64,000 bases of DNA from Gammaproteobacteria bacterium (GTDB lineage: Bacteria; Pseudomonadota; Gammaproteobacteria; Pseudomonadales; JAUIET01), in assembly GCA_030429735.1 (NCBI GenBank), contig JAUIET010000002.1:124001-188000 (forward strand), in the 5' to 3' direction. The notes under the pieces are model-generated. The model did no database searches and was not told where the DNA came from. It saw nothing but the letters and a program-made list of their open reading frames with translations. Positions 1 to 64,000 of the stretch are shown here, in pieces. Position 1 is the first letter of the stretch. Every line of letters begins with the position of its first letter. A program made the position numbers and the translations under genes.

Positions 1-1
1 G

Positions 2-730
2 TACAACTATCACAGCCGCTCACTGCTGTTGTACAGCCATTTAACCGGTGAACAATGGCCTAGAGAGATTGCGCAGATGGTGATTGATAATTCCGCGTAC
101 TTCTCCTTAACGCGTCGCCCGTGGACTCTCGACCATTCACGCATTCTTGGCTGGGCACTGCGCAATTTGTATTACGGCGCGGAAGAGTTTCCCGAGGGAA
201 CACGGTACAACGACCGGCTGGAAGCGGGTGGCTACCCGCATATGGCGAGCGGTACCTCCTACGTTGAATTGCTCAATAGCCTTGTGTCCGACACGGTGGC
301 CAGAATTGAACAAACCGGTCAGCTTCCCGGTGATCAACCTGTATGGGGCGGCCAGACCATAGAGGGCTTGATTATCGCCTATGAAAGCGGCCATCTCAGC
401 GCGGCTTTGGCGAACAGGACCCGCAGCGCGATTGATACTGCGCTTCGATTTTTTCAGGCAAACCATATGCGTGGTGACAGTACCAGTGGCTATGAGATTG
501 CCTACGCATTGGATAATTCATGGCGCGATGCCGAGGCATACGGCTGGTTCTGGGTGAATAATTTTGCCTGGGCGAGTGCGAATCTGGACAGCTCTTACCG
601 GTCAAGCTTTGAAGAATTTTACGATTGGCTTGATTCGCGGTTTCGCTCGGACAGCAGTTTGCAGAGTATTCGCCAGTGGACCGGCGTGATCGGTTTCTCA
701 GCCTATGCCGCGGAGCAGCGCAACCAGTAA
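2..730 (+). CDS. Unknown protein, C-terminal part (5' end outside window)
   Basis: The frame is open from the first bases of the window, so this is the C-terminal ~242 residues of a longer protein; the TTG at 29 is probably internal. I do not recognise the family. The visible part is rich in Trp, Tyr and Phe, looks mainly helical and has no membrane segment or cysteine cluster. Paired aromatic helices such as the one around YGWFWVNNF would fit an alpha/alpha-barrel domain, but that is a guess. It converges with the BON-domain gene on the other strand, 35 bases away. Confidence 0.6.
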   Translation, partial: YNYHSRSLLLYSHLTGEQWPREIAQMVIDNSAYFSLTRRPWTLDHSRILGWALRNLYYGAEEFPEGTRYNDRLEAGGYPHMASGTSYVELLNSLVSDTVARIEQTGQLPGDQPVWGGQTIEGLIIAYESGHLSAALANRTRSAIDTALRFFQANHMRGDSTSGYEIAYALDNSWRDAEAYGWFWVNNFAWASANLDSSYRSSFEEFYDWLDSRFRSDSSLQSIRQWTGVIGFSAYAAEQRNQ

Positions 731-765
731 TGGATTTAATGGCGCTGCTGCCCGCCAAGTATGCG

Positions 766-1335
766 TCAGCGCACAGATAAATTATTCAGCACTTTGGCAA
801 CGCCGGCAACGCCCGTGGCCACTTTTTCGGCTGAGCTGCGCTCATGGTCCGAGTCAACAAAGCCACTTAAGCTGACCACACCACGGTTAACCTCTACATT
901 GATCTCAAACGCGCTGGTATCAGCGTTCTTGGTGAGCGCCGCTTTTACCCTGGCCAGCAGTAGTTTGTCATCCACGTAGCGACCGGCACTTCGTTTGCCC
1001 TCCGCCAGACTCAGGCGATTATCAACCGAGCGTACACCACTGATGCTTCTGGCAATTTTGCCAGCTTGATGAATCTCTTGCTCGGAATCGGCGAAACCGC
1101 TTAGCCGCACTGAACCTCGGTCAACGTCTACATCAATGTCCAGTCCATCGGTTACCCCGTCGGCAAGCAACGAGGCTTTTACCTTGGTAGCAATCGCCGT
1201 ATCATCCAGTACTTCGCCCGCCGAGCGTTTGTTTGGTGAGCCGGCACACGCGGTCAGAACAGTGGTCAACAAGGCCACTAACACCATTTTGCCGACTGGA
1301 ACGCGCGCGTTGTTGACTAAAAAACCCTTGCTCAT
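766..1335 (-). CDS. Outer-membrane lipoprotein with two BON domains
   Basis: A 189-residue protein with an N-terminal hydrophobic segment ending in a lipobox (LLTTVLTACAGS), so it is probably lipidated and held in the periplasm. Two BON domains follow, at about residues 45-110 and 120-189. Each carries the family pattern of a 'V.V.RG.V.LSGFVDS' strand followed by 'A..IA..V.GV..V.N.L'. BON proteins (OsmY, DolP/YraP) associate with phospholipid or the outer membrane and often respond to stress. It is transcribed alone, divergently from the NUDIX gene. A lipoprotein with two BON domains is DolP-like in layout, but without its usual neighbours I leave the symbol blank. Confidence 0.85.
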   Translation of the reverse strand: MSKGFLVNNARVPVGKMVLVALLTTVLTACAGSPNKRSAGEVLDDTAIATKVKASLLADGVTDGLDIDVDVDRGSVRLSGFADSEQEIHQAGKIARSISGVRSVDNRLSLAEGKRSAGRYVDDKLLLARVKAALTKNADTSAFEINVEVNRGVVSLSGFVDSDHERSSAEKVATGVAGVAKVLNNLSVR

Positions 1336-1534
1336 AATAGTTCACCGTTGAATACTGAAATAGCGAATGTAGATACTAGCAAAGCAACTGCGTTTTAAAC
1401 ACTTGAATCGGAGCTCAACACAACAGTTTACAGATGAATGTCTATCACACTGAAATACCATCACAGTATTCGCAAGGCGGCCGTCTGCTCATTTTTAGGT
1501 GCGGAATTGTCAGCGGGTTTAACGGAGGTGTCGC

Positions 1535-2107
1535 ATAGCCAGGTATTGCAGTGAGTGCGGTGAGCCAATGGAAAACCGCATACCGAAGGGTGATAACCGC
1601 GAACGCCAGGTATGTTCTAATTGTGGGCATATTGACTATATCAACCCCACCGTGATCGTTTCATGCCTTGCGTACTTTGAGCAGAAACTGGTTTGGGTGA
1701 AGAGAGCTGAGGAGCCGCAGCGAGGTTTCTGGGTTATTCCCGCCGGGTTTCTGGAATGCGATGAATCGCTGGAGCAGGGCGCCTTGCGGGAATTGTACGA
1801 GGAAACTCAGCTCACCGCGCGCGCCGACAGCGTTGAGCTGTACACCATGGGAACGCTGCGGTATACCAACGAAGTGTATATCGTTTTTCGTGCCGAGCTT
1901 GAACACATGGATTTCCGGCTCAATCATGAAGTGCTGGAGGTCGGCTTGTTCGAACAGCACAACGCTCCCTGGAATGAATTGGCCTATCCGGTTATGGAGA
2001 GTTACATTCGCCGGTTTTATGTCGAGTTACAAAGCGGGCAGTTCAAACCTTACATGGGCGATTTTTCGACGGCGGGCAACGTCACGCGTGATTTGCGCAA
2101 TGACTGA
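1535..2107 (+). CDS. NUDIX hydrolase with N-terminal zinc ribbon (apparent ATA start)
   Basis: The NUDIX box lies at about residues 75-97 (GFLECDESLEQGALRELYEE), although the usual Gly near its end is Gln. Such enzymes hydrolyse nucleoside diphosphates linked to another moiety. A zinc ribbon precedes it: YCSECG, then VCSNCG. The first pair of cysteines lies upstream of the first ATG (1568). The in-frame codons back to the stop at 1520 contain no ATG, GTG or TTG. The ATA at 1535 follows a good ribosome-binding site (GGAGG, 1524-1528) at 6-base spacing and gives the typical family N-terminus, so I place the start there; 1568 is the conservative choice. The 3' end overlaps the sirtuin start. Confidence 0.85.
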   Translation: MARYCSECGEPMENRIPKGDNRERQVCSNCGHIDYINPTVIVSCLAYFEQKLVWVKRAEEPQRGFWVIPAGFLECDESLEQGALRELYEETQLTARADSVELYTMGTLRYTNEVYIVFRAELEHMDFRLNHEVLEVGLFEQHNAPWNELAYPVMESYIRRFYVELQSGQFKPYMGDFSTAGNVTRDLRND

Positions 2108-2933
2108 TGTTCACCGCAGCATCAACACGACACGCTCTGCGCTTGGTGAAACGCTGAGGGACGGTTGCTCGCTTACAGTACTTACTGGTGCGGGTATATC
2201 CACTGACTCTGGCATACCAGCCTATCGGGACGATAGCGGCCACTGGCTGGCCAGTCAGCCAATACAGCACGGGGAGTTTGTTAGAGAAGCGGCGGCAAGG
2301 CAGCGCTACTGGGCAAGAAGCATTCTGGGCTGGCCCGCGGTAGCTGCCGCACAGCCCAATTCAGCGCATCATGCACTGGCATCGTTGGAAAAACGCGGCC
2401 TGATCGATTGCCTGGCCACGCAAAACGTGGATCGCCTGCACCAGCGTGCCGGGCAGCAACAGGTGGTTGATTTGCACGGTCGGCTGGACCAGGTGGTTTG
2501 CCTGGATTGTGACCGTCGATCTCCGCGTGCCGATGTACAGCGTGTTCTCGAACAACATAATCCCGGATTTGGGCAACAGTACGCTGAATTAAAGCCGGAT
2601 GGCGACAGCGACGTAAGCGATGTGTTAGTTTCAGGCTTCCAGGTACCTAACTGTCAATATTGTGGGGGCGTGCTCAAACCCGACGTCGTGTTTTTCGGCG
2701 GCAGCGTATGCCGTGATCGCATCGCAAGAATCAAGCAATCGATTGATGCCAGCGCCGGATTGCTGGTGGTTGGCAGCTCGCTGCAGGTGTTTTCAGGGTT
2801 TCGGTTTTGCAAGTATGTGGTAGATGCAAAGAAGCCTTTATACATTATCAACCGTGGTGACACCCGGGCTGATTATCTGGCCACTGAAAAATATACGATG
2901 GGAGTGGCCGAGTGTCTGACTCAATTGCTTTGA
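2100..2933 (+). CDS. Sir2-family NAD-dependent protein deacylase
   Basis: A 277-residue sirtuin. Visible motifs in order: the NAD-binding GAGIST, the IPAYRDDSGHW segment, TQNVDRLHQRAG with the catalytic region DLHG, a zinc site made of CLDC and CQYC, then FFGGSV and the NAD-binding GSSLQVFSG. The YRDxxGxW form and the long zinc-site insert resemble class II (SIRT4-like) bacterial sirtuins. It would remove acyl groups from lysines using NAD. The ATG at 2100 overlaps the end of the NUDIX gene, so the two are translationally coupled; the longer open frame upstream is a shadow of the NUDIX gene. The 3' end overlaps rlmL. Confidence 0.9.
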   Translation: MTDVHRSINTTRSALGETLRDGCSLTVLTGAGISTDSGIPAYRDDSGHWLASQPIQHGEFVREAAARQRYWARSILGWPAVAAAQPNSAHHALASLEKRGLIDCLATQNVDRLHQRAGQQQVVDLHGRLDQVVCLDCDRRSPRADVQRVLEQHNPGFGQQYAELKPDGDSDVSDVLVSGFQVPNCQYCGGVLKPDVVFFGGSVCRDRIARIKQSIDASAGLLVVGSSLQVFSGFRFCKYVVDAKKPLYIINRGDTRADYLATEKYTMGVAECLTQLL

Positions 2934-5092
2934 TGGCATTCTTTGCGACGTGTCCGCGGTATTTGGAAGAGTTGTTGGCCGATGAGATTCGTGACTGCGG
3001 CGCCCAGGATGTCCGTCTGGGTATTGGTGGTGTCAGTTTCTCCGCAACGATCTCGCAGGCCTACCGACTGTGTTTGTGGACACGATTGGGCAATCGGGTA
3101 TTGCTTGAGTTAACGCAGGGCACGATCGATAGCCGGGATGAGCTTTATGCATTGGCCGCCAGTATTGATTGGACCTCTCATATCAATGCCGGTGGTTCGA
3201 TGGTGGTAGACTTTACCGGTACCTCGCACGCTATTCGCAATACTCAGTTTGGCGCTCAGGTGGTAAAAGACGCGGTTGTTGATCAATTTCCGGCGAATGT
3301 GCGGCCAAGTATCGACAAACATAGGCCGGATCTCAGAGTTAATGCGCATTTGGCAAAGGGCCAACTCACTCTATCGATTGACCTTAGTGGTGAGAGCCTG
3401 CACCGCCGCCACTACCGGGAAAGCGCCGGCAAGGCACCGCTGAAAGAAAATCTGGCGGCTGCGATTGTGATGCGATCGGCCTGGAAAAATTTGTGCAGTT
3501 CGGATTGTGAAACCGCGGTCCTGGTGGACCCGATGTGTGGATCCGGTACTTTGCTCATTGAAGCAGCGTTAATGACGTACGACATTGCTCCGGGATTACG
3601 GCGCACAGATTGGGGTTTTAGTCGCTGGAAACAACATCAGGCAAGCACGTGGCAGGCTTTGCTGAAAGATGCTGAACAACGTCGTTCCAATGCATCGGAA
3701 AAACGCCGCGCTCACTTTTACGGCTTCGATCATGACCAAACTGTGCTTGAGATGGCGCGCCGCAGCATTAGCGAATTGGGTCTGGACAACGTCATTTCCT
3801 TGCAACAACAACGCGTGAAGGATCTTACGGTTGTTCGTGCCGAACCTGGCTGCGGGTTGCTGCTGTGTAACCCGCCTTATGGTGAACGTTTAGGCGAGTT
3901 AAGAGAGCTGGAAAACCTGTACGCTACCCTGGGTGGTCATCTGAAACAGTACTTTGGCGGCTGGCGCGCGGCCGTGTTCAGTAGCAATATTGATTTGCTC
4001 GATGAATTGCGTCTGCGTTCTGACAAAAAATATCGATTCCGAAACGGCCCGCTGGACGCACAATTGCGACTCTTCGACATCGCGCACCGCAAAGAAACTG
4101 CCGGTGAAACGCAAGCGGCGGTAAACACACCCGAACCGCTGCGCCTTGCACGGGCAAAGTCAGCCCCCGAGTTGATCAACAGGTTGACGAAAAACCGGCA
4201 GCGACTGCAAAAGGCACTCAGGCAGCGCGATACTGATTGTTATCGCTTGTATGACGCCGATATTCCCGAATACGCTTCGGCCATCGATGTGTACGCTGAG
4301 CATGCGGTTGTTAGCGAGTACGCGGCACCTGATTCCGTGCCCGAGCGCCTCGCCAAACAGCGCTTCGATTCAACTATGGCCAGCGTTGCTGAGGTGCTGG
4401 GCGTGCCCAGTGAGCACATAATTGCGAAACGTAAAGTGCGGCAGAAAGGGAACACGCAGTACCAGCGCAGCGGTCGCGGCAGCGAGCTACTTGAGGTTCG
4501 TGAAGGCAGCGCTCGCCTACTGGTGAATCTGCACGATTATCACGACACGGGATTGTTCCTGGACCATAGGCCAGTGCGCACTTTGTTGGCCCAGCGTGCC
4601 CGGGGCAAACGCTTCCTGAATTTATTTTGCTATACCGCGGCTGCCACAGTACACGCGGCCCTGGGCGGCGCGGCGGCCAGCATCAGCGTGGATATGTCGG
4701 CGCCCTACATTGCCTGGGCACGCAAAAACCTGCTGTTAAACAACCTAAACGTTTACGACCATACTTTGGTTCAGGCCGATTGCCTGGCATGGCTTGCCGA
4801 ATGCACAGACAATTTTGACCTGATTCTTTTAGATCCCCCATCGTTTTCAAATTCCAAACGGATGGACAGTGTGCTGGATATTCAGCGCGATCACGTCCGA
4901 TTGATTGAGCAGTGCGCCCGCCTGCTAAACCCCGGTGGCGAGCTGGTGTTCTCCACCAATAAGCGCAAGTTCCGATTGCACAACGAGGCATTGTCCGAAC
5001 TACGGGTCCAGGACATTACCCGACAAACACTGGACCCCGATTTTCGACGTGCAACACCGGCGCATAAGTGCTGGATCATACGTGCTGACTGA
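2912..5092 (+). CDS. rlmL: Bifunctional 23S rRNA methyltransferase RlmKL
   Basis: A 726-residue two-domain enzyme close to the length of E. coli RlmL/YcbY (about 700). The N-terminal half has a THUMP region and a methyltransferase with motif DPMCGSGTLL and catalytic NPPYGERLG near residue 320 (m2G2445 activity in the family). The C-terminal half is a second Rossmann methyltransferase (RlmK, m7G2069) with LNLFCYTAA and DPPSFSNSK near residue 641. The GTG start overlaps the sirtuin gene by 22 bases, so it belongs to the NUDIX-sirtuin-rlmL run. The gene looks intact. Confidence 0.95.
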   Translation: MSDSIALMAFFATCPRYLEELLADEIRDCGAQDVRLGIGGVSFSATISQAYRLCLWTRLGNRVLLELTQGTIDSRDELYALAASIDWTSHINAGGSMVVDFTGTSHAIRNTQFGAQVVKDAVVDQFPANVRPSIDKHRPDLRVNAHLAKGQLTLSIDLSGESLHRRHYRESAGKAPLKENLAAAIVMRSAWKNLCSSDCETAVLVDPMCGSGTLLIEAALMTYDIAPGLRRTDWGFSRWKQHQASTWQALLKDAEQRRSNASEKRRAHFYGFDHDQTVLEMARRSISELGLDNVISLQQQRVKDLTVVRAEPGCGLLLCNPPYGERLGELRELENLYATLGGHLKQYFGGWRAAVFSSNIDLLDELRLRSDKKYRFRNGPLDAQLRLFDIAHRKETAGETQAAVNTPEPLRLARAKSAPELINRLTKNRQRLQKALRQRDTDCYRLYDADIPEYASAIDVYAEHAVVSEYAAPDSVPERLAKQRFDSTMASVAEVLGVPSEHIIAKRKVRQKGNTQYQRSGRGSELLEVREGSARLLVNLHDYHDTGLFLDHRPVRTLLAQRARGKRFLNLFCYTAAATVHAALGGAAASISVDMSAPYIAWARKNLLLNNLNVYDHTLVQADCLAWLAECTDNFDLILLDPPSFSNSKRMDSVLDIQRDHVRLIEQCARLLNPGGELVFSTNKRKFRLHNEALSELRVQDITRQTLDPDFRRATPAHKCWIIRAD

Positions 5093-5115
5093 ATTATTTG
5101 CCTGTATGCGATCAA

Positions 5116-5133
5116 TTGTCATCTTAATGTAAC
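5116..5133 (+). promoter_or_regulatory. Pho box upstream of the phosphate porin
   Basis: TTGTCAT-CTTA-ATGTAAC fits the PhoB-box pattern of two 7-base half-sites (CTGTCAT-like) with 11-base periodicity. It lies about 70 bases before the porin start. PhoB is encoded just downstream, so autogenous control is expected. Confidence 0.65.
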
Positions 5134-5153
5134 ATTTGGCGGCCAAACTGCCA

Positions 5154-5182
5154 GCGTCACACAACTGACATCGAATTGTCTT
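5154..5182 (+). promoter_or_regulatory. Second, extended Pho-box array (three half-sites)
   Basis: Three 7-base half-sites at exact 11-base spacing: GCGTCAC, CTGACAT and TTGTCTT, separated by ACAA and CGAA. The middle site matches CTGTCAT in 6 of 7 positions and the outer two are weaker. The array lies between the first Pho box and the porin ATG at 5205. Confidence 0.45.
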
Positions 5183-5204
5183 TAAAACAACACAGAGGAA
5201 CTTC

Positions 5205-6425
5205 ATGATGCAACGAGTACTTGCGGCCATGGCTGGTGGCTTTATGGGTCTAATGATAAGCGGACCCGCGTTGGCCGGCACGGTGACTTCGGACGGCGCC
5301 GATCTGATATTGAAAACAAAAGGCGGCTTTGAGGTAACAACAGCTGATGGCGACTACAGCTTCAAGGTGGGTGGCCGACTGATGCTCGACTACAACGCTT
5401 ATGATGGCGTAATCAATACAGTTGAAGGTCAGACTGGCAGCGATATCTGGTTCCGTCGAGCGCGTCTTGAAATCAAAGGTAAAGCCAAAGACTGGTCTTA
5501 TCTCATGTCGTACAACCTGACCGGGAGCGGTTCTATTGACCAATTGCATGCCAGCTACAATGGTTTTGGCAAAATGACTGTCTTGACCATGGGTCAGCAA
5601 AAAGAAGGGTTTGGGCTGGACGATACCGGCAGCTCAAAATGGATCACAGGCATAGAACGGGCATTGGCGTCCGATGCGTTCGATACCGGCAACAACGTAG
5701 GTCTTAAACTGCATGGTGGCAACGACGCGATCAGCTATTCGCTGGGTGTCTACAAAGAGTCCATTGACGCGGACGACAACGCATTGGATACCGGCGTCAC
5801 GGGCCGTATAGTCTATCGACCCATTATCGATGACGACTTATTAGTTCATTTGGGTGCAGGCTTCACGGCGCGCGATGGAGAATTCGATTCCCTGGGCGCA
5901 CGGCTGGGCGTGCGCGGCGGTGAAGACAGAACCGCAAACCGAAGTCGTGTTCGCTATGCTGGAGGCCTGTCTGGCGATGAGCAGCAAAGCTATAACCTGG
6001 AGGCAGCCGCCACGTTCGGCCAAGCTCATATTCAGGCAGAGTACTTCAGCTCTGAAGTCAGTGGGGCGACAGCGCCCGACCTGGAAGCGGATGGCTACTA
6101 TCTGCAGCTGGGCTGGGTATTAACCGGTGAAAATCGCGGCTACAAGAACGGCGCCGGCGTTTTTGACAAGATCAAGCCATCTGGCCCCGGTGGTGCCTGG
6201 GAAGTCTTTGCGCGGTATGATGCGTTTAATGTGGATGGTGCCGAAGCAGATCCTGCCATAACGGTTGAAGGCGGTGACGCAACCGTGATCACGCTGGGCG
6301 CCAACTGGTATATCAACAGCAATGCCAAGCTGTCGCTCAATTACGTATCATCTGAGACCGATCAGCTGATTAACGGTGAAGACGACGGAGATGCGATTGT
6401 GGCGCGCCTGCAATTCGCGTTCTGA
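5205..6425 (+). CDS. Phosphate-selective porin (OprO/OprP family)
   Basis: A 406-residue outer-membrane beta-barrel with a signal peptide (cleavage after about ALA, residue 24) and a C-terminal Phe (LQFAF) typical of barrels. The N-terminal YSFKVGGRLMLDYNAYD and the FRRARLEIKGKAKDWSY segment are characteristic of Porin_O_P proteins, which pass phosphate or pyrophosphate. Two Pho boxes precede it and phoB starts 20 bases after its stop, so it heads the phosphate-starvation locus and is probably co-transcribed with phoBR. Ion selectivity (phosphate or polyphosphate) cannot be read from the sequence. Confidence 0.88.
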   Translation: MMQRVLAAMAGGFMGLMISGPALAGTVTSDGADLILKTKGGFEVTTADGDYSFKVGGRLMLDYNAYDGVINTVEGQTGSDIWFRRARLEIKGKAKDWSYLMSYNLTGSGSIDQLHASYNGFGKMTVLTMGQQKEGFGLDDTGSSKWITGIERALASDAFDTGNNVGLKLHGGNDAISYSLGVYKESIDADDNALDTGVTGRIVYRPIIDDDLLVHLGAGFTARDGEFDSLGARLGVRGGEDRTANRSRVRYAGGLSGDEQQSYNLEAAATFGQAHIQAEYFSSEVSGATAPDLEADGYYLQLGWVLTGENRGYKNGAGVFDKIKPSGPGGAWEVFARYDAFNVDGAEADPAITVEGGDATVITLGANWYINSNAKLSLNYVSSETDQLINGEDDGDAIVARLQFAF

Positions 6426-6445
6426 GGCAATCTTGATGAGAGTAG

Positions 6446-7144
6446 ATGAGCACCCAGACAATACTCATCGTTGAGGATGAAATGGCCATCCGCGATATGC
6501 TGCGGATGGCGCTGACGAACGCCGACTACCACTGCCTGGAAGCCGCTGATGTGCACAGTGCTCATGTGCAGGTGGTCGATCACCAGCCCGACTTGATACT
6601 GCTTGACTGGATGCTGCCTGGTGCCAGTGGTCTGGAGCTGATACGTCGATTGAAAAGAGACGCAACCACGCGCAGTATTCCGGTGATTATGCTGACTGCT
6701 CGTACCGAGGAAGACAACAAGATTGCCGGGCTGGAGGCGGGCGCAGACGATTACGTTACCAAGCCGTTCTCGCCGCGTGAATTGCTGGCCAGGATTAAGG
6801 CCTTGCTGCGCCGCGCAGCGCCGGAAGCTGATTCAAGCCGATTGCAATGTGGGCAACTCTCTCTTGATCCGGAAAGCCACATGGTCACCATTGATGGCAA
6901 CCGCATTGAGATCGGACCAACCGAGTTTCGCTTGTTGCAGTTCTTTATGTCGCACCGTGACAAGGTATTCAGCCGGTCGCAGATTTTGGATCATGTCTGG
7001 GGCAATACCGCTTACCTGGAAGAGCGTACTGTTGACGTGCACATTCGTCGCTTGAGAAAAGCGCTGCATACCAGCGACTTGACTGATGTGAGTCACTACC
7101 TGCAGACGGTTCGCGGTGCCGGCTACCGATTGTCAGTGCCCTGA
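6446..7144 (+). CDS. phoB: Phosphate regulon response regulator PhoB
   Basis: A 232-residue OmpR/PhoB-type regulator. The receiver domain has the acidic pair in VEDE, phosphoacceptor Asp54 (LLDWMLPG) and the conserved Lys in TKPFSPREL. The C-terminal winged helix carries FRLLQFFMSH and a recognition helix in VDVHIRRLRKAL. It binds Pho boxes when phosphorylated by PhoR. Its position between a Pho-box-controlled porin and phoR, next to pst-phoU, settles the identity within the OmpR family. Confidence 0.95.
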   Translation: MSTQTILIVEDEMAIRDMLRMALTNADYHCLEAADVHSAHVQVVDHQPDLILLDWMLPGASGLELIRRLKRDATTRSIPVIMLTARTEEDNKIAGLEAGADDYVTKPFSPRELLARIKALLRRAAPEADSSRLQCGQLSLDPESHMVTIDGNRIEIGPTEFRLLQFFMSHRDKVFSRSQILDHVWGNTAYLEERTVDVHIRRLRKALHTSDLTDVSHYLQTVRGAGYRLSVP

Positions 7145-7146
7145 CC

Positions 7147-8442
7147 TTGAGAAAATCCGAACTTGCTTTATTGATTACGTGTGTGCTGCTGTGTACGGCG
7201 CTTGCCTGGCTGCTGTTCGGCGTGTCATGGCAAACTACCTTTGCCGGAACGTCGATTGGCGCGCTCGCATACAGCATCAGCTGCATCGTACGTTTGCGAC
7301 GCGTATACCAGTGGTTAAAGCACGACACTGACGCTGAGCCACCGAGCAGTGTGGGTGAGTATGGTGACGTGTTGGATGAGCTTCATCGCATGCGCAGCAT
7401 TTCTATTCGTCAGGCCGAGCAGGCCGAGCTGCGTATCATGCATTTGCAAAACTCTTTTGCATCGCTTGAAGAAGCCGTGATTCTACTGAACAGCGCGGGG
7501 GAAATAGACTGGTCCAATAAGGCCGCTGAGCGTTTGTTTGGCTTGCGTTTTCCCGACGATCAGAGCCGTGCACTGGCGACGCTCATTCGCGCACCGGAGT
7601 TTTTGCAGTACTTTGACGAGGGTGATTATGAACGCCCCCTGTCGATTGCCGCGCCCATGTCAGAAATCGGTCAGCTTGAAGTCAGCATTACCTGGTTTGG
7701 TGCTAATAACCGAATGGTGTTTGCGCGTGATGTTACCGAGGTCAGGCGCCTCGAGCAGGTACGAACAGACTTTATTGCCAACGTGTCCCATGAGTTACGC
7801 ACACCGCTTACGGTGATCAGTGGTTATCTTGAGACCATGCAAGACAGCGACTCAGAATGGCAGGCGGCATTGCAGCAAATGAGCAGCCAGGCCGATCGCA
7901 TGGAGTCACTACTGACAGACCTTACACAGCTCAATAAGCTTGAATCGCATATTGAACGGTCGCAGCACGATGTGATCGATGTGAAAGCGATGATAGTGAC
8001 GCTGTTTGATGGCGTCAGTGTTCAAAAACCGGAACAAAAACTGGAAATAAAGGCAAAAACGAATGCGCAATTGCTCGGTAATCATGAGGAGCTGTACAGT
8101 GCGTTTTCGAATCTTATCAATAATGCCAGCAAATACACGGCTGATAATGGCAAGCTCAGGGTGACCTGGAAGCTGGATGCGACGGGCGCCAGCCTTGCCG
8201 TGAGTGATAGCGGAGTAGGCATTGAGGCCCAGCACATACCCAGGCTGACCGAGCGTTTTTACCGTGCCGATCCTGGCCGGCATCGCTCTACTGGAGGTAC
8301 TGGCTTAGGTCTTGCGATTGTGAAACATGTACTGCTGCGCCATCAGGCCGCGCTAAAAATTGAGAGTACACCCGGTCAGGGCAGTACCTTCACCTGTTTA
8401 TTTCCTGAAGAGCGAATTATTCGTCCGCCCTCTGACAACTGA
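7147..8442 (+). CDS. phoR: Phosphate regulon sensor histidine kinase PhoR
   Basis: A 431-residue kinase that starts with TTG two bases after the phoB stop. It has a short N-terminal pair of membrane helices (residues ~5-50), a PAS-like region (~100-190), a dimerisation domain with phosphoacceptor His215 (NVSHELRTPL) and an ATPase domain with N-box NLINNASKYT, G1 DSGVGI and G2 GGTGLGLAI. There is no large periplasmic sensor, as in other PhoR proteins, which read phosphate through the Pst transporter and PhoU encoded downstream. Confidence 0.93.
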   Translation: MRKSELALLITCVLLCTALAWLLFGVSWQTTFAGTSIGALAYSISCIVRLRRVYQWLKHDTDAEPPSSVGEYGDVLDELHRMRSISIRQAEQAELRIMHLQNSFASLEEAVILLNSAGEIDWSNKAAERLFGLRFPDDQSRALATLIRAPEFLQYFDEGDYERPLSIAAPMSEIGQLEVSITWFGANNRMVFARDVTEVRRLEQVRTDFIANVSHELRTPLTVISGYLETMQDSDSEWQAALQQMSSQADRMESLLTDLTQLNKLESHIERSQHDVIDVKAMIVTLFDGVSVQKPEQKLEIKAKTNAQLLGNHEELYSAFSNLINNASKYTADNGKLRVTWKLDATGASLAVSDSGVGIEAQHIPRLTERFYRADPGRHRSTGGTGLGLAIVKHVLLRHQAALKIESTPGQGSTFTCLFPEERIIRPPSDN

Positions 8443-8470
8443 TTGTAAGAAACCGCCTGTTTTTCGTTAA

Positions 8471-8488
8471 CTGTCATATTAGTGTCAT
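8471..8488 (+). promoter_or_regulatory. Pho box upstream of pstS
   Basis: CTGTCAT-ATTA-GTGTCAT is nearly a perfect match to the PhoB-box consensus. It lies 47 bases before the pstS ATG, where it would replace the -35 element, and indicates a separate PhoB-activated promoter for pstSCAB-phoU. Confidence 0.85.
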
Positions 8489-8534
8489 TTTTCCTTGGTA
8501 CCTTGCACGCATCGTGAATGATGAGGACTAAGGA

Positions 8535-9506
8535 ATGATTAAGCGATTGATGACAACTGCCAGCACCCTGCTATTGTTGGGTGGCGCCGTTGCCCATGCC
8601 GACGGCCTGGATGAAAACCTTCGTGATTATCAAAAAGTAAGTGGCATAGCCGGAAATTTGTCCAGTGTAGGCTCTGACACGCTCGCCAATCTGATGACCC
8701 TGTGGGCTGAAGAGTTTAAACGCGAATACCCCAGCGTGAATATACAGATTCAGGCGGCAGGTTCGTCAACTGCGCCACCGGCGCTGACAGAAGGCACTTC
8801 AAATCTCGGTCCTATGAGCCGAAAAATGAAGGACAACGAGCTGGAAGCGTTCGAAAACAAGCACGGATACAAGCCTACAGCTGTGCCGGTTGCCATTGAT
8901 GCGCTGGCGGTGTACGTGCACAAAGATAACCCTCTGAAAGGCTTGTCTTTGCCGCAGGTAGACGCAATTTTCTCCTCCAATAGAACCTGCGGTGGCAGCG
9001 CGGATATCCCGAAATGGGGTGGCACCGGTTTGACAGGCGCGTGGCAGGAGCGTGACATTCAGCTGTTTGGCCGAAATTCAGTATCCGGCACCTACGGGTA
9101 CTTCAAGAAAGTTGCATTGTGCAAGGGCGATTTCAAAGACACGGTGAATGAACAACCGGGTTCAGCCTCAGTGGTGCAATCAGTATCAACCTCCATCAAT
9201 GGCATAGGCTACTCCGGTATCGGTTATCGAACCTCTAGCGTGCGCGCACTGCCGATCGCCAAGCGAGACGGTGGCGATTTTGTTGAGGCTTCACCGGCGA
9301 TGGCTGTTGCGGGCAAATACCCCTTGTCCCGCTTTTTGTACACCTACGTCAACAAGCACCCAAGCAGAGATTTGACTCCACTGGAGGGGGAATTTATCAA
9401 GCTGGTGCTGTCCAAAGCTGGCCAGGAAGTGGTATTGAAAGACGGCTACATTCCTTTACCAGCCGCGGTAGCGGAACGAACCCTGGAAAAGCTGGGTCTT
9501 AAATGA
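8535..9506 (+). CDS. pstS: Phosphate ABC transporter substrate-binding protein PstS
   Basis: A 323-residue periplasmic binding protein with a signal peptide cleaved after AHA (about residue 22). The phosphate-binding signature regions are visible: [10 protein letters not shown] near the N-terminus, [11 protein letters not shown], and [13 protein letters not shown] in the second lobe. The serine/threonine-rich loops at these positions hold phosphate in the family. A strong Pho box precedes it. The stop codon overlaps the pstC start (ATGA), which gives the usual first position in a pstSCAB-phoU operon. Confidence 0.95.
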
Positions 9507-11758
9507 CGCAGTCCAGTGAATCTCTGCTGCTGGAAAAAGACAGCTTTTTCCAGCGCAAGCGCCGTTTCAAAGACCGCTTTGCCCGCCATGCAATCGCAGG
9601 CGGTGGGCTGGCGGTTATCGGTGCCATTCTGCTTATCTTTTTATACCTTCTGTATGAGATAGCACCGCTGTTTCAGTCGGCGTCTATAGAAAAGACAGAC
9701 AGTTACCCGATTGTCGGTGATGGGCAGTCCTTGCACATTGCGGTAGAGGAACAAGGCGAGTTGTTTCTGCGCGTGAACGACGCAGGACTTGCCGAGTTTC
9801 GGCGTGTTGAGTCGGGCCAGTTGAGCAAAACGATACCGTTGCTGGACTCTTCTGAAACTATCAGCAGCTTTGCGTCCGCCAGCAATGAAAGCCGTGTATT
9901 TGCGCTGGGGCTTTCTAATGGCACGGTGAAAGTGCTGAAGCACGACTATCGCTCCGTGTACCGCGGCGACGATAGGGAAATCGTTCCCGAGATCAAATTT
10001 CCATTAGGCGACAGCGCTCGTGTGCTGACCGACTCTGCCAATCCGATTCAGGCACTGGCGGTAAGAGACGGCGACGCACAAGCCACCATTGCAGGGATGG
10101 ACAGCAACGATACCTTGCACTTGATGGTTATCGAAAAAGAGCAGAACTTTCTCAGTGAAGAATGGGAGTTTAACGAACAGTTATTCACTCTGGCAGACGT
10201 GGGCAGTGCAGTGCGAAAGCTCATCGTGTCGGAAGATCAGCGCTATCTGTTCGTGCTTAGCCACGCCGATGACTTAAAAGTGTATGACATCAGCAAAGTG
10301 CGTCAGGGCGGAATCGATTCCCTGGCGGGCCAGTACAGCTTGAGCCCCGGCCATACCGTCAATGATATTCGTTTCTTGCTAGGCGGTATTTCCTTGCTGG
10401 TTCATGACAGCAGCGGAGTGTTAACGCAGTGGTTCTGGCAATCATTCGACGGTCAGCGCCGGCTTGAAAAGGTACGCACTTTCGCTGGTGAGCAAGGCAA
10501 TGCGACGATTCTGACCGAACAACGGCGCAAGGGAATAGCGATCATAAACCACAGTGGTCTGTTGCAGTTAGCGTATACCACGTCATCACGAGTAGCGTTT
10601 GAAGATACCATTGACTTCGCAGGTGCGGTCCGTCAAGCAGCGATATCACCGCGTGCAAACCTGCTGCTGATAGAAGATGGTCAGCAAACAATTCACCTGT
10701 GGGCGGTTGACAATGAACATCCGGAAACCTCATTCGGTGCTTTATGGGATGAGGTCTGGTACGAAAGTTACCCCGAACCGGAGTACGTATGGCAGTCGTC
10801 CGCGTCCAACAACGATTTTGAACCAAAATACAGCTTCTCGCCGTTGGCATTTGGTACTCTGAAAGCCGCATTTTATTCGATGATGCTGGCCGCACCGTTG
10901 GCTATTTGTGGCGCCATCTACACTGCATTCTTTATGGCACCGGCGCTGCGACGGAAGATTAAGCCGCTGGTTGAATTAATGGAGGCGCTGCCAACGGTGA
11001 TTCTCGGCTTTCTGGCCGGCTTGTGGCTGGCGCCATTTGTTGAAAAACACCTGCCGGCTATATTCGCGATGCTGGTTTTTCTGCCACCGGCTATTGTGCT
11101 GGTTGCCTTCGGGTGGAGCAAGCTACCCATTCGAATTCGCGAATCAATGCCGGACGGGTTTCATGCGGCGGTGCTGATCCCTGTGGTGCTGGTGCTGTCC
11201 TACCTGTGTATTGCCGCAAGCCAGCCCATGGAGTTATTGTTCTTCGATGGCGATGCGCGGGCCTGGCTAACCAATGATCTTGGTGTGTCGTTTGATCAGC
11301 GTAATGCACTGGTAGTTGGTGTGGCAATGGGCTTCGCGGTTATTCCAACAATCTTCAGCATTGCCGAAGACGCCATTTTTTCAGTTCCCAAGCATTTGTC
11401 TAATGGCTCTTTGGCATTGGGTGCAACACCCTGGCAGACCTTGCTACGGGTGATAATGCCTACTGCCAGCCCCGGTATTTTTTCGGCAATGATGATCGGT
11501 TTGGGGCGAGCGGTTGGCGAAACAATGATTGTACTCATGGCGACCGGAAACACACCGATCATGGACGCCAACATATTCGAAGGTATGCGCACACTGGCTG
11601 CCAATATCGCCGTGGAAGTTCCAGAAGCGGAAGTTGACAGTACGCATTACCGCGTACTCTTTTTGGCGGCGTTTGTGTTGTTTATGTTTACCTTTATCGT
11701 TAATACCATCGCTGAACTGGTTCGACAGCGACTGAGGGAGCGTTATGGATCACTCTGA
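9503..11758 (+). CDS. pstC: Phosphate ABC transporter permease PstC (long form)
   Basis: A 751-residue permease, much longer than E. coli PstC (about 320). After one membrane helix (residues ~33-55) comes a ~380-residue extracytoplasmic region with short repeated beta-strand units that read like a propeller (for example [18 protein letters not shown]). A standard PstC-type permease follows, with LEALP-type [10 protein letters not shown] and the coupling motif [17 protein letters not shown]. Long PstC proteins are known in gammaproteobacteria such as Pseudomonas and Shewanella; the role of the insert is unclear. It overlaps pstS by 4 bases and pstA by 14. Confidence 0.93.
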
Positions 11759-13487
11759 AACGCAAGACACATCCTTGTACCGCTCTCAAGACCAAACCGT
11801 TGCGACCTGGTTCAGAAGCGGCGAACCATGGATTTGGGTAACCGGTGCGGCGGTTGCTGTGAGTGTGATCGCGGTGGTCGGTTTGTTGCTGATTTTGGCA
11901 GTACGCGGTCTGGGTCACTTCTGGCCGTCAGACATTGTTCAGTTTGACTACGTCGACGCGCGCAGTGGTACGCAGACGGTGGTTGCCGGGCAACTGGCTG
12001 ATAGTGAGCAAGTGAGTCTTGAGCAATTGAGTTCGTCGGGTTTGGCGCTCGACCCCAGTCTGGGTGACATACGTAGACGTGATCTGATTAAAACAGGTAA
12101 CCGCGACTTGACAGGCGCGGACTTTCGTTGGTTTTTGTACGAGCGTATGAGCACTATTGAAAAGCCCGAAGGGTTAATGGTGCTTGAGCGCAGGGAGTGG
12201 GGAAATTTCTACGGCTATTTACTGGCTGTTAAGGAAGCCGGCGTAACGGTGACGGAACAACCGCCGATGGTTTTTTCCGAGCCTGTGTGGGAAGAGTTTC
12301 GGTCGCGTTTGCAACGCGCGCTTGACTTGAATGAGACCATTCAAGACATTGAGAAAAATGATACGCGGGCGCTGAACTATCGACTTGAACAATTGCGTCT
12401 GGACGAGCGCGCTCTTGAACTGAATGAAAACCTCGACAGTCAGCTCCGGCAACGTGAGTCAGCACGCATTGCTGAAGCACGCGCGGAAATTGCTGTGAAG
12501 TACGATGTGCTTCAGGAAACCTTAAACGACCTGCATACGCAAATTGGGCGTGATTCATTTACCGCCATTACAGTAACCGGTCAGGAAGTGGAATTGACGT
12601 TTGCTAAAGTTGTTCACGCGCTGCTGCCGAATCAAATGTCGGTGCTTGAAAAAGTGTTGGCGTGGTTCGCGAAGCTCGCCGAATTTCTTTCCGAAGAACC
12701 CCGGGAAGCGAATACCGAAGGCGGTGTATACCCCGCGATATTTGGTACTGTACTGATGGTGCTGTTGATGTCGATCATGGTTACGCCATTCGGGGTGGTG
12801 GCAGCTGTGTATTTGCGTGAGTACGCCAAACAGGGTGTTGTGACAAGAACCATCCGCATCGCGGTCAATAACCTGGCAGGCGTGCCCTCCATCGTTTACG
12901 GGGTTTTTGGGTTGGGTTTTTTCGTTTATGGCGTCGGCGAACAAGTCGACCATTTGTTTTTCGAAGCAGCGCTACCCGCACCAACGTTTGGTACACCCGG
13001 TTTATTGTGGGCGTCGTTAACCTTGGCTATTCTGACCGTACCAGTGGTTATTGTCGCCACCGAAGAAGGTCTGGCACGCATACCCCGCTCGGTTCGAGAA
13101 GGCAGCCTGGCATTGGGCGCAACGAAAGCCGAAACCCTGTGGCGGGTTGTTTTACCAATGGCCAGCCCGGCAATGATGACCGGTGTGATTCTGGCGGTGG
13201 CACGTGCTGCCGGTGAGGTGGCGCCACTGATGTTGGTTGGTGTTGTTAAGCTGGCACCTGCGTTACCCTTGGACGGTAACTTTCCGTTTTTGCATCTTGA
13301 TCAGAAATTCATGCATCTTGGGTTTCACATCTATGATGTTGGCTTTCAGAGCCCGAATGTAGAAGCCGCGCGACCACTGGTATATGCCACAGCACTGCTG
13401 TTGGTAGTGGTGATTGCGGTTCTCAATTTTTCCGCTGTCAATATTCGCAATCACTTGCGAGAGAAATACAAAGCCCTGGAGCATTGA
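11745..13487 (+). CDS. pstA: Phosphate ABC transporter permease PstA (long form)
   Basis: A 580-residue permease, nearly twice the length of E. coli PstA. After an N-terminal helix (residues ~28-52) there is a ~270-residue extracytoplasmic region with a charged helical, probably coiled-coil part (residues ~180-260). The permease core then carries VNNLAGVPSIVYGVFGLG and the coupling loop LALGATKAETLWRVVLP, both typical of PstA. It overlaps pstC. The matching enlargement of both permeases suggests their extracytoplasmic parts may act together. Confidence 0.93.
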   Translation: MDHSETQDTSLYRSQDQTVATWFRSGEPWIWVTGAAVAVSVIAVVGLLLILAVRGLGHFWPSDIVQFDYVDARSGTQTVVAGQLADSEQVSLEQLSSSGLALDPSLGDIRRRDLIKTGNRDLTGADFRWFLYERMSTIEKPEGLMVLERREWGNFYGYLLAVKEAGVTVTEQPPMVFSEPVWEEFRSRLQRALDLNETIQDIEKNDTRALNYRLEQLRLDERALELNENLDSQLRQRESARIAEARAEIAVKYDVLQETLNDLHTQIGRDSFTAITVTGQEVELTFAKVVHALLPNQMSVLEKVLAWFAKLAEFLSEEPREANTEGGVYPAIFGTVLMVLLMSIMVTPFGVVAAVYLREYAKQGVVTRTIRIAVNNLAGVPSIVYGVFGLGFFVYGVGEQVDHLFFEAALPAPTFGTPGLLWASLTLAILTVPVVIVATEEGLARIPRSVREGSLALGATKAETLWRVVLPMASPAMMTGVILAVARAAGEVAPLMLVGVVKLAPALPLDGNFPFLHLDQKFMHLGFHIYDVGFQSPNVEAARPLVYATALLLVVVIAVLNFSAVNIRNHLREKYKALEH

Positions 13488-13493
13488 AACAAA

Positions 13494-14267
13494 GTGACTG
13501 ATACGAAAGAAAATGTCTGTCTGGAGGTGAAAGGTTTGCAGTTGTACTATGACAACGACAAGCAAGCCCTTAAAGACATTGATATGTACATCATGCAGCA
13601 ACGCGTGACTGCTTTTATTGGTCCGAGTGGCTGCGGAAAATCCAGCCTGCTGCGCTGCTTTAATCGCATGAATGATCTGGTGGACGGTTGCCGTGTTGAA
13701 GGCCAGATTCTACTGGATGGGACCGACATATACGACAGTAAAGTGGATGCATCACGCTTGCGTAGACGCATTGGCATGGTATTTCAGAAACCCAACCCGT
13801 TTCCGAAATCGATTTACGAAAATGTTGCGTATGGTTTGCGTATTCAGGGTGTGAACAAGAAACGGGTGCTGGACGAAGTGGTTGAGAAGTCCCTGCGCGA
13901 TGCGGCGCTATGGGATGAAGTCAAAGATCGCTTGCATGATTCAGCGCTGGGCTTGTCTGGCGGTCAGCAACAGCGGCTGGTTATTGCACGAACCATCGCC
14001 ATAGAGCCCGAAGTATTGTTGCTGGACGAACCGGCTTCAGCGTTGGACCCTATATCGACCTTGAAAATTGAGGAATTGATCAACGATTTAAAGTCGAAAT
14101 ACACCATCATCATAGTGACGCACAATATGCAGCAGGCGGCGCGGGTGTCCGAGTTTACCGCGTTTATGTACCTTGGCGAGTTAATCGAATTTGGCAACAC
14201 CGACCGTATATTTACCAACCCTAACGAGAAGCAAACCGAAGACTATATAACTGGTCGGTACGGTTAA
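13494..14267 (+). CDS. pstB: Phosphate ABC transporter ATP-binding protein PstB
   Basis: A 257-residue ABC ATPase with Walker [11 protein letters not shown]-loop FQKPNPFP (the PNPFP form is typical of PstB), signature LSGGQQQRL, Walker [14 protein letters not shown] and the H-loop His in [12 protein letters not shown]. It powers phosphate uptake through PstCA. The GTG start lies 6 bases after pstA; phoU follows 13 bases downstream with a GGAG ribosome site. Confidence 0.96.
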
Positions 14268-14280
14268 GCGGAGCGAACCC

Positions 14281-14994
14281 ATGGACAAGAGTGGACATTC
14301 ACAACACATTTCTCAGCAATACAACGCAGAGCTGGAAGACGTGAAAAAGAGCATGCTGGAGATGGGCGGCCAGGTAGAGAAACTGGTTGCTGATGCCATC
14401 ACCAGTATCATCGATGGCGACAGTGGTATTGCAGAACAGGTACGTGAAAATGACAAGCCGGTCAATCGGATGGAGTCTGATATCGACGAAGAGTGCGCCC
14501 GAATACTGGCGCGGCGGCAGCCAGCGGCAAGCGACTTACGGCTGGTGCTGGCGATAACACGGGCGTCTACTGACCTTGAGCGTATCGGCGATGAGGCAGG
14601 GAAAATCGCCACGCAAACTATTGACCTTGCTGAAGCGGGCCGCTCCCCAGGCGGGTATACCGAAATTCAGCACATGGGTACCAGTGTCAGGGGTATGTTG
14701 CATGATGCGCTGGACGCGTTTGCGCGTATGGACGAAAAGCTTGCGCTCAAAGTGGCTGAACAGGATAAGGAAGTGGACCGTTACTACGGTTCTGCGATGC
14801 GTGTTGTACTAACCTTGATGATGGAAGACCCGCGCAGTATTTCGCGGGTTTTGAATATCATGTGGGCGCTTCGTTCATTGGAACGCGTAGGCGATCATGC
14901 GCGAAACATTGCAGAGCATGTTATCTACCTGGTCAAGGGTAAAGACGTACGCCATGTTGGTCTTAAGGAAATGGCCAAGCAGGTTAAGAAGTAG
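14281..14994 (+). CDS. phoU: Phosphate transport regulator PhoU
   Basis: A 237-residue all-helical protein made of two PhoU repeats. Each carries a metal-binding ERIGD-type motif: DLERIGDEAGKIA in the first and LERVGDHARNIAEHV in the second. PhoU passes the transport state of Pst to PhoR and keeps the Pho regulon off in high phosphate. It is the last gene of the operon and converges with the P450 gene; a 10-base palindrome (AGAGTACTCT, 14993-15002) sits at the junction. Confidence 0.95.
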   Translation: MDKSGHSQHISQQYNAELEDVKKSMLEMGGQVEKLVADAITSIIDGDSGIAEQVRENDKPVNRMESDIDEECARILARRQPAASDLRLVLAITRASTDLERIGDEAGKIATQTIDLAEAGRSPGGYTEIQHMGTSVRGMLHDALDAFARMDEKLALKVAEQDKEVDRYYGSAMRVVLTLMMEDPRSISRVLNIMWALRSLERVGDHARNIAEHVIYLVKGKDVRHVGLKEMAKQVKK

Positions 14995-15020
14995 AGTACT
15001 CTTCGTATATTGGACGCTTC

Positions 15021-16259
15021 TTACTTGGCGTGCAACACCACCGGCAGGTCGGTAATACCGCGAACAAAGTTAGATTTCAGGCGGGTAGGCTTGCCTACCA
15101 CGTCAACTCTGTCGAAGCGCTTGAGTATCTCTTCCCAAACCAGTCTGAGCTGCATCTCGGCTAAACGATTGCCCATGCAACGGTGAACGCCGAATCCAAA
15201 GGAAATGTGTTGACGGGCCCGGTTACGGTCAATCAGAAATTCATCCGGACGTTCAATTTTTGTTTCGTCCCGGTTCCCGGACACATACCACAGTGCCACT
15301 TTGTCACCCTGTTTGATGTGTTTACCACGAAACTCAACGTCTCGAGTTGCGGTTCGGCGCATATGCATTAACGGCGTTTGGAAGCGGATGATCTCAGAGA
15401 CCATGTTCGGTATCAGCCCAGGGTCAGCCTTTAGTTTTTCGTATTCAGCGGGGTTCTCGTTCAGCATCAACACGCCACCGGAAATGGAATTGCGAGTAGT
15501 GTCGTTGCCACCCACAATCAGCAAGATCAAATTACCAAGGAATTCCATCTGGTCCATCTCTTTAAAGATGTCTGAATGCGCCATCAATGTAATGAAGTCG
15601 TATTTTCCTTCGGGTGATTGCTGTGCGCGCTCATTCCAAATCTCTGTGAACACGGTAAGACACTCAATCAACGCTTCTTCACGCTGTTCTTTGGTCACGC
15701 TGTCGTCACCAGCAATTTCTGGCGACGCCGTTGCCATGTCGGACCAGAACGTAAGCTTGCGCCGCTCTTCAAATGGAAAATCGAACAGCGTGGCCAGCAT
15801 CTGTGTGGTGAGCTCCACCGAGACGCGATCAACCCAGTTAAACGTTTCACCAATCGGCAATTCATCCATAATGTTGCCGATCCGTTCGCGAATCAACGGT
15901 TCCATCATCGCAAGGCTTTGAGGTGACACGGACGGTGTGACTACTTTGCGTTGACTGTCGTGTTTAGCGCCGTCCATCGCAATGAATTGAGCCACCGTGA
16001 AATCCGGGTCCTGATCACCAAGAACAATGGCAGGAAACGATGAGAACACATCGGTGTTTTTCTCAACTTCCATGATGTCGTCAAATCGCGTGATCGACCA
16101 GAAGGGTCCAAAGTCGCTGTCTGCGCAGTAGTGCACGGGGTCTTCATCACGTAAGCGCTTGAACATAGGCCACTGCGCATCGTGCTCGTAAAGGCTTGGG
16201 TTAGAGGGGTTGATCTGGTCTAACGGTGTGTCGTTCGAATAGATACTTGCAGTCGCCAC
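15021..16259 (-). CDS. Cytochrome P450, CYP153-like alkane/fatty-acid hydroxylase
   Basis: A 412-residue soluble P450. Heme-binding loop FGFGVHRCMGNRLAE, I-helix VGGNDTTRN and K-helix EIIR are all present. Long stretches match what I know of CYP153 terminal hydroxylases, for example RLRDEDPVHYC, VSVELTTQMLATLFDFPFEE and KVALWYVSGNRDE. CYP153 enzymes hydroxylate the terminal carbon of medium-chain alkanes or fatty acids and need a ferredoxin and ferredoxin reductase. Neither partner gene is adjacent, so electrons must come from elsewhere in the genome. It is transcribed alone, with lipA downstream on the same strand. Confidence 0.88.
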   Translation of the reverse strand: MATASIYSNDTPLDQINPSNPSLYEHDAQWPMFKRLRDEDPVHYCADSDFGPFWSITRFDDIMEVEKNTDVFSSFPAIVLGDQDPDFTVAQFIAMDGAKHDSQRKVVTPSVSPQSLAMMEPLIRERIGNIMDELPIGETFNWVDRVSVELTTQMLATLFDFPFEERRKLTFWSDMATASPEIAGDDSVTKEQREEALIECLTVFTEIWNERAQQSPEGKYDFITLMAHSDIFKEMDQMEFLGNLILLIVGGNDTTRNSISGGVLMLNENPAEYEKLKADPGLIPNMVSEIIRFQTPLMHMRRTATRDVEFRGKHIKQGDKVALWYVSGNRDETKIERPDEFLIDRNRARQHISFGFGVHRCMGNRLAEMQLRLVWEEILKRFDRVDVVGKPTRLKSNFVRGITDLPVVLHAK

Positions 16260-16372
16260 GGTGCGCTCCTGTTATGATGTTATGTTTTTTCCATCATAAT
16301 GCGAATCGCCATTAGTTGCTACTTCCGCGGGTTTGCACGTGGCTTGCGTGATGCGGCAGGCCCGTAGTCGGC

Positions 16373-17359
16373 TTACAAACCTACGTTGTTCTTGTTGAGA
16401 ACCTGTTCCGCGCGATAGCTGGAGCGCACAAACACGCCTGACACAACCTCAAGAAAGCCTTTCTCAAGACCCCACAGGCGATACTGCTCAAATTGCTCAG
16501 GCGTGACATAACGGTCTATCGGGTGGTGGTTCAGAGTAGGTTGCAGGTATTGGCCAAACGTCACAATATCGACATTGGCTGCGCGCAAATCATCCATGCA
16601 CTCCAAAATTTCCTGATCGGTTTCGCCAAGCCCTAACATCAAACTGGTCTTCGTTAACACCTCTGGCCGGTGCGCCTTGGCATGCGCCAGTACATCCAGC
16701 GTTTGCTGGTAAGTGGCGCGCGGGTCTCTGACAGGGTGGGTCAGGCGACGCACAGTTTCCACGTTTTGCGCAAACACGACGATACCTGAGTCAACCACCG
16801 TTTCTACATCGCTCAGCACCCCAAGAAAATCCGGTGTCAAGGCCTCCACGGCTGTGTCCGGATTACGCTCTATTATGCGACGCACGCACGCCGCGTAATG
16901 CCCAGCGCCACCATCAGACAGGTCATCGCGATTGACCGAGGTTAATACCACGTACTTAAGGTTCATCAGTTGCACAGAGTGTGCTGCATTGTCTGGCTCT
17001 TCCGGGTCAAGCCAGCCCTTTGGGTTGCCCGTGTTGACCGAACAAAAACGGCAAGCTCTGGTGCAGGTATCACCCATTAGCATTATTGTTGCTGTGCCAG
17101 CGCTCCAGCATTCGCTCATATTGGGGCATTTGGCTTCTTCGCACACGGTGGCCAGGCGATGTTCTTTGACGATGCTGCGTACATTCTCGAATGCGCTGCC
17201 GCCTTTGATGCGCATGCGCAGCCAATCCGGTTTCTTCAGGCGTTGCTGTGCTGAAGAACTGGCCTTTACGCCGTCTTTTATTGCGGTAATGCCGAGTTCA
17301 TTGGTGAACTTCGCACCGCTGTGAATCTGTACGACGGGTATACGGGTATCTTTAGGCAT
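16373..17359 (-). CDS. lipA: Lipoyl synthase
   Basis: A 328-residue radical SAM enzyme that inserts two sulfurs into octanoyl groups on carrier proteins. It has both iron-sulfur sites: the auxiliary cluster [12 protein letters not shown] and the radical [11 protein letters not shown], plus the C-terminal RSSY motif ([10 protein letters not shown]). Its usual partner lipB is not beside it. The length is normal and the gene looks intact. Confidence 0.96.
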
Positions 17360-17461
17360 GTAGTGGCTTTAAACGCTGGGGTATTCTTAGTATACGAAGA
17401 ACGCGGCTAAATGCATCAGGCAATCAACAAATAATGTGGTTCCCTGGGTGCAAAACTGAGC

Positions 17462-18598
17462 TCATATTCTGGATTGAGACAAGGCAACCGTCGCATTTTT
17501 CCACGCTGCTTCGAACTCTTTTCGCACAGCACTGGCCTGGTCGTGCCTGCCTTGTTGGTCCAGGCTTTGCATTAGTCCGAACAGAGACCATCCATTATTC
17601 TGGTTCCAGCGTAGATCGCGCCGATACACGGCCTCGGCGTCTTTCGCTCTGCCGGCCTCGAGCAGTGCCGCGCCCAGGTAGTGGCGCATTGGCTGGCCCC
17701 AATCGGGCGGTTCGGTGTAATTGTTTTCATCCTCAACCCACTCGCCAAATATCTCGTTCACCAGCCAGGGCGCGGCAATACGCTTCTGGCCGCCCCGCAG
17801 GTCCAGGTTTTGCTCGTTGATGAACGCTGCGGATTTCTCTGCGGCATCAATAGCGACTTCGTAGTTGCCCTGCACAGTGGCTGCGTAGCGAATAAAATCG
17901 ATCGCGTGTGGCGCGTGCATTTTGTGGGAAAGAGGGTAGGTACCCAGATTAGGCAAGGGCATATCGCCCCATATTTCGGCCAATTGCTGATCCACGCGCT
18001 GCGAGCGGCGGTTATTCTCAATCGCTTTACTGTACTGCCCTACGCGTACGTAAATATGTGCGGGCATGTGCACCACATGACCCGCTATAGGCATGGTGGC
18101 CTCCAACCGGTCGGCGGCAGCTAATGCACGTTCAGGCTCAAGCGAGGCTTCCAGCAAATGAATGTAGAGATGGTTTGCACCGGGGTGGCCAGGCTCTGCG
18201 TGCAGAACCTGTTCCAATGCCTTCGCTACGTCAGCGGTTTCGGATTTCGGCTTACCGTTGGCATCCCAGTAGTCCCATCGTCCAATTGACATGTAGGCGG
18301 CCGCGTAAAGTGCACCTACATCGGCATCTTCAGGGTATTTTACGTGCAAGTCTCTGGCCGCTTTTAAGTACGCTTGATCTCGCGCGTTGTTATCCGGAAT
18401 CGCACTTTTATCATAGAGAATGGCCATGGCATTGATAAGGTCTCGTTCATAGTCGTTGGCGTGCCCAAATTGCCCGGGTAGCGTGCCAGCAGAGCCTGCG
18501 TGCATTTCATATTGCGCGCCTAATACGGCATTCCATTCCGGGGTGTCTGCAGCGTTCGGTCGCTCGCGTGTTGGTGCAACTAACACCAAAAGGCTCAA
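17462..18598 (-). CDS. TPR-repeat protein, apparently truncated at the N-terminus
   Basis: A 378-residue helical repeat protein with TPR-like units (for example EPGHPGANHLYIHLLEAS and HVVHMPAHIYVRVGQYSKAI). As I remember the family, members are about 550 residues, begin with a signal peptide, and have an N-terminal 'FDQGL..YGFNH.EA' part with a 'CAM..WG.A' motif. Here the recognisable match begins only near residue 47 (YERDLINAM), and the first ~45 residues look unrelated to the family. Only 86 bases separate the start from the divergent SDR gene, so the missing part is not nearby. It is probably a 5'-deleted gene. The function of the family is unknown. Confidence 0.65.
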   Translation of the reverse strand: MSLLVLVAPTRERPNAADTPEWNAVLGAQYEMHAGSAGTLPGQFGHANDYERDLINAMAILYDKSAIPDNNARDQAYLKAARDLHVKYPEDADVGALYAAAYMSIGRWDYWDANGKPKSETADVAKALEQVLHAEPGHPGANHLYIHLLEASLEPERALAAADRLEATMPIAGHVVHMPAHIYVRVGQYSKAIENNRRSQRVDQQLAEIWGDMPLPNLGTYPLSHKMHAPHAIDFIRYAATVQGNYEVAIDAAEKSAAFINEQNLDLRGGQKRIAAPWLVNEIFGEWVEDENNYTEPPDWGQPMRHYLGAALLEAGRAKDAEAVYRRDLRWNQNNGWSLFGLMQSLDQQGRHDQASAVRKEFEAAWKNATVALSQSRI

Positions 18599-18684
18599 GT
18601 TCGTACTCGCCGTGTGTTACGTTACTCTGGTCGATATCATGTACGATGCAAGCTACAGGAGGCTAATTAAGAAAGGAGTAAGCG

Positions 18685-19473
18685 ATGACATCAGAGTCTG
18701 GTGTGAACAATAAAGTAGCAGTCATCACTGGCGGTGCCTCGGGAATGGGCCGTGCAGCCGCGCTGCGGCTGGCTGCTGAGAATTTCAGGCTATGCATAGC
18801 TGATCTTGATCTGGACGCCGCCAGCGTATTTGCCTCTGAGCTTCGGGAAAACGGTGTTGAGGCGATAGCGCTGGAAGTTGATGTCAGCGATGAACTGGCC
18901 AACAGACGTTTGTGTGAGCAAACGCTCGCCGAATACGGTCAAATAGATTGCGCGTTTCTGAACGCCGGTATTCTTAATGTACCTGCATCCATCATGGACA
19001 CGACAGCAGCGGATTGGGACCGCATCATCGCGGTTAACTTGCGCTCAATGTTTCTCGGCATTCAATCGCTTGCTGCGCCCATGATCGAAAGCTCCCGGGG
19101 CGCTATTGTCATGACTGCGTCACTTGCAGGACTTAGGGGTGATCTGAATATGGCCGGTTACGTGGCGGCCAAGCATGGCGTTATTGGTCTGATGAAGGCG
19201 GCCGCCGCTGAGCTGGCTGAACATCAAATTCGGGTGAATGCGATTTGTCCAGGAGCGATCGATACCCCCATGATTCTCGATAGTTATCGTGCCAGCGATG
19301 AGGCTTGGCGCGCCTTGGGTAAGCTGCAGCCCCTGGGGCGCATTGGCAAGCCCGAGGAGGTCGCGGAGCTGGTGTACTTTCTACTAAGTGATCAAGCCAG
19401 TTTTATTACCGGCGGAGCATTCCCCGTCGATGGGGGCGCATCCGCCGTTAATGGCCCCCTGAGACGCCGCTGA
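18685..19473 (+). CDS. Short-chain dehydrogenase/reductase
   Basis: A 262-residue classical SDR. The cofactor-binding GGASGMGR follows the first strand; an acidic residue after the second strand (IADLDLD) favours NAD(H). The NAG motif (LNAGIL), catalytic Ser in [10 protein letters not shown], and YVAAKHG (Tyr-x-x-x-Lys) are present, as is the C-terminal PVDGG. The substrate cannot be told. A strong ribosome site (AAGGAG) precedes the ATG. The selenoprotein candidate follows closely on the same strand and may share its transcript. Confidence 0.9.
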
Positions 19474-19523
19474 CTCGTCGATCATTGCTCAAAGGCTTTC
19501 TCCAGCCAACGTATCGCGCTACT

Positions 19524-20693
19524 ATGCGTGCCAATGAGTTCCGGAATATCCTGATGGCCGATGCAATGATGGCTTACCCGCATCTTCGACACCCGTTCGA
19601 AGAACGGCCTATTCACGCGCAAGGCAGCGTCACAGTGTTGTGCGCGGGGCGCCAGGTCACACTCAGTGACACCGGAACAGGAGACGGTCTGTTAATCAAT
19701 CCAGATGATCTTTCATCAATCAATGGCTTCACACTCAAGCCACAGGGAGCGTGTTTTGAAGACCTGTGCGTGCCAGTTACGGAGTCTCTTTTTGTAGAAC
19801 AAGGCGAAAGGCGTTGGTTTGACCTTACCGCATTTGCTGATTTGATTGGCCAACCCTGTGTCGCAGACACAAGCGCCAGGGTGTGGAGTTTTGCTGAAGT
19901 GCCATCGCGCCGTGACAGCATGATGAACAATGCGATGGCGCCGGCGTTTAAAGTGACTGATCGTCAGGGGCAGGTGATTGAATTAGCTGACCTGAAGGGC
20001 AAGAAAGCGCTGATCGTTACCTGGTCATCGTGGTGAGGCTGCTTTCTTGACGTGTCCGTGTGGCAACGTATTTATGAAGAAATTAACGATCCAGATTTTG
20101 TCATCCTGAGTGCAGCCCAGGACACCGGAGGTGAGGCGGTTGCGGGGCCGATTTTTGATGCGGCGAACGCCACGTATATACAAGTGGTAGACACCGATCA
20201 CGTCATTAGCAGCGCGTTTAATTTTATTAACGTGCCGTCGGCTGCGTGGATAGACGAGGAGGGTCGAATCGTTCGCATTGATGAAGGTACTTATGCGCAA
20301 CTTCATGAAATTGGCAATGATGAGCAATCGATTACCTTCGGTACCGATGTGTATTCACCCGCTTTAAAAGACTGGGTCGCCAATGGCGCAGACAGTGTGC
20401 ATGTGCAGTCTGCAGAAACAGTGAGCAGTAATATTCGTCAATTCACCCGCGAACACTTGCAGGCCAATGCCGCATTTAGGCTGGCTAACCTGTTTCGCTC
20501 GCATGGCCATAGTGAAAAGGCGGAGCGCTATTGGGAAATGGCGCGTGAGCTGCACCCGGAAAGCATAAACTATTTTCGGCAGAACCTGACTCTGTCAGAG
20601 GAAGGGTCGGCGGGCGAGAGTTTTATGAAACTGCGGGGTGAGTACATCAGCCAGGGCAAAGACTACTACCGGCCGCTGGATATTGACTTGTAA
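19524..20693 (+). CDS. Candidate selenoprotein: redoxin (thioredoxin-fold) protein with in-frame TGA
   Basis: One frame runs from 19524 to 20693 (389 residues) with a single internal TGA at 20034-20036; no other stop interrupts it. An N-terminal region of unknown type (~1-130) is followed by a redoxin domain that reads KALIVTWSSW-[TGA]-GCFLDVSVWQ. The TGA is residue 171, exactly where thioredoxin-like proteins have the first active-site Cys; Cys173 is two residues on. The fold continues across it (FVILSAAQ, then FNFINVPSAAWIDEEGRIV with the cis-Pro loop NVPSA). A TPR-like tail follows (~310-370). A SECIS-like hairpin lies downstream (20050-20069). No strong ribosome site marks the ATG; a TTG at 19485 in the same frame is an alternative. 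The rival reading is a nonsense mutation splitting the gene. Confidence 0.72.
20050..20069 (+). promoter_or_regulatory. SECIS-like hairpin after the in-frame TGA
   Basis: The lower stem pairs ACGT (20050-20053) with ACGT (20066-20069), then G54 with C64 (A65 bulged). U55 is bulged, C56-C57 pair with G63-G62, and the loop is GUGU (20058-20061). A bulged U below a short stem and a loop with GU are the features SelB reads in the E. coli fdhF SECIS. The loop G is 22 bases after the UGA, within the usual bacterial range. The upper stem is short (2 pairs), so this is suggestive only. Confidence 0.5.
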
Positions 20694-20744
20694 TGGCAGG
20701 CTCATTCCTTGCTTGCTGCACTTAATTGCTGATAGTTATCTAAT

Positions 20745-22157
20745 ATGACCGCATTTTCCACGCTGGGCCTAAAGCCTGAGCTACTGGCTACGCTGGAATC
20801 TTTGTCGTACACCACGATGACACCGATCCAAAAACAAAGTCTGCCGGTCATACTGGAAGGCAAGGACCTGATCGGCCAGGGCAAAACGGGTTCCGGGAAG
20901 ACCGCCGCCTTTGCGTTGGGCGTGTTGCAAAAGCTGGATGTCAAACAGTTCAGGGTTCAGTCCCTGGTGCTGTGCCCCACGCGTGAGCTTGCTGATCAGG
21001 TGGCCAGAGAAATCCGGCGTCTTGCCAGAGGTATTCACAACATCAAAGTGTTGACGCTTTGCGGAGGCATGCCGTTCGGGCCACAGATTGGCTCGCTGGA
21101 GCATGGTGCACATATTGTTGTGGGTACTCCCGGCCGGATTGATGAGCATTTGCGTAAAACGTATTTGAATCTGGAGAACGTCAGCACTCTGGTGTTAGAT
21201 GAGGCCGATCGAATGCTGGAGATGGGCTTTCAGGACGTGTTAAACGCAATTATCGATCGAACCCCGGCTCCGCGCCAGACTCTTCTGTTCAGTGCCACCT
21301 ATCCGGACAATATTCAGCAAATTGCCAGGCGTGTTATGCACAGTCCGCTGACCGTAAAAGTGGAATCAGTGCATGAGCAGAGCGTTATTGAGCAGCGTTT
21401 TTATGAAATAGAGGAAGGTACAGAGCCGCGTTTGCTGGCAACACAATTGCTGCTGCACGACTTAAACCCGCGAGCGGCAGTGATCTTCTGCAATACAAAA
21501 CGCGAGGTCCAGCAACTTGCCGGCGATCTGGACAAGGCCGGTTTTTCAGTGCTGGCCCTGCATGGCGATCTTGAACAACGTGAGCGCGACAGCGCACTGC
21601 TACGCTTCGCAAATGAAAGTGCAACGGTTCTTGTCGCAACCGATGTGGCGGCGCGTGGCCTTGATATTGATGCAATTGATATTGTTATAAATTATCAGCT
21701 TTCACGCGACAATGAGGTTCATACGCACCGCATTGGGCGCACCGGTCGTGCCGGCAATACAGGCCTGGCGTGTTCGCTGTACAGTCGCAAAGAGCGATAT
21801 AAGCTGGATTTGCTTGAAGAGTACCTGCAAACGGCTTTGAAGCCTTCTATGTTGCCTGATCACGCCGTGCTTGATCGCTCAATTCGCCCAGCAAAGATGA
21901 TGACTCTGCAAATTGATGGTGGCAAAAAACAAAAACTCAGACCTGGTGATATTTTAGGCGCGCTTACGAGTAAGGATAACAACAAACAGGAACAGAACGC
22001 GCCTGCTATCACCGGTAAGGATGTTGGCAAGATTAACGTATTTGATCAGTGGTCGTACGTGGCGGTGGATCGTTCGCTTGGCAAGCACGCCATCAAAAAA
22101 CTGACGCATGGCAAGATGAAAGGGCGCTCTTTTCGCATTCGCCAGATTCCATACTGA
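20745..22157 (+). CDS. dbpA: ATP-dependent RNA helicase DbpA
   Basis: A 470-residue DEAD-box helicase: Q motif and TPIQKQSLP, Walker A GQGKTGSGKTAA, PTRELADQ, DEAD as VLDEADRMLEMGF, SAT (FSATYP), and HRIGRTGRAG. The C-terminal ~80 residues (from about MMTLQIDGGKKQKLRPGDIL) form the RNA-binding domain that in DbpA recognises hairpin 92 of 23S rRNA and directs large-subunit assembly. The closing region (WSYVAVDRSLGKHAIKKL) is typical of DbpA, separating it from RhlE or SrmB. Confidence 0.93.
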   Translation: MTAFSTLGLKPELLATLESLSYTTMTPIQKQSLPVILEGKDLIGQGKTGSGKTAAFALGVLQKLDVKQFRVQSLVLCPTRELADQVAREIRRLARGIHNIKVLTLCGGMPFGPQIGSLEHGAHIVVGTPGRIDEHLRKTYLNLENVSTLVLDEADRMLEMGFQDVLNAIIDRTPAPRQTLLFSATYPDNIQQIARRVMHSPLTVKVESVHEQSVIEQRFYEIEEGTEPRLLATQLLLHDLNPRAAVIFCNTKREVQQLAGDLDKAGFSVLALHGDLEQRERDSALLRFANESATVLVATDVAARGLDIDAIDIVINYQLSRDNEVHTHRIGRTGRAGNTGLACSLYSRKERYKLDLLEEYLQTALKPSMLPDHAVLDRSIRPAKMMTLQIDGGKKQKLRPGDILGALTSKDNNKQEQNAPAITGKDVGKINVFDQWSYVAVDRSLGKHAIKKLTHGKMKGRSFRIRQIPY

Positions 22158-22175
22158 GGCAGGGTAGCTCAGATA

Positions 22176-23039
22176 ATGAAAATTCCCAAGAGACTTCAAC
22201 CCTTGGTAGATGACGGTCTTATCGATGAAGTCCTTAGTCGGCTGATGAGTGGTAAAGAAGCCGACGTCTATGTGGTTCGCTCCGGCTCTGCGATACGTTG
22301 TGCGAAAGTGTATAAAGAATCGATGAAACGCAGTTTTAAACAAGCTGTGCATTATCAGGAAGGCCGTAAAGTGCGTAACAGCCGTCGTGCTCGTGCCATG
22401 GAGAAAGGCTCAAAGTTCGGTCGCAAACAGCAGGAAGAAACCTGGCAAAATGCTGAAGTGGATGCACTCAGACGCCTGGCCCGTGCTGGTGTGCGGGTGC
22501 CAGACACTTTTGGCTGCCTGGATGGCGTGTTGTTAATGGAGTTGGTCACCGATGAGCATGGAGATGTCGCACCTCGTCTTGCTGATGTTGCCATGTCGGC
22601 TGAACAAGCCGAGGAAGACCATGCGGTTGTTATCGAGTACGTAAAAAGAATGCTGTGTGCCGGTGTGGTTCACGGCGACCTTTCCGAATTCAATATCCTT
22701 GTTGACGAATACGGCCCGGTGATTATTGATCTTCCCCAGGCCGTGGACGCTGCGGCAAACAACCACGCCGAAGCGATGCTTAGCAGAGACGTTGAGAACA
22801 TAGCCGCCTACTATGGCCAATTCTCACCGGGTTTGTTGACTACCCGTTATGCTCAGGAAATGTGGGCGCTTTACCAGGATGGCAAGCTGAGTGAACACTC
22901 CGTATTAAGCGGCCATGCGGAGGAAGATACGCATGATGCCGATGTTGATTCTGTGATGGCAGAAATTAAGGCCGTAATGGCAGAAGAGCAAGCCCGCCAG
23001 GCGCGCCTCAAAGAAGCGGAAGAAGGTGATCAGGATTGA
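22176..23039 (+). CDS. RIO-type serine/threonine protein kinase
   Basis: A 287-residue RIO-family kinase. The nucleotide-binding start reads LMSGKEADVYVV with Lys in IRCAKVYK; the catalytic loop is VVHGDLSEFNIL and the metal-binding loop IIDLPQAVD, both characteristic of RIO1. The bacterial substrates are unknown. A charged, Ala/Glu-rich C-terminal tail (residues ~250-287) is probably a free helix. It starts 18 bases after dbpA, so the two are likely co-transcribed and both may concern ribosome function. Confidence 0.88.
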   Translation: MKIPKRLQPLVDDGLIDEVLSRLMSGKEADVYVVRSGSAIRCAKVYKESMKRSFKQAVHYQEGRKVRNSRRARAMEKGSKFGRKQQEETWQNAEVDALRRLARAGVRVPDTFGCLDGVLLMELVTDEHGDVAPRLADVAMSAEQAEEDHAVVIEYVKRMLCAGVVHGDLSEFNILVDEYGPVIIDLPQAVDAAANNHAEAMLSRDVENIAAYYGQFSPGLLTTRYAQEMWALYQDGKLSEHSVLSGHAEEDTHDADVDSVMAEIKAVMAEEQARQARLKEAEEGDQD

Positions 23040-23053
23040 TCCACGCTGTTTGA

Positions 23054-23153
23054 GCCTGGCCGCATATCGAGGCGGGAACGCTTAGGGCCAGGCGCATGAC
23101 CTAAACCCGGTTCGGTCATGCCAGCTCAATCCAGGGCTGCCAGGGCAACCCTG
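23054..23153. terminator. Three tandem hairpins between convergent genes
   Basis: Perfect inverted repeats follow one another: GCCTGGCC (23054-23061) with GGCCAGGC (23086-23093), then immediately GCATGACC (23094-23101) with GGTCATGC (23114-23121), then CAGGG (23132-23136) with CCCTG (23149-23153). They fill the gap between the RIO kinase gene and the convergent small secreted protein gene. None is followed by a clear T run, so a bidirectional or Rho-dependent end is the likeliest role. Confidence 0.4.
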
Positions 23154-23169
23154 AACAGGTTCTAAACAA

Positions 23170-23541
23170 TCAGCTGTCTTTTGACTTAAACGCGGTCATG
23201 GACTCTTTCCATTCAGCGGCAACGGTTGTCATTTCATCAACCACTTCATTGTGAGTCTTGATGCGTTCTGCATTAGCGGCCTCAGCCTCGGCCACGGCAT
23301 TTTCATCATTTGAGTCGATACCAGACATGGCGGATTTTTCTTCGGCTTCAAGGCATTTTATGTACGCGTCGCCGTTGGCTACATAGGCTTTAACCGCGGT
23401 CTGGCCGGCAACCATCTCATCCATGGTGGCTTCGCTGCCATTCGGCACATTGGGCCGTTCGGGGCGTTCACATTCGGCCCAGCTGAACGACGCTGCTGAA
23501 CTCAACAATAGGGCTACAAGGGTGGTTTCAAGTGTTCGCAT
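23170..23541 (-). CDS. Small secreted protein of unknown function
   Basis: A 123-residue protein with a signal peptide (cleavage after SWA, about residue 22). The mature part is acidic and helical, rich in Ala and Glu, with one cysteine just after the cleavage site and one near the middle (YIKCLEAEEKSA), perhaps a disulfide. I do not recognise the family. It converges with the RIO kinase gene across a run of hairpins. Confidence 0.6.
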   Translation of the reverse strand: MRTLETTLVALLLSSAASFSWAECERPERPNVPNGSEATMDEMVAGQTAVKAYVANGDAYIKCLEAEEKSAMSGIDSNDENAVAEAEAANAERIKTHNEVVDEMTTVAAEWKESMTAFKSKDS

Positions 23542-23736
23542 GAAATCTCTCCATATTCAGGTAAGGCTAAGCATACTGTGCATGTCTTGATCTGAAAAGC
23601 CTTCTGCTGCAAACCATCGTAAATTTAAGCCTCCGTTCAGGTTCAGAAACCGCGCCGAAGTTCAGCCACGATTCAGTCTACCAAGCCTAATCTGATGATG
23701 CTCTTGAAAAAGCGGTATCGCCGCATAGGAGGTAGT

Positions 23737-24060
23737 ATGAGCATCAAACCACTAGTACTTGGCTTATCGCTGACAGTGTCTGGATTGGGATTGTTTGCCA
23801 GCCCGGCACAGGCTCACCCAAATGGTCACCAGGGAGGTGCTGTTTTTAGCCTGAACCTGCACAGCGGCTATCCTTATCATGATGCCAGGCAGCGGTATTA
23901 TCGGGCAAAACACTATGCCCATGGGCACCGCTTGCATCGGCACAGTAATCAGTGCCACGGCTATGAGCGGCCGCGCAGGCACCGCAGTTACTGGTCTGTT
24001 GAGTACCAATATCACAAGCCGTACAAGTACCGCAGGAGTCACGATCGGCACCATCACTAG
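23737..24060 (+). CDS. Small secreted His/Tyr/Arg-rich protein
   Basis: A 107-residue protein. The start at 23737 has a strong ribosome site (TAGGAGGT) and gives a clean signal peptide (SIKPLVLGLSLTVSGLGLF, cleavage after AQA). The mature part is dominated by His, Tyr and Arg, ending in DRHHH. Such composition suggests metal binding, but no defined fold is visible. An upstream in-frame ATG at 23695 would add a poor extension. Confidence 0.55.
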   Translation: MSIKPLVLGLSLTVSGLGLFASPAQAHPNGHQGGAVFSLNLHSGYPYHDARQRYYRAKHYAHGHRLHRHSNQCHGYERPRRHRSYWSVEYQYHKPYKYRRSHDRHHH

Positions 24061-24154
24061 GCGCCTTAACCAAGCCGCCCTCAGGGTGTAGGTGAACGCA
24101 CAAGGAAGTGCTTTTGTATATTGGCAGCCGGTGGTCAAAATCCCAATTCCACGC

Positions 24155-24182
24155 TTGAATTCCGTTCGCGCTTATGTACAAT
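24155..24182 (+). promoter_or_regulatory. Sigma-70 promoter of tRNA-Glu
   Basis: TTGAAT (24155-24160), a 16-base spacer and TACAAT (24177-24182), followed by a GC-rich discriminator (ACCGCC) of the kind found at stringently controlled stable-RNA genes. The tRNA begins 38 bases after the -10 element. Confidence 0.55.
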
Positions 24183-24220
24183 ACCGCCTTCGTTTTTGGC
24201 GCTCTTTGACGCTGCACAGT

Positions 24221-24296
24221 GTCCCCTTCGTCTAGTGGCCTAGGACACCGCCCTTTCACGGCGGTAACAGGGGTTCGAACCCCCTAGGGGACGCCA
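24221..24296 (+). tRNA. tRNA-Glu (anticodon TTC)
   Basis: A full 76-base cloverleaf with encoded CCA (24294-24296). The acceptor stem GTCCCCT pairs with AGGGGAC, the anticodon stem is CCGCC/GGCGG with loop CTTTCAC (anticodon TTC at 24255-24257), and the T arm has GGTTCGAACC. No tRNA or rRNA neighbour is present. Confidence 0.97.
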
Positions 24297-24366
24297 TTTT
24301 CTTCAGTGCGCAGCGTGGTTCGTCAGTTGCTGCCGGCTCGTCGCTGGATTCCGCGCGAATCCTGTC

Positions 24367-24633
24367 TCAAAGCACAGAGTCGCGATACTCCGCAGGACTC
24401 TGCCTGTACCATCGATGAAACGCCTTGCGAAAAGCGGCGCTGTCGTAGTAACCCAATAAAGTTGCAACCGCTTCAACGGTCATGCTGCTGTCGCGCAGGT
24501 GGCTGGCGGCTAATTCCGTGCTTCGCCTCGCATTCGGCATATCCTCAAGCAGTCTCATACACAGTGCTTGCGCAGAAGCGCAGGAATCTGCGTGTCCGGA
24601 TGTAGTCGCGACATGAGCTAACTTCGCAGGGAT
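24367..24633 (-). pseudogene. Remnant of an AraC-family regulator
   Basis: The frame encodes only the second half of an AraC-type DNA-binding domain: RRSTELAASHLRDSSMTVEA followed by the hallmark LGYYDSAAFRKAFHRWYRQS and PAEYR. The open frame runs upstream only to a stop near 24634 and has no sensor domain or first helix-turn-helix. A possible ATG at 24558 would give 63 residues, too few for a working regulator. It is therefore a decayed C-terminal fragment lying just past tRNA-Glu, a common place for insertions and deletions. Confidence 0.65.
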
Positions 24634-24840
24634 TTAAAGCATTGAGATAAAAACCTCTGGGGCAGCGATCGCGCACCTGTTGAAAGCGCAAATCGTTTCG
24701 TTTCTGGTTCTAAATCGGTCGGTATCCAATTTTTTCGGATATTGAGGCTGCAAAAAAAGAAAGTTAAAAATAAATGCATCTAATTGTTCAGTCCGGGCGT
24801 ACCGCTATTAAGAGACCAGTACACCACCCAGGAGTGAATA

Positions 24841-26439
24841 ATGAGAATGAGCAAATTTATCGCGGCAACCGCGGTTCTTCTTTCCGTTGGCGTCTACGCA
24901 TCCAGTCACCGCGAAGCGCCTTATATTACGAAAAACCCCCAGGTAGACGGCACTGACTTTTACATGTTCATGAGTTACGAACCCGGTCGAGAGAATTACG
25001 TAACGATGATCGCCAACTACATCCCGCTGCAAGCTCCATACGGTGGGCCCAACTACTTCCCGCTTGACCCAAATGCCCTGTACGAAATTCATATCGACAA
25101 TGACGGTGACGTCAACGAAGACCTGACTTTCCAGTTTCGTTTCAGCAACAACCTGCCAGCGGGCGGTGTTATCCCCCTGGATATCAATGGTACTTCGGTG
25201 ACCACAGTACTAAGAAATATTGGTGGGATCATGCCGGGAAGTGAAACAGGTCTTAACCATTCACAAAGCTATACGGTGAACCTGGTCACAGGCGATCGAC
25301 GCTCAGGTACTGTTCAAGCCGTCACCGCCGCCAGCGATGGTGCTAGCACATTCCGAAAGCCATTCGATTACTCCGGTCAAAAAACGTTCAATGGACCCGG
25401 TAACTATGAGACCTATGCTCGCAGTTTCATTTCTGAAGTGAGTGTACCTGGCTGCGAACAGACTGGCAGGGTGTTTGTTGGTCAACGCCACGAAGCGTTC
25501 AAACTGGCCTTGGGCGAAGTTTTCGACCTGGTCAATTTTGTGCCGGTTGATGGTGACAGCGCACCGGGTGCAGGCGATGGTGGCGGCTTCCCTGGCGGAG
25601 TCACCCAGGATCCGGCCAGGAACGAGCTGGCTAAAAACAACGTAACCTCAATCGCATTGGAGGTTCATCGAGACTGTCTATCAGGTGATGCAAACGTTGT
25701 GGGAGCCTGGAGTACTGCCAGTCTCAGACAGGCAACAATATTGAACCCAGACCCGAGCTTTGATCGTCCTGAAGTAGTTGGTGGAGCCTGGACGCAGGTA
25801 TCGCGCCTTGGGTCGCCGTTGGTTAATGAACTGGTGATCGGCTACGACCAGAAAAACCGATTTAACAGCAGTGAACCCAATAGTGACGGGCAGTTTCTAA
25901 ACTTTGTTACTAACCCTGTGCTCCCAGCCATAATCGATTTATTGTTCAGAGATGCGGTCAATTCCACATTAGGTGCAATGATTGAGAATCTTGCACCAAG
26001 CAACTTTCCGAGGAATGATCTGGTGGCCGCCTTTCTAACCGGTTTCGAAGGTGTGAATCAATTTCCATCTGCAACACCAGGTGAAATGCTGCGACTGAAC
26101 ACATCGATAGCCGCAACGCCCAGAGCAATGCAACAGGCTCTTGGCGTAGCAGCGGGGGACCTTGCAGGCTTCCCGAATGGCCGCCGGCCGGGTGACGATA
26201 CGGTTGATATTGCTCTTCGGGTGGTCATGGGCGCACTGTGCCACGATGTGCCCCTTGGGGAGATGGGCGCCGGAGTAAACCTCGGCTTCTGCGTGCCAGA
26301 GGATGCGCCAATCGGTAACACCGCGTTGACTGATGGTGCTCCTTTGGACGCAACTGAACTTAACCAGTCATTCCCGTATTTGTTAACACCGTATCCCGGT
26401 TCACCGTCAGGTGCGCCGCTTCCAACGCCAATCGACTAG
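24841..26439 (+). CDS. DUF4331 domain protein, secreted
   Basis: A 532-residue exported protein with a short signal peptide followed directly by SSHREAPYITKNPQVDGTDF, the diagnostic beginning of DUF4331. Other family traits follow: YEIHIDNDGDVNEDLTFQF and long Asp/Asn-rich strands, with paired cysteines. The biochemical role of DUF4331 is not known. It heads a five-gene run ending in an ECF sigma factor and an anti-sigma factor, an arrangement I recall for this family. The 200 bases upstream are AT-rich and probably hold the promoter, but I cannot define a sigma-specific motif. Confidence 0.88.
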   Translation: MRMSKFIAATAVLLSVGVYASSHREAPYITKNPQVDGTDFYMFMSYEPGRENYVTMIANYIPLQAPYGGPNYFPLDPNALYEIHIDNDGDVNEDLTFQFRFSNNLPAGGVIPLDINGTSVTTVLRNIGGIMPGSETGLNHSQSYTVNLVTGDRRSGTVQAVTAASDGASTFRKPFDYSGQKTFNGPGNYETYARSFISEVSVPGCEQTGRVFVGQRHEAFKLALGEVFDLVNFVPVDGDSAPGAGDGGGFPGGVTQDPARNELAKNNVTSIALEVHRDCLSGDANVVGAWSTASLRQATILNPDPSFDRPEVVGGAWTQVSRLGSPLVNELVIGYDQKNRFNSSEPNSDGQFLNFVTNPVLPAIIDLLFRDAVNSTLGAMIENLAPSNFPRNDLVAAFLTGFEGVNQFPSATPGEMLRLNTSIAATPRAMQQALGVAAGDLAGFPNGRRPGDDTVDIALRVVMGALCHDVPLGEMGAGVNLGFCVPEDAPIGNTALTDGAPLDATELNQSFPYLLTPYPGSPSGAPLPTPID

Positions 26440-26454
26440 AGGAGTATACAGAGA

Positions 26455-26988
26455 ATGTTTATTCGAATAATTGCACTGTTGCTTATGGCGCTGCTCGTTG
26501 GTTGCTTTGATAGCGATGACGATACACCTTTGTTCATGCCTGCGCCGCTGCCGAATCAGGCTCCACAAATCTCCGAACTAGAGGACCAGATTATAGACTC
26601 AGGTACCAGTAGCGATGCGCTGGCCATCACCATTAGCGATGACACGACAGCTGCTGATAATCTGATGCTGACGGCGTCTGGTGACAACCCCGATCTACTG
26701 AACGAAAGCTCGTTCAGCTTCGGGGGCAGTGGCGAAAATCGTACATTAACTGTTACTCCAATTGAGGATATCACGGGCATGGCAACCATAACTTTGATGT
26801 TAGACGATACGGATGGCGGCAGCAGTGAAACAAGCTTCTTGCTCACAGTAGAGCAAGCCACAGTTTCCCTCAGTGGTTTTGTCAGAGATCTTTTTGCCTC
26901 TGACTTAAATGCGGAACCAATACCCGTCGATGGATTAGTGTTTGAACAGGATGCAGGAAACGATGATTTCGCCGACCTGCTGCAGTAA
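26455..26988 (+). CDS. Lipoprotein with cadherin/Ig-like domain
   Basis: A 177-residue protein with a lipobox (LLVGC, Cys17) and an Asp-rich linker, then one beta-sandwich unit: NQAPQISELEDQIIDSGTSS through LTVTPIEDITGMATITLMLD, ending LLTVE. This pattern matches the cadherin-like or tandem Ig-like repeats of bacterial surface proteins. The C-terminal ~45 residues are separate. It starts 15 bases after the DUF4331 gene with a GGAG site, and the TPR gene overlaps its end, so all three are coupled. Confidence 0.65.
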   Translation: MFIRIIALLLMALLVGCFDSDDDTPLFMPAPLPNQAPQISELEDQIIDSGTSSDALAITISDDTTAADNLMLTASGDNPDLLNESSFSFGGSGENRTLTVTPIEDITGMATITLMLDDTDGGSSETSFLLTVEQATVSLSGFVRDLFASDLNAEPIPVDGLVFEQDAGNDDFADLLQ

Positions 26989-27979
26989 AGCGCTTGTAGT
27001 TGCGCTTTGTTTGCTGGCCAACATAGCGACGGCTCACTCCGTACACGGAGGGCGGAACCATGAGCTGTTGGATAGCAATTCAGAGGGCACGCAAGATTCT
27101 GTAGACAATCTGATTCAGCGTTATTCGCTGACCGGCAATGATGAGCTGCTGGAGAGGGGATGGGCATTGATAGACGCTGAACTTAAATCGGCGCAGCCGC
27201 GCTCTCGCACACTACTGTCGGCCGCATGGTTGGCACAAGCGAGTCACCAGTTTCCACTGGCTCAAGAGTTCCTTGGTTCAATACTACAGGTAGAACCCAC
27301 CAATGGGCAGGCATGGATGCTGATGGCTAGCACAGCAATGGCGCAAGGAGATAGTCGCTCGGCGCGAGCTGCTTGCCGGCAGCTGGTTCTGACCGTATCA
27401 CCTATTGTTGCGCTCGCCTGCTCCGCACGACTACTTACTGTAACGGCCGAACAACAGCTAGCCTATGAGAAGCTCAGTCGGATACCTGTTCATTCTTTGG
27501 AAACCAGCCTCCAATCCTGGGTGTATTCAATACTCGGTGACTTAGCTGCAAGCCTGAAGAACTGGCCGGCGTCAGTAGAATGGTACGAACTGTCAATAGC
27601 TCGCTATCCAGCTGTTCAAACCCGTGCGGCATTGCTGGACAGCCTGCTAGCGCAGAACCACCACAAAGAAGTACTTACTGCCGTTGACGCGTCCAATCCA
27701 GTGCCGGCACTCGCGGTTCGTAGATTGCTTGCCGAAAAATCGCTTGGTGTAGATGTTGCTGCTACTAAGCAGCTATTAGATGAACGTTTTTCGCAGTGGA
27801 TCGAAGCTGGAGACTATCGCCACGCGAGAGAAATGGCGCTGTTTTATCTGGAAATTGCCGAACAACCAAAAATCGCCTATCAACTTGCGAGCAAAAATGC
27901 GACTCTACAAAAAGAGAAAGAGGACTGGACCTTACTTGCGCGCACAGAGCTGGCGCTGGCTAAGCAAAAACATGAGTGA
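26963..27979 (+). CDS. Exported TPR-like repeat protein
   Basis: A 338-residue protein. The ATG at 26963 follows CAGGA and gives a signal peptide (cleavage after ATA, HSVHGG next). The rest is a helical solenoid with TPR-like pairs (for example QAWMLMASTAMAQGDSRSAR and VYSILGDLAASLKNWPASVE). It overlaps the preceding lipoprotein gene by 26 bases. TPR proteins beside DUF4331 and ECF genes probably serve as periplasmic scaffolds; that is inference from context. Confidence 0.65.
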   Translation: MISPTCCSKALVVALCLLANIATAHSVHGGRNHELLDSNSEGTQDSVDNLIQRYSLTGNDELLERGWALIDAELKSAQPRSRTLLSAAWLAQASHQFPLAQEFLGSILQVEPTNGQAWMLMASTAMAQGDSRSARAACRQLVLTVSPIVALACSARLLTVTAEQQLAYEKLSRIPVHSLETSLQSWVYSILGDLAASLKNWPASVEWYELSIARYPAVQTRAALLDSLLAQNHHKEVLTAVDASNPVPALAVRRLLAEKSLGVDVAATKQLLDERFSQWIEAGDYRHAREMALFYLEIAEQPKIAYQLASKNATLQKEKEDWTLLARTELALAKQKHE

Positions 27980-27985
27980 TCGAAC

Positions 27986-28516
27986 TTGAACGAAAATGAA
28001 CTGCAGACATTAGTCGCACGTACAGTACACGGCGATCGAGTTGCCTTTCAAGCGCTCTATGAATCAACGTCTCCGACTGTTTTCGGTGTTTTGCAGCGCA
28101 TGCTGTCAGACCGCGCTCAGGCCGAAGATGTATTGCAGGATACCTACGTGAAAGTTTGGTCTCGCGCAGGGGAATATCACTACGAGCGGGGCAGGGTAAT
28201 CGGGTGGGTCATCGGAATTGCCCGCAATCGCGCTTTGGATATTCTGCGTGCTAAAAAACGCCGTGGCGAGGTGCAGTCTGCGGACTCATGGCCGCCCGAA
28301 ACGATTGCCGGCAATAGCGGAGAGCTGGAGCAAAACACGGTATTGCAGCAGTGTATGGAACGGCTTGCCGCTATACAGCAACAGAGCATTATTGGTGCAT
28401 TTGTGCACGGCTGGACGCACGAGGAGTTGGCCAAGCTACTGTCTTTGCCGGTTGGTACAGTGAAAAGCCGAATTCGAAGAGGACTGGCATTACTTAAGGA
28501 TTGCCTGGAAAGATGA
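27986..28516 (+). CDS. ECF-type RNA polymerase sigma factor
   Basis: A 176-residue sigma factor. Region 2 is present with the polymerase- and -10-binding segment AEDVLQDTYVKVWSRA and GWVIGIARNRALDILR; region 4 holds the helix-turn-helix HEELAKLLSLPVGTVKSRIR. There is no region 3, so this is an ECF (group 4) factor; with the RskA-like partner it resembles the SigK group. It begins with TTG 6 bases after the TPR gene. Its stop overlaps the anti-sigma start (ATGA). Confidence 0.92.
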   Translation: MNENELQTLVARTVHGDRVAFQALYESTSPTVFGVLQRMLSDRAQAEDVLQDTYVKVWSRAGEYHYERGRVIGWVIGIARNRALDILRAKKRRGEVQSADSWPPETIAGNSGELEQNTVLQQCMERLAAIQQQSIIGAFVHGWTHEELAKLLSLPVGTVKSRIRRGLALLKDCLER

Positions 28517-29217
28517 ATATCCGCGATCCCGAGCTTGTTGATCGATTGGCGAGCGAGTACGTGCTCGGCACCCTGCACGGTAAGGCCAGGCAACGCCTGG
28601 AAACTTTGCTCATAGACCGCGACGATATACGAAGAGCGGTCTGGCGCTGGGAAAATCGGCTCGCTGATCTTTCCTCGACAACACCCCTGTTGGAACCTTC
28701 GAAGAGGGTGTGGACCCGCATCGGTGATCGACTGGGATTTAATGATAAAAAGCAATCATCTGGTTCCACTTTCTGGCATTTATGGAGTGCAGCGGCCAGT
28801 CTCGCGGCTGTAGTGATGGCCGTGTTGCTGATTACATCTACCGATTCTGGTCTCAGTCCAATACCAACAACTGACAATGCCGATCATATAGCCGTAGTGG
28901 GTGAGGGAAATGATCCGCTCTGGTTAATCAGCGCCAATTTAACGTCAGGAGCGCTAACAGCGCGAGCCATTAATGCGCAAGCAGCCGAAGTGGATAAAGT
29001 GTTTGAGCTGTGGATGCTGCCAACCTCCGGTGATCCGCGTTCGATCGGCATACTGCCTGTGTCAGGCAATACCGTTAGTCATCAGATACCACCTGGGTTG
29101 TTGGCCTTATTGAAAGAAAGCAAAGGTTTGGCAATCAGTATCGAACCGATTGGTGGGTCACCCACTGGACTACCAACAGGTCCGGTCGTTCACACTGCCA
29201 CTGTAGTGGGTCTATGA
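28513..29217 (+). CDS. RskA-like membrane anti-sigma factor
   Basis: A 234-residue protein. The N-terminal cytoplasmic part (LASEYVLGTLHGKARQRLE) is the anti-sigma segment of the RskA type, without the zinc HxxxCxxC signature. A membrane helix follows at about residues 90-107 and then the extracytoplasmic RskA domain (FELWMLP, GILPVSG and LAISIEPIGGSPTGLPTGPV). It would hold the ECF sigma factor until an envelope signal releases it. The ATG at 28513 overlaps the sigma gene's stop, giving stoichiometric coupling. Confidence 0.88.
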   Translation: MNIRDPELVDRLASEYVLGTLHGKARQRLETLLIDRDDIRRAVWRWENRLADLSSTTPLLEPSKRVWTRIGDRLGFNDKKQSSGSTFWHLWSAAASLAAVVMAVLLITSTDSGLSPIPTTDNADHIAVVGEGNDPLWLISANLTSGALTARAINAQAAEVDKVFELWMLPTSGDPRSIGILPVSGNTVSHQIPPGLLALLKESKGLAISIEPIGGSPTGLPTGPVVHTATVVGL

Positions 29218-29570
29218 TTGTCGAGAACAGAAGGTGCTAAAACGAATACTGCAAAGTGTTTCGCTAACAGTAGTGTGAATACGCGAATGACAAATAAAGA
29301 TTCGAATAGCCGCATTGTCTGCAACAGTTGTTTGTAGGCAAATGACACGCACATTGCCCGCTTAATCATAGATTCAGAACGCGTCGACATTAACTGCAAG
29401 CTTGAATGGATACACGCACGAATTGATCAGATAAGGGACACTAGGTTTTCCATGCTCAATCAGTACTTCTCAGGCTGAACCGAATTGGCGATCAGCGTAC
29501 TTGGTATCTTACTCAGCGGGAGACTGTCCTATGAGGTCCGCTTGCCCGTGCAAGTGGCGCAACGCGGCCA
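29218..29570. other. Intergenic stretch with no supported gene
   Basis: A 353-base gap between the anti-sigma gene and the antiporter gene. I see no conserved reading frame, tRNA or strong hairpin. It must contain the end of the sigma operon and the promoter of the antiporter gene, but neither is evident. Confidence 0.4.
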
Positions 29571-30539
29571 ATGAGCGCGCTCCTTGACCCGCTGCTGATC
29601 GTCGCCGGCTTTTTGTGCCTGATGCTTGGCGGAAACTATCTGGTACTGGGTGCGGTATCGATTGCCACGCATCTAAGAGTGTCGCCGATGATTATCGGGC
29701 TGACCCTGGTGGGTTTTGGAACGTCGCTGCCAGAGCTGTTCACCAGCGTGCAGGCCGCATTCTACGGTTCGCCAGGCATTGCGATGGGCAACGTGGTTGG
29801 CAGCAACATCGCTAATATATTGCTTATTCTGGGTGCGTCGGCTTTTCTAACCCCGATTGTCATCAACCCGGAGGCTCTCAAGCGTGATGGCGCGGTACTG
29901 CTACTCGCTACCGGCTTATGTCTTGCTGTCGTACTGCTTGGCACGGTTACTGCTCTCGCTGGCGCCGCTTTGTTGCTCGTGTTATTCATTTATCTGTTGG
30001 TGACAATCGCTATCGAGCGTAAGGCGCAAACATCAGCGGCAGAGTTGTATAGCGCGGAAGCTGCTTTGCTGCCCGTGAAAGAGGAAGATGCGCTCTGGTT
30101 GTCGGCAATAAAGTTTCTGATGGGTCTGGGTGTGACGATATTGGGTGCACGGCTCCTGGTGCAGGGCGCGAGTTCGTTTGCCACGCAGCTTGGCGTCTCC
30201 GATGTCGTCATCGGTCTCACTGTGGTCGCAATTGGCACCTCTTTACCCGAACTGGTCACATCTGTGATCGCCGCACGCAGAGGGCAAAGCGACGTTGCTT
30301 TTGGCAACATTGTGGGCAGCAATATCTTCAATATTCTGGGTATTCTGGGCACGACCGCGCTATTGCATCCCTTGGAGGTTGCAGATTCGATTGTCCGCTT
30401 CGATATCTGGATTATGGTTATTGCTGCGGCACTGCTGATCGTGTTTTCCTGGACCGGATGGCGAATTGATCGTCGTGAGGGCGCGATATTATGCGGCGGC
30501 TACGTGCTTTACCTGCTTTGGACGGTGGCCAATGCGTAG
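29571..30539 (+). CDS. Calcium/sodium antiporter, CaCA family (YrbG-like)
   Basis: A 322-residue membrane protein with about ten helices. It contains the two inverted alpha-repeats of the family: [17 protein letters not shown] with [17 protein letters not shown], and [16 protein letters not shown] with [17 protein letters not shown]. The Glu residues in GTSLPE bind the cation. It exchanges Na+ or H+ for Ca2+ across the inner membrane. It is transcribed alone. Confidence 0.93.
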
Positions 30540-30708
30540 CGCCCTAATTGCCCTAAACTAATGACACGTGAGAACAGCCTGAATTTCCTCAAAAAGCCGC
30601 TCAACGTGTCCGACGAGCCCGCTTGGTGCTTGTGGAGTGAGGCGTAAATCCATATAGTTCCCTGTAGCAAGCACTGGTTTGCACTAATTTATACTCACGG
30701 TAGACAGC

Positions 30709-31488
30709 TTGAGCGAAATGCATGTAAAAAGAGTGTACGAACAGCTTTGCCGCGTCGCGTTGCTGGGTGTGCTGCTGGCTGGCTGTACCACAACCAGGCA
30801 AGAGCAGCAGAGAACTGCTCTGCAAGCCGAAATTCAAGCCAGGGAATTGGCCGTGGAAGAGCAGCAAGGAGAGCTGGCCCGGCGCAGCGAGGAACTCGAG
30901 ACTCTCGCTGCCACGCTGACCGCGCAACAAGAAGACATTGCGCGGGAAGCAGAGCGACTAAAAAGTGCGGAAGAAGAGTTAAAGTCCAGGCAAAAGGCAG
31001 TCAGGAAAGTCGTTCCCCAAGGGTTGCCGCCACCCGTTCCTTCGAAGTTTCTGCTGGTGGGTGCGCGCGAACAATTAACGCTGGATCCTCCTGAGATCCA
31101 ACTCCTTGCGTCCATGGATACCGGATCAAGGCGCTGCACCCTGGGCGTGTATCAATTGACAGAGTTTGAGCGCGATGGTGAGCCGCATGTGCGGTTTTCC
31201 ATTGTGCCCGCTGCGGGTCGTGACAGAGTCGAGATCACCAGACCACTGAAAAAGCGCCTTAGAGCATCATCACTCAATAGCTCAGCAAAGAAGCGCCCGG
31301 TGGTGGAAATGCGCGTGCGTTTGGGCAGCATAAACGAAACCACCGAGTTTCTCCTGGTTGAGGACAATGACGCGGAGTTCAGTGAAGTCAGCATAGGTCG
31401 TGATTTGCTGCGGGACCTGGCGATTGTTGACGTTAGCAAGCAAAAGCTGGTTAAAGCGAACACCGGAAACCAGGGACGTTCCAAGTAG
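30709..31488 (+). CDS. Retropepsin-like lipoprotein ('ATP-dependent zinc protease' family)
   Basis: A 259-residue protein. A lipobox (LLAGC) follows the signal peptide, then a ~75-residue coiled coil (heptads rich in Glu, Gln and Ala), and then a domain with the retropepsin signature MDTGSRRCTLGV and FLLVEDNDAEFSEVSIGRD. The family is often labelled zinc protease, but the D-T/S-G motif points to an aspartic protease fold. Start codons TTG 30709 or ATG 30718 are both possible. It lies upstream of the 7TM and ATP-grasp genes, the standard arrangement. Confidence 0.82.
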   Translation: MSEMHVKRVYEQLCRVALLGVLLAGCTTTRQEQQRTALQAEIQARELAVEEQQGELARRSEELETLAATLTAQQEDIAREAERLKSAEEELKSRQKAVRKVVPQGLPPPVPSKFLLVGAREQLTLDPPEIQLLASMDTGSRRCTLGVYQLTEFERDGEPHVRFSIVPAAGRDRVEITRPLKKRLRASSLNSSAKKRPVVEMRVRLGSINETTEFLLVEDNDAEFSEVSIGRDLLRDLAIVDVSKQKLVKANTGNQGRSK

Positions 31489-31553
31489 GGTCAAGGTGCT
31501 ACTGGCTCTCAGACCTTGCATTATCGAGACACCAAGTTAATGGCACATAATCA

Positions 31554-33128
31554 ATGAGCGCTAGAGTCAAGGTTTATATCACGGCCGCGGTTCTGGTTCT
31601 GATCGGACTGGGAATGGCGCTGTACAAAAACCTGGTGCTGGGCTTCCCCATGTTTCCGGGCAATCAGCAGGCGGTATGGACCATTGAAGCCGAAGTCAAT
31701 TTCCTGGCCAGCAACGAATCTGTGGTCGCATCGCTTGCGCTGCCGTCGCGGTCACCCAAAATCAGCATTCTGCAGGAGGACTCGGCGTCCTCCGGCTACG
31801 GGTTCATTGAGGAAACCAGCGGCTCCATGCGTCGGGGTGTCTGGAGCAAACGTAATGCCCGCGGGCAGCAGGCCCTCTACTACCGGATTCAAGTGTACGA
31901 GAATCGGTCAATCATCGATGTTGACTCTGCCAATGTGCCGGTGATTGAGTACCCCGGCTTTGACGAGCCGTTGGAAACAGCCGCGATATCCTTACTGGAT
32001 CAGATACGGGAAATTTCCGCCAATAACAGGACTTTCACGTCACAGCTGTTGTTGGCACTCAATGCGGAAGCGCCCGGCCAGAATGTCATCATGCTGCGTC
32101 GCCAGACAAAATCGGATGAGGATTTGGCGGTGCTTGTCGCACAGTTGCTGGCGATGGAAGGCATCGCGGCACGTGTTATCAGCGGCCTTCGACTGGAAGA
32201 TGGACGGCGCCGGCAGCAACTGAGTTACGGAGTTGAGGTTCTCGACGGAGACGACTGGGAATACTTTAATCTGGAAACCGGAATCACGGGCTTTCCTGAT
32301 CGCTTCCTGTTGTGGCAGCGCGGCGGGCAGGCTCTGCTTGAGGTGGTTGGCGGCAGAAATTCGTCGGTTCAGTTTTCCATCGTTGAGAATTACCGCGGTA
32401 CCAGGGAGCTGCCGCTGAATGCCAATAAAAACGAAGGCGCTGCGCTGATTGATTTTTCGATCTACAGTTTGCCGCTCGCCGAGCAGAATGCGTTCAAGTC
32501 GATTCTGCTGGTGCCGATTGGCGCGCTGGTCGTGGTCATCATGCGCTTGCTGATTGGTGTCAAGACATCCGGCACCTTCATGCCGATTCTGATTGCGCTG
32601 GCTTTTATTCAAACCACGCTGGTGGCCGGTGTGCTGATATTCCTGACCGTTGTTGGCGCCGGCTTGGTCATTCGATCGTTTTTGTCGAGGCTCAACCTGC
32701 TGTTGGTTGCCCGCATATCGGCCGTAATAATCGTGGTGATATTGATCATGGCAATCTTCAGTATTATCAGCAGCAAGCTGGGCATTGAGCGCGCTCTAAC
32801 GGTGACCTTCTTCCCTATGATCATCCTCGCATGGACTATAGAGCGAATGTCTGTTCTGTGGGAAGAAGATGGCCCCAGGGAGGTATTCAAGCAGGGCGCG
32901 GGCAGTTTGCTGGTTGCTGTCATCGCCTATCTTTGCATGACCAATTCGATCATCGAACACCTCACGTTCAATTTTCCCGAGTTACTGCTGGCCCTGTTGG
33001 GCCTGATTTTAGTGCTGGGCCAATACACCGGGTACCGATTAAGCGAACTGCGACGCTTTGAACCCATGATCGAGCACTTCGAGGCGACAGAGAAAGCCGA
33101 TGCTGGCGACACCAAAACAACTTCGTGA
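31554..33128 (+). CDS. Inactive transglutaminase domain fused to seven membrane helices
   Basis: A 524-residue membrane protein. One helix near the N-terminus (residues ~7-25) leads to a periplasmic transglutaminase-like domain (~30-310) that includes EDLAVLVAQLLAMEGIAARV. The usual catalytic Cys of transglutaminases is absent (the region reads NVIMLRRQTKSDEDL), matching the described inactive type. About seven helices follow (~315-500). The end overlaps the ATP-grasp gene by 29 bases. These proteins always accompany the RimK-like ligase, as far as I know; the role is unproven. Confidence 0.85.
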   Translation: MSARVKVYITAAVLVLIGLGMALYKNLVLGFPMFPGNQQAVWTIEAEVNFLASNESVVASLALPSRSPKISILQEDSASSGYGFIEETSGSMRRGVWSKRNARGQQALYYRIQVYENRSIIDVDSANVPVIEYPGFDEPLETAAISLLDQIREISANNRTFTSQLLLALNAEAPGQNVIMLRRQTKSDEDLAVLVAQLLAMEGIAARVISGLRLEDGRRRQQLSYGVEVLDGDDWEYFNLETGITGFPDRFLLWQRGGQALLEVVGGRNSSVQFSIVENYRGTRELPLNANKNEGAALIDFSIYSLPLAEQNAFKSILLVPIGALVVVIMRLLIGVKTSGTFMPILIALAFIQTTLVAGVLIFLTVVGAGLVIRSFLSRLNLLLVARISAVIIVVILIMAIFSIISSKLGIERALTVTFFPMIILAWTIERMSVLWEEDGPREVFKQGAGSLLVAVIAYLCMTNSIIEHLTFNFPELLLALLGLILVLGQYTGYRLSELRRFEPMIEHFEATEKADAGDTKTTS

Positions 33129-34044
33129 ACTAGGCATCCTCGGGATGAACCGGCGCAATGTCAGTATGATTGCCGCCAAGAATCCCCGCCACCTGTACCC
33201 GCTGGTCGACGATAAGCTAAAAACCAAAAAAATTGCTGAAGCGGCGGGCATTGCCGTACCCAGGTTGCTCGCTGTGGTCAGCCAGGAACGCTCGGTCAAG
33301 GACCTGCCGCGCATTCTGGAGAAGTATCGTCAATTCGTTGTTAAACCCTCCAATGGCAGTGGCGGCAAAGGCATTCTTGTTGTAACGCATCATGATGGAG
33401 ACAACTACGTAAAATCCAGTGGCGACCAGATAAGCATGGAGTCGATTCAGCGTCACGTGTCTAACACCCTGAGTGGGCTGTACAGTCTTGGGGGTCGCCC
33501 GGATGTTGCGATGATTGAAGCACTGGTGCAGTTTGATCCGATTTTCGCCGAATACAGCTACGAAGGTGTTCCGGATATTCGGGTGGTTGTGTACATGGGG
33601 TTTCCGGTGATGGCCATGGTGCGCTTGGCAACCCATGAATCAGATGGGAAGGCGAACTTGCATCAGGGCGCGGTGGGTGTCGGCATCGATATTGCGACCG
33701 GGCAACCCCTTCGAGCCGTGCAACATGGACGACCCGTGACTCATCATCCGGACACCAGGCACAAACTGTCAGATGTAAAAATACCGCATTGGGACAGGAT
33801 GCTCAAGCTGGCAGCTGCGTGTTATGACGTAACCGGTATGGGTTATTTGGGCGTGGATATTGTTCTCGACCAAAATCTCGGCCCGTTGATTATCGAGCTG
33901 AATGCACGGCCTGGCTTGGCCATTCAAGTGGCTAACGGTATTGGCTTGTTGCCCCGAATCAAACGTGTCGATGGATTGACTGATGTGCTGAAAAAGCCGG
34001 ATGACCGGGCCGAATGGAGTATGCGAGAATTTGGCATGCTTTAA
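33100..34044 (+). CDS. RimK-like ATP-grasp ligase (alpha-L-glutamate ligase homologue)
   Basis: A 314-residue ATP-grasp enzyme. ATP-binding FVVKPSNGSGGKGILVV and metal-binding IIELNARPGLAIQ are clear, with LGVDIVLD between. RimK relatives add glutamate or other amino acids to a carboxyl group on a protein or small molecule. Here the partner 7TM protein and retropepsin suggest a tag-and-cut system at the envelope (inference, in line with published comparative genomics of amidoligases). The substrate is unknown. Confidence 0.87.
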   Translation: MLATPKQLRELGILGMNRRNVSMIAAKNPRHLYPLVDDKLKTKKIAEAAGIAVPRLLAVVSQERSVKDLPRILEKYRQFVVKPSNGSGGKGILVVTHHDGDNYVKSSGDQISMESIQRHVSNTLSGLYSLGGRPDVAMIEALVQFDPIFAEYSYEGVPDIRVVVYMGFPVMAMVRLATHESDGKANLHQGAVGVGIDIATGQPLRAVQHGRPVTHHPDTRHKLSDVKIPHWDRMLKLAAACYDVTGMGYLGVDIVLDQNLGPLIIELNARPGLAIQVANGIGLLPRIKRVDGLTDVLKKPDDRAEWSMREFGML

Positions 34045-34102
34045 TTCTACTTATGCGTTAAGTCTATTCATGCTTTAAGTCTATTCATGCTTTAAGTCTG
34101 CT
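34036..34102. repeat. 17-base tandem repeat, four copies
   Basis: Unit ATGCTTTAAGTCTATTC. Copies start at 34036 (degenerate, overlapping the last codons and stop of the ATP-grasp gene), 34053 (one mismatch), 34070 (perfect) and 34087 (partial at the end). The unit itself contains the gene's final Met-Leu-stop, so the array probably grew by slippage from the gene end. Confidence 0.85.
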
Positions 34103-34169
34103 ATTGTTCAACGGCAAACCGGGCAGGCTAGCGGGGGTATTGAAAGCGCGTGTGTTACCGCCGACTCGC

Positions 34170-34490
34170 TCAACCAAATCCTGTGTTTGCCTTGTTACCT
34201 TGTGCGCCAAGAAAGAGCTCTGCCGGTCGCCCCTGACCAAAGCCCTGTCCGTAGTCCGCACCTGATGCGGTCACTATGTCGCGAATTTCCTCATTCTCCA
34301 CAAATTCTGCAACGGTTTTTGTTTCCATTACCTGCGCAATATCAATGATTGACTAAACGAATATGCGGCTAACGTTGTCATTTATGATGTCGCGAACGAA
34401 CATACCGTCAATCTTGATGGAATCAACCGGCAGGCTTTTCAGATAGCCAAATGATGAAAGCCCGGTGCCAAGATCATCCAGCGCTTGCTG
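34170..34490 (-). pseudogene. EAL-domain (c-di-GMP phosphodiesterase) remnant
   Basis: Reading the minus strand from about 34490 gives the second half of an EAL domain: [32 protein letters not shown], then an in-frame TAG at 34353-34355, then SIIDIAQVMETKTVAEFVEN and DYGQGFGQGRP. The family's catalytic Asp pair, Lys and final Glu/Gln region are recognisable, but the first half (EAL, N and E motifs) is missing and a stop splits the rest. It is a decayed gene whose 5' end is replaced by the TraB/GumN gene. Confidence 0.8.
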
Positions 34491-35484
34491 TAGGTACCTT
34501 GTAGCCGTTGGCCAATAGCCTAGCCAACAAGCCGTCTTCATGTATAACCTCCCGGATCGGCAGAATTGTGATTGAAGTGCGGTATTCGCGCAGCGCCTGT
34601 TCTGCGCTATTCAACCAACGACTTTCGGATTGCTGAATCGCTTCCTGCAGGCCGGGCGCGAGGCGGAATGGGTCGGCACAGGAGTGTTCAGTATTGGGGT
34701 AATCAAACTGCTGTAACAACCCAGCGTCCCCGGAAATCCAAGCATATGCGCGCTGCAATGCGGCCGTGGTGTCATCGCGCAATGCGGCAACCGTGGTGGC
34801 AAGACAGTCGATTTGCTCGGTGACGGGCAATTTTTCCAGCGCCATGAGTGCGGTGTCGATTTCGATTTCAACTACGCTGTCAATAGTCGGCACTTTGTTG
34901 CGCCGGACGAGCTTGCGAATATGCTTGCTTATCCGATCACTCTTGGCAAAACCAGCCGCCTTGGCCACTCGTTCTTGCAGCTCTTCGGCGGCGAACAAAG
35001 GCTTTAGTCTCGAGACCTTGCGATAGGCGATAGAGTACTGGTCGAGTAACTCAGCGAGAGATGTCTGCAGCGGTGGCGGCAGCAGGTTATTGAGTTCCTG
35101 CTGGCCATCTATTTTTTTCAGCTTGCGAAACCTGCGCATCACTCGTATCAGTGTAATCGGGTTCGACGCACTCGCCGAAACACCAGGTGCCCACAGAAAC
35201 AGCTCCGCTTTCGTGAGAACATGTTCAATCGCGGTAGGATCCCAATCAAACCGTGCCGGTAGTGGGTGCAGACTGCCAAATATATACAAGGTGTTTTGTC
35301 CGTTCTGTACACGCCATAGCGGTGGCCCCGGCCGCCGACCAACCACAACGACCTCGTCGAGTTGCATGGTCGCCTCCGCAGCTGGAGGCGACGGAGAAGA
35401 AGGAACGTTACCCGGGCCTGCAAGCGCACACATCGAAAAGCAGGCGAACGTCAATCTCAAAACAGATAGCTTGAAAAAGTCCAT
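34474..35484 (-). CDS. TraB/GumN family protein, secreted
   Basis: A 336-residue protein. The start at 35484 gives a signal peptide ([20 protein letters not shown], cleavage near ALA). The diagnostic opening [20 protein letters not shown] of TraB/GumN proteins follows. The family resembles the Tiki-type metalloproteases (GxxH and other conserved residues; the SLHPLP His is present). A longer start at 35550 would overlap the upstream hydrolase gene by 26 bases. Its 3' end abuts the EAL remnant. The function is not established. Confidence 0.8.
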
Positions 35485-35524
35485 ATTGCCCAGTCTGTTA
35501 ACTATTCCAGCAACGAATGTTGGC

Positions 35525-37084
35525 TCAAAACTCGTCGATAATGTTGTCACTTTCCATCACCAATTGTTTGGGGAATGCCTGGTTCTCAAGCTCCAGCACG
35601 CAGCTGCGATCTAAGATGGTCTCGGGGTCTGACAGAAACTGACTGACCAGAGCGCGGGCGCAGCCGCTGCTGCCCACGGTGATATGCCCGCTCAATGGGA
35701 TAACAATATGTGTAGAACGAGATAAGCCCGCGCCAACCAAATCTCCCCACTCCGTTGCTGTGCTGGTGTCACCGCCACCGGAGAGAAGTAAGGTGGGGAT
35801 GCTGGACGTGATGGGCTCAAGCTCGGCGGCGTCTGCTCTCGGCTCGAAAGCCTGGCAGGCGAACTGAAACCCGTCGCTCATGGCAGGATCGAACAGTTGC
35901 GACACGACTTGCGCGCTGAATCCATAGGCATCGGCATCGAAGCTCTGCTCCTCAATGAACAAGCCTTCCTCTGCGCAATTGATAGCGAGGTTGAGAGCGA
36001 CTGACTCGGCCAAATGTGCAATGTCTTCCGGAATCAGTGGATCAGCAGCGGGTTCAGCAGCTGGATCACCGTCGGCAAAACCGGGGCCATCCAGTCGTTG
36101 GGTAATCGCCGCAACAATCGTTCGAATATCATTGTCGCCTAAATGACTTAGTTCGTAACTAAGTAGTGGCGCAGCGGGGTGTCGGTTCAGCTGGGCGAGT
36201 AAGCTCAAGGTGTCGCCGGCCAGGTTAGGCTCGCTAATCGCGGCGGCGAGCTGCTCTAAGATTAAACGCAGGTCTCCAAAGCGGGCTCGGCACGGTGCGT
36301 TCCCTTCGCACTGTTCAATGGTGTAATTCAAGTTGGCCAGAGCGGCCTGCGCGCTTTGAGTGATTCCGTTCACCTCCGGGGGGAACACGCCATCGAGCAC
36401 CATGCCGACGATCCGCTGTGGGCGATCGCGAGCCATCGTCAATGCCACCTTTGTCCCATAGGAAAAACCCACCAGAAAAGCGCGCTCATGGTTGAGTGCC
36501 TCGAGCAGTAAGTCGACATCGCGCGCAAAAACCGCTGTGCGTATCTCTTCGAGAGACACGCCTTCCGACCTGATCGCATCCGCGCATAATTGGACTGACG
36601 CGAGGTCTGTGGGCGGCTCGCATTGCAGCGCAGGCGTGGACCAGCCAACGCCGCGATAATCGATCAAAATTACCGCCCTCTGTTCACGAAGGAACGCGGC
36701 GGGATTGCCTGGCAGAAAATCAGCAGCGCGCAGCGTCGCCGAAGGGCCCGGGCCGCCTTGCAAGTACACAAGGGGTAAGGCGGCGTTATCAGGCTTGGCG
36801 GCGGGAATCACAGCATAGCCCACCCGACGCTCTACTGTATTTGGGTCTTCGTTTGCATCGTAAAGCGCCGGTACGCGCAGCCGGCCACATGCCGCGCCCA
36901 GCGTATCCAGTGCGTCAAGCCAGCACGCCGACGCTTCCAATCGGTGGTTATTCGAATCCATTACAGCACTTTCATTGCCGCCACTTGAACAAGACATCAA
37001 AAATAGTAGGGCAAAAAAAAGAACAATAGGCTTCTCCGATATAAGTCTTGGTACTAATAGGGAATTGAGCGCGATTGATGCCAT
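35525..37084 (-). CDS. Alpha/beta hydrolase, TAP (tripeptidyl aminopeptidase)-type lipoprotein
   Basis: A 519-residue hydrolase with a lipoprotein signal (LLFLMSCSSGG). Oxyanion HGGxP-like segment VYLQGGPGPSA, DYRGVGWS, nucleophile elbow GFSYGTKVAL, C-terminal acid in SGGGDTSTAT and His in PLSGHITVGSSGC define the TAP-like family of proline iminopeptidase relatives. It probably releases amino acids or short peptides in the periplasm. It follows the HTH gene by 3 bases and may be read with it. Confidence 0.85.
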   Translation of the reverse strand: MASIALNSLLVPRLISEKPIVLFFALLFLMSCSSGGNESAVMDSNNHRLEASACWLDALDTLGAACGRLRVPALYDANEDPNTVERRVGYAVIPAAKPDNAALPLVYLQGGPGPSATLRAADFLPGNPAAFLREQRAVILIDYRGVGWSTPALQCEPPTDLASVQLCADAIRSEGVSLEEIRTAVFARDVDLLLEALNHERAFLVGFSYGTKVALTMARDRPQRIVGMVLDGVFPPEVNGITQSAQAALANLNYTIEQCEGNAPCRARFGDLRLILEQLAAAISEPNLAGDTLSLLAQLNRHPAAPLLSYELSHLGDNDIRTIVAAITQRLDGPGFADGDPAAEPAADPLIPEDIAHLAESVALNLAINCAEEGLFIEEQSFDADAYGFSAQVVSQLFDPAMSDGFQFACQAFEPRADAAELEPITSSIPTLLLSGGGDTSTATEWGDLVGAGLSRSTHIVIPLSGHITVGSSGCARALVSQFLSDPETILDRSCVLELENQAFPKQLVMESDNIIDEF

Positions 37085-37087
37085 GGT

Positions 37088-37300
37088 TTACTCCTCTAAT
37101 TCGCGGTATTCAAGAATATCGCCCGGTTGACACTCCAGATAGGCACAGATTTTTTCGAGTGTTGAAAATCGCACACCTTTGACTTTGCCCGATTTCAACA
37201 GCGAGAGATTTTGTTCCGTGATGCCGACGAACTCAGCGAGCTCTTTCGATTTAACCTTGCGCTGTGCCAGCACGACATCGAGCTTCACGACGATAGCCAT
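37088..37300 (-). CDS. Small XRE/Cro-type transcriptional regulator (YozG-like)
   Basis: A 70-residue helix-turn-helix protein: VLAQRKVKSKELAEFVGITE, then QNLSLLKSGKVKGVRF and STLEKICAYLECQPGDILEY, the HTH_26 pattern. The longer open frame to 37540 is a shadow of the DUF2975 gene. It begins 5 bases after that gene. DUF2975/HTH pairs (YoaS/YozG) are a known two-gene unit. Confidence 0.88.
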   Translation of the reverse strand: MAIVVKLDVVLAQRKVKSKELAEFVGITEQNLSLLKSGKVKGVRFSTLEKICAYLECQPGDILEYRELEE

Positions 37301-37305
37301 AATGA

Positions 37306-37848
37306 TCAAATAATCCCTGCGTTGTCTTCTTGAAGTTCGCAGGCTTCGCCCATGACCCAGGCGATGACTAGGAAAACCAACCCTAACACCAAGGCTGTGA
37401 GTTCGAGTTCCGCCAGACTGACCGCGATCAATCGCTGATTCTCTGGGTTTCCGGACGTCAAAACCAAGCTGATAAGCGCGTCGAACAACATGCGTGCTGG
37501 CACCCAGGCCAGCAGCGCGACACTCAGCTTCTTGAGGCAATCGCAGTTAGCGGTTGTGAAAATTCGGCCTTCGGTATACAGGCGCGACAGCCTTCGTAGC
37601 TGCGTCAGGCCATACATCATCACCGCACACGGCAGCATCGTCACAAGAAATCCAAGCGCAAGGCGGCCGGTTGGAATCGGTGTTGAATTTTGCAAATCGA
37701 CACCTTCCAACACGCGCGGTAAGAGCGATTCAGAGCCGTCGAAAGTTGCCCAATAGTAAGCGACGGCAAACGGAGCGATCAGAAGGGATGCTGTATAGAA
37801 CACATACAGAAAGCGGCTCGTCGATTGGATTCGATGTATGTTTGCCAT
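37306..37848 (-). CDS. DUF2975 membrane protein
   Basis: A 180-residue inner-membrane protein with four predicted helices (residues ~15-35, ~65-85, ~115-135, ~150-170). The cytoplasmic loop LRRLSRLYTEGRIFTTANCD is the hallmark of DUF2975. The ATG at 37848 has a GGAG site 8 bases upstream. It is paired with the small HTH regulator, which may respond to or control it. Confidence 0.85.
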   Translation of the reverse strand: MANIHRIQSTSRFLYVFYTASLLIAPFAVAYYWATFDGSESLLPRVLEGVDLQNSTPIPTGRLALGFLVTMLPCAVMMYGLTQLRRLSRLYTEGRIFTTANCDCLKKLSVALLAWVPARMLFDALISLVLTSGNPENQRLIAVSLAELELTALVLGLVFLVIAWVMGEACELQEDNAGII

Positions 37849-37904
37849 GGGGGTTCTCCAAACTGGAAGAGCCAAAGCATACAGAAAAATTATCGTAATA
37901 CAAT

Positions 37905-37932
37905 AATAATTTGCTATATAATGATAATTATT
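37905..37932. promoter_or_regulatory. AT-rich inverted repeat upstream of the DUF2975/HTH pair
   Basis: AATAATT (37905-37911) and AATTATT (37926-37932) are perfect inverted arms around a 14-base AT-rich centre. It lies in a strongly AT-rich patch about 60-85 bases before the DUF2975 start and may be an operator for the small HTH protein. No experiment or second copy supports this. Confidence 0.3.
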
Positions 37933-38034
37933 AAGTGGGTCCTACACCCGGCAGTACTCTTTTTTGGATTTGGGCAGCAATTTCGGCGCGCTATTTCGGT
38001 GGCTCTAAATGGTACGAACTTATGGTAAGGGACA

Positions 38035-38238
38035 CTAGCCGTGCTCCAGCGCTTGCAATAAGTACATTGCAACCAGCTCTGGTGCCCGCATCGGAATAAA
38101 ATGATCAAGCTCGGGCAGGTAAACATCAACGGCATTGGGTAAGGCGTTCGCCAGTTCTGGCCAGGTGGGCGAGGCGCTAAAATCTATCGTAGGCGAGTTG
38201 GTGGGCGGGGCACGTAACACCGTGACTGGCATCACCAT
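38035..38238 (-). pseudogene. Remnant of an alpha/beta hydrolase (C-terminal end)
   Basis: A 67-residue frame reads PVTVLRAPPTNSPTIDFSAS, then PTWPELANALPNAVDVYLPE and LDHFIPMRAPELVAMYL. This is the closing part of an alpha/beta hydrolase, with the catalytic His in DHFIPM. The nucleophile and N-terminal half are absent; upstream the frame does not match. The ThDP-enzyme gene begins its 3' end 78 bases away. It is probably a deletion remnant. Confidence 0.55.
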
Positions 38239-38315
38239 AAGAAAGACCGAGTCACTCCGCTTTGAGCATTCAAGGGTATTCTCGCAGTATATGAACGTAA
38301 ACCCCCAGCCTATTC

Positions 38316-39947
38316 TTATCGCCCATAGTTCGCCGGCATAAGAAACTCAAATGGGGATGCCTCGCTGCCGCGTTCGCAGGGAACTTCAATAAGCACCGGG
38401 CCGTGCTCGCTGTCGATCAAGGCTTTTTCCAGACAGGTTTTTAGCGCTTCTGCACCGTCAGCGCGATAGCCTTTTGCACCGAAACTTATCGCCAGTGCCA
38501 CGAAGTCAGGGTTCTGTAATTCGGAGCCGTGAATGTGACCATCATAAAAATTCTGTTGGTCGCGGCGCACATTGCCGTAGGCATTGTTGTTGAAAATGAT
38601 GGTGATCAGGCCGATGTTGTATTGCACCGCAGTGGCAAGCTCTTGCACGCCAAACATAAACCCGCCGTCCCCTGCGATGGAAACCACTGGTGTATCGGGG
38701 TTGGCAATCTTCACGCCAATTGCAGTCTGAAAGCCGTGGCCCAGATTGCCCTGGTATCCGCAGGTAACGAGTTTTCGCGGCTCGTATACAGGAAAGCCAT
38801 AGTACGAGGCAAAGCCTACCTGGGAAATCTCTTCCACCACAAAGCTCTCGCGGGGTAGCACCTCTCGCATCACACCTAAAAACGTCATCTGTGGTTGTAT
38901 CTTTTGAATTTCTTTTTGGCTTTCGGCTTTTACCCGCAAAAACTGTTGTTCGCGCGAGGGCGCGACTGGATAGTTGGATTCCAGCGAATCTAAAATCGCC
39001 TTAGCGGCGAGTTGGGAATCTGCAACGATACCTACATCGCCGCGAAGCCTAACGAGCTGAGTAGGGTCTATATCGATTCGGATCATTTTGTGATTGGCAA
39101 TGCCGTCTTGCCATCGGAAGGCTGGCAGTTCCAGGCGGGTACCAATGCCAATCATCAGATCTATTTCAGGGTAATACTTGTAACCCTCTGCGCAATTAAA
39201 GCCATAAGGCGTGTCGTCGCCAACAATTCCTCGCCCGCCCCGGAAGGCAACGACCGGTGCCTGAATAAGCCTGGCGAGCTTCGCTATTTCTTCGCTTGCG
39301 TGCACCGCACCACTGCCAACATAAATCATTGGTGCTTTTGCTGTTCGAATCATATCGACCGCGCGTTGAATTTTCTCCTGGTCAGGGGTAAATACAGGCG
39401 GCGGAATGTCCGGCACAACTAAATCTTCATCCACCGGGTGGCCCAGCACGTCCATTGGTACTTCAAGTGCGGTTGGCTGGATTCGCCCACTGGTCATATT
39501 ACGGAATGCATCAGCCAGCAATGCTTGTGCCTGGGCGGCGTGGTCTACGCGGGCAGCCCATTTGGTTAAGCTGCGTAATGTTGCGAGCTGATCAGGCAGT
39601 TCATGCAACATGCCATGACCCACGCCCAGAAATTCGCTCGGGACCTGTCCAGTAATGCACAACACCGGTGCATTGTGTGCCGTGCACAGCGCCGCGGTGG
39701 TATTGAGTACACCAGGTCCTGGCACCACACAATATGCAGCTGGTTTGCCAGTGGACTTGGCATAGCCGTAAGCCATGTACGCAGCGCCTTGCTCGTGGCG
39801 GCTAACGTACAACTTGATCTGGTCGCGATAAACATACAAGGCGTCAAAAAACGCGTAGGTTTGTGCGCCCGGTATACCAAAGATGGCGTCTATCCCGCGG
39901 TCGATAAGTGATTTCACCATTGCTTTAGAGCAGCTGATTTGTGCCAT
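38316..39947 (-). CDS. Thiamine-diphosphate-dependent enzyme, acetolactate synthase-like
   Basis: A 543-residue enzyme of the large ALS/benzoylformate decarboxylase family: N-terminal PYR domain with catalytic Glu52 (SRHEQGAAYMAYGYAK), a central domain, and the ThDP-binding GDGGFMFGVQEL through NNNAYGN. No regulatory subunit gene is adjacent and the QxxP-type residues of true biosynthetic ALS are not certain, so it may act on another 2-keto acid. Assignment beyond the family is not safe. It is transcribed alone. Confidence 0.85.
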   Translation of the reverse strand: MAQISCSKAMVKSLIDRGIDAIFGIPGAQTYAFFDALYVYRDQIKLYVSRHEQGAAYMAYGYAKSTGKPAAYCVVPGPGVLNTTAALCTAHNAPVLCITGQVPSEFLGVGHGMLHELPDQLATLRSLTKWAARVDHAAQAQALLADAFRNMTSGRIQPTALEVPMDVLGHPVDEDLVVPDIPPPVFTPDQEKIQRAVDMIRTAKAPMIYVGSGAVHASEEIAKLARLIQAPVVAFRGGRGIVGDDTPYGFNCAEGYKYYPEIDLMIGIGTRLELPAFRWQDGIANHKMIRIDIDPTQLVRLRGDVGIVADSQLAAKAILDSLESNYPVAPSREQQFLRVKAESQKEIQKIQPQMTFLGVMREVLPRESFVVEEISQVGFASYYGFPVYEPRKLVTCGYQGNLGHGFQTAIGVKIANPDTPVVSIAGDGGFMFGVQELATAVQYNIGLITIIFNNNAYGNVRRDQQNFYDGHIHGSELQNPDFVALAISFGAKGYRADGAEALKTCLEKALIDSEHGPVLIEVPCERGSEASPFEFLMPANYGR

Positions 39948-40039
39948 GGATGTACCTCGTCAGATCAAGAAAAAGAAGCGCAATAAAATGCCGTAAAGGC
40001 TAAGTATATGGCGAATCTGTTGTCGCTATTCAGGACTGT

Positions 40040-40579
40040 TCAGTAACTGTCGTACTGATTGCCCTGTGAATCTTCAGTCTCATCATTTGGGATGATTACG
40101 CCAATCCTGTTGTCGTATTTCCAGCCCAGCCCTGGGCCATCAGCCACTATCGTGTAGCTGGCGCCACTGATCACTTCCACGCGGTTCGAACCTGTCACTG
40201 GGTTTTTCAACGCGTCGGAGCTTTGCAAATACGGCCCGAACGGGAATGCCCCTTCATCCTGCCGGCTGCACACCTGGCCTTCTACGTTGGAGTACATTTG
40301 CAATTGCAGCCAAAACCCCTGTTCCGTTGTGGTGGCTTGAACGCTACTACCGGTGCATGTTGCGGACAACGTTGCGTTCACCCCTGGGTATTCGCCGTGC
40401 TCTGCTTCGTATTGGTAAATGGCCTGGCGAAGTGCATTCAGGCGAGCGCGCAGTGCGGCTTCCTTGTCTTTCAAACCGTCGTTCGCGAATTGCGGTACAA
40501 TAATCGCGGTTAGCACACCGATGATCAACACCACAACGATTAACTCAACAAAGGTGAAGCCAACCGCGCGTTTCATCAA
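40040..40579 (-). CDS. Type IV pilin-like / GspG-like pseudopilin
   Basis: A 179-residue protein with a prepilin peptidase site and hydrophobic stem, G-FTFVELIVVVLIIGVLTA, including the conserved Glu5. The globular part has YQYEAEHGEYPG, as in GspG-type major pseudopilins, and one probable disulfide (CTG...VCS). No other type II secretion or pilus gene is nearby. It overlaps the FkbM gene by 4 bases. Confidence 0.82.
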   Translation of the reverse strand: MMKRAVGFTFVELIVVVLIIGVLTAIIVPQFANDGLKDKEAALRARLNALRQAIYQYEAEHGEYPGVNATLSATCTGSSVQATTTEQGFWLQLQMYSNVEGQVCSRQDEGAFPFGPYLQSSDALKNPVTGSNRVEVISGASYTIVADGPGLGWKYDNRIGVIIPNDETEDSQGNQYDSY

Positions 40580-41358
40580 ATCGGGGCTCCGGCCACTGCC
40601 GAAATCAGCTCAGTATCCGTGCTTCGAACGGCCAGAAAATTAGGGCCCGATTTGAAGTTGTTGAGTGGATAGCTCCAAGCTTGAAACTGCACACCCTGGC
40701 GGTGGATTTTTCCCACCTGGTAACCATGGCTCTCAAACAACTGATAAAAATCCCGCATTAAAAAATGCGCGTCACCGTTGGTATAGCCGTATTCAAATTG
40801 CACTGCCCGAATCGCCTGATTGTTTAACAACTCGGAAAAGCCACTTAGCACCATGTGCTCGGCACCCTCTACATCAACCTTGAGAAAATCGATTTGGTCG
40901 ATTCCATGCTCCTGGCAGTAGGCGTTTCCCGTTCGCACCAGGCCTTCACGTTCGGTGACGGCTATTTGGTCGTCGTGATAGGTCGCATTGCCCAGCAAAG
41001 TGTTGAACTTTGATTCAGGGCCGTAATCCTTATAGCGGATGCTGCCTTCCGCGTCTGACAATCCGCAGTTGTTGTTGACAAAACGCGCGTCGCTGAGCGT
41101 TTTGGCCAGCACCTCGAACGTAAGGTTTGAGAGTTCGAATGTGTGAATAGTGGCGTTTGGAAAATGCTCCGCGGCCATCAGAGACCAATCGCCCACGTTG
41201 CAACCCACATCGAACAAGGTATTGAATTCAAAGCGCCTCAGGTCTTCGAACAGCTTTTTCTCGCCGCCCTTAACAAAGTCGTAGGAGAAACCGTTGTATC
41301 GATCAACGTATTTGCCACACTGGCGAGCCAGTTCTTTGCGAAATTGAGATAGGATAAT
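40576..41358 (-). CDS. FkbM-family methyltransferase (non-canonical start)
   Basis: A SAM-dependent methyltransferase with motif I FDVGCNVGDWS, motif LSDAEGSIRY and the FkbM-typical IDFLKVDVEGAEHMVLSGF. The first TTG (41217) would begin inside motif I and remove the helix before it. Coding sequence clearly continues upstream (FRKELARQCGKYVDRYNGF, YDFVKGGEKKLFEDLRRFEF) until a stop near 41378, yet that stretch has no ATG, GTG or TTG. GAGGAA (41362-41367) precedes ATC/ATT/ATC codons, so I place the start at ATT 41358 provisionally, giving 260 residues. It probably methylates a glycan and is divergent from the glycosyltransferases. Confidence 0.78.
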   Translation of the reverse strand: MILSQFRKELARQCGKYVDRYNGFSYDFVKGGEKKLFEDLRRFEFNTLFDVGCNVGDWSLMAAEHFPNATIHTFELSNLTFEVLAKTLSDARFVNNNCGLSDAEGSIRYKDYGPESKFNTLLGNATYHDDQIAVTEREGLVRTGNAYCQEHGIDQIDFLKVDVEGAEHMVLSGFSELLNNQAIRAVQFEYGYTNGDAHFLMRDFYQLFESHGYQVGKIHRQGVQFQAWSYPLNNFKSGPNFLAVRSTDTELISAVAGAPI

Positions 41359-41420
41359 GATTTCCTCGTATGCGGATCAGAGGCCTATAATACGCATCCG
41401 TTGCCTGAACAGACAAGCGC

Positions 41421-42233
41421 ATGAATTCCCCTGGAATCGTCTCCATCATTGTGAGCACGTACAACTCGCCGCGCTACCTCGCGAAAGCCTTGCGATCTTT
41501 GCAGCAGCAGAGTGACACGGCCTACGAGGTGGTAGTGGCCGATGACGGATCCGGACAAGAAACCGCGGAGCTGGTGCGTGTTTGCGCCGAAGAGGGCCCG
41601 GCTCGCATTGTGCACGCCTGGCATGAAGATAATGGGTTTCGCGCAGCGGCGGCGCGTAACAATGCTGTGCGCCAGGCACAAGGCGACTACCTGGTGTTTC
41701 TCGATGGCGACTGTATTGCGCGCCCGGATTTTGTGGATGCGCACCGCCGATTCGCCGAAAGTGGTTATTTTGTGCGCGGCAGCCGTATCATGCTGCGGGA
41801 AGCCTTCACTAAAAAAGTATTCAAGGGCCAGCCTTTGCCAGGGCATTTTCCAAGCTGGCTTATGCGCCGTTTGAAGGGGGATGTTAAGCGGGTTGGGTCG
41901 CTGTTGCCATTGCCGTTCACCGCTTACCGCAAATCCCGGGATTGGGACGGTGTGAAAACCTGCAATCTGGGAGTGTGGCGTGCTGATTTCGAGGCGGTGA
42001 ATGGTTTTGACGAGCGTTACGTGGGCTGGGGGCATGAAGATGCTGATTTGGCCGTGCGTTTACTGCGCTTCGGGGTTCGTCGCAAAGAAGGGCGCGCGTC
42101 TATTCCGGTTATCCATCTGTGGCATGAGGAAAATGATCGCGGCCAGCTTTCGGCCAATACCGACCGTTTGCAGTCTGTGATCACCGCCAGTCACTATGTG
42201 GCGAACCCCGGTCTGCGGGCGCTCTCTGAGTGA
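41421..42233 (+). CDS. Glycosyltransferase family 2
   Basis: A 270-residue GT-A enzyme. SIIVSTYNSPRYL opens the nucleotide-binding fold, VVADDGSG and the metal-binding VFLDGDCIARPD (DxD-like) follow, and a C-terminal galactosyltransferase-like GWGHEDADLAVRL carries the acidic acceptor-site pair. It probably extends an LPS or surface polysaccharide. Three transferases in a row overlap each other, which points to one short glycan pathway. Confidence 0.9.
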   Translation: MNSPGIVSIIVSTYNSPRYLAKALRSLQQQSDTAYEVVVADDGSGQETAELVRVCAEEGPARIVHAWHEDNGFRAAAARNNAVRQAQGDYLVFLDGDCIARPDFVDAHRRFAESGYFVRGSRIMLREAFTKKVFKGQPLPGHFPSWLMRRLKGDVKRVGSLLPLPFTAYRKSRDWDGVKTCNLGVWRADFEAVNGFDERYVGWGHEDADLAVRLLRFGVRRKEGRASIPVIHLWHEENDRGQLSANTDRLQSVITASHYVANPGLRALSE

Positions 42234-43273
42234 AAATAGTTCAGCTGTTTGACGGCCGTGTACCACCTTCGGGCTATGGCGGTATCGAGCGCATGGTGTT
42301 CTGGCTGGCACGCGCACTGGTGCAGTTAGGGCATGAAGTGACCGTAGTTGCCCGCCAAGGGGGGGATGCACTCGGCGCGGCTGGTATTCACTTTGTACCG
42401 TGGCCAAACAGCCTGGATGATCTGCGCTCGCTGCTACCCGATGCCGAAGTGCTGCACTTTCACCAGCCGTTCCCGGCCTCATTTACACCGCACTGCCCCT
42501 ACCTGATCACCGAGCACGGTAACCATCGCGCCAGCCAGCCAATTTTGCCAAACACTGTTTTCCTGAGTAAGTCGCATGCAAACAATCACGGCGCCGAGCT
42601 GTACGTGCACAATGGTTTACCGTTGGAGGAATACCCGCCCGCTACTGACAAGGAACGCAGTATGCTGTTTATGGCCAAGCTTGGCTGGCGCAAGAAAAAT
42701 GCTATCACGGCGATTAATCTGGCACTGGATACAAACCTGACAATCAATGTGTGCGGTGGTGACGTATGGCAGGAAAAAAAGCTGCGTGGTTTATGGCGCT
42801 GGCGAGCACAGCGCGATGATAATAAGCAGCTCATTAAAAATTGCGGCAATGTGGATGGCACGGAAAAACTGCGCCTGTTGCAGAGTAGCGGCTTATTGTT
42901 TTACGCGGTCAACTGGCAAGAGCCCTTTGCATTGGCACCGCATGAGGCCATGGCCTGCGGAACGCCGGTGTTAGCTACCCCGAATGGGGCGCTGGGTGAG
43001 TACCTTGTTGATCGTGAAAATGGCTACCTGGTGACGTCGTATCGGCAGGCTGTAGCGGCGATTACATGGCACCTCAATCGCAGTGATCAAGAACAGCGCG
43101 ACATGCAGCAACGCTGTGTGGACACCGCGTTCTCTATTCAAAACAGTGCTTGCGAATACCTCGCTTTGTATGAGCAGCTGCAGCGCAGCGATTACTTATA
43201 CGCGCCCACCGCCGCAGCGCGGTTCAAGTATCAACCTGCAAAAACCGTTAAGGTCAGGCGGTGGCTGGCGTGA
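42230..43273 (+). CDS. Glycosyltransferase family 4
   Basis: A 347-residue GT-B enzyme. The N-terminal VPPSGYGGIERMVFWLARAL is a typical GT4 acceptor-domain start; the donor-site EX7E motif reads PFALAPHEAMACGTPVLAT. It starts with GTG, overlapping the GT2 gene by 4 bases, and overlaps the next transferase by 13, so the three are translationally coupled. Donor sugar and acceptor are unknown. Confidence 0.9.
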   Translation: MKIVQLFDGRVPPSGYGGIERMVFWLARALVQLGHEVTVVARQGGDALGAAGIHFVPWPNSLDDLRSLLPDAEVLHFHQPFPASFTPHCPYLITEHGNHRASQPILPNTVFLSKSHANNHGAELYVHNGLPLEEYPPATDKERSMLFMAKLGWRKKNAITAINLALDTNLTINVCGGDVWQEKKLRGLWRWRAQRDDNKQLIKNCGNVDGTEKLRLLQSSGLLFYAVNWQEPFALAPHEAMACGTPVLATPNGALGEYLVDRENGYLVTSYRQAVAAITWHLNRSDQEQRDMQQRCVDTAFSIQNSACEYLALYEQLQRSDYLYAPTAAARFKYQPAKTVKVRRWLA

Positions 43274-44355
43274 AACTGATGCTGGTCACTACTGATATTG
43301 ACCATATCGAGCCCTATCAATATGTCGGCGCCAAACAGAAGGGGGCGGATGTAATGGTATTGTGTGCTGACAATTGCATCAACCTTGAGTTGTTTTCAGA
43401 ACACGACATACCGGTTCAGAAAATTGCTTTTAAAGGTAAACGTAACAAACGCAATATTGAAACCATTCGGCAGGCAATCGAAATCTTCAAGCCTGATATC
43501 GTGCAGGTGCTTCGCAAGCAGGCGTTGTTATGCACCATACCGGCAATGAGCAATAGCCACGCTAAGCTTATTGCTTACCGCGGTATTGTCGGTAATCTGA
43601 GCTTTTTTGACCCTTTTTCCCTACTGAGTTTTCTGCACCCGCGCATTGATCGAATTGTGTGTGTTGCCGAGGCTATTCGTGCCCATTTTCTGACCATGGG
43701 CTTTGGCCCGGTACGTCTCGATCCGCACAGGCTGGTCACAATTCACAAAGGGCACGTGACTGACAAATACAGGCACGTTGCAGACATTGATCTGCAGCAA
43801 TACGGTGTTCCCAAGGGGTACCAGGTTGTTGGTTTCTGTGGTGCCATGCGGCCCAGAAAAGGCATTGATGTGCTTGTTAAGGCCTTTGGTGCGATGCAGC
43901 GTGAAAACGTAGCCTTGCTGTTGGTAGGTGAGCTTAGGGACGAGAAAGCCAAACAGGCTATTGCGACCAGCAATAAGAAGGAGCTGATTTTCACAACCGG
44001 AAAAGTACCGCAACAGGCTGCCTTGTCTATCAATGGCGCGATTGATGTGGCGACCATGCCGTCGATAAAGCGCGAAGGATTACCGAGGGCATTAATCGAG
44101 GCAATGGGTCAGGGCACACCCGCAGTGGTAACCCGCGTAGGTGGTAGTCCGGAGCTGGTTGAACATCAGCGCAGCGGCATGGTGGTCGAGCCTGGTGATG
44201 TTGCCGCATTCGCCGCAGCGTTGGACACGGTGTTGGAAGAACAAACTTGCCGGCAAATGGGTCAGAGTGCACAGCAGCGAATTCAAAACCATTTTGATGT
44301 TAGAGAAACCATTGAGCAAAATTGGGTCCTGTACAAGGAGTTGCTTGATCAATAG
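43261..44355 (+). CDS. Glycosyltransferase family 4
   Basis: A 364-residue GT-B enzyme. The donor domain opens with VVGFCGAMRPRKGIDVLVKA and has the EX7E motif KREGLPRALIEAMGQGTPAV followed by GGSPELVEHQRSGMVV. Start GTG 43261 or the in-frame GTG 43270 are both possible. It is the last of the three coupled transferases. Confidence 0.9.
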   Translation: MAGVKLMLVTTDIDHIEPYQYVGAKQKGADVMVLCADNCINLELFSEHDIPVQKIAFKGKRNKRNIETIRQAIEIFKPDIVQVLRKQALLCTIPAMSNSHAKLIAYRGIVGNLSFFDPFSLLSFLHPRIDRIVCVAEAIRAHFLTMGFGPVRLDPHRLVTIHKGHVTDKYRHVADIDLQQYGVPKGYQVVGFCGAMRPRKGIDVLVKAFGAMQRENVALLLVGELRDEKAKQAIATSNKKELIFTTGKVPQQAALSINGAIDVATMPSIKREGLPRALIEAMGQGTPAVVTRVGGSPELVEHQRSGMVVEPGDVAAFAAALDTVLEEQTCRQMGQSAQQRIQNHFDVRETIEQNWVLYKELLDQ

Positions 44356-44395
44356 CGAGCGCAAATGGCACTACCGCGGAGCAGAGGGGAGAAGT

Positions 44396-45073
44396 ATGCC
44401 GCCCATGCATCAATGGGTGCTGCTGGCATTGCTTTGCGTGTGTGTTCAGTCCTGCGGTGTTGGTGGGTATCATGTTAGCGATGTCGCCAAAACCGATACC
44501 TCTCTGGTGATCGAGACGCATTATCAGCAAACTCGTGAATTACTGCGCCAATTAACTCGCAAGCTTTATAAACGAAACCCGTCGCAGTTGCCTGCAAACG
44601 CAACGGTCAAGGAGCGTCTTGGGCAATTGTTTGGCGTGCAAGACGGGCTAGGATTTAAAGAGTGCGGACCCGGCGTTGAAATCGAACTCATGGAGGCTGC
44701 TCTGAATGAGTCCTTTCAAGGCGACCGGGTTTTCTGTTTGATGGCAGGCGTGGTGGGTATGATCAATCACAGCTTTGCGTACAAAAGCGATTTTTATGTC
44801 ACCGACACCCTGGACCAACAGAAGCTTTATAATAGCGCCCGAAACCTTGAACGCCTGGCGTGGCGACTTCGACAACCCGTCGGAGAGTTACACAAGCCAC
44901 TCCTGCTCAGCAATAGCGTACAGGCCGGTCACATCAACTTGAGCTTTGAGCGGCTGTTCGGAAAAATGATTGCACTTCAGGATATACTGGCACTGATTGT
45001 GGCAGATCAAAACAAGCGCGCCATCAATTACGTGGTGCGACGAATAAGCTCGTTTTTCTTTTTGCCATTGTAA
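44396..45073 (+). CDS. Lipoprotein of unknown function
   Basis: A 225-residue protein; the ATG at 44396 follows GGGGAGAAGT. The signal ends with a lipobox (CVQSCGVGG). The mature part is helical with a conserved-looking block LMEAALNESFQGDRVFCLMA and NLERLAWRLRQ. I do not recognise the family. It lies between the glycosyltransferases and the BtrH_N gene, with 16 bases to the latter, so co-expression is likely. Confidence 0.6.
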   Translation: MPPMHQWVLLALLCVCVQSCGVGGYHVSDVAKTDTSLVIETHYQQTRELLRQLTRKLYKRNPSQLPANATVKERLGQLFGVQDGLGFKECGPGVEIELMEAALNESFQGDRVFCLMAGVVGMINHSFAYKSDFYVTDTLDQQKLYNSARNLERLAWRLRQPVGELHKPLLLSNSVQAGHINLSFERLFGKMIALQDILALIVADQNKRAINYVVRRISSFFFLPL

Positions 45074-45089
45074 TTCCCACCAAGGGCAT

Positions 45090-46142
45090 GTGCTGGCTAT
45101 GAAAGTATTACTGCAAGATTATGTCAATGAGACGTCTGAGCATTGCGGCAGTGGTTCGATGCGCGACCTCATCCGGCATTACTGCGGTTTGGATCTACCG
45201 GAACACGTTGTGTTTGGCTTGGGCGCCGGCCTGGATGCCTTGTATTTCCCCGCCCCTGTAAACAATCCGCCGTTTATGTTCTTTGGGCGCGGCGTCAGCA
45301 TGGAGCAAGATCTCGCCTACACTCTCGGTCTGGACTATCAGGAAGTCACGCAAACCAATGACGATAAAGCCTGGCAGGACGTTCGCCAGCAGATCATTGA
45401 CGGCCAGCCTACTATGCTTGCCGGAGACATTTATTATCTCGACTACCGAAAGTTCAAAGTGCATTTTCCAGGTCATCGCTTTGTGTTGGTTGGTTTTGAT
45501 GATGAACAGCAGCACGTTTACATAGCGGACCGCACCGAGTGTGCGCCACAGATATGCTCACTGCAAGGAGTGCGGCACAGCAGAAATTCACCGGTGGGTA
45601 TTTCGTCCTACAACCTATGGGGTAAATTCCATTCAGGTGACGTGCGCCATAGTCTGGGTGACGCTTGTGAACACGCACTGCGTATTACCGCGGCGCGAAT
45701 GCTTGGCGACGACAAGTCACAAATCGAGTTGTTGAGCGCACAAGCTGGCAATACCGATTTTGTGGCCGGTGGTTTGGCGGCAATCGTCTTGTTTCGTGCT
45801 CAGCTCAGTGCAATGCCTGAGCGCAACACTGATACGCAGCTAGCGAAGTACTTGCTCGATTGCATCGCCAATTTTGGTACTGGCGGCGGGTTTTTCAGAG
45901 TCATGTTTGCCGAGTTCATGCAATGGTCAAATGCTCAACGCCCCGACATAGTCAACACTGATTTGGCTCAGCGCGCGCATGCGGCGGCTGCGCATTGGTC
46001 TGATATAGCCGGTATCGCTGCGAGCATCACCAACGGCGCAGATGCGGGAGAGGCCTGGCGCAATATCGATTCCTTACTGGCCCAGGTGGAGAGCACAGAA
46101 CGACGAATGTTCGAGACGCTTGCCGAACAACTCCAAGGCTGA
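45090..46142 (+). CDS. BtrH_N / DUF4872 domain protein
   Basis: A 350-residue protein. The N-terminal half matches the butirosin biosynthesis protein BtrH domain: EHCGSGSMRDLIRHY with the nucleophilic Cys, FGLGAGLDALYF, FGRGVSMEQDLAYTLGL, and HFPGHRFVLVGFDDEQQHVY with the catalytic His and Asp (IADR). The C-terminal half is the DUF4872 partner. BtrH moves an acyl group from a carrier protein to an aminoglycoside; this relative may acylate or cut a peptide-like product. No carrier or antibiotic gene is adjacent. GTG 45090 or ATG 45099 may start it. Confidence 0.75.
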   Translation: MLAMKVLLQDYVNETSEHCGSGSMRDLIRHYCGLDLPEHVVFGLGAGLDALYFPAPVNNPPFMFFGRGVSMEQDLAYTLGLDYQEVTQTNDDKAWQDVRQQIIDGQPTMLAGDIYYLDYRKFKVHFPGHRFVLVGFDDEQQHVYIADRTECAPQICSLQGVRHSRNSPVGISSYNLWGKFHSGDVRHSLGDACEHALRITAARMLGDDKSQIELLSAQAGNTDFVAGGLAAIVLFRAQLSAMPERNTDTQLAKYLLDCIANFGTGGGFFRVMFAEFMQWSNAQRPDIVNTDLAQRAHAAAAHWSDIAGIAASITNGADAGEAWRNIDSLLAQVESTERRMFETLAEQLQG

Positions 46143-46148
46143 CTTATC

Positions 46149-46583
46149 GTGCCAGAGAAATATTCAGGTTTACGAACCGTGCAGGCCGAGCATATTGACG
46201 GCTTGGGCCACGTTAATAATATTCGCTACATAAGCTGGTGCGAAGAACTTGCCTGGCAGCATTCCGAAGCTCTGGGTTTGTCAGTCAGTGATTACCAACA
46301 GCTGGACCGCGCGATGGCGGTGTATCACGCCGAGTTTGATTATCTGGCGCCTGCGTTTGAAGGCCAGCTCTTGTGTGTTAACACCTGGTTGAGCTTTGCA
46401 AAAGGCACGCGTATGACTCGTCGTTTTGAAATTGCGCGGCATGATACAGGTGATGCCTTGATGACTGGCTTGTGGCAACTAAGTTGCATTGAGCTAAGCA
46501 GCGGAAAACCAAAGCGCTTCCCGGCCGAGTTCGTTGAGGTGTATCTCCCTGAAGTGATCGCAGAGGTGACGGCCGGTGGATGA
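46149..46583 (+). CDS. Acyl-CoA thioesterase, 4-hydroxybenzoyl-CoA thioesterase type
   Basis: A 144-residue hot-dog-fold enzyme of the YbgC/FadM type. The active-site loop [18 protein letters not shown] contains the catalytic Asp and the GHVNN helix; [17 protein letters not shown] is the following strand pair. It hydrolyses acyl-CoA; the chain length is unknown. A GTG start lies 6 bases after the BtrH_N gene, and ung overlaps its end. Confidence 0.85.
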
Positions 46584-47286
46584 TACACTGCGCACTATGA
46601 GCACCGAATCCAATATTCAGCTGGAGCCAGGGTGGTTGCAGCAACTCAAAGGCGAATTCGAAAAAGACTACATGCGCAGGCTGCGTGCTTTTTTGCGTGC
46701 AGAGAAGGACAAGCAACGCATCATATACCCCAAAGGCAGCGAGTTCTTCAATGCGTTTAACTCCACGCCATTCGACAAGGTAAAAGTCGTGATTCTGGGG
46801 CAAGACCCCTATCATGGTCCCGGGCAGGCACACGGTTTATGCTTTTCAGTACAGCCCGGAGTCAGGCCACCGCCGTCTTTGCTGAATATTTATAAAGAGT
46901 TACACGATGACCTGGGTTTGGAGATACCAGATCATGGCTACCTGCAATCCTGGGCGGCCCAAGGTGTTCTGCTGCTCAACAGCGTACTCAGCGTTCAGCA
47001 TGCACAAGCCGCTTCTCATCAGGGCAAAGGGTGGGAGGAATTTACCGACCGGGCAATTGCCTGTCTTGACGAACACCGCGACCATTTGGTGTTTTTGTTG
47101 TGGGGCAGTTATGCCCAACGAAAAGGGCAGTTTATTGATCAACAAAAACATCTGGTGTTGAAAGCGCCACACCCATCCCCACTGGCAGCGCACCGTGGCT
47201 TTTTTGGCTGTAAACACTTTTCCAAAGCTAACGCCTATCTGGAGAGTTGCGGTTTACAACCCATAGACTGGACACCAGGCACATGA
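46576..47286 (+). CDS. ung: Uracil-DNA glycosylase
   Basis: A 236-residue family 1 UDG. The water-activating loop [18 protein letters not shown] and the DNA-intercalating loop [13 protein letters not shown] are intact, as is LLLNSVLSV. It removes uracil from DNA. The GTG at 46576 has a GAGGTGA site at 6-base spacing, so I prefer it to the ATG at 46597. The pepQ start overlaps the stop (ATGA). Confidence 0.96.
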
Positions 47287-48602
47287 TGATTGAATTAAGT
47301 GCTGACCTGTATCTGCAACACGTCAGCGAAAAAACACAGCGCTTTCAGGCATTCTGCAATGAGCTCAACCTGAGTGGCATTTTGATCAGTTCGGGCCAGC
47401 AGCAAATCCAGTTTATGGATGATATGGCCTATCCATTCCGAGCCAATGTCTATTTCAAGGAATGGTTGCCTTTGGTCAAGCGTTACAACAGCTTTTTGTT
47501 TATTCCAGCGACCGGTAAACCGCATTTGTATCTGGATGTTAGCGAAGACATCTGGCATACCGAGAGACAGAAATTACCCGTTAATTGGCAGTCGGCGTTC
47601 ACTGTTTCCGAGTTTGAAGGGCTGCCAGACATTAAAGATGTGCTCAAGCAAGCGGCCTATCTGGGCGAACACAATGAATTTGAGCTGACCAAAGAGCAGT
47701 GCAATCCATTGTCGTTGCGTCACAAAATCGATTACCAGCGTCGATTTAAAACCGCCTATGAGCATGAGTGTATACGGCATGCAAATCACGCGGCCGCTGC
47801 GGCACATCTAGCCGCAAAAGATGCGTTTTACGAAAAAGCCAGCGAGTTGGAAATAAAGCTCGCTTACCTGGCTGCCAGTGGGCAATCTGATGACGACATG
47901 CCCTACAGCATAATCGCCGGTTTGAATGAACACGCGGCCATTCTGCATCACTTCATTTTGGACAGCAGCCCGCCAGATGAACACCGAAGCTTCCTGATCG
48001 ACGCTGGCGTTGAGGTGAACGGTTACGCATCAGATATCACTCGTAGTTGGGCCTTTGATGGCTCGTCGGAGTATGCCGAGTTGATTGATTGCCTTGATGC
48101 CAGGCAGCAGGAGTTGGTTGCGAGTATTCGCGCTGGCGGCTCGGCAATTGAATTGCATGAGTTGTCTCACCTCAAGATGGCCGAGGTACTGGAACAGTTT
48201 TCAATCATTAATTGTTCTGCCGAGAGCTGCGTGGTCAGCGGCATGAGCGCTACTTTCTACCCACACGGAATAGGCCATGGTCTGGGCGTAAACGTTCATG
48301 AACTTGGCGGCTATTTAGGCAACCCGGATGGCGCAGAAATTCCGCCGCCTGCGGCCTATCCTCGGCTTCGCAATACCTCTCAATTCGCTGCTGGTGCCGT
48401 GCACACTGTCGAACCAGGCGTTTATTTTATTCCCTCTTTGTTAGCCAGACTGAAAAGTTCCGATCTGGCAAACAGCGTAAACTGGCCGCGGGTCGAGACT
48501 TTTCTGCCATTTGGCGGTGTGCGTATCGAAGACAACGTGCTGATTGGCGAAGATGGCCTTGAAAATATAACCCGGGCCGCGTTTCAAAAATACGCGCTTT
48601 GA
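47283..48602 (+). CDS. pepQ: Xaa-Pro dipeptidase
   Basis: A 439-residue metallopeptidase. The creatinase-type N-domain is followed by the pita-bread fold with all five metal ligands visible: Asp and Asp in [19 protein letters not shown], His in [18 protein letters not shown], Glu in TVEPGVYF and Glu in [10 protein letters not shown]. It splits dipeptides with C-terminal proline and, in relatives, some organophosphates. The ATG at 47283 overlaps the ung stop. Confidence 0.93.
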
Positions 48603-48770
48603 CGCTCTTATCGACTATTTATTGAACGATCAGCGACAGTGAGATTGCTACGACCTCGTGCTGTTTCCCCGTTCGTCTGTCGAGTGGACAAGTACCTGAC
48701 GTAACTCGTTAAGTGCCAGTGAGCGCAGCCGATAGCTCTAGTGACGGCCGCTTCCCGATAACAACCTTAT

Positions 48771-50615
48771 ATGACGATCAAACGTCAGATTACGCTCGTA
48801 TTATGCTTGCTGATGCTGGTCACAGCAGGGGTGAGCTATCGTTTGATGACCGATGCGATCTTGCCAACCTTTCAGCGGCTCGAAAACAATGCCGCAGCCG
48901 CAAACGTTGCTCGCGTTGAGAAAGCCATCACCCATGTGTACCACAACCTCGCCAAACAGGCTGGTGACTACGCAATCTGGGATGAGACCTACGAATTCAT
49001 TCAAGGGCGACACTCTAATTATGCCGCGTCGAACCTCACGCTTACCGGGTTCGTAAACTTTGAGACCAGTATCGCGTTGTTTTATGACCAGAATCAACGT
49101 TTGTTGTGGGGTATGTTGATCGATCTTGAGCAGCAGATTGAACTGCCAGTGTCAGATCTCGGAATCAGTGTAAGTGAACTGTCTCCTTTTCTTGAGCATA
49201 CCCGCGTTCACTCCACGATAAGCGGTGCATTGAACAGTTCGCTGGGTGTTGTGCTACTGGCCTCAAGGCCGATCGTTAAAACCAACATGGATGGGCCGAT
49301 AAAAGGCACATTGATATTTGGTAAATTCCTGGACAAGGGATTGATCGACAGGCTGCGATCCAGAACAGAAGTGGATCTGGCGTTTACTGAGCTTGCCCCG
49401 CAGGAAAATAATGATCGGCATGAATCTGATAGCGTGCCAGGTTCGGACATAACGACAACTCAACTGGATGAGTTTGCTCGAATTGATCGACGAGTACTTA
49501 AGGATATTCATGGAGAACCGATTCTTGTTCTGGAAGTGCGTACGCCCAAAGACATCACTAAACTTGGCCAACAGGCACTTGGTAATATGTTCGCCTCACT
49601 GGCGATGCTGGGCTTCGTTATAGCGATCGCTATCTGGCTTCTGCTTCATTTTTTGGTCGTCAACCCATTGCATGTAATTGGTCAGCGTATCACTCAAATC
49701 AAACACGCCGACGACATCAATCAACGTCTTGACGTCACTGGGCGCAACGAGGTCTCTCTGCTAGCGTCAACCTTTAACGAGCTATTGGATAAGCTGCAGT
49801 CCACCCGGCGTGAGCTGCAGACTCAATCGTATAAAGCGGGGCGGGCCGAGACCGCCTCAACCGTACTGCATAATATCCGCAACGCTCTAACGCCCTTAAT
49901 AAATCGGGCAGCAAGCGCGAGTTTGGCGGTGCGCGCGATTATCGGTGGCAATATGCTCAGGGCTGCCGAAGAACTGGCAGGCAATGAGCTTGACCCGGCC
50001 AGACGCGAGAAGCTGGCAGAATATCTTACCGTTGCGTTGAACGAACAGCGTTCCAAAACCGATACGGCGCTTGCTGATCTGGATGTGGTTTCTGCCCAGG
50101 TGAAGCAAGTAGAACAGATTCTAAAAGACCAGGAAAATGTCAGCCGGGTTGAGACGGTTATGGAAACCATATCGCTTGAAAGTGTGGTGCTGGAAGCGGC
50201 TTCTGTATTGCCAAACGATGCCGAGCATTCAATACGTATAGAACTCGCGCCCGAGCTCGGCAAGCATAAGATTCGAGGTAACCACATCAGTCTGATGCAG
50301 GTATTGCACAACATCATAATCAATGCGTATGAATCCATTCTGCGCTCTGATGCGCGGCGCGGTGTGATCAGCGTGTCAGCGCGCGTGGATGATTCCCTGG
50401 TGTGCTTGTCGATAGCCGATGACGGTGCCGGTATTGAGCCGGCGATGAAGCAACGAATATTTGCCCGAGGCGTCTCGTCGAAAAAGGACGGCCGCGGTGG
50501 TTTGGGTCTGCATTGGTGTGCGAATACTCTTGCCAGTATGGGCGGAAAAATTAAGGCAGAAAGCAGTGGCGCAGGTGAAGGCGCCGTATTTCATTTGTAC
50601 TTCCCGGCAGCTTAA
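48771..50615 (+). CDS. Sensor histidine kinase with CHASE4 domain
   Basis: A 614-residue membrane kinase. Two helices (~8-25 and ~275-297) bracket a periplasmic CHASE4 domain (QAGDYAIWDETYEFIQG is its typical segment). A HAMP linker, a dimerisation helix with phosphoacceptor His367 in an atypical H-box (VLHNIRNALTPL), and an ATPase domain with DDGAGI and GRGGLGLHWCANTL follow. The next gene, 2 bases on, is a receiver-GGDEF-EAL protein and the probable target. The 168 bases upstream show nothing else. Confidence 0.9.
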   Translation: MTIKRQITLVLCLLMLVTAGVSYRLMTDAILPTFQRLENNAAAANVARVEKAITHVYHNLAKQAGDYAIWDETYEFIQGRHSNYAASNLTLTGFVNFETSIALFYDQNQRLLWGMLIDLEQQIELPVSDLGISVSELSPFLEHTRVHSTISGALNSSLGVVLLASRPIVKTNMDGPIKGTLIFGKFLDKGLIDRLRSRTEVDLAFTELAPQENNDRHESDSVPGSDITTTQLDEFARIDRRVLKDIHGEPILVLEVRTPKDITKLGQQALGNMFASLAMLGFVIAIAIWLLLHFLVVNPLHVIGQRITQIKHADDINQRLDVTGRNEVSLLASTFNELLDKLQSTRRELQTQSYKAGRAETASTVLHNIRNALTPLINRAASASLAVRAIIGGNMLRAAEELAGNELDPARREKLAEYLTVALNEQRSKTDTALADLDVVSAQVKQVEQILKDQENVSRVETVMETISLESVVLEAASVLPNDAEHSIRIELAPELGKHKIRGNHISLMQVLHNIIINAYESILRSDARRGVISVSARVDDSLVCLSIADDGAGIEPAMKQRIFARGVSSKKDGRGGLGLHWCANTLASMGGKIKAESSGAGEGAVFHLYFPAA

Positions 50616-50617
50616 TT

Positions 50618-52498
50618 ATGATCAGCAATAAACAACAAACGAAACGAATTCTGGTGGTTGACGACGAACCGGCAATTCTGGAGGAGTATCAGCGAGCGTT
50701 TGCCAATGATTCAGGCGGTGATAATACGGTGTTGTTAAATGCCCTGGATCACGAGCTATTTGGAACTCAGGCCGAGAAGTCATCAAACGTAGAGTTTGCA
50801 GTAAGTAGCGCCAGCCAGGGCGAGCAGGCGGTGTTTAAAGTAAGGAATGCAACAAAAACCAACGAACCTTATCAAATAATTTTTCTGGATGTTGATATGC
50901 CGCCTGGTATGAATGGTATCGATACCGCCAGACAAATTCGCAGCGTGGATCAAGACGTCAATATTGTAATTGTTAGCGGAGCCACTGGCCTGGAGCCGGG
51001 CGCCCTTGCTGAGCAGATTCCACCCGTTGATAAATTGTTCTTCTTCCGCAAACCTTTTCACACCGTGGAATGTCGACAGTTGGCGATTGCCTTGTGTGGG
51101 AAATGGTTTTCGGACAAGGCACTGCAGCGAGCAAACATTGAGCTTGAGGGGCAAATACAGCAGCGCACGGCTCAGTTGCACGAGCTTGCCTACTTCGATG
51201 CAACCACTGGCTTACCCAACAGAATCAAGTTACTTGACCGGCTGGAGAGTGTTCTTGCCGCTGAAGAAGACGTGCCGAAGCTGGCGGACGAAACGATTCT
51301 ATTTGTTGTGCTGGACATTGAACGATTCAGCTTCATCAACGAGACCATGGGTTATCAATTGGGCACTGAGTTGCTGCAAGAGATTGGCCACAGGTTGCAA
51401 GGACTGGTTAGGGAGCACGATATCGTTGGCCGCTTTGGTTCAGACGAGTTCGCCGTGGTTCTCAGAAACTTCAGCTCGGCCAGAGAGCCTCGCCTGAGCG
51501 TGCTGCGTATCGAAGAACTTTTTCAGCATGCCATCGAAGTATCAGGCAGAAAAATATTTCTCGATTGCGCCATAGGTATTGCCAAATACCCGGAACATGG
51601 CGATACGCCCGAAGAAGTGTTTCGCTGCGCTGAAGCCGCATTAAACCGCTCGAAGCGACATATGCTGCGTCAAACGGTTTACTACGACAGAACCATGGGC
51701 GATATTGCCCGCAAGAAATACACTCTGGAGCAAGAGCTTAGAGTGGCAATCGAGTCGCGTGAAATACAGCCCTTTTTTCAACCGCAGTGCGCATTGGCAA
51801 CAGGTCATTGGAGCGGTGCCGAAGCCTTGGCGCGCTGGATCAAACCGAATGGCAAGGTGGTATCACCGGCTGATTTCGTGCCCTTGGCTGAAGAAACCGG
51901 ATTGTCCGACGCCCTGTTTCAGTCAATGTTTGATCAGGTATCCGAATGTGTTGCGGATTGGCAAGGTGAATCCTGGGCGGTACCGATCAGTATCAATATG
52001 TCACCGCAGCAACTTCGCAACCCCGAGTTGCAGCGCTCTATTAACTCGGTGCTGGCGATAACCGGCGCTGCCCCTGGTATGCTGAAGTTTGAACTGACGG
52101 AATCGTCGTTGATGGAGAACCTGGACCTGGGTGTTCAGGTACTGTCCTCGTTTCGCGACCTGGGAATTGGTATTCAGCTGGATGATTTTGGCACCGGATA
52201 TTCGTCGCTGCAGTATCTTGCTGATTTGCCGGTGCAGGCACTAAAAATAGACTGCTCCTTTGTATGGCGTATGTCGGAAGGTGAAAACTACGCCCGGGTG
52301 ATCGCCGCCATCGTGGCGCTGGGCCACGCTCTGAAGCTCACCGTTGTTGCGGAAGGCGTGGAGACGGTGCAGCAACTGGAGAAACTGCGCAACTACCAGT
52401 GCGATATTGTGCAGGGCTATCTGCTGGCAAAGCCGCTCCCGGTTGATGCGTTCGTAGACGCTCTGAAGGCACCTATTCCGCTGCGTGACGCCGTTTAG
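50618..52498 (+). CDS. Response regulator with GGDEF and EAL domains
   Basis: A 626-residue protein. The receiver has VVDDE and phosphoacceptor Asp91 (FLDVDMPPG), with Lys in RKPFH. The GGDEF domain carries the variant GSDEF (residue ~274), and an I-site-like RxxD (REHD) five residues before it. The EAL domain looks complete: EAL at ~402, NMSPQQL, ELTESSL, LDDFGTGYSS, LKIDCSF, VVAEGVET and VQGYLLAKPL. The protein probably hydrolyses c-di-GMP under control of the adjacent kinase; cyclase activity is doubtful. Confidence 0.92.
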   Translation: MISNKQQTKRILVVDDEPAILEEYQRAFANDSGGDNTVLLNALDHELFGTQAEKSSNVEFAVSSASQGEQAVFKVRNATKTNEPYQIIFLDVDMPPGMNGIDTARQIRSVDQDVNIVIVSGATGLEPGALAEQIPPVDKLFFFRKPFHTVECRQLAIALCGKWFSDKALQRANIELEGQIQQRTAQLHELAYFDATTGLPNRIKLLDRLESVLAAEEDVPKLADETILFVVLDIERFSFINETMGYQLGTELLQEIGHRLQGLVREHDIVGRFGSDEFAVVLRNFSSAREPRLSVLRIEELFQHAIEVSGRKIFLDCAIGIAKYPEHGDTPEEVFRCAEAALNRSKRHMLRQTVYYDRTMGDIARKKYTLEQELRVAIESREIQPFFQPQCALATGHWSGAEALARWIKPNGKVVSPADFVPLAEETGLSDALFQSMFDQVSECVADWQGESWAVPISINMSPQQLRNPELQRSINSVLAITGAAPGMLKFELTESSLMENLDLGVQVLSSFRDLGIGIQLDDFGTGYSSLQYLADLPVQALKIDCSFVWRMSEGENYARVIAAIVALGHALKLTVVAEGVETVQQLEKLRNYQCDIVQGYLLAKPLPVDAFVDALKAPIPLRDAV

Positions 52499-52657
52499 TC
52501 AAGGGTAAGTCCGCGTACCCGATGTGCGCCCAACTACTCGCTCTCATACGCCCGGTATCTGCACAAGCAAAATTACTTACTCGAGCACTAAGTTTGCGAA
52601 ACCACCTGTGGTAGTCTGCTGGCACCGCATTTAAATAAGAAGCAGGTTTCGGGAAAA

Positions 52658-53947
52658 GTGATTAAAACGCTTAAGAAAGGTGTGAGTAGCGACCAAACTG
52701 CCAGCGATGACGCTGAGGTTCGAGGTATTGTTGAAGCCATCATAGTCGATATCGAACGTCGAGGAGATGACGCCGTCAAGGAGTATGCTACGAGGTTTGA
52801 TGGCTGGAGCGGTGAACCGTTTCGCTTGTCACGCAGTCAAATTGATAAGTGTTATGAACGCCTGGATGAACAAATTATCCAGGACATACGGTATGCGCAA
52901 GAACAAGTTCGCAACTTCGCTCTGATACAGAAAGATGCTCTACGCGATGTTGAAGTAGAAACGCTGCCCGGCGTTATCTTGGGACATAAAAATATTCCAG
53001 TGAGCAGCGTTTGTTGTTATGTGCCGGGTGGGAAATACCCACTTGTTGCCAGTGCCCATATGAGTGTAGTGACCGCAAAAGTTGCTGGGGTAAAACGGGT
53101 GGTAGCGTGCGCTCCGCCCTTTCGAGGTGAAATCAACCCTGCCACAGTGGTTGCCATGGATCTCGCGGGCGCGGATGAGATTTATAAGCTAGGCGGTGTT
53201 CAGGCTATTACTGCGCTGGCACTTGGTACAGAAACGATTGCAAAAGTGGATATGGTGGTTGGGCCTGGCAGTGCTTATGTTGCGGAAGCAAAACGCCAAT
53301 TGTTTGGCCGTGTGGGTATTGATCTGTTTGCAGGGCCCACTGAGACTTTAGTTATTGCCGACGATACGGTAGACGGTGAACTGTGCGCCACTGATTTACT
53401 TGGTCAAGCTGAGCATGGACCTGACTCTCCCGCGATACTGCTGACTAATTCTGAAGCTTTGGCACGATCGACCATGCATGAGATAGAAGTGAAACTCAAA
53501 AGTTTGGCTACTGCAGAAATTGCCGGCCAGGCGTGGCGTGATTATGGGCAGGTTATTGTTTGTGATTCAGAAGAAGAAATGCTCGCGGTTGCCGATGATA
53601 TTGCCTGTGAGCACGTGCAGGTGATGACCAGGAATCCAGACTATTTTCTACAGAACATGACTAATTACGGTGCTTTGTTCCTAGGTCCGGAAACAAACGT
53701 ATCATATGGAGATAAAGTGGCAGGCACTAACCACACATTGCCAACAAAAAAAGCAGCACGATATACGGGCGGCTTGTGGGTTGGAAAATTCATTAAAACC
53801 TGCACCTATCAACGCTTGACTGAGGAAGCATCGCATCATCTCGGACAATATTGTTCACGACTTTGTGAAATAGAAGGTTTCGCCGGGCACCAGGCACAAG
53901 CGGATATTCGCGTGAGCAGGTACGGAAAAACGGCGGAAAAACGCTGA
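52658..53947 (+). CDS. Histidinol dehydrogenase-family NAD-dependent dehydrogenase
   Basis: A 429-residue HisD-fold enzyme. [13 protein letters not shown]-site [17 protein letters not shown], zinc ligands in [10 protein letters not shown] and [13 protein letters not shown], catalytic Glu-His in CEHVQVMT and the C-terminal [13 protein letters not shown] are present. No his genes are nearby, and the C-terminal motif and N-terminal LKKG resemble the HisD paralogues that oxidise sulfopropanediol (HpsN) better than true HisD, so I leave the symbol blank. A GTG start has a GGGAA site 5 bases upstream. It converges with the S9 gene. Confidence 0.85.
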
Positions 53948-54003
53948 TGTTGATGGTGAGGCGCTAACTTTTCGCGTTCGACCGGGCTCGCTTGCACGTG
54001 GAA

Positions 54004-56070
54004 TTAGTCCTTTTCTTGTTTCGCGCTTTGTGTACGGTACTTCTCAAACCAGGCAAGGATATTGTCTACCTTGGCAATCAAGTTTGAAGGTCGCGCTGCA
54101 ATGCTGTGTGAGGCCTCAGGCACTCGCAACAACGCGCTGTCGACTTTTCGCAACTTGAGGGCAATGTAAAACTGTTCAGATTCCGAAATCGGTGTTCGAT
54201 AATCGGCTTCGCCTGTTAGCAACATGGTTGGTGTTTTGACATTGCCCACTAAAGACAAAGGAGAGCGACGCCAGTACTCCTCTTGCGCTTCCCACGGGTA
54301 GCCCTTGAACCAATAGCGCGAAAAGTAATTAACGGCGTCCGCAGTTAGCACAAAACTGGTCATGTTAATCACCGGCTTGGCAACAACAGCCGCTGCAAAT
54401 CGATCTGTTTTGCCGATAATCCAGGCGGACAATACACCACCGCCGGATCCCCCTGTGACGAACAATTGTTTGGCATCTACATACCCTTTGCCGAGAACCG
54501 CGTCGACACCTGACATCAAGTCATCGTAGTCATTGCCCGGGTACGCGTAGTTGATCAAACTCGCAAATTTACCACCATAGCTGGTACTTCCGCGTGGGTT
54601 TGCGTAAAGCACAACATAGCCTTCCGCCGCAAAACGCTGTACTTCGGCACTGAAGTTTGGACCATAGGCTGCGTAGGGGCCGCCGTGAATTTCAAGAATA
54701 AACGGGTACTTTTTTGTCGGATCAAAATTGGGTGGGGTGGCTAACCAGCCTTGTATATCGCGCTGGTCAAACGACGATTTCCACCAAATTGACTCTACGT
54801 TTGCCAGTCTCTTATGCGAAAACAAGTCATCGTTCAAATGGGTAAGCCGTTTTACTGAGCTGCGTTTACCGCTGGCAATATCTGCGGGGTGTGAAGGCGA
54901 GTTGAGCGTGAAGGCAAACTGGCCATTGCGTGCAACGCTGTAGCTGCCGCTCGTGTACGGTCTGCCCAGTGTTGTGCCACCCAGTTGCACCGCGTGTTCA
55001 GTAATCACACCGTTGAGATTGGTGGAGGCGAGTTTGCCAATACCCTGGTCTTCATACTGAAAGAAAATTCGCTTGTTGCCAGACCATCGAGGAGACATCA
55101 CAGAACGATCCAGTGACTTACTCAGTGTTTTGGTGCCGCTGCCATCAATATTCATCACATAAAGTTGTGAAATCTGATGGCCAAGGTTTTTGTCATCAAA
55201 CCCCACAAAAGCAATGCGTTTGCCATCTGGTGATACTTGCGCGTCAACGTCGGGGCCATCTCTGTCGGTTAACTGCGTTAGTGTGCCGCTGGCAATATCA
55301 ACAATGAACAGATTCTCGTCCCTGGGGTGATACTCCCAGTCAGTACGACGATTTGCCGAGAACAGAACCCGCTGGCTGTCCGGTGTCCACGACAGAGGCC
55401 CGTTGTGATTGAAATTGCCATTGCTTATTTGCCTTGGTGTGCCACCATCAGCCGGCATGAAGAACACATGCTCATAACCAGCTTCCAGAAAGCCTGCGCC
55501 GTCGGCGCGATACACCAGTGAATCAATCAGCGTTACCGGTGGCGCCCATTTCGCTCCTTTCGGTTTTGCTGGTGCATCGGCTAACGCCTCACTAGTGGCA
55601 GGTACGCGCATTGTAAACGCCAACCATTGACCGTCTGGTGACCAGCTGATATTGGAAGGTGATTCACTCACATTGGTAAGCAGTGCGGTTTGCCCGCTGT
55701 CCATCCAGCGCAAATATATTTGACTGCTGCCTTCTTGGGAGGATACATACGCCAATCGATCTGCACTTGGGGACCACCGTGGCGAAGAATAACTGTTGCG
55801 CCCCGAGTTCAGAGGCCTGTGGCGTTGACCATCCGCTTCAATCGTCCATAAGTTTCCACGTGCCTTGTCTGTCATTATGTCCATGCTGGTGCGCACATAC
55901 ACAATGTCTCGGCCATTGGGCGATATTTGAGGGTCGCGAGCGTATTCGAGATTGAAAACATCTTGCGCTGCAAAATGGTTTGAAGGAGTGGCTGATTTTT
56001 CTTCGGCCTGAACTGATGCCAGGCTCAACGTGGCAACAGTCAACAAACAAAACGACGCAAACAGTTTCAT
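54004..56070 (-). CDS. Secreted S9-family peptidase (prolyl oligopeptidase / acylaminoacyl peptidase)
   Basis: A 688-residue enzyme. The ATG at 56070 has AAGGAA upstream and gives a signal peptide (MKLFASFCLLTVATLSLASV, cleavage after QA). A WD40-like beta-propeller with repeats such as SWSPDGQWLAF and VSPDGKRIAFVG gates a C-terminal alpha/beta hydrolase with Ser in TGGSGGGVLSAW, Asp in LTGEADYRTP and His in EASHSIAARPS. It degrades short peptides in the periplasm. The longer start at 56124 overlaps the divergent promoter region. Confidence 0.92.
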   Translation of the reverse strand: MKLFASFCLLTVATLSLASVQAEEKSATPSNHFAAQDVFNLEYARDPQISPNGRDIVYVRTSMDIMTDKARGNLWTIEADGQRHRPLNSGRNSYSSPRWSPSADRLAYVSSQEGSSQIYLRWMDSGQTALLTNVSESPSNISWSPDGQWLAFTMRVPATSEALADAPAKPKGAKWAPPVTLIDSLVYRADGAGFLEAGYEHVFFMPADGGTPRQISNGNFNHNGPLSWTPDSQRVLFSANRRTDWEYHPRDENLFIVDIASGTLTQLTDRDGPDVDAQVSPDGKRIAFVGFDDKNLGHQISQLYVMNIDGSGTKTLSKSLDRSVMSPRWSGNKRIFFQYEDQGIGKLASTNLNGVITEHAVQLGGTTLGRPYTSGSYSVARNGQFAFTLNSPSHPADIASGKRSSVKRLTHLNDDLFSHKRLANVESIWWKSSFDQRDIQGWLATPPNFDPTKKYPFILEIHGGPYAAYGPNFSAEVQRFAAEGYVVLYANPRGSTSYGGKFASLINYAYPGNDYDDLMSGVDAVLGKGYVDAKQLFVTGGSGGGVLSAWIIGKTDRFAAAVVAKPVINMTSFVLTADAVNYFSRYWFKGYPWEAQEEYWRRSPLSLVGNVKTPTMLLTGEADYRTPISESEQFYIALKLRKVDSALLRVPEASHSIAARPSNLIAKVDNILAWFEKYRTQSAKQEKD

Positions 56071-56134
56071 GGTGAATTCCTTACGAGATCCGGCATTGTA
56101 TGCAAAGTCAGGCAGGTTCGTCACCTGTTAGAAT

Positions 56135-58330
56135 ATGGAGATGAAGTCTTGTAATTACGTGCGCTACACATTCATGCCGTGTATTGTTCTGTTCGGAGCG
56201 TTCATTGCTGCGGCGCAGTCTTTTGCCGAGGCACCAGTGGCTATCGCGCATGAATTGGAAATCATTCCAACAATTGATGGTGTGGTCAGTGAAGACAGCG
56301 CCTGGCATGGGGTAACTGCAGCAACTGGTTTTTGGCAATCACGTCCGTACGAAGGCCAGCCCGCCTCACAAAAGACAGATGTGTTTATCGGCTTCACAGA
56401 GGACTCGCTTTATATCGCCGCCATTTTGCATGACGATGATCCGGCAAGCATTATTGTGTCTGACAGCCGCCGTGATGCAGACCTGGATGAAACCGACAGT
56501 TTTCAGGTCATATTGGATGGCTTTAAGGACGGTCAAAATGGCTTTGTCTTTGGTACCAATCCCGCCGGCATTCAGTATGACGGCCAGGTAAACAACGAAG
56601 GGAGCGGTGACTCGTTACTGGGTGCAGCCGGATTCAATCTGGATTGGAATACCAGCTGGGAGGTGGCAACACGTACGGACGAGAATGGCTGGAGCCTGGA
56701 GATGGCCATTCCCTTTAAATCCCTGCGCTACGCCAGCGGCGAATCGACAGTGTGGGGGATTAATTTTCAGCGCAATATTCGTCGCAACAAAGAGGAGGCG
56801 TTCTGGTCGGCGCTGGATCGCCAGCACAGTATTTTTCGCGTCTCCGATGCGGGCACTTTGCGGGGAATCAAAGCCCCGGCGCAGAGAAACTTGAAGTTCA
56901 CACCGTATGTGCTTGGCAGGGGCCGTGAGGGTTCCGACATTGAGGGTTCAGATGTCGATGGCGAAGTGGGCTTCGATCTCAAGTACTCAATAACACCCAG
57001 CCTCACACTGGATGCGACATACAATACCGATTTCGCCCAGGTTGAAGTAGACGACGTGGTTGTAAACCTGGACCGCTTCAGTGTGTTCATTCCTGAAAAG
57101 CGCCCCTTCTTTCTTGAAAATGCCGGTTTGTTTGCGGTGGGCAGCCCGCAAAGCGTTGAATTATTTTTCAGCCGTCGTATCGGTATCAGTAACAACGGAC
57201 AAGCAACCCCCATTGAGGGCGGTCTGCGACTCTCTGGCAAGGTGGGCGACAGCACCAATATTGGCTTGCTGCATATGCGCAGCGAAGCAGTTGATGGTAT
57301 TGCACCTCAAAACGACTATTCTGTGGCGCGGATTAATCAAGAGTTGCCCAGCCGTTCTTCCATTGGTGCAATTGTTGTTCAGCGCGAAGGCGAGGGCAGT
57401 GACGATGTAAACCGCACATTTGGCGTGGATGGCCGCTGGGGTATTGGTGACAAGCTGCTGCTCTCCAGTTACGTCGCCCAAACAGAGACCAATGGTCTGG
57501 ATGGCAAGGATCATGCGCTTCAGGTGAGAGCAGATTACAGCTCTGAGCACTGGCGAAACATAATAACTTACTCTGAGGTGGGCGAAGACTTTAACCCAGA
57601 GGTCGGCTTTGTATCGCGCCGCAATTATCGTCGCTGGGACGGTTTGGTGTTTCGCTACTATCGACCCGGCAACCTGTGGGGCCTACAGGAACTGCGGCCA
57701 CATGTTTCCTATCGTGGCTTCTGGGGTTTCGATGGCGAAAAACAATCCAGCCGCTGGCACGTAGATAACCACTGGGAGTTCAGAACCGGGTTAGAGGTGC
57801 ATACCGGTGTTAACTTTACGCATGAAACAGTACGAAACGCATTCGATATTGTGCCTGGCTTTACGGTTCCTGTGGGCGAATATGATAATGAGGAGCTGCA
57901 GTTTGTATTTTTTACCAATCAGGGTGCACCGCTGAGTTTTGAAATAGAAGCGATTGCCGGTGGCTTTTTCAGTGGTGATCGAGTGACCTTGCAACCTGAA
58001 TTGAATTATCGTATTGGCGATAATTTTAATGCCGAGCTCGAATGGAATTACAATCGCATTGATTTGGGCGGCCCGGAAGGCGAAGTTGAGATAAATGTGG
58101 GCAGTCTTAGGTTGGCGTATTCGTTCACGCCAAAAATGTCGCTGGAGGGTTTGTTCCAATACGATGACCGTAACGACTCTACGGCGGTAAATCTGCGCTT
58201 CGCGTGGTTGCAATCCGCCAATGCCGGCTTGTATGTCGTTTACAACGAATTGAAGCAGGATTTATTTGGTGTTGACCGCGACCAACGCGAGTTGATACTG
58301 AAGTTCAGCTATATTGTTGACGTACTGTAA
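56135..58330 (+). CDS. CBM9-like / DUF5916 outer-membrane protein
   Basis: A 731-residue exported protein with a long signal region (cleavage near FAEA, residue ~33). Residues ~35-240 match the carbohydrate-binding family 9-like domain (IDGVVSEDSAWHG, YIAAILHDDDPA, FEMAIPF-like LEMAIPFKSLRY). The remainder is the DUF5916 beta-barrel (DATYNTDFAQVEVDDVVVNL, IPEKRPFFLENAGLF). Such proteins are often beside peptidases; here it is divergent from the S9 peptidase with only about 65 bases between starts, so they may share control. The ligand is unknown. Confidence 0.85.
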   Translation: MEMKSCNYVRYTFMPCIVLFGAFIAAAQSFAEAPVAIAHELEIIPTIDGVVSEDSAWHGVTAATGFWQSRPYEGQPASQKTDVFIGFTEDSLYIAAILHDDDPASIIVSDSRRDADLDETDSFQVILDGFKDGQNGFVFGTNPAGIQYDGQVNNEGSGDSLLGAAGFNLDWNTSWEVATRTDENGWSLEMAIPFKSLRYASGESTVWGINFQRNIRRNKEEAFWSALDRQHSIFRVSDAGTLRGIKAPAQRNLKFTPYVLGRGREGSDIEGSDVDGEVGFDLKYSITPSLTLDATYNTDFAQVEVDDVVVNLDRFSVFIPEKRPFFLENAGLFAVGSPQSVELFFSRRIGISNNGQATPIEGGLRLSGKVGDSTNIGLLHMRSEAVDGIAPQNDYSVARINQELPSRSSIGAIVVQREGEGSDDVNRTFGVDGRWGIGDKLLLSSYVAQTETNGLDGKDHALQVRADYSSEHWRNIITYSEVGEDFNPEVGFVSRRNYRRWDGLVFRYYRPGNLWGLQELRPHVSYRGFWGFDGEKQSSRWHVDNHWEFRTGLEVHTGVNFTHETVRNAFDIVPGFTVPVGEYDNEELQFVFFTNQGAPLSFEIEAIAGGFFSGDRVTLQPELNYRIGDNFNAELEWNYNRIDLGGPEGEVEINVGSLRLAYSFTPKMSLEGLFQYDDRNDSTAVNLRFAWLQSANAGLYVVYNELKQDLFGVDRDQRELILKFSYIVDVL

Positions 58331-58372
58331 TCAGGCTAATTTCTGAGCGTTTGTCGAATGCCAATTGTCGTT

Positions 58373-59122
58373 CTACACACCGTAGGTTTGCTCCAAATAC
58401 TCAATAATCTCGGCTGACTCAAACAATTCGGTGCCGGTATTTGGGTCAATCAGGTATGGAATCGCAATTTTCCCGGCGCGCTCTTGCAGCGCTTGCCGGT
58501 TAGCAAGTTCGGGTTCGGAGTCTATGTCCAAAGAAGCTCTCACGCCCGGTGGCACCCAATCGCGCCAGCTTGTGCGCCCCGCGTTTCGCAGGATATAGGG
58601 GATTTCCAGTTCGGTCAGTTTCTCGCGCACCAGCCTCGCAAATGGGCTGCTCTCGAAGCTGTACAGTTCCAGCAGCTTGTCTGGCAATGTGGACTCAGCC
58701 AGGCGTAAACCCTGACCAGGCCGTAACGCCGATGCTAAAGACGAGCCAATTTTTTGCAATGCTTCCGCGCGCCATTTGAATGGGACCGGGCGCTCGCCAT
58801 AGGTTTCATACAGATAGGCCACTGTATCGACTGATTCGTACATCTGCTTGCCGGTATTGGGGTCAACCAGGTAAGGAAACTGTGCTTTGCCTCCCATTTC
58901 AATAACCTTGGGTCGAAACCGCTTGCCGTTTTTCGGGCAAGGGTAGATCACCGCATCAAGATCCAGTTCGGTCAGCGCCTCGCGGGTAATACGGCAGAAA
59001 GGACAGCCCTCCATGTCGTATAACTCAAGCATTTTTTCCGGTTTCCTGGTGGCCGGTTCGACGCTGATGCCTGTTCCAGGGCGAACAAATGTTGCCAGTG
59101 CCGATGAAAGTACGTTAAGCAT
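58373..59122 (-). CDS. Protein with two tandem glutathione S-transferase N-terminal (thioredoxin-fold) domains
   Basis: A 249-residue protein made of two related halves (~30-110 and ~148-249). The first has a redox motif CPFC (MEGCPFCRITREALTEL) and the GST-type FPYLVDPNTGKQMYES; the second has SSPFARLVREKLTEL and IPYLIDPNTGTELFES without either Cys. So only the first half can do disulfide chemistry. The helical GST C-domain is absent. It may be a glutaredoxin-like reductase. slyD lies 24 bases upstream on the same strand. Confidence 0.82.
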   Translation of the reverse strand: MLNVLSSALATFVRPGTGISVEPATRKPEKMLELYDMEGCPFCRITREALTELDLDAVIYPCPKNGKRFRPKVIEMGGKAQFPYLVDPNTGKQMYESVDTVAYLYETYGERPVPFKWRAEALQKIGSSLASALRPGQGLRLAESTLPDKLLELYSFESSPFARLVREKLTELEIPYILRNAGRTSWRDWVPPGVRASLDIDSEPELANRQALQERAGKIAIPYLIDPNTGTELFESAEIIEYLEQTYGV

Positions 59123-59146
59123 GGTGCATCCTCTAAGGGTTCTTGA

Positions 59147-59629
59147 TCAGTGTTGGTGTCCACCGACACCGTGGGCGTGGCCATGGGCGAGTTCTTCGCT
59201 ACTGGCCGCTCGCACATCAATGATTTCAATATCAAAACTCAAATCCATACCCGCCAGCGGGTGATTGGCGTCCACGTCGACATTGAACTTGCCTACCTTT
59301 ACAACCGTGACATCTCGCGGACCATTGTCGGTATTGATCTTCACGGTCATGCCGGGTTTCAGTCGGCCTTTGGTCAGCAGGTGTTTGATGGGCACACGCT
59401 GGATGGAGCCTTCTTTTCGGGCGCCGTAGGCTTTAGCGGCGGGCACATCTGCGGTGAAAATGTCTCCCTGGCTTTTGCCGGTCATGGCCTCTTCAAGCCC
59501 TCGGATAACGCCACGGCGACCGTGCAGATAAGCCACCGGGTCGCCGTTTCTGGATGTCTCCAGTTCAGTGCCTTCGCTGTTTGACAGCCGGTAGTGGAAG
59601 CTGACCACGCAGTCTTTCTGAATGTCCAA
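59147..59629 (-). CDS. slyD: FKBP-type peptidyl-prolyl isomerase SlyD
   Basis: A 160-residue protein with FKBP halves flanking an insert-in-flap chaperone domain (residues ~70-125). SFHYRLSNSEGTELETS, GLEEAMTGKSQGD and VDVDANHPLAGMDLSFDIEI are typical of SlyD. A short His-rich tail (HGHAHGVGGHQH) binds nickel in E. coli SlyD. It isomerises prolines and helps metalloenzyme maturation. Confidence 0.92.
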   Translation of the reverse strand: MDIQKDCVVSFHYRLSNSEGTELETSRNGDPVAYLHGRRGVIRGLEEAMTGKSQGDIFTADVPAAKAYGARKEGSIQRVPIKHLLTKGRLKPGMTVKINTDNGPRDVTVVKVGKFNVDVDANHPLAGMDLSFDIEIIDVRAASSEELAHGHAHGVGGHQH

Positions 59630-59903
59630 TAGGGTTCCTTATAAGAGCATTACCAAGTAGCAGGGTAGTGTCCGGCATTTAGTCCGTGCTTGTAAACTCT
59701 TGCTGAGCTTTTACGGGCGAGTTTCTTGTTTAGATCAATGGTTTGGACATTGTTGATCGATTGCTTGGCAGGCTATATGAGCTTCCAGAGATCGACCCGC
59801 CGTTGTTATTAACATTCGAGCCGGTCCAGTTTGGCGCTCGCGGTTTCATCCGTTAGCTGTTACCTTAAGTGTTGTTTGAAATACCCTCGCACTTGGAACG
59901 CCC

Positions 59904-61121
59904 ATGGAACAAAAAAACGTTGACGTTATCGTGTACGGAGCCACCAGCTTCGTAGGGCAAATTGTAGCGCGCTATATGATCGAGCAGTTTGCAGACAATT
60001 CCTTAAGCTGGGCGATTGCGGGTCGTTCACAGAAAAAACTGGACCAACTCAAAGCCGACCTCAATGCGCCACAGTTGGAAACCATTGTTGCAGACGCGGC
60101 AGATGAAAACGCATTAGAGATAATGTGTGCTCGCGCGCGAGTGATCATGTCCACCGTTGGCCCTTACGCCTTGTACGGCGAACCCCTGGTCAAAGTGTGC
60201 GTTGAATCAGGCACCCATTATTGTGACCTGACCGGAGAAACCCAGTGGATTACCCGCATGCAGAACAAGTATGAGCAGCAAGCCAAAGATAGTGGCGCAT
60301 GGATTGTGCATTGCTGCGGCTTTGATTCCATACCTTCAGATCTGGGCGTGCATTTTCTGCAAACCCAAGCTCAGCAACAGTTTGGCAAAACCTGCCACAG
60401 CGTAAAAATGGGCGTGGCAAAAATGAAAGGTGGCGCATCAGGCGGCACTATCGCCAGTATGATTAATCTGACCAAGGAAGCCTCAAAAGACCCGACCTTG
60501 CGCAAAGAGCTGGCAAATCCTTACGCAACCTGCCCACCCGATCACGGCTTCACGACCAGGCAGCACACGGTGAAAGTAGAGTACGACGACGACTTTGAGA
60601 GCTGGATGGCCCCGTTTGTCATGGCTGCCATTAATGCGCGCGTTGTCCATCGCAGCAATGCATTGAAAAACAAGGCTTACGGCGAACACTTCAAATACCA
60701 GGAAGCCATGATGACGGGCAAAGGCAGCAAGGGAAAAAATGCCGCCCGTATGATGATGTGGGGTCTTGGCGGCTTTATGCTGGGTGCCGCTGTCGCGCCA
60801 ATTCGGTGGACGCTGGAGCGCTTCGTATTACCAAAGCCTGGTGAAGGTCCGTCGGAAGAAGAACAGCTAAACGGTGGTTTTCGTCTGATTCTTCTGGGCG
60901 AGACAGACTCCGGAGAGCACATTCGCTGCGAGGTGACCGGTGACAGGGATCCTGGCTATGGATCTACCGCGAAAATGCTTGCGCAGGCCGCGGCCTGTTT
61001 GGCGCAGGATATTGATGACGCCATCCCAGGTGGCTTCTGGACACCAGCCACCTTGCTTGGCAACCGCTTGATTGAGCGACTGGAGGCTCACTCCGGTTTA
61101 GAGTTCTTATTGGTCGAATAA
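59904..61121 (+). CDS. Saccharopine dehydrogenase-like NAD(P)-dependent oxidoreductase
   Basis: A 405-residue enzyme with a Rossmann start VIVYGATSFVGQIVARYMI, IAGRSQKKLDQL, and STVGPYALYGEPLVKVCVES through HYCDLTGETQW, as in the SCCPDH/trans-acting enoyl reductase group. GFDSIPSDLG and the C-terminal PGGFWTPATLLG are also family marks. The reaction is unknown; relatives act on lipids rather than saccharopine. Its 3' end overlaps the convergent ion-channel gene by 34 bases. Confidence 0.87.
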   Translation: MEQKNVDVIVYGATSFVGQIVARYMIEQFADNSLSWAIAGRSQKKLDQLKADLNAPQLETIVADAADENALEIMCARARVIMSTVGPYALYGEPLVKVCVESGTHYCDLTGETQWITRMQNKYEQQAKDSGAWIVHCCGFDSIPSDLGVHFLQTQAQQQFGKTCHSVKMGVAKMKGGASGGTIASMINLTKEASKDPTLRKELANPYATCPPDHGFTTRQHTVKVEYDDDFESWMAPFVMAAINARVVHRSNALKNKAYGEHFKYQEAMMTGKGSKGKNAARMMMWGLGGFMLGAAVAPIRWTLERFVLPKPGEGPSEEEQLNGGFRLILLGETDSGEHIRCEVTGDRDPGYGSTAKMLAQAAACLAQDIDDAIPGGFWTPATLLGNRLIERLEAHSGLEFLLVE

Positions 61122-61927
61122 TCACTGTTGGAATTCAGCTGGCGAATCTCCGCCTTTAGCGCCTGGATTTCATCTCGCAGCTTGTCCAGGGTGCACGGTT
61201 CGTGGCCCAGCTCTTCGGCTTTCATGCGTTCATTTTCTTCATCAAGTACCCGCACCACAATGCCAATAACCATGTTTAAAAAGGCGAACGCTGTGAAAAA
61301 AATGAACGTAAGGTAGAAAGTCCAGCTGAGCGGGTAAACCACCATGGTTTCGTACATCACATCCGTCCAGTCTTCAAAGGTCATGATTCTGAACAAAGTG
61401 AGCATGGCAATGGATATATCGCCCCACAGCGTTTCATTTATCTGCGCGAAGAACATGCTGCCGATGGCTGCGTAGATATAAAAAATGATAAACATCAATG
61501 CGACCACATAACCCAGTTGTGGCAGTGCTTTGAGCAAAGAGTCGAGCAGCATGCGCAGCTCGGGAATAATCGAGACCATGCGCAACACGCGAAACACCCT
61601 GACCAGGCGCCCGAGTAAGGCCATCTCGCTGTTATCGATTGGGATAACACTGACCAGCACAATGATCGTGTCAAAAACGTTCCAGCCATTTAGAAAAAAG
61701 CGCCGCTTGTTTTCTTCACCGATAAATCGAATGCTTAACTCAACGATAAAAAATGCCGTGATAAACCAGTCCAGCCATAATATGACTGACATCAGCGCGT
61801 CAGAGATCTTGTAGGTTTTAGCGCCGATCAGAAGTGCCGATGTGATGATGATAAAAATCACGAACGCTTCGAAGGCTTTATTGCTGCGTATTCGGTTGAA
61901 TTGATATTGCAGAGAGTCAGAGTTCAT
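61088..61927 (-). CDS. Voltage-gated ion channel (BacNav-like, single 6TM domain)
   Basis: A 279-residue channel: S1-S4 voltage sensor with S4 arginines at 107, 110, 113 and 116 (GRLVRVFRVLRM), S5, pore helix LTLFRIM, selectivity filter TFEDW (residues 183-187), S6, and a C-terminal coiled coil (KLRDEIQALKAEIRQLNS) that assembles tetramers in BacNav. The family usually has TLESW; the acidic Asp after Glu may alter Na/Ca selectivity. It was placed by these motifs alone; the converging gene overlaps its end. Confidence 0.88.
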   Translation of the reverse strand: MNSDSLQYQFNRIRSNKAFEAFVIFIIITSALLIGAKTYKISDALMSVILWLDWFITAFFIVELSIRFIGEENKRRFFLNGWNVFDTIIVLVSVIPIDNSEMALLGRLVRVFRVLRMVSIIPELRMLLDSLLKALPQLGYVVALMFIIFYIYAAIGSMFFAQINETLWGDISIAMLTLFRIMTFEDWTDVMYETMVVYPLSWTFYLTFIFFTAFAFLNMVIGIVVRVLDEENERMKAEELGHEPCTLDKLRDEIQALKAEIRQLNSNSDYSTNKNSKPE

Positions 61928-62183
61928 AAAGCGAATGTACAGTTAAATATCAGTGTTAAGCAGAGTTCTGTGCCGCTCGCGGCGCGGAATTATACAAGAC
62001 CCACCGCAAAGAGTGCGCTGCGTCACATTTGAAACCGGCACTGTTCAGTAATTCCGTTCATTCGCCATTTTAACTACTCGTTATTTCCGAACCGATGGAC
62101 CAATTATCCAGATTTTTATTTAGGCTGGGATCACCTACAGTTAGGCCAATGAATCGCCAACCCTCCCCGAAGGAGAGTAAAGT

Positions 62184-62339
62184 ATGAGTACTAATATCGA
62201 CAAAAATGAAGCAGGCACAGACAAGGTCAGCGCCTGGCTCAATGACCCTATGGGTTCCGTGGTTGCAGCCACTGCCTCTGTGTTCGCCAGCTTTGCTGTG
62301 GTACTGACAGGTATTGGCATGATCAGTATGGCCGTGTAA
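62184..62339 (+). CDS. 51-residue single-helix membrane protein (unknown)
   Basis: A short frame with an excellent ribosome site (AAGGAG, 62170-62175) starts ATG 62184 and stops TAA 62337-62339. It encodes a polar N-terminus (MSTNIDKNEAGTDKVSAWLN), then DPMGS and one hydrophobic helix (about residues 24-50, VVAATASVFASFAVVLTGIG). A strong terminator-like structure follows. The codon use and start context support a real gene; I do not recognise the family. It has no obvious toxin or leader motif. Confidence 0.6.
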   Translation: MSTNIDKNEAGTDKVSAWLNDPMGSVVAATASVFASFAVVLTGIGMISMAV

Positions 62340-62355
62340 CTTCCTTTTACTGAGG

Positions 62356-62406
62356 GGCGCAAAAAACGCAGAGTCACTGCCGGGTTGCATAAACCCTTGC
62401 GCCTTT
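62356..62406. terminator. Bidirectional terminator-like structure
   Basis: Outer arms GGCGCAA (62356-62362) and TTGCGCC (62397-62403) enclose an inner hairpin GGGTT/AACCC (62382-62386 and 62392-62396), followed by TTT. It lies between the small membrane gene and the convergent Lrp-type gene. Confidence 0.55.
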
Positions 62407-62452
62407 CCCACCACCGAAAAATTCTGACCAACCTGGTCGTGCTTTATTCGTA

Positions 62453-62917
62453 CTACGTAGCGGGAACTGGAATAGTCAGTGTTTCCTTCACTGCTTCCAT
62501 TACCGCAATACTGGTTGAGTCTTGAACCCCGGGAACGCTCAGCAGCGTGTCCTCCAAAAAGTCTCGGTATGCTTTCATGTCCTTGACTCTGGCCTTAATC
62601 AGATAATCAAAACTACCGGTTACCAGATAACATTCCTGTACCTGTTCCAACTTCGCCACCGCGCGCTTAAACCGCTCAAAATTCTGCTTGCTTGAACGGT
62701 CAAGACTGATTTGAACGAACACGATCAGGCCGGCTTCGAGTTGCTCGGGGTTGAGCATGCCTGAGTAGCCGCTGATAAACCCCTCGCGCTCGAGTTTTCG
62801 AACCCGTTCAATACAGGGCGTGGTGGTTAACCCTACTTGTTTGCCCAGCTCAGTGAAGGAGATGCGACCGTTTGACTGCAGGGTACGGAGAATTTTGCGG
62901 TCTATGGCTGTTAGCAC
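62453..62917 (-). CDS. Lrp/AsnC-family transcriptional regulator
   Basis: A 154-residue regulator: N-terminal winged helix DRKILRTLQSNGRISFTELG then TTTPCIERVRKLEREGFISG, and a RAM ligand-binding domain with ECYLVTGSFDYLIKARV. It is divergent from ald (160-base AT-rich gap), so it very likely controls alanine dehydrogenase in response to alanine or leucine, as in related bacteria. It is close to Lrp in size and sequence, but AldR-type naming would fit too. Confidence 0.92.
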   Translation of the reverse strand: MLTAIDRKILRTLQSNGRISFTELGKQVGLTTTPCIERVRKLEREGFISGYSGMLNPEQLEAGLIVFVQISLDRSSKQNFERFKRAVAKLEQVQECYLVTGSFDYLIKARVKDMKAYRDFLEDTLLSVPGVQDSTSIAVMEAVKETLTIPVPAT

Positions 62918-63008
62918 GTTGAATTACGGATAAATGATTAGTTTGCGAGATAATATACTGTAAAAACTAATAATAATAATAAAAAGTGTCGTTAAAATAG
63001 AAAATTCC

Positions 63009-63023
63009 ACACGTTTAGTGTGT
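63009..63023. promoter_or_regulatory. Palindrome in the lrp-ald intergenic region
   Basis: CACAC-GTTTA-GTGTG, a perfect 5-base inverted repeat, lies 55-69 bases before the ald start and amid AT-rich sequence. It may be a site for the Lrp-type regulator, whose sites are usually loose AT-rich palindromes of about 15 bases. Confidence 0.35.
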
Positions 63024-63077
63024 CCGATTTCTGTTCTGTTCACTACACTTCGCGAAAATACAGGGGAGAAACCGGCC

Positions 63078-64000
63078 ATGAAAATTGGTGTACCAAAGGA
63101 AATCAAGAATCACGAGTATCGGGTAGGGTTAACGCCTGCCAGCGTTAAAGAGCTGCGTCTTTACGGCCATGAAATTACCGTTCAACGGGGTGCGGCCGCC
63201 GGGATCGGGGTGGATGACCGCGAGTATGAGCTGGTGGGTGCCAGACTGGTTGATACGGCAGAAGAGATCTACGCCGACAATGAATTGATCATCAAGGTCA
63301 AGGAACCACAACCGGAGGAATGTCGCCAACTTCGCGAAGGCCAAACGCTGTTCACGTACCTGCACCTTGCGCCAGACCCGGAACAAACCCGCCTGCTGCT
63401 GGAGTCTGGTGTTACTGCGATCGCCTATGAAACAGTGACCAGCCCGAATGGCACTTTGCCGTTGTTGGCACCCATGAGTGAGGTTGCCGGGCGGCTGGCC
63501 GCGCAGGCCGGTGCGCATTGCCTGGAGCGCGCGCAAGGCGGATCCGGAGTTCTGTTGGGTGGGGTGCCCGGTACGCCGCCTGCCAAAGTGCTGGTGATTG
63601 GTGGCGGTGTGGTGGGCGACAATGCCGCTTACATTGCCCGCGGTATGGGGGCGAATGTCACCCTGCTGGATCGTTCCCTGGCGCGCCTGCGCGAACTGGA
63701 ATCAGAATACGCAGGCAAAGTGAACTGCATTTACAGCACTCAGGAAGCCATTGAGAAGTACGCGCTTGAAGCCGACCTGGTGATTGGCGCGGTTCTGTTG
63801 CCCGGCGCCTCGGCACCGAAGCTGCTGACTGCTGATATTGTGTCGCGAATGAAGCCTGGCTCGGTTGTGGTGGATGTTGCTATCGATCAGGGCGGTTGCT
63901 TTGAAACCTCGCACCCAACAACCCACCAGAACCCAACCTATGTGGTGGATGGCGTAGTGCATTATTGCGTGGCAAATATGCCAGGCGCGGTGCCGGTAAC
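63078..64000 (+). CDS. ald: Alanine dehydrogenase (3' end outside window)
   Basis: The first 307 residues of a ~370-residue enzyme. MKIGVPKEIKNHEYRVGLTP, the substrate-binding IIKVKEPQPEE (Lys) and FTYLHLAP (catalytic His), NAD-binding VLVIGGGVVGDNAAYIARGM and the downstream VVVDVAIDQGGCFETSHPTT are all typical. It converts alanine to pyruvate and ammonia, or the reverse, with NAD. A GGGGAG site lies 11 bases before the ATG. The divergent Lrp-type gene is the likely regulator. Confidence 0.95.
   Translation, partial: MKIGVPKEIKNHEYRVGLTPASVKELRLYGHEITVQRGAAAGIGVDDREYELVGARLVDTAEEIYADNELIIKVKEPQPEECRQLREGQTLFTYLHLAPDPEQTRLLLESGVTAIAYETVTSPNGTLPLLAPMSEVAGRLAAQAGAHCLERAQGGSGVLLGGVPGTPPAKVLVIGGGVVGDNAAYIARGMGANVTLLDRSLARLRELESEYAGKVNCIYSTQEAIEKYALEADLVIGAVLLPGASAPKLLTADIVSRMKPGSVVVDVAIDQGGCFETSHPTTHQNPTYVVDGVVHYCVANMPGAVPV

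Follow-up and report, generated by a model that had tools for sequence, protein, structure and literature searches.

The 64,000-nucleotide stretch that was analysed, here called the window, contains a reading frame interrupted once by TGA, and the question raised by this locus is whether that TGA ends translation or encodes selenocysteine (Sec). The frame (19524-20693, plus strand) has 390 codons and a final TAA stop, with the TGA at 20034-20036 as its sole inner stop, and the standard code splits it into two ORFs of 183 and 213 residues. A preliminary description made from the sequence alone had taken these ORFs for one frame broken only by the TGA, and translation confirmed this; the quoted peptide KALIVTWSSW-U-GCFLDVSVWQ matches the translation when TGA is read as U. 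As was also claimed there, no further inner stop follows in the frame. The part 3′ of the TGA is conserved as protein. ATG 19524 leaves the frame open as well, but ATG 19554 (residue 11, MADAMMAYP) appears the more likely start, since the N-terminal Met of close homologues aligns with residue 11. From ATG 19554, the product would have 379 residues with Sec at position 161; residue numbers below count from 19524, which places Sec at 171. The features of the locus are as follows.

19554-20693, plus strand: predicted selenoprotein gene, ResA/TlpA-like redoxin with a UGC motif (translation with TGA as U, N-terminal alignment, NF041054 at 222.5 bits, AlphaFold2 pLDDT 85.2)
19752-19769, plus strand: N-terminal C-x4-C pair, C77 and C82, conserved throughout the family (alignment of members)
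19935-20288, plus strand: Redoxin / AhpC-TSA domain, residues 138-255 (Pfam PF08534 and PF00578; ResA fold match)
20034-20036, plus strand: UGA codon, putatively Sec, at the position of the N-terminal redox Cys (residue 171; homologue columns, alignment of homologue L049)
20040-20042, plus strand: TGC codon for Cys 173, the partner Cys in the UGC motif (Cys in all 91 aligned rows)
20050-20069, plus strand: SECIS-like hairpin, loop CGUGU at 20057-20061 with G20058, bulged A20065 (stem, loop and codon conservation)
20463-20561, plus strand: TPR-like repeat in the helical C-terminal part, residues 314-346 (TPR_2 E 0.01, model helices)

Two Pfam domains span the TGA, Redoxin (PF08534, E 1.7e-07, residues 138-255) and AhpC-TSA (PF00578, E 5.1e-07, 30.1 bits against a cut-off of 26, residues 138-250). 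The TPR_2 match in the window protein (E 0.01) is under Pfam's cut-off, and TPR_2 was found in 19 of 35 aligned members at E ≤ 0.01. C77 and C82 are invariant in all 35 aligned members, and the pattern C-x4-C-[LIVM]-P is present in 93 of the 95 rows of at least 200 residues, Cys forms included. An AlphaFold2 model, built from 35 sequences with Cys replacing Sec, has a pLDDT of 85.2 and a pTM of 0.86, with motif residues 172-174 under 50, and consists of a strand-rich N-terminal part, a thioredoxin-like middle and a helical tail. Its best fold match is ResA (1su9_B), with a TM-score by target of 0.77, an rmsd of 1.9 and 26% identity. When homologue L049 was aligned, the Sec position met the first CxxC Cys of 3kcm and of ResA, and the partner Cys met the second via a one-residue gap. 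This alignment and the TGC codon of the Cys forms bear out the earlier reading that TGA replaces the first redox Cys, with a Cys two residues on.

Homologues were collected from 390 genomes of the order at a family threshold of E ≤ 1e-40. The redoxin family occurs in 12 of these genomes and gave 17 matches. A single inner TGA is present in 12 of the matches (the window's own included) and absent from 5, and the aligned codon is TGC in all five Cys forms. An in-frame UGA at the position where homologues carry Cys is what is found in bacterial selenoproteins. All 8 genomes with the TGA form have tRNA-Sec, 7 over the Rfam cut-off and 1 by ARAGORN (G349, 45.8 bits, just under the cut-off and called tRNA-SeC). 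In the 4 genomes with the Cys form only (among them G091, 83% complete, and G119, 90% complete with 8% contamination), tRNA-Sec was over the cut-off in none, and their lower-scoring candidates (E ≤ 1e-6) prove to be tRNA-Ser, -Leu and -Gly. Since only 54 of the 390 genomes carry tRNA-Sec (E ≤ 1e-11), the association between the TGA form and tRNA-Sec is not trivial.

A wider scan covered 84,980 species with one genome each, and the best 80 of 156 relatives were retained. TGA stands at the window's column in all 80 of these best 80 of 156, as read by a motif pattern that all 80 fitted, even though one of the two scan patterns required a Cys codon and was biased against TGA forms. They are mostly bins titled Gammaproteobacteria or Pseudomonadales; three among the best 80 of 156 carry the label Acidobacteria(ota) or Vicinamibacterales, and two that of Hydrogenedentota. 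With one sequence (L042, with 1 TGA) left out here and from later row counts, TGA is present in 91 of 91 TGA-form rows, five of which are identical in the tree to rows from the other search and are probably from the same genomes. The motif in 92 rows is WSSWUGC in 44, WASWUGC in 42, WAPYUGC in 4 and YASWUGC in 1, and was not read in 1 (L042). Thus the column, which the preliminary description had proposed to compare, holds TGA far beyond the source genome, and Cys forms also exist. The existence of Cys forms would fit a sequencing error or a recent nonsense mutation that turned a Cys codon into TGA, but the same TGA in every one of the best 80 of 156 relatives makes this explanation extremely improbable. 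As a separate observation, three genomes of the order encode two or three different UGC selenoproteins each (G254 with L036, L047 and L048; G297 with L034 and L045; G349 with L037 and L046), and the copies within each genome come from separate tree branches.

An open frame through TGA would, taken alone, fit any readthrough, including insertion of an ordinary amino acid such as Trp or a reassigned code. However, TGA also works as a stop in this genome, because it terminates the SDR gene immediately 5′ of the frame (TGA 19471-19473). Among the retained homologues (best 80 of 156), 14 have TGA as their final stop. In addition, the residue aligned in the Cys forms is Cys, tRNA-Sec accompanies the TGA form, and ordinary readthrough would leave the codon freeze described below without explanation. 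We therefore give ordinary readthrough hardly any probability.

Reading the UGA as Sec calls for the Sec machinery, and the search for it that had been suggested found selA, selB, selC and selD in the host genome (5.03 Mb, 24 contigs, 97% complete). The tRNA-Sec gene (selC) scores 76.7 bits against an Rfam cut-off of 47 and is also called tRNA-SeC by ARAGORN. It is directly adjoined by selA (563 bits, cut-off 268), and the matches to selB (347 bits, cut-off 242) and selD (226 bits, cut-off 125) are likewise over their cut-offs. A search for other selenoproteins covered two families: molybdopterin oxidoreductase gave 10 matches in the genome, all without an inner stop, and Rdx/SelW gave no match. 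The selD gene (G000:C22:282275-283192) lies inside a 757-residue frame that by eye resembles an Ndh-SelD fusion; such fusions are described in PMC2398784 (Zhang and Gladyshev 2008), and the N-terminal part of the frame resembles the Ndh half by eye. The other genome of the same genus in the samples (G001, 98% complete) lacks both the redoxin gene and tRNA-Sec, and its weak tRNA-Sec candidates are tRNA-Leu, -Gly and -Ser. Since both are missing there, a loss or gain of the selenocysteine trait probably took place inside the genus.

Bacterial SECIS (bSECIS) hairpins lie at a short distance from the UGA and have a G early in the loop. A legend in PMC2398784 mentions apical-loop guanosines of bSECIS. 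The preliminary description had proposed a hairpin at 20050-20069 with a bulged U and a GU-bearing loop. Pairing rules allow this hairpin (A20050-U20069, C20051-G20068, G20052-C20067, U20053-A20066, G20054-C20064, U20055.G20063 and C20056-G20062) with CGUGU as its loop, but the bulged base is A20065, in the 3′ arm, rather than a U. The loop starts 20 nt past the UGA. When the 57 nt from the TGA were folded alone, a different structure was obtained (-6.3 kcal/mol, z +1.45), which is no better than shuffles.

Conservation was examined in the 91 TGA-form rows, with hairpin nucleotides numbered from the T of TGA. The invariant positions include nt 20, 21, 23, 25 and 28-31, and the upper stem (21-31, 22-30, 23-29) is formable in all 77 distinct sequences. 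The loop is CGUGU in 84 of 91 rows, and its second nucleotide is G in every one of the 91. The lower stem varies: 10 sequences have it straight, 39 carry a bulged A, 16 have a bulged G and 12 a 1x1 mismatch, in classes that were defined after the sequences were seen; where nt 19 is a pyrimidine, nt 33 is complementary in 10 of 10 rows (C-G in 7, U-A in 3). Codon entropy (scale 0 to 1) was compared over 104 columns in which a single amino acid makes up at least 85%, excluding Met and Trp. Counted over the rows that have the column's usual residue, the lowest three values belong to columns 177 (GTG in 81 of 81), 179 (GTG in 84 of 85) and 178 (CCC in 83 of 85); the next-lowest column has an entropy of 0.30 and the median is 0.91. 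Elsewhere in the same genes, the codons of columns 177, 178 and 179 are used at 33%, 27% and 33%. Relatedness alone fails to explain this freeze, because all columns share one tree. The codon run 177-179 is absent from all five Cys homologues, although the upper stem can be built in one of them (L038) and nt 25 is G in three.

Formal covariation is weak because the stem is almost invariant. RNAalifold found 4 pairs, with double-sided changes in none, and the score after a slide of +1 (0.208) was above that of the structure itself (0.033). Only 1 of 5 covariation measures beat all 500 shuffles, namely paired cells (73.5 against 72.5 percent). Codon constraint, unlike covariation, is the informative test for this hairpin. 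Codon-randomised folding of the 91 rows gave a modest mean z of -1.18 (55 rows below -1 and 87 below 0; window -1.03), and the five Cys rows gave 1.29, -0.15, 0.74, 1.5 and 0.82. Taken together, conservation places a hairpin with an apical-loop G soon after the UGA, with the bulged U absent, which suggests that the hairpin at 20050-20069 is likely the SECIS element.

The preliminary description had also named relaxed selection after the TGA as a sign against Sec, and the reverse was found. A comparison of the window with L049 shows differences at 19% of nonsynonymous and 69% of synonymous sites 5′ of the TGA, and at 10% and 77% 3′ of it; ratios of the dN/dS type are rough here because synonymous sites are near or at saturation. 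The substitution pattern indicates purifying selection 3′ of the TGA, where the protein is better conserved than in the part before. In a quick tree, the window groups with Litorirhabdus, Haliea, HTCC2143 and an uncultured Halieaceae bin (5 rows, 99% SH-aLRT).

These data also bear on whether a true selenoprotein family has, in the window, a copy that is starting to decay, with Sec poorly or not inserted and a mostly truncated product. The window sits on a longer end branch (0.28) than its nearest kin (0.075-0.19), its hairpin stretch is weaker (-5.1 kcal/mol against a mean of -7.0 over the 91 rows) owing to the TCC codon at 178, where Ser for Pro gives a U.G pair, and the same-genus genome G001 has neither gene nor tRNA-Sec. 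Against such decay stand the frame without any other stop, the strong purifying selection past the TGA, the T at hairpin nt 22 in 5 other rows of the 91, and sel genes that are present with scores over their cut-offs; we consider decay improbable, if somewhat less so than the two explanations dealt with above.

The complete Sec pathway, the UGA shared across species, the invariant loop G with frozen codons and the conserved downstream frame together argue that the gene very probably encodes a selenoprotein, a ResA/TlpA-like redoxin with Sec at UGA 20034-20036. The Sec-containing redoxin of the preliminary description is thus well supported by the sel genes, the conserved TGA, the frozen codons and the purifying selection.

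Proteins of this kind are already known, as the NCBIfam family NF041054 and as published UGC-containing Prx-like/TlpA selenoproteins. NF041054 (WAxxUGC_long, 'ResA-like WAxxUGC motif-containing protein') is the best NCBIfam match of the window protein, with a similar length, the same three-part layout and a UGC motif; the alignment covers 8-322 of 354 positions (E 9e-66). However, the window motif is WSSWUGC rather than WAxxUGC, and the score of 222.5 bits (210.9 in the genome search) falls below the curated cut-off of 300, so that the window protein is, judged by its sequence, a divergent member. In the tree, a long branch (100% SH-aLRT, to be read with the usual caution about long branches) separates the window's side of 86 rows from 10 rows that hold members over the NF041054 cut-off. 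NF041054 matches 35 of 35 aligned members at E ≤ 1e-10, and the N-terminal and TPR modules around UxC, taken earlier for an unusual architecture, are therefore typical of the family. The term 'WAxxUGC' was not found in the literature searched. PMC2398784 lists a 'Prx-like (UGC-containing)' selenoprotein family (pfam00578, 46 sequences, ocean metagenomes), which the window protein resembles in its pfam00578 domain and UGC, a likeness of description rather than of sequences. A UGC-containing Prx-like kind is also listed in PMC9312934, and a 2026 review (PMC13188914) lists a 'UGC-containing TlpA disulfide reductase family protein' (cd02966). The middle domain shares the thioredoxin-like fold of the ResA/TlpA oxidoreductases (1su9, 1st9, 3kcm), with ResA as the best match, but has UxC, by the one-residue gap seen with L049, in place of CxxC, and the window protein has extra N-terminal and helical C-terminal parts. 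A broader proposal, which we regard as rather doubtful, is an un-named Sec-obligate subfamily without a Cys form, spread across Pseudomonadales and reaching bins labelled Acidobacteriota or Hydrogenedentota, in which UxC and the N-terminal C-x4-C would form an electron relay.

Co-expression with the neighbouring SDR, suggested earlier, did not hold up. Flanks of up to about 4 kb (about 1.5 kb for 15 loci) were searched at 95 homologue loci, and SDR-like matches were weak (29-38% identity) and present at only 5, so an operon with the SDR was rejected; DbpA gave no match at E ≤ 1e-15 in the same flanks. Elsewhere in the window, 15021-16259 (minus strand) encodes a cytochrome P450 like NF041802 (solanimycin P450 SolI), at 474 bits against a cut-off of 850.

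In the proposed mechanism, SelB with Sec-tRNA would bind the hairpin at 20050-20069, and Sec would be inserted in place of the N-terminal redox Cys of the redoxin. The motif is most naturally read as a selenolate nucleophile whose resolving Cys follows two residues later: the selenolate at residue 171 would attack a disulfide or peroxide, and Cys 173, whose spacing to Sec is one residue shorter than in CxxC, would form a selenenylsulfide in the resolving step. Electrons may be handed on by the conserved C77/C82 pair. Whether the redoxin acts as a peroxidase or a reductase is a guess. No signal peptide is apparent by eye in the window protein, which suggests that the redoxin is probably cytoplasmic. 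In a sister clade that shares the UGC site, L041:1129-2262 and L043:1135-2283 (minus strand) have an N-terminus that looks by eye like a signal peptide, and this branch of the family is possibly exported, unlike the window's clade.

Because the standard code divides this gene into two ORFs, annotation can overlook a selenoenzyme of this type or give it a wrong name. The codon freeze offers a simple way to recognise, from an alignment, a SECIS element within coding sequence, and the UxC site with its second conserved Cys pair provides a concrete enzyme for testing.
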